This document shows positions 1-12,375 of a DNA stretch of 12,375 nt, piece after piece; position 1 is the first letter of the stretch; each line of letters starts with the position of its first letter. Source of the stretch: Geoglobus sp. (GTDB lineage: Archaea; Halobacteriota; Archaeoglobi; Archaeoglobales; Archaeoglobaceae); assembly GCA_015523645.1 (NCBI GenBank), contig WAJY01000008.1, positions 1-12,375 on the forward strand. Reading direction: 5' to 3'. The position numbers and the translations under genes are program-made. Below the pieces are notes generated by a model, which saw only the letters and a program-made list of their open reading frames with translations, was not told the origin of the DNA and searched no databases.

Positions 1-1248
1 CTCTATTACCTCGGTTCCCTGATAATCACAGGTAATTATTTTCAGATTTTTGCATCGAAGCATTTCTGAGGCTTTTATCAGTGATCCAGTTTCTCTCTTT
101 TTTGTATCCATGTCATCAATATCGTAGCATACCTGAATCAGCTCCTTAACTTCAAACCCCTCGGTAACAACAAAATCAACCTCTCTCTGCTGTCGGTCAT
201 GCCAGTAATAGACCCCCATAGTCGGATAGAAGTAGTATTTCCTTCTGAGGAGCTCAACCGCAACAGCGTTCTCCATCCTGTGTCCGAGGTCTTTCTGACC
301 ATATATTCTGGGAAAGCCATTGTCCACAATGTAAAGCTTTGATATACTTCTGATGACCTCTTTCTCGCTGAAACTGAACTTCCTGATTGGTAAAATAAAA
401 CCCGTGTCTTCCAGATACGAAAAATACTCGTACACTGTATTTTTGCTCAGAGATGTGCCCGATGACAGTGAGGCATGAAGACTTCTCACAGATATTCTCC
501 TTGAGAAATTTTTTACAGCAAGACGTATGAGAGTCTTCATAACCTGTACCTTTTCGATACCGTATCTCTCTACCAGATCCCTGTAAACAACCATTTCAAG
601 ATACTCCTGAAGAGTTCTCAGTTTGAGATGTTCATCATAACCCACTATTTCAGGAAAACCACCAAACTCAAGATACTCTTCCAAATATTTTTTTATCTTC
701 CCTCTGTCGTCCTCAATGAGAGGTTCTTTGATATTTAATCCTTTGAAGACCAAGAATTCCCTGAACGAGAGCGGAAAAAGTCTGAAACTGAGACTTCTTC
801 CTCTCAGCGATGTGGCAATCTCCCGGCTGAAAAGCTTGGATGACGACCCTGTTACAAATATTCTCACATCTCTTCTGTCAAGCAATCTTCTGACGAATCT
901 TTCCCATCCATCTATATTCTGTATTTCGTCGAAGAACAGAAACATCCTCCTTGCTTCCGGATTGTACTTTCTGTAAAGTTCAACGATTTTTGAAAGATCC
1001 TTCGAGGTAATTCCATCGAGACGAAGGTCTTCAAAATTTATGTAAAAGATGTTTTCAATGCTGATTTGTTCGAGCAATTTTTTCACTGTCTGATACAATA
1101 AATAAGTTTTTCCGACTCTTCTGAGTCCGAATACCGTTATGGTCTTGTTAACATCAACTGGCAGCTCAAGTTCTCTGCTTTTTATTTCAGGTATTCCGAG
1201 CCTGTGAAATTCTGCTACCACCTCCTCAAGCACATCCATATATCCCAT
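1..1248 (-). CDS. AAA_14/DUF4143 family ATPase (partial at left edge)
   Basis: I translated this frame by hand. It stays open for 416 codons from the ATG at 1248 to the window edge, so the stop lies outside. The N-terminal third is a P-loop ATPase: Walker A GLRRVGKT at about residues 41-48 and Walker B with FLFFDEIQNI at about residues 103-112. The C-terminal half matches DUF4143, including the late EVDFVV segment that in this family resembles a PD-(D/E)XK nuclease-like fold. These archaeal ATPases are common, often in accessory DNA, and their cellular role is poorly defined; some are thought to belong to toxin-antitoxin-like or mobile contexts. An in-frame ATG at 1239 is an alternative start, and neither start has a clear ribosome binding site. 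The promoter region is bracketed by a long inverted repeat (1256-1319). Confidence 0.85.
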   Translation of the reverse strand, partial: MGYMDVLEEVVAEFHRLGIPEIKSRELELPVDVNKTITVFGLRRVGKTYLLYQTVKKLLEQISIENIFYINFEDLRLDGITSKDLSKIVELYRKYNPEARRMFLFFDEIQNIDGWERFVRRLLDRRDVRIFVTGSSSKLFSREIATSLRGRSLSFRLFPLSFREFLVFKGLNIKEPLIEDDRGKIKKYLEEYLEFGGFPEIVGYDEHLKLRTLQEYLEMVVYRDLVERYGIEKVQVMKTLIRLAVKNFSRRISVRSLHASLSSGTSLSKNTVYEYFSYLEDTGFILPIRKFSFSEKEVIRSISKLYIVDNGFPRIYGQKDLGHRMENAVAVELLRRKYYFYPTMGVYYWHDRQQREVDFVVTEGFEVKELIQVCYDIDDMDTKKRETGSLIKASEMLRCKNLKIITCDYQGTEVIE

Positions 1249-1255
1249 ACCACAA

Positions 1256-1319
1256 GGACATATTTATGATTTTTGTCCCTTCTAATTAAGACATACCTCA
1301 AAAATCATAAATATGTTCC
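1256..1319. repeat. 18-bp perfect inverted repeat flanking the ATPase promoter
   Basis: The left arm ACATATTTATGATTTTTG (1258-1275) is the exact reverse complement of the right arm at 1299-1316. The match continues with one bulged base into GG/TCC, giving 1256-1319 overall. The spacer is 23 bp and contains TTAATTA (minus strand, 1287-1281), a plausible TATA element about 35 bp upstream of the ATPase ATG at 1248. Arm centres are about 41 bp apart, close to four helical turns. It could be a dimeric operator, a DNA or RNA hairpin, or the ends of a very small insertion. The pairing is directly visible; the role is inferred. Confidence 0.75.
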
Positions 1320-1529
1320 CCGGAATTAACACTGCTCCTCATCACTGGCAGATGCCATCTCTGAGCAGCTGACCTTCCGGGGCTGTTCCATGCCGGGGTT
1401 GCCCTAAAATCATTGCAGGAGCATTTGCTCCAGCTCATTCAGGGACCATGCGGCATGGTGTAACCCCAGCGCTTGCAGGGTGCTTCATTGATAGCTTTGC
1501 TCTCTCCACACCCTCCCCGGCTGGGGTTA
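1318..1529. ncRNA. GC-rich island of nested stem-loops, candidate structured RNA or IS right end
   Basis: This stretch is clearly richer in GC than its flanks and has no convincing complete gene. It holds many perfect stems: 1318-1325 with 1375-1382 (8 bp), inside it 1332-1337 with 1363-1368 (6 bp) and GGC/GCC around 1347-1356; a GGAGC-ATTT-GCTCC hairpin at 1418-1431; an ACCATG-CGG-CATGGT hairpin at 1445-1459; 1461-1470 with 1520-1529 (10 bp); and inside it 1477-1482 with 1509-1514 (6 bp). GGGGTT at 1395-1400 can also pair with 1462-1467, competing with the 10-bp stem. In AT-rich hyperthermophiles such islands often mark non-coding RNA. The strand is unknown. A relic IS200/IS605 right end, which could include an omega-RNA-like region, is the main alternative. 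Confidence 0.45.
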
Positions 1530-1540
1530 AAAATACTTTA
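1450..1540 (-). pseudogene. Possible relic of a TnpB C-terminus (weak)
   Basis: On the minus strand one frame reads TPAGEGVERAKLSMK, and after a single +1 shift continues as NEAPCKRWGY, followed shortly by a stop. That resembles the 'KQEAP' tail found at the C-terminus of many archaeal IS200/IS605 TnpB proteins, and the GC-rich hairpins downstream would suit such an element's right end. No catalytic region of a transposase or TnpB is present, and the stretch is too short for a firm family call. It may simply be chance coding within a structured RNA. Confidence 0.2.
1527..1540 (-). terminator. T-rich stop signal after trpA
   Basis: On the minus strand TATTTTTAA lies about 35 bases past the trpA stop. 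Archaeal termination often needs only a T-rich tract. It directly precedes the GC-rich stem island, so a hairpin may also contribute. Confidence 0.35.
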
Positions 1541-1568
1541 GCAGCTTTGTTGATAAAGATTTACCCTC

Positions 1569-2327
1569 TCAATCTCTGATCATAGCATGCTTTAGTTCCC
1601 TAGCCTTTTCCTCAATTTCGCTAACTGCATCTTCTCCAAACCTCTCTATTATCTCAACCAAGGCACTACCAACCACAACTCCGTCTGCCCCTGCGCTTAT
1701 AAGCTCTCTAGCATGCTCAGGCTTTGAAACTCCAAAACCTACAGCCAAGGGTTTGCTGCATATTTTTTTGGCTCTATCAAGCAAATCAAAAGCCAAATCC
1801 GAAAGCTTGTCTCTCGCACCGGTTGTACCATAAAGAGAGATCAGATATATGAAACCAGAGCTTGCTTTATCGATCATTTTCAGCCTATAATTGGAAGTAT
1901 TCGGTGCGGCAAGGAATATGGTTTTCATATCATGCTTTTTGCAGGTGTTAAGATATTCTCCAGCCTCCTCCAATGGCAAATCCACAACTATCAAACCGTC
2001 AACACCTGATTCTCTGGCATCTCCAACAAATCTCTCCACTCCCATTCTATACACCGGATTGTAGTATGTCATTATCACAACAGGTGTGTCTGAGCTCTTC
2101 CTGAAGTTCCTGACTGTCTGGAAAACATCTTTAACTCTAGTTTTAGCTTTCAATGCCCTGTAATTTGCTTTCTGAATCACTCTTCCATCCGCCATTGGAT
2201 CGCTGAATGGGATGCCAAGCTCTATCACATCTACATACTTATCCAAGGCAAGCATGAATTCTAGTGTGGCTCTGATGTTAGGGTCTCCGGCTGTTATGAA
2301 CGTTATTAAACCGGGTGGTTTGAACAT
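1569..2327 (-). CDS. trpA: Tryptophan synthase alpha subunit
   Basis: It cleaves indole-3-glycerol phosphate to indole and glyceraldehyde 3-phosphate and passes indole to TrpB in the alpha2-beta2 complex in the cytoplasm. The 252-aa protein has the usual family length and TIM-barrel pattern. The signature [13 protein letters not shown] places the catalytic Glu at residue 36 and Asp at residue 47, equivalent to E49 and D60 of the enterobacterial enzyme. GFGVSKPEH and [12 protein letters not shown] near the end form the phosphate-binding part. The ATG overlaps the end of trpB by 22 bases, indicating translational coupling. It is the last gene of the operon. Confidence 0.97.
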
Positions 2328-3481
2328 TCTAGCCCCTCCATAACAATTCCCAAGTCCTTGTCTCCTTTCCCAGAGAGGTTTACAACGACAATCTCATCCT
2401 TATCCATCTCACCCGAAATCTCAATTGCATAGGCTAATGCATGTGCAGATTCCAAGGCTGGCAGAATGCCTTCTGTCCTGGATAGCTCGAGAAATGCTTT
2501 GAGAGCCTGATCATCTGTTACTGCTGTGTATTCCACCCTACCGCTCTCTTTCAGGTAAGCATGCTCAGGTCCCACTCCAGGATAATCCAAACCCGCTGCA
2601 ATGCTGTGGGTGGTTGCAATCTGCCCATCCTCGTTCTGAAGGAAGTATGAAAGCATCCCATGCAAAACTCCTTTTTCTCCCGCATTTATAGACGCGGAAT
2701 GCTTTCCGCTTTCAATTCCCTTTCCAGCAGCCTCAACACCAACGAGCCTCACCTTATCATTTATAAATGGATAAAAAATTCCAATAGCATTGCTGCCGCC
2801 ACCAACGCAAGCTATTATACAGTCTGGCAAAGATCCCTCGATTTTAAGCATCTGCTCTTTTGTCTCTCTTCCAATGACAGATTGAAAATCCCTTACAATT
2901 GTAGGATAGGGATGGGGTCCAACAACTGAGCCAATCAGATAGTGGGTGTTTTGAAATGTCTCTACCCAATCCCTCAAAGCTTCGTTAATTGCATCTTTTA
3001 AAGTTCTGCTCCCACTCTCCACGGGTATAACCTTGGCTCCAAGCAGATTCATTCTGAAAACATTAGTTTTTTGCCTTTCAACGTCTTCGCTCCCCATGTA
3101 TATCTCAGTCTTCATTCCGAAAAGAGCTCCTGCTATGGCAGTAGCAACTCCGTGCTGTCCTGCTCCTGTCTCAGCTATGAGCCTTTCCTTGCCCATATAT
3201 CTAGCAAGTAAAGCCTGCCCAATTGTGTTGTTTATTTTATGTGCTCCGCCGTGAAGCAGATCTTCTCTCTTCAGATAAATTCTAGCTCCTCCGACTTTTT
3301 CTGTCAGGTTCTTCGCAAAGTACAATGGAGTCGGTCTTCCGGCAAAGTTTTTCAGGTAATAGTCCAGTTCTTGTTTAAATTTCTCGTCATGCCTCACTTC
3401 CTCATAAGCTTTTTCAAGCTCCTCCAATGGAGGAATAAGAACCTCAGGCACATATCTTCCACCAAATTCTCCGAACTTCAT
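2306..3481 (-). CDS. trpB: Tryptophan synthase beta subunit (TrpB1 type)
   Basis: This PLP enzyme condenses indole with L-serine to give tryptophan. At 391 aa it has standard TrpB1 length. The PLP lysine is K82 in GGAHKINN, the catalytic glutamate is E104 in AETGAGQHG, and the phosphate-binding loop is GGGSNAIG. The N-terminus [13 protein letters not shown] is typical of the TrpA-partnered form and not of the longer TrpB2. The start ATG overlaps the trpF stop by four bases (ATGA), and the 3' end overlaps trpA, so all three genes are probably translated in sequence. Confidence 0.98.
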
Positions 3482-4134
3482 TTAATCACCCCTGACTTAG
3501 CCGCCATTACGAACTCCCTAACCTTGTCCTCCTCTTTCCTGCCATTTACCTCAACACCCGAGATTACGTCCACTGCAAAGGGTCTTACAATTTCAATTGC
3601 TCTCTGCACGTTCTTGCTATTGAGACCTCCTGCAAGAATAAGCGGTGTTTCGATCCTTTCTTTAACTCTTCTTGCAATATCCCAGTCGAAAGTCATCCCG
3701 GTTCCGGCTGGTCTGTCAGTTTTTGAATCAAGAAGGATCGCATCTGCAACTCCTGCATATGCTTTAGCCACATCTACCGCATCTCTCCCATAAACCTTTC
3801 CAGTTCTGACATCAATTGGAAGGGCTTTTATCACTTTAATTCCGCTCTCTTCCTTGATCTTTCTTACCTCCTCCTTATTTTCATTTCCATGTAATTGAAC
3901 AGCATTTGGCTTCGAACACTCGATGATTTCTAGCACATCCTCAGCACTACCGGTTGTTACAACTACCGTGTAGACAAAGGGTGGTGTTTTTGATATCAAT
4001 TTCCTAGCCTCCTCTCTAGAAATATTCCAGGGAACATCCGATGGATACTCTGTCACAAATCCTACAGCGTCTGCATACTTAATGCAGACATCAAGCTCCT
4101 TCTCATCCCTTATTCCGCAAATTTTAACCTTCAT
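3478..4134 (-). CDS. trpF: Phosphoribosylanthranilate isomerase
   Basis: It carries out the Amadori rearrangement of N-(5-phosphoribosyl)anthranilate to CdRP, the step after TrpD. The 218-aa TIM-barrel protein opens with [10 protein letters not shown], where C6 is the catalytic cysteine. The second catalytic residue is D136 in AILLDS. VQLHGNE and [12 protein letters not shown] are standard family motifs that line the phosphate site. It lies 11 bases downstream of the small RAM-domain gene and ends in a four-base overlap with trpB. AAAGGAA before the ATG is a modest ribosome binding site. Confidence 0.97.
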
Positions 4135-4145
4135 GAACGATTCCT

Positions 4146-4403
4146 TTAAACCTTGAATGTTTTAAAGCAGAGCAGAGTCATCGTCTTCTCTATCCCATTT
4201 ATTGACTGTATCTTTTCGGTTATCACGTCAGAGAGTGCACCATACTCCCTAACCTTAACCTTCACCACTAGGTCATAAATTCCGGCAACAGAATGAACTT
4301 CCACAACTTCATCCATCTTGGAAAGCTCCCTTGCAACCTCCTTTACCTTACCTTTTTCAATGTTGATTAAAACTATTGCAGTTACAGGTTCCACCATCAT
4401 CAC
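4146..4403 (-). CDS. Stand-alone RAM-domain (Lrp/AsnC ligand-binding) protein
   Basis: The 85-aa product is only the amino-acid-binding RAM domain of Lrp/AsnC regulators, with no DNA-binding helix-turn-helix. It shows the alternating beta-alpha-beta pattern: AIVLINIEKGK, VHSVAGIYDLVVKVKV with the conserved G-x-YD-L-x-V core, and a final MTLLCFK strand. Free RAM proteins form oligomers that bind amino acids and can modulate full-length Lrp proteins or enzymes. Its place between trpD and trpF suggests it senses tryptophan or a precursor, which is inference. The start is uncertain: GTG 4403, ATG 4400 and ATG 4397 are consecutive, and the ribosome site AGGTGAT overlaps them. It begins directly after the trpD stop. 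Confidence 0.85.
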   Translation of the reverse strand: MMMVEPVTAIVLINIEKGKVKEVARELSKMDEVVEVHSVAGIYDLVVKVKVREYGALSDVITEKIQSINGIEKTMTLLCFKTFKV

Positions 4404-5417
4404 CTATACATTTCTTGACTCTGTTATAAATTCTTCCAGCTTCTTCATTGCCAGTCCCTCATCAATTATGTTCTTAGCTGCCTCAACTCCTTCTTCAAGT
4501 GAGGAGACTTTACCGCCAACATACAAAGACCCTGCAGCATTTAGCACAACAGCATCCCTTCTCGCACCCTTCTCTCCAGCAAAAATTCTCTTAATCACCT
4601 CAGCGTTGTATTCAGGCGTTCCACCGGCTATGTCTTCTATTGAGCACCTCTCGATCTTGAAATCTTCTGGAGCTATCTCGTACTTTTCAATCTTCCCCTT
4701 CCTAACCTCAGCCACAGCTGTTTTTCCTATGGGCGAGATTTCGTCCAAGCCATCAAGTCCATGCACGACAAGAACATGATCATAATTCAGGGCTGAAACT
4801 ATCTCGGCAACTATGTTTACTAAATCGGGTCTGTAAACTCCAAGCACATGCCTTCTCGCATCAGCAGGATTTATGAGTGGACCGATTATTGTGTAGAAGA
4901 CCGTTTTTATTCCAAGCTGACTTTCAGGCTCCAAGACCTTTCCCATTACAGGATGGAAAAGAGGAGCGTAGAGAAAGGCTATGCCTACTTTCTCTATCAG
5001 CCTTTCAGCCTGCTTTGGATTGATGTTTATATTCACACCTAGAGCCTCTAGAACGTCTGCAGACCCTGAAAGGGATGAGATTGACCTGCTTCCATGCTTT
5101 GCAACAGCAACCTCGTTTGCTGTAACTATGGCATTTGCTGTGGATATGTTGAAGGTTGTTAGCCCACCTCCAGTACCGCAGGTATCAACAAGCCTGTCGA
5201 CATTTGGCTTTATCATGTTGCATACGTCCTTCATCCCCTTAACTATCCCGGCAATTTCCTCAATTGTTGGTCCTTTCATCGTTAGCCCCATTAGAAAGGC
5301 TCCTATCTGTGCATCACTAAGCTTATCATCTTTTAGTGCTAAAACAAAATCGTAGGTTTCGCCTTCAGTAAGGTTGTAACCATCAACCAGCTTTTTAAGG
5401 ATATTCTTAATCTCCAC
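4404..5417 (-). CDS. trpD: Anthranilate phosphoribosyltransferase
   Basis: It transfers phosphoribosyl from PRPP to anthranilate, the first committed step after anthranilate synthase. The 337-aa protein has the class length and the motifs DTCGTGG, TFNISTA, KHGSRSISSLSGSADVLEALG and GLDGLDEIS, the last carrying the metal-binding Asp/Glu pair. Two details differ from the common form: the glycine-rich loop reads GTGGGLTTFN, where GTGGD plus three residues before TFN is usual, so it lacks the Asp and is one residue shorter, and KHGN is KHGS. The start is GTG at 5417, fixed by a strong AAGGAGGTGG site at 5431-5422. That site lies inside a small upstream ORF. Confidence 0.95.
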   Translation of the reverse strand: MEIKNILKKLVDGYNLTEGETYDFVLALKDDKLSDAQIGAFLMGLTMKGPTIEEIAGIVKGMKDVCNMIKPNVDRLVDTCGTGGGLTTFNISTANAIVTANEVAVAKHGSRSISSLSGSADVLEALGVNININPKQAERLIEKVGIAFLYAPLFHPVMGKVLEPESQLGIKTVFYTIIGPLINPADARRHVLGVYRPDLVNIVAEIVSALNYDHVLVVHGLDGLDEISPIGKTAVAEVRKGKIEKYEIAPEDFKIERCSIEDIAGGTPEYNAEVIKRIFAGEKGARRDAVVLNAAGSLYVGGKVSSLEEGVEAAKNIIDEGLAMKKLEEFITESRNV

Positions 5418-5526
5418 ACAACCACCTCCTTACTAACTTTCCAGCAACATTCTCAATGTTTTCAACCACCTGATCAAACTCCTTCCCCTTTGCTAATAGG
5501 TGCGCCATCAATGTAGCTAGACTCAT
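5407..5526 (-). CDS. Small upstream ORF (39 aa) overlapping the trpD start
   Basis: From ATG 5526 the frame reads MSLATLMAHLLAKGKEF, runs through VENIENVAGKLVRRWLCGD, and stops at TAA 5409-5407, eleven bases into trpD. The ORF starts about 22 bases after the predicted transcription start and fills the whole leader, and its last codons contain the trpD ribosome site. Its only tryptophan codon (W35, TGG at 5424-5422) coincides with the last three bases of that site. It has no strong ribosome site of its own. I do not recognise the product. It may be a leader peptide that couples translation to trpD, a tiny real protein, or chance. Confidence 0.4.
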   Translation of the reverse strand: MSLATLMAHLLAKGKEFDQVVENIENVAGKLVRRWLCGD

Positions 5527-5565
5527 TGTTCAGGATTTTACCTGTCACATAAGTTCATTCAAAGA

Positions 5566-5580
5566 ATAAGTATTTAAGCT
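5566..5580 (-). promoter_or_regulatory. trp operon promoter (TATA-like element)
   Basis: On the minus strand GCTTAAATA (5579-5571), preceded by an A-rich stretch, is a good archaeal TATA box. Transcription would start about 25 bases on, near 5549, leaving a leader of about 22 bases to the small upstream ORF and about 130 bases to trpD. A short near-palindrome, CAGGATTTTACCTG (5531-5544), lies just downstream of the predicted start and could be an operator. Confidence 0.55.
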
Positions 5581-5611
5581 TTTCTATTAAGATTAGTCTT
5601 GCAATGAATGA

Positions 5612-5690
5612 TGAATGCAAATGGTGAATAAGAAGATTTTTAAATTAAAATAATAAAAATTAAATTTTATTTTGAAATTAAAGAAGGCAG
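5612..5690. terminator. Very AT-rich spacer, probable terminator of the HTH_10 regulator gene
   Basis: The stretch at about 5638-5680 is nearly pure A/T. Read on the minus strand, downstream of the regulator stop at 5700, it holds several T-runs suitable for archaeal termination. No gene is visible between 5581 and 5699. Confidence 0.4.
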
Positions 5691-5699
5691 TGTGAAGGA

Positions 5700-6362
5700 T
5701 CACATGAAATACTTCTCTATCTCCTCGATGTTTTTTCCGACCTCCATGTAATGCTCGACTATCTTGCTAACTGCCTCACGTAGATGCTTGTGGGCTGTGC
5801 TCTTCGCAACTCCCATCGCATCTGCAATATCCTTGATTGTCACCTTCTTCTTAGAAGAGAAGTATCCCATTTCGCATGCGGTTTTTATAATTCTCATCTG
5901 ACTTTTTGTCAGCAGGGGTTTTGTCTCCACTATCTTCTTCACCTCCTCAACCCTCCAGTTCCCTATTTTTTTCAATCTATCGTAGGCTTGCTTCAGCATC
6001 GCCAAGCTGGGTGCAAAAACCGTGTATATCTTGTCTCCGTTTTCAACCTTTATCGGTGGTTTTATGAAGCAATAGGAATCTTCAAATGCCTTTATCCCGC
6101 TCACATCCCTGATAACTGCAAGAAAATCGAGGGTTGTGGGTGTCTTCTCAAGTATTTGGAGGAATCTTGTACTCTCGTGATTCTCGATGATATCAAAATA
6201 CTTCTTTGGATTCCCATCCATTCTGGTTATTCTTGCCAAAAAGAGGGCATCTTCCTCATTGAGAATTATATATTCGAGAAGTTCCATGCTCATTCCACCA
6301 TCCTGAGTTGCAACTGCAAGAGAACATGTGTGCTGACTCACCCTAACCTTTGCAACGTACAT
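5700..6362 (-). CDS. HTH_10 (bacterio-opsin activator-type) transcriptional regulator
   Basis: The 220-aa protein ends in an HTH_10 domain at about residues 151-204: LTKSQMRIIKTACEMGYF, then VTIKDIADAMGVAKSTAHKHLREA. This is the pattern of Bat-like archaeal regulators. The N-terminal part (residues 1-150) begins with MYVAKVRVSQHTCSLA, an H-x-C arrangement also seen at the start of other members, followed by an alpha/beta region that may bind a ligand or metal. The ligand is unknown. It is divergent from the DUF2193-DUF2180-AqpM operon, with only 120 bp between starts. That spacer carries three copies of an ACATGTC element, one directly before its own start, so it probably controls both itself and the operon. 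The site AAGGTGG (6379-6373) precedes the ATG. Confidence 0.85.
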   Translation of the reverse strand: MYVAKVRVSQHTCSLAVATQDGGMSMELLEYIILNEEDALFLARITRMDGNPKKYFDIIENHESTRFLQILEKTPTTLDFLAVIRDVSGIKAFEDSYCFIKPPIKVENGDKIYTVFAPSLAMLKQAYDRLKKIGNWRVEEVKKIVETKPLLTKSQMRIIKTACEMGYFSSKKKVTIKDIADAMGVAKSTAHKHLREAVSKIVEHYMEVGKNIEEIEKYFM

Positions 6363-6364
6363 GC

Positions 6365-6437
6365 GGATATGTCCACCTTAAATTATTAATAATTAATTTT
6401 AGACATGTCCACTTTCATTCCCAAACATGTCTGCCAA
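6365..6437. promoter_or_regulatory. Divergent promoter with three ACATGTC-type operator copies
   Basis: Three same-direction elements are visible: GGATATGTCCACCTT (6365-6379), AGACATGTCCACTTT (6401-6415) and AAACATGTCTGCCAA (6423-6437). Copy 2 contains the perfect palindrome GACATGTC (6402-6409). Offsets are 36 and 22 bp. Between copies 1 and 2 lies a 22-bp A/T tract (6379-6400) that can serve as TATA box for the regulator gene and perhaps for the operon. Copy 1 also contains the regulator's ribosome site on the minus strand, so part of its match may reflect that. Assignment to the HTH_10 protein is inferred from position. Confidence 0.55.
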
Positions 6438-6482
6438 AGTGTATTTCTTTAATGGATTGAATTAAAATAGTGGTGATCGGAT

Positions 6483-7982
6483 GTGAAGGAGATTTTTGAG
6501 AAAATGGTTGAAGAAGCCATGGAAGCCCAATGGGCAGATGTAAAAACTGTTAGAGAAAAGAGAGGAAAGGAGTTTGTAATAGATGACGTGAAGGCGTATG
6601 TTGATGCCGCAAACAAGATGAAGGCAGTCGGAAACCAAAGCAAGGCTGTTTTCAGATTGCACGTGGACAGCATAAATGCTCATTTCGACATCCTCAGAAG
6701 CCTGACAAAAACTATCAGACCTGAGGATGATCCATTTGTTGAGCACTACCAAACTCCAGCAATTCTTGAAATACTTTATGATGAGGATGAGAGCTTCAGA
6801 AAGAGCATGGAGGTGTTTATTGAGGCAATTGGGAAGAGTGAAGCCTTGATCGGATTAGAATGTACAAGGAGGTATGGAGGTTTTTACGGACCAACTTGTG
6901 TTGTTGACTTCGCCCTAGTCCCTGGAAGCACGAGCAATGTTGTGAACAGAATTCTGAAAACAATTGACATTCCCGAGCATCACAAACAGGCAATTCTTGC
7001 TGCCAAGTCATGGGGTATGAACACGTCATATGGAATTGGCGAGGTCTTTGCAAAGGAGATAGAGAACGGTGCAACATTGAGTGATGCGGTAAAAAAGGAG
7101 ATTGAAATGCTTCAGCTTATTTACGATCAGCCCACTGAAGGACAGGCAAGGCTAATGGATGAGATAGGGCATACGTCATTTGATGTGAGGGAATACATGA
7201 GTAGATACAAGAAGAGAATGGAGGGAGCGGTAAAAGAGGCGATTGATGATGGAGTGCATTACGGAAACATTGTGACAGTGCCAGCTTATTGTGTTGGAGA
7301 CATAGCCCACCACATAGCCCAGTCAACCTTCAACATGTGCAAGGATGATGTAGTGATGGCTGTTATTGAGGCTGTTACTGAAGTCATGGATTCAACGCTA
7401 AGAAATGCGATAGACAAATTTGAAAATGAGTATCAGCCCCTTTCCCTAGCTACAGGAGCTTCAGCCGTTGCAACAGAATACATTCTGGAGTTGGATGGTT
7501 TTACAGCTCCAATGATTGTCGATCTGCTGACAAAGAGATTCCATAACTACGTTCAGCTTTACCCAACAAGAGGAGGAGCTGCGGAGCTTCACAACCACGA
7601 TTTCATGGACATGATATATAGAGGGTGGAAGTATCTGGACAAGGCAAGGAGAGACAGAAATGGGTCTGAAAAGAAGCTTGTGCCAAAAGTTGGTGGTTTT
7701 GAGGTAAACCTCGATCCAATACATGAAAATGAGGTGCTTATGAATCCGCAGCGCTACACATATCCGGGATGTGCGATAAGTGTTAGGTTCTCAGCCTTGA
7801 TGAGACTTGCGGACTATCCTTGCCTGCTTACAAGCGAACCAGTCACAGCAACGATGGTTACAAATGTGATTGCTTTGCACAAAGAAACGCCAGGGGCACC
7901 AGCTAGGGTGTGCAAGGATTGCGCTACAGCAGCCTTAATTGATGTCAGGCACGATTACTGCCAGTGGAGAGAGGCTGTTTGA
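6483..7982 (+). CDS. DUF2193 family archaeal protein, function unknown
   Basis: The 499-aa protein matches what I recall of DUF2193, a family of methanogens and Archaeoglobales with no assigned reaction. It is soluble, with no signal peptide or membrane segment. Conserved-looking blocks are ECTRRYGGFYGPTCVVDFALVPG (about 126-148), PAYCVGDIAHHIAQSTFNMCKDD (267-289), AELHNHDFMDM (367-377), TYPGCAISVRF (426-436) and a Cys-rich tail with VCKDC (476-480) and DYCQW. Nine cysteines (127, 139, 270, 286, 430, 447, 477, 480, 493) plus several His residues could bind a metal or an Fe-S cluster, which suggests an enzyme. The start is GTG 6483, supported by the site GGTGATC at 6472-6478. It is the first gene of an operon with DUF2180 and AqpM. 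Confidence 0.85.
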   Translation: MKEIFEKMVEEAMEAQWADVKTVREKRGKEFVIDDVKAYVDAANKMKAVGNQSKAVFRLHVDSINAHFDILRSLTKTIRPEDDPFVEHYQTPAILEILYDEDESFRKSMEVFIEAIGKSEALIGLECTRRYGGFYGPTCVVDFALVPGSTSNVVNRILKTIDIPEHHKQAILAAKSWGMNTSYGIGEVFAKEIENGATLSDAVKKEIEMLQLIYDQPTEGQARLMDEIGHTSFDVREYMSRYKKRMEGAVKEAIDDGVHYGNIVTVPAYCVGDIAHHIAQSTFNMCKDDVVMAVIEAVTEVMDSTLRNAIDKFENEYQPLSLATGASAVATEYILELDGFTAPMIVDLLTKRFHNYVQLYPTRGGAAELHNHDFMDMIYRGWKYLDKARRDRNGSEKKLVPKVGGFEVNLDPIHENEVLMNPQRYTYPGCAISVRFSALMRLADYPCLLTSEPVTATMVTNVIALHKETPGAPARVCKDCATAALIDVRHDYCQWREAV

Positions 7983-8013
7983 CCAACTTTTTCTTTTTTA
8001 TAAGGTGAATGTC

Positions 8014-8220
8014 ATGAAATGCTACATCTGCAAAGAGCAAGGAATGGACACCGATGCGGTGGCTATATGCATTGTCTGTGGAATGGGTGTCTGCATGGAT
8101 CATCTGGTTAGGGAGGAAATTGAGTTATGGGAGGGAGGTTACCCGTTTCCTGCTAAAAAGCTGAAGAAAACAATTCCCAGAATTCTCTGCACAATCTGCC
8201 ATGATGCAATGGAGGGGTGA
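8014..8220 (+). CDS. DUF2180 small zinc-binding protein
   Basis: This 68-aa protein starts at ATG 8014 with the site AAGGTGA (8002-8008). The frame is open further upstream, but that part overlaps DUF2193 and has no family features. It contains four metal-ligand pairs: C3/C6, C19/C22, C27/H30 and C59/C62, with H63 next to the last pair. The spacing C-x2-C-x12-C-x2-C-x4-C-x2-H-x28-C-x2-C resembles a two-zinc cross-brace (RING/B-box-like) fold. The family is known only as an archaeal domain of unknown function. It lies 31 bases after DUF2193 and overlaps the ribosome site of the aquaporin gene, so the three are one operon. A protein-protein or redox role is possible. Confidence 0.85.
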   Translation: MKCYICKEQGMDTDAVAICIVCGMGVCMDHLVREEIELWEGGYPFPAKKLKKTIPRILCTICHDAMEG

Positions 8221-8222
8221 GC

Positions 8223-8960
8223 ATGAGTGATTTGATGAAAAGAAGCTTGGCAGAACTTGTTGGAACATTCATTCTTGTTTTTTTTGGTCCAGGAGCTGCT
8301 GCAATAACGCTGATGATTGCTAAAGGAGCAGCAAAGCCAAATGAGTTCAACATAGGTATTGGAGCCCTTGGAGGTCTTGGAGACTGGCTAGGAATAGGTC
8401 TCGCTTTCGCATTTGCAATAACCGCCTCTATCTACGCTCTTGGAAGGATCTCAGGATGCCACATAAATCCAGCAGTTACGATTGCACTTTGGGCAACAAA
8501 GAGATTCCCAACAAGCGAGGTTTTGCCATACATTCTAGCCCAGCTTATCGGCGCAGCCCTAGGAAGCTTTGCATTTGCTGCAGTTGCAGGAATTGATGCG
8601 GTTACAGTTGGGGGGCTGGGAGCGACGGCACCATTTCCGGGAATAAGCTATGCTCAAGCAACGCTTGCTGAATTTATAGGAACATTTCTGCTTATGTTTG
8701 TCATAATGGGTATAGCAGTCGATTCAAAGGCTCCACAGCAATTTGCCGGTTTGATAATCGGTCTGACCGTTGCGGGAATTATCATAACCATAGGTAACAT
8801 CTCTGGCTCCTCGCTTAATCCAGCCAGAACATTTGGTCCTTATCTCGGGGATTCTTTGATTGGGGGAATAAACCTCTGGAACTTCTTCCCAATCTACGTT
8901 GTTGGACCGATAGCCGGAGCGGTATTTGCAGCCTTTCTCTACGATTATCTAACAAAATGA
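8223..8960 (+). CDS. aqpM: Aquaporin AqpM (MIP family channel)
   Basis: The 245-aa membrane protein has six hydrophobic helices and both pore motifs: HINPAV (N82-P83-A84) and SLNPARTF (N199-P200-A201). It is close along its length to the AqpM of Methanothermobacter as I recall it. The selectivity filter residues of AqpM (F62, I187, S196, R202) fall at exactly these positions here. AqpM conducts water and, more slowly, glycerol; other small neutral solutes such as H2S have been proposed. The start is ATG 8223 with a GGAGGGG site at 8211-8217, in preference to the in-frame GTG at 8217 inside that site. Being last in the DUF2193-DUF2180 operon suggests that the unit handles a small neutral compound. 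Confidence 0.95.
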   Translation: MSDLMKRSLAELVGTFILVFFGPGAAAITLMIAKGAAKPNEFNIGIGALGGLGDWLGIGLAFAFAITASIYALGRISGCHINPAVTIALWATKRFPTSEVLPYILAQLIGAALGSFAFAAVAGIDAVTVGGLGATAPFPGISYAQATLAEFIGTFLLMFVIMGIAVDSKAPQQFAGLIIGLTVAGIIITIGNISGSSLNPARTFGPYLGDSLIGGINLWNFFPIYVVGPIAGAVFAAFLYDYLTK

Positions 8961-8985
8961 TTTTTAATATTTTTAAGAAAATTAA
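8961..8985. terminator. T-rich/A-rich convergent terminator
   Basis: Between the AqpM stop (8960) and the convergent Lrp/AsnC stop (8982) lies TTTTTAATATTTTTAAG followed by an A-rich run. It offers T-tracts on the plus strand and, less strongly, on the minus strand, so it can stop both genes. Confidence 0.5.
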
Positions 8986-9464
8986 AACAATATTGTTCTC
9001 TTGTGCTCCTTATACTTTTTTGCAGCCAGATAAACATTGTAAAGTTCTATCTGTATCCCTTTTCTCTTCAGCCAGCTAAAGAATTTTCTGGATTCTTCTA
9101 TGTATTCATCAAGGCTTTTAAACCTTGTTATAAAGCAGAGGTTGTATTCCGAGCCGGCAATTTCAAAAACTTGCTCAACGAAGTCGAGTTTTTTCAGCTG
9201 CTCTATAAGCACATCGATGTGGTCATAGGCATTGTAAATCGAGATAAAATTGACTGCAAGCATGTTTATTCCAAGCTTGTCATAATTAACCTCCCACATC
9301 CCTTCTTTTAGCTTTTTTAGATACTCTTTCTCTTCTAAATTCCTTATTCTGTTTTGAACGGTTCTTGTGCTAATACCAAGCTCTCTTGCTATCTCTTCTT
9401 GTGTCTTCGCCCTCACTATTCCCTCAAGAATTTTCATGTCCACTTCATCTAGTGCATTTTTCAT
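8982..9464 (-). CDS. Lrp/AsnC family transcriptional regulator
   Basis: From ATG 9464 the product is 160 aa, the normal family length. It opens with MKNALDEVDMKILEGI, then a winged-helix HTH (TQEEIARELGISTRTVQNRIRNLEEKEYL), followed by a RAM ligand-binding domain (AVNFISIYN, then FEIAGSEYNLCFITRFKSLDEY). The frame stays open to a GTG at 9659, but those 65 extra residues match nothing in the family and cover a typical AT-rich promoter region, so I take 9464. A minus-strand AT stretch near 9490-9500 can be its TATA box. It is divergent from the carboxylase-like gene at 9693, and the spacer has repeated TTCGT half-sites, so it probably controls that gene and itself. Confidence 0.87.
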   Translation of the reverse strand: MKNALDEVDMKILEGIVRAKTQEEIARELGISTRTVQNRIRNLEEKEYLKKLKEGMWEVNYDKLGINMLAVNFISIYNAYDHIDVLIEQLKKLDFVEQVFEIAGSEYNLCFITRFKSLDEYIEESRKFFSWLKRKGIQIELYNVYLAAKKYKEHKRTILF

Positions 9465-9557
9465 AACGTCAGGTTGTGTGTTGGAGATTCTAAAAATTTT
9501 CTCAATGTTACTAAACAAGCATTTGCTAGAGAAACAAAATCTCAATTCTTTGTTTGT

Positions 9558-9636
9558 TTCGTAATCCCAACAAACTTTACGGATTAAATTTCGTGAATTA
9601 ATACCAAATTCCAAAATTTTTTCGTATTTCACGAAA
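9558..9636. promoter_or_regulatory. Candidate Lrp/AsnC operator: phased TTCGT half-sites
   Basis: TTCGT occurs at 9558-9562, 9590-9594 and 9621-9625, with steps of 32 and 31 bp (about three helical turns). The third copy forms the 15-bp dyad TTCGT-ATTTC-ACGAA (9621-9635). TTTCGTGAA at 9589-9597 is an exact inverted copy of TTCACGAAA at 9628-9636. ACGGA at 9579-9583 is a one-mismatch partner for the first copy. Multiple helically phased dyads are what an Lrp octamer binds. They end just before the plus-strand TATA element. Confidence 0.6.
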
Positions 9637-9638
9637 AG

Positions 9639-9685
9639 ATTATATATGAGTTTTGACACTAATATTCATGAAAAATAGAGGGGGT
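9639..9685 (+). promoter_or_regulatory. Promoter and ribosome site of the carboxylase-like gene
   Basis: GATTATATATGAG (9638-9650) is a good TATA box about 45 bases before the ATG at 9693, predicting a start near 9668. GAGGGGGT at 9678-9685 is a strong ribosome site seven bases before the ATG. The TATA box directly abuts the proposed Lrp operator. Confidence 0.6.
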
Positions 9686-9692
9686 AGCAAAA

Positions 9693-10493
9693 ATGGGAGA
9701 AAGTGGTAGATTGCTGATAGCTATCGATGCGGGAGGCACAATGACTGACGTTTTTATATGCGACGATGCTGGTAAGTTCACAATTGGAAAGGCATTAACA
9801 AACAAAGTGGATGAATCAATAAGCTATCTTGAGGGTGTTAAAGATGCATGCAGTTACTGGGATCTAAAGGATGATGAGGAGGTGCACAAGCTTACACTGG
9901 TTGATATATACACCGGCACTCTGATGCTCAACACTCTTTTGGAGAGAAAAGGAGACAAAGTTGGTTTAATCGTTACAAAAGGTCAGGAAAGCATGTACAT
10001 CCATGAGAGAGGACACACATGGCTTGGATATGGATGGGAGGACATTCTCCATCACAAAACACACAGACATGTGGGAACCGAGATGTTCAAGTTGAACAGA
10101 AAGCTTGTGAAGGGTGTTGCAGAGAGAATAGCGAGTGGTTCCTATTTCTACGTTACCATGCCAGGCTCCGTTGAGGTGCCATTGAATGAGGATGAGGTCA
10201 GAAAGGCTGTCAATGAGCTATTAGACGAGGGTGTAAAGGCGATCGGGATAGTGTTCATGTTCTCTTACATTGTTAGAGTAGCAAAGATGGATGACGGAAC
10301 AAATATTATTGCCTGGATAGATGGAAACCTTGAAAGTCTCAAGCCAGATATTAAGGTAAGGTTGGTGATACATCCAGATAGAGATCCAATTTACAGCCTT
10401 CAAGTGGTGAATGAGGATGAGTTATATATTCAGAATTCTCAAAGAGCTTCCAGAGCACAGACCCTTTTACCGATATCTGAACATGAGGGTTGA
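9693..10493 (+). CDS. Chimeric gene: acetone carboxylase beta/hydantoinase A N-terminus fused to a DUF35-like OB-fold
   Basis: Residues 1 to about 192 match the N-terminal domain of the hydantoinase A/acetone carboxylase beta family: LIAIDAGGTMTDVFI, IGKALT, YTGTLMLNTLLERKG, GLIVTKGQESM, and a final ELLDEGVKAIGIVFMFSY. Family members run to about 700 residues, but homology stops at about 10268. Residues 193-238 (IVRVAKMDDGTNIIAWI, IKVRLVI, IYSLQVV) instead resemble the C-terminal OB-fold of DUF35 acyl-CoA-associated proteins. The frame is open across the join, suggesting an in-frame deletion that removed most of the carboxylase and everything up to the DUF35 gene. The last 83 bases overlap the next gene, which is unusual. 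The product probably lacks carboxylase activity. The N-terminal call is firm; the DUF35 call is moderate. Confidence 0.65.
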   Translation: MGESGRLLIAIDAGGTMTDVFICDDAGKFTIGKALTNKVDESISYLEGVKDACSYWDLKDDEEVHKLTLVDIYTGTLMLNTLLERKGDKVGLIVTKGQESMYIHERGHTWLGYGWEDILHHKTHRHVGTEMFKLNRKLVKGVAERIASGSYFYVTMPGSVEVPLNEDEVRKAVNELLDEGVKAIGIVFMFSYIVRVAKMDDGTNIIAWIDGNLESLKPDIKVRLVIHPDRDPIYSLQVVNEDELYIQNSQRASRAQTLLPISEHEG

Positions 10494-10848
10494 AGACATA
10501 GGAGAGGGTTGGTGCAAACTTTTCCTCCCATTTGATGAAAAGCTAACAATTGGCAATAATGTTATACACGGTGGAGTCGTAGCATCTCTAATGGATGTTG
10601 TAGGCAGCATGGCATCATCAACCCTGACAAAGAAAAGGGCTCCTACAGTGAGCATAAAGATTGATTTTTTGAGAAAAGCTTACACAGATCTAATAGCATT
10701 TGGTGAGGTTGTGAAAAGGGGGATGAGTGTGGTTTTCACAAAAATAGAGACGCATGATTCAAAAGGAAATTTAATTGCAACAGGATCAGGGATTTATGGT
10801 GTTAGTGATGAAGCTTTCAGCTTTGGAGGTTCGGATTATGAAATCTGA
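10411..10848 (+). CDS. PaaI-type hotdog-fold acyl-CoA thioesterase
   Basis: The 145-aa protein has the hotdog-fold pattern of the PaaI family: HRPFYRYLNMRVEDIGEGWCKLFLPF, then VIHGGVVASLMDVVGSMAS with the HGG and downstream Asp typical of the active site, then VSIKIDFLRKA. It probably hydrolyses an aromatic or other acyl-CoA. The ATG at 10417 has a better-placed site (GGTGA at 10406-10410) than the ATG at 10411, so the true start may be two codons later. It overlaps the chimeric gene upstream by 83 bases in another frame, and its family homology begins within the overlap. A link to acyl-CoA metabolism fits the DUF35-like remnant upstream. Confidence 0.88.
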   Translation: MRMSYIFRILKELPEHRPFYRYLNMRVEDIGEGWCKLFLPFDEKLTIGNNVIHGGVVASLMDVVGSMASSTLTKKRAPTVSIKIDFLRKAYTDLIAFGEVVKRGMSVVFTKIETHDSKGNLIATGSGIYGVSDEAFSFGGSDYEI

Positions 10849-10907
10849 AAGTTCAAAATTCAGATTCCAGCTTATGTATAAGTGCATATGTGAGGTGGGA
10901 AAGTATT

Positions 10908-11687
10908 ATGAGAATCTTGTCAATAACAGCAACAAAAAGAAAGAGCGGAAATAGCATACAGGCAATAGAATACATATCAAAAAAACTTTCTGCAGAAAAT
11001 GAGATTTTAAATTTGGCTGAATTCGATATAGAGCCTTGCAAGGCATGTTATGCATGTTTGTACGGTGTGGAATGTAAAATAGAGGATGAGGTTTACGCAA
11101 TTTATGAAAAACTGAGGAATGTTGATGCGTTGCTCATCGTTTCTCCAACATACTGGCTTGATGCAACAGCCAGAATAAAAGCCTTATTGGACAGGAGTTT
11201 CATGGCAATCCCATATCTGGATGATTTCTCAAGAGTTAGATCTGCAATCATAACCCTACACGGATTCAACGAAATGAGAGGATGGGCTTCATCAACTCAC
11301 AACGTGCTTGCAAGAGTTTTGGGAACAGACCTTCTTGTCAGCGTGGAGATTCACGCAGCTCTACCTGGAGAGATCTTTACAAAAGAGGAGAACATGAAAA
11401 AACTTGACATGGTTGTTGATGCACTGAAGAACAACAAAAAGATTGTTGGCGAGGGTCAGTGTCCTGTTTGTTTAGCCTCATCATTCAGGGTTGAAGATGG
11501 AAAAATAAGATGTCTGCTGTGCAACTCTATTCTCGATTGCAACATGAATGTTGTCAGGAGTGGAGAGATGTTTTCAAGTCATGAATGGTTGAAAAATCAC
11601 TATGAAGAGCTTAGGGAGCTTAAGGAAGAGTTCAGGATTAAGATGGATGAGCTGAAAAGGGCTAAAGCAAAGTATCTTGGAGAGTGA
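10908..11687 (+). CDS. Iron-sulfur flavoprotein with C-terminal zinc ribbon
   Basis: From ATG 10908, with the site GAGGTGGG at 10892-10899, the product is 259 aa. Residues 1-180 form a flavodoxin-like NADPH-dependent FMN reductase fold: MRILSITATKRKSGNS at the flavin phosphate loop and SPTYWLDATARIKALLDR. The compact motif C44-x2-C47-x2-C50-x5-C56 is the [4Fe-4S] signature of archaeal iron-sulfur flavoproteins, which act in electron transfer or oxygen/peroxide defence. A zinc ribbon follows (C185-x2-C188 and C202-x2-C205, plus C211), then a charged helical tail (230-257) that may form a coiled coil. In-frame GTG 10890 is unlikely as the start because it lies before the ribosome site. A TATA-like TTATGTATAA (10872-10881) may give it its own promoter. 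Confidence 0.87.
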   Translation: MRILSITATKRKSGNSIQAIEYISKKLSAENEILNLAEFDIEPCKACYACLYGVECKIEDEVYAIYEKLRNVDALLIVSPTYWLDATARIKALLDRSFMAIPYLDDFSRVRSAIITLHGFNEMRGWASSTHNVLARVLGTDLLVSVEIHAALPGEIFTKEENMKKLDMVVDALKNNKKIVGEGQCPVCLASSFRVEDGKIRCLLCNSILDCNMNVVRSGEMFSSHEWLKNHYEELRELKEEFRIKMDELKRAKAKYLGE

Positions 11688-11700
11688 TGAGTTGAGAGAT

Positions 11701-11991
11701 ATGATCCAGATCGAAATGATAGAGATTGGAAAATTAAAAGCATTAGGAATAAAAATCGAGCTGGCAAATGCCCCAATTCTTATAATTAAAGGAGAGAAGG
11801 GATTCCTTGCATGCGGATACTTCAGAGTGGGCGTAGCCAATTATCTCGGCGATGCAATGGCTATTGTAACAGGTGTTGAAAGTTTTCAGGAAATGCTCAA
11901 TTCTAAGGTTTCAATGGTTTCAGAAAAAGCTAAGGAACTTGGAATAGAGGTTGGAGATACAGGTAGAGAGGCTTTGATGAAGCTATTTTAA
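11701..11991 (+). CDS. DUF1805 (YunC-like) family protein
   Basis: The 96-aa protein matches the DUF1805 pattern: a beta-rich first part, then ILIIKGEKGFLACGYF, VANYLGDAMAIVTGV, and ELGIEVGDTGREALMKL at the end. No biochemical role is assigned to the family. The frame is open from TTG 11677, inside the flavoprotein gene. ATG 11701 is the simplest start, while TTG 11692 would sit at better distance from GGAG at 11679-11682. It follows the flavoprotein gene closely and is probably cotranscribed with it. Confidence 0.8.
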   Translation: MIQIEMIEIGKLKALGIKIELANAPILIIKGEKGFLACGYFRVGVANYLGDAMAIVTGVESFQEMLNSKVSMVSEKAKELGIEVGDTGREALMKLF

Positions 11992-12037
11992 ATCCAAAAA
12001 CCGTTACCTTTTTCTATTAGCTCAGAAACTGAGAAAC

Positions 12038-12375
12038 ATGGTAGAGGTTGAAAGGTTGAGTGACAGCATAACCCTATACAAAGTTGGTGTCATCAACTAT
12101 TATGTTGTCGAAGGAGAAGAAACTGTGATTTACGAGTGTGGTCTTAGCTGTTCAGCAGAAAAACTTCTGGAGGAGCTTGAAGCTGAGCCAGACTATGTTA
12201 TAATCCCACATGGACACTTTGATCATGTTGGCGGAGCTGTTGTTTTCAAGGAAGTCTATCCTGACGTGAAAATTGTTGGTCATCCTGCCTTGCCAAAACT
12301 GGCTGAAAAAGAGAAGGTTCAGAACGCATGGAAAAATGATAACAATGCATTATGCAGGAATTTCTTTAAGGAAGA
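12038..12375 (+). CDS. Metallo-beta-lactamase-fold hydrolase (partial at right edge)
   Basis: I translated this by hand from ATG 12038. The frame stays open to the window end (112 full codons). The N-terminus VERLSDSITLYKVGVINYYVVEGEE is the usual first beta-sheet of the fold. HGHFDHVGG at about residues 61-69 is the HxHxDH metal site. Where many members have a D-T-G turn before the helix, this has ECGLSCSAE. The substrate cannot be told from this fragment; glyoxalase II-like hydrolases and flavodiiron-type relatives are both possible. T-rich sequence at 12007-12015 before it may end the preceding transcript or be part of its own promoter. Confidence 0.85.
   Translation, partial: MVEVERLSDSITLYKVGVINYYVVEGEETVIYECGLSCSAEKLLEELEAEPDYVIIPHGHFDHVGGAVVFKEVYPDVKIVGHPALPKLAEKEKVQNAWKNDNNALCRNFFKE

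Follow-up and report, generated by a model that had tools for sequence, protein, structure and literature searches.

Why an archaeal aquaporin should be encoded in one run with a DUF2193 and a DUF2180 protein, and which solute such a unit handles, is the question raised by a 12,375 nt stretch of Geoglobus sp. DNA (contig WAJY01000008.1, hereafter the window). DUF2193 is a highly conserved methanogen protein without assigned function, and the portions of the literature consulted give no agreed physiological solute for AqpM despite its solved structures.

In the window the DUF2193, DUF2180 and AqpM genes form a tight run on the plus strand, and a gene for an HTH_10 regulator adjoins them divergently (Table 1). 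All four products were assigned with Pfam: DUF2193 by PF09959 (residues 2–499 on model positions 1–498, E 2.9e-277; 920 bits vs a cut-off of 25), DUF2180 by PF09947 (E 1.4e-39; 134 bits vs 22.2), AqpM by the MIP family PF00230 (E 1.6e-46), which like TIGR00861 scored over its cut-off, and the regulator by PF04967 (E 1.8e-19; C-terminal domain 69.7 bits vs 23.1). The DUF2193 stop codon (7980–7982) and the DUF2180 ATG at 8014 leave a gap of 31 bases. The DUF2180 stop lies at 8218–8220 and AqpM starts at the GTG at 8217 or, more likely, at the ATG at 8223, preceded by a GGAGGGG (8211–8217) inside the 3′ end of the DUF2180 gene. The divergent starts at 6362 and 6483 are separated by 120 bp. A sequence-only reading had described three close-set genes facing a divergent regulator across repeated operators; the coordinates, the Pfam matches and a direct repeat bear this out, and the arrangement is confirmed as real.

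Table 1. Features of the three-gene unit and its divergent regulator (window coordinates).
Feature	Position	Strand	Basis and remarks
HTH_10 transcriptional regulator	5700..6362	-	Pfam, sequence; divergent gene
Operator-like palindrome 1, includes GGATATGTCCAC	6363..6376		Directly at regulator gene start
Operator-like palindrome 2, includes AGACATGTCCAC	6399..6412		Repeat search, site matching
Third partial element AAACATGTCTGCC	6422..6434		Read by eye; similar bases recur at several related loci
DUF2193 protein, 499 aa, probable metalloenzyme	6483..7982	+	Pfam, conservation
DUF2180 protein, 68 aa, CxxC-x12-CxxC-x4-CxxH-x28-CxxC	8014..8220	+	Pfam, conservation
AqpM, MIP channel, selectivity filter F-I-S-R	8217..8960	+	Pfam, alignment; likely start ATG at 8223

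Of 80 named archaeal loci, 72 carry all three genes on one strand and in the order of the window, so that the recurrence of DUF2193 with DUF2180 and AqpM in other genomes, which the earlier reading had proposed to check, was indeed observed. We also counted neighbours at 113 places with a full-length canonical DUF2193, taken from 140 DUF2193 matches after exclusion of 19 paralogues and 8 fragments. At least 107 of these have a MIP gene nearby, at least 88 a DUF2180 gene and at least 85 both, the counts being lower bounds because the DUF2180 and MIP listings used were incomplete. Among the matches listed, 22 canonical places have a MIP gene without a nearby DUF2180; for three of them (G154, G182, G212) the genome does contain a weak DUF2180 match. 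Methanobacteriaceae are represented only by the named loci L080, L083, L115 and perhaps L125. These comparisons make it almost certain that DUF2193-DUF2180-aqpM is an old gene unit, conserved in methanogens and Archaeoglobi.

Such a neighbourhood could also arise by chance or be inherited without any common function. The sampling is largely of related orders with vertical inheritance, and the three proteins show no more than a moderate correlation in their pairwise identities (r 0.45–0.71), both of which speak for this explanation. It is already disfavoured, and in our view very improbable, given the short spacing (measured from domain edge to domain edge, medians of 28 and 10.5 bases in the named loci), the locus G330, where the DUF2193 and MIP genes are both fragmented, and the finding that, beyond the triad with its antisense ORFs and the regulator (13/80), every neighbour cluster is confined to 10 or fewer of the 80 named loci.

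Of 23 canonical places in Archaeoglobaceae, all but G024 were examined, and in each of these 22 loci the HTH_10 gene adjoins the operon. The 13 named loci in which it was found are all titled Archaeoglobi; the named loci and these 22 are not independent sets, since several contigs occur in both. One more regulator-bearing locus is L051, of family f5, and several of the 67 named loci where no regulator was found are truncated sequence. The regulator is thus a recurrent partner within Archaeoglobaceae but not a general one.

Upstream of the unit in Archaeoglobaceae a palindrome, GGACATGTCC, is conserved. In the window the repeats GGATATGTCCAC (6365–6376) and AGACATGTCCAC (6401–6412) belong to a 14-nt direct repeat (86%), each within a near-palindrome. 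The 125 bp upstream of DUF2193 contain 4 strand-counted matches to the palindrome (≤3 mismatches), compared with 0.023 on average after 300 mononucleotide shufflings of the window's own stretch; as the seed was taken from reading these same upstream regions, conservation across loci is better evidence than this count. At least one site is present in 23 of 23 loci (the 22 Archaeoglobaceae loci and L051) and at least two in 17. Across the window's genome (∼90% complete) 13 strand-counted matches with at most one mismatch were found, vs 3 for a reversed control pattern. Three of the 13 are at the window site, and two other palindromic places, on C73 and C160, lie inside long ORFs. Among the 6 remaining matches, one on C234 falls within the AOR frame.

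Very probably, as judged from sequence, the HTH_10 protein binds the palindromes between the two divergent promoters in Archaeoglobaceae, and it would therefore also control its own gene. C13, H62 and C98 are nearly invariant in its N-terminal part (C13 in 23/25 and C98 in 25/25 distinct sequences), and it may be through such conserved Cys/His residues that the regulator responds. The interpretation originally given to this locus is supported in part: the recurrent unit, the Archaeoglobaceae regulator with its operator-like sites, and residues of DUF2180 and DUF2193 suited to zinc or metal (see below) have stood. The regulator is not a partner throughout, and DUF2180 is not constant.

The window AqpM matches 2evu and 3ne2 over nearly the whole length (E 5.9e-111 and 2e-111, respectively). 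Its filter, F-I-S-R in the alignment with 2evu numbering, is as in the channels of Methanothermobacter marburgensis (2evu/2f2b) and of what we take to be Archaeoglobus fulgidus (3ne2). The narrow, hydrophobic filter F-I-[SA]-R occurs in 90 of 94 distinct sequences, and over the 245 residues compared 3ne2 and the G117 unit's AqpM have identical sequences. Its place in a conserved operon suggests that the channel serves one particular process in metabolism, perhaps involving C1 compounds. In the excerpts of the AqpM literature consulted (PMC3287591, PMC6912568) the unit with DUF2193 and DUF2180 is not mentioned, and the word "operon" occurs 0 times in PMC3287591. Our search of open-licence PMC papers yielded nothing on MTH102-105 or an aqpM operon and, for AF1426-AF1429, only papers on human subjects by title; PMC8359953, PMC3087415 and PMC5852551 held nothing useful on gene tags or aquaporin.

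A published test that speaks against H2S, one of the solutes considered originally, is cited in the part of PMC3287591 consulted: transport of H2S by AqpM was denied. AqpM could instead be a plain water channel, with DUF2193 and DUF2180 regulating it or envelope homeostasis. In the sections consulted, water conduction by AqpM is described as weak (PMC6912568) and an osmotic role is proposed for a Methanohalophilus aquaporin (PMC6491703), both of which fit water or turgor control. Its difficulty is DUF2193, which has an enzyme-like set of invariant residues and a median pairwise identity of 71% (83 triads), and whose paralogues go with C1 genes and without a MIP gene, except at L034, where the MIP gene belongs to the canonical unit. 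We therefore regard this role as improbable. In operons of the glpF-glpK type a facilitator is encoded with an enzyme that traps the solute. The present unit, in which a likely enzyme and a local regulator accompany a MIP channel, works like these by analogy only; it differs in that no kinase or other known-family match to DUF2193 was found in Pfam and profile searches.

To characterise DUF2193 we aligned 89 members, chosen by hand from 120 and 64 listed proteins. Conservation across the alignment reveals His, Asp and Glu residues that are invariant and a C-terminus rich in Cys, both suited to a metal. H259, D273, H276, H277, D288, E368, H370 and D373 form a candidate metal site, and the C-terminal positions 477/480/490/493 a second candidate. 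In 19 intermediate sequences C477 is kept in 79% and position 490 is variable (C 8, K 4, H 3). A Pfam search of the 89 members at E up to 10 returned scattered weak matches only (e.g., one URO-D, 0.022), and the PDB searched by sequence gave nothing usable (best E 0.61). A glycyl-radical enzyme was also considered and dropped, as no C-terminal glycyl motif was seen by reading.

The C-terminal motif CX2CX6DX2(H/C)X2C has been proposed as an Fe-S ligand set in Mvol_0354, a DUF2193 protein of Methanococcus voltae that is more abundant on FeS2 (PMC9431491). The evidence reported there is this proteomic response, and the excerpt consulted does not discuss gene context. The window protein is of the same family and has the same motif (C477, C480, D487, H490, C493), so the unit might, as suggested for M. 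voltae, take up or process Fe-S species. Against such a supply role, passage of Fe-S species through an aquaporin would not be expected, H2S transport was denied (see above), and a His/Cys swap, here at position 490, fits zinc at least as well as Fe-S. Iron or sulphur supply thus seems to us a rather remote prospect.

In FYVE/PHD-like cross-braces, four ligand pairs hold two zinc ions in cross-brace order. DUF2180 carries a ligand pattern of this type, with no usable or significant PDB match by sequence (best E 0.35; AF-10 1.3). Its eight Cys/His positions are kept in 99–102 of 102 distinct sequences, a nearly invariant set fit for zinc that agrees with the zinc accessory proposed in the earlier reading. 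The open-licence PMC papers searched contained no literature on DUF2180. In 14 of 20 genomes, as counted by hand, tandem DUF2180 genes and mer are no more than ∼6 kb apart, and in 3 of 7 mtd is found at most ∼2.5 kb away. Of 16 tandem loci, 10 have an AhpD-like CMD gene in the same orientation no more than 2 kb away, also where mer is elsewhere; these loci were picked by hand, some because mer lay elsewhere. Desulfoferrodoxin is encoded at L132, and ferritin-like or rubrerythrin genes at L136 and L151. The gene content of L132 resembles an oxidative-stress operon predicted in M. acetivorans (MA4664/MA3734-3743), as given in the part of PMC3729527 consulted.

The AhpD-like gene favours a redox role. 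AqpM would then pass hydrogen peroxide or another small oxidant, the DUF2193 metal site would remove it, DUF2180 would be a thiol/zinc redox partner and the regulator cysteines, C13 and C98, a redox switch. However, AhpD, SOR and rubrerythrin are absent from the first 25 of 166 families among 109 canonical-unit neighbours, and the DUF2193 paralogue goes with MtrH. We consider oxidant defence unlikely.

The pairing of this divergent paralogue with an MtrH-family methyltransferase gene is new. At 16 of 19 places the paralogue has the MtrH-family gene at most 4 kb upstream in the same orientation; the two are direct neighbours in 12, and their predicted frames overlap in 10. AOR and Mer genes are also present in four of the places: L041, L044 and L048 have the run mtr cluster, mtrH, mer, AOR, DUF2193, and L042 the run mtrH, mtaA-like, AOR, DUF2193, mer (families checked on representatives, MtrC by Pfam and other mtr genes by reading). 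The paralogue is distant, 34% identical to the window DUF2193 in the one pair compared, and its substrate may differ from the canonical one.

The paralogue-MtrH pairing favours a one-carbon (methyl/H4MPT) role, and we tentatively propose that AqpM, DUF2193 and DUF2180 serve a C1 mechanism to which the regulator responds. Through AqpM, a small neutral C1 compound, either methanol or formaldehyde/methanediol, would equilibrate between the two sides of the membrane. DUF2193, as a metal-dependent enzyme, would convert it and exchange the C1 unit with the tetrahydromethanopterin pool, and DUF2180, a two-zinc cross-brace-like protein, would be an accessory (adaptor or redox-sensitive subunit). Besides the pairing, mer/mtd near tandem DUF2180 and the AqpM filter count for this proposal. 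Against it count the AhpD-like gene, the variable C477/490 and the absence of a C1 gene recurring beside the canonical unit: no C1-pathway family is frequent in the first 25 of 166 families among 109/215 selected non-redundant neighbour proteins, which included one AOR and one HcyBio. The named bacterial DUF2193 relatives, from Halanaerobium and Caldiserica, also count against it; to our knowledge the H4MPT pathway is not expected in such bacteria.

The substrate:corrinoid methyltransferases MtaB and MttB have a TIM-barrel fold and active-site zinc or pyrrolysine. hhalign profiles did not relate DUF2193 to MtaB, MttB, MtrH, Mer or AOR (probability 0.1% and 0.3% for MtaB and MttB), a negative that is weak because the same method missed the MtaB-MttB relation (control, 0.4%). 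MtrH/MtgA-linked corrinoid methyltransferase systems resemble the paralogue pairing with MtrH-family genes, whereas the canonical unit lacks MtrH and DUF2193, by this weak test, lacks detectable MtaB/MttB similarity. It is conceivable, if doubtful, that DUF2193 is a new metal-dependent C1 enzyme family, paired with MtrH-type methyltransferases (paralogue) or AqpM (canonical), that moves C1 units between permeating methanol/formaldehyde and the tetrahydromethanopterin pool. AqpM would then be a channel dedicated to C1 compounds, with the HTH_10 protein as their sensor. The ties of DUF2193 to AqpM and MtrH offer a testable route to the solute and to a possible new C1 enzyme in biological methane makers.

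By reading, the only corrinoid-protein gene noticed beside the paralogue is the MtrA-like gene in mtr clusters. At L033 and L050, a gene that clusters by sequence with the HTH_10 regulators lies near the paralogue-MtrH pair.

The DUF2193, DUF2180 and MIP genes and the divergent HTH_10 regulator proposed in the sequence-only reading were all borne out by Pfam. Read from the sequence, the gene limits, the 31-base spacing and the overlapping ribosome site agree with that proposal. The genome consists of 1.71 Mb in 294 contigs, of which the window is contig C8. Among the best 80 of 258 loci found, its closest named relatives belong to Geoglobus and Archaeoglobus MAGs, whose DUF2193 is as much as 95% identical. 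Within the 392 sampled genomes of the phylum, DUF2193 is present in 123, DUF2180 in 165 and MIP in 153. From 140 DUF2193 rows we retained 113 full-length canonical places, the 27 omitted being paralogues or fragments. A MIP gene lies within a few kb at a minimum of 107 of these places and a DUF2180 gene at 88 or more; both are nearby in at least 85, and neither in 3. All three genes have the same order and strand in 72 of these 80 named loci, counting L070 and L097, in which DUF2193 and AqpM, respectively, are in two pieces. The incomplete loci comprise two cut by a contig end (L098, L108), two without DUF2180 (L115, L125), one without AqpM (L120) and three without either (L102, L107, L127). 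Median gaps between domain edges in the named loci are 28 and 10.5 bases, and the record titles place these loci in Archaeoglobi, Methanothrix, Methanomicrobiales, other Methanosarcinales and Methanobacteriaceae. Repeated co-occurrence in other genomes, one of the checks named for the proposed unit, was thus found, and we conclude that the unit is real and old. Literature searches, which covered AqpM in part, returned no prior description of it.

An HTH_10 gene adjoins the unit in all 22 Archaeoglobaceae loci examined (16 divergent, 6 upstream in the same direction), and it is present at 13 of the 80 named loci, all titled Archaeoglobi. The palindrome GGACATGTCC, allowing up to three mismatches, was found 5′ of DUF2193 in 23 of 23 loci, with two or more sites in 17. 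The set comprises the 22 Archaeoglobaceae loci plus L051, a locus that likewise carries the regulator and comes from genome family f5, presumably Methanosarcinaceae. The first site in the window abuts the start codon of the regulator, a position suggesting that the regulator likely controls itself. C13 and H62 of the regulator are each conserved in 23 of 25 distinct sequences, and C98 is invariant in all 25; by reading, the two sequences deviating at C13/H62 are genes near MtrH in L033 and L050.

PDB sequence comparison matched the window AqpM to both solved AqpMs, and the AqpM from the unit of another genome (G117) is identical to 3ne2 across 245 residues. Judged by this identity, the crystallised channel derives from this kind of unit. 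Across 94 distinct sequences, a few of them from genes that do not adjoin DUF2193, the selectivity filter reads F-I-[SA]-R in 90 (47 FISR, 43 FIAR) and FIGR, FITR or FVSR in the remaining four. In the literature AqpM is said to conduct water weakly and glycerol poorly, and it is reported not to transport H2S (PMC6912568, PMC3287591).

DUF2193 had 957 relatives at E ≤0.001 among 8000 scored candidates. The alignment of 89 members holds 34 canonical, 19 intermediate and 36 paralogous sequences, with H67, D102, D142, E206, H259, D273, H276, H277, D288, E368, H370, D373, D444, C447, E452 and K478 kept in ≥94% of each group and C480 and C493 in ≥95%. C477 is present throughout the canonical and paralogous groups and in 79% of intermediates, whereas at position 490 canonical members carry His, paralogues carry Cys and intermediates vary. 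Family scans, a PDB sequence search and profile comparison detected no similarity to any known family, the profile test being weak since it also missed MtaB versus MttB.

In the sample, 19 places carry the paralogous form, which shows 34% identity in the pair compared. At 16 of them an MtrH-family gene precedes the paralogue on the same strand by no more than 4 kb; the two are directly adjacent in 12, and in 10 the predicted frames overlap. The three places lacking it are L032 and L038, at a contig border, and L049. Other neighbours are an AOR gene ≤60 bases upstream (5 places), Mer (4), an mtr cluster (3) and MtaA-like genes (1). Family assignments were verified on representatives. An MtrH-DUF2193 pair lies ∼3–4 kb from the canonical unit in L034, a single case that may be chance. 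Because DUF2193, the enzyme-like member, has an MtrH-tied paralogue, a tentative C1 role is our best guess for the unit. The main uncertainty is that the paralogue context need not carry over to the canonical unit.

Family f5, along with some other genomes, has tandem pairs of DUF2180 genes located apart from DUF2193. Such pairs have mer at a distance of ∼6 kb or less in 14 of 20 genomes, and mtd at ∼2.5 kb or less in 3 of 7. Among the 16 loci examined (L132–L138, L151, L195–L202), mtd is near in 3, and 10 have a CMD (AhpD-like) gene less than 2 kb away on the same strand, including L134 and L195–L198, the latter being the four of the 16 in which mer is located at a distant site or on a different contig. 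A desulfoferrodoxin gene is also found at L132 and ferritin-like or rubrerythrin genes at L136 and L151. This gene content is similar to that of an operon predicted to serve the oxidative-stress response in M. acetivorans (PMC3729527). The tandem context suggests the opposite of the paralogue's C1 clue. A redox role for the unit, which we consider rather unlikely, ranks next after the C1 role. Neither C1 nor stress families were frequent beside the canonical unit among 109 of 215 selected neighbours scanned (25 of 166 families listed), and these neighbours do not decide between a C1 role and a redox role.

Coordinates of further genes in the window and of individual DUF2193 loci
Location	Strand	Feature	Observation
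Window 1569-5417	minus	Tryptophan biosynthesis-like genes	Run named by reading translations
Window 4146-4403		Small Lrp-like gene	Within the tryptophan biosynthesis-like run; named by reading translation
Window 9693-10493		Hydantoinase A N-terminal domain, 266 aa	Stands alone; end overlaps the thioesterase gene
Window 10411-10848		Hot-dog thioesterase gene	
Window 10890-11991		FMN reductase-like protein	Two C-terminal CxxC pairs (by reading); overlaps DUF1805 gene
L032 (G000:C234:133-1614)		Second, divergent DUF2193 gene of the window's genome	Short contig; immediately 3′ of AOR-like gene (by sequence cluster)
L034 (G154:C1:545001-565000)		Unit with a short DUF2180 match	Just 75 bases match DUF2180 between DUF2193 and AqpM; other genes and regulator retained
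L148 (G330:C1:317001-337000)		Fragmented DUF2193 and MIP genes	Both in several pieces within this one locus, as though the unit were decaying jointly
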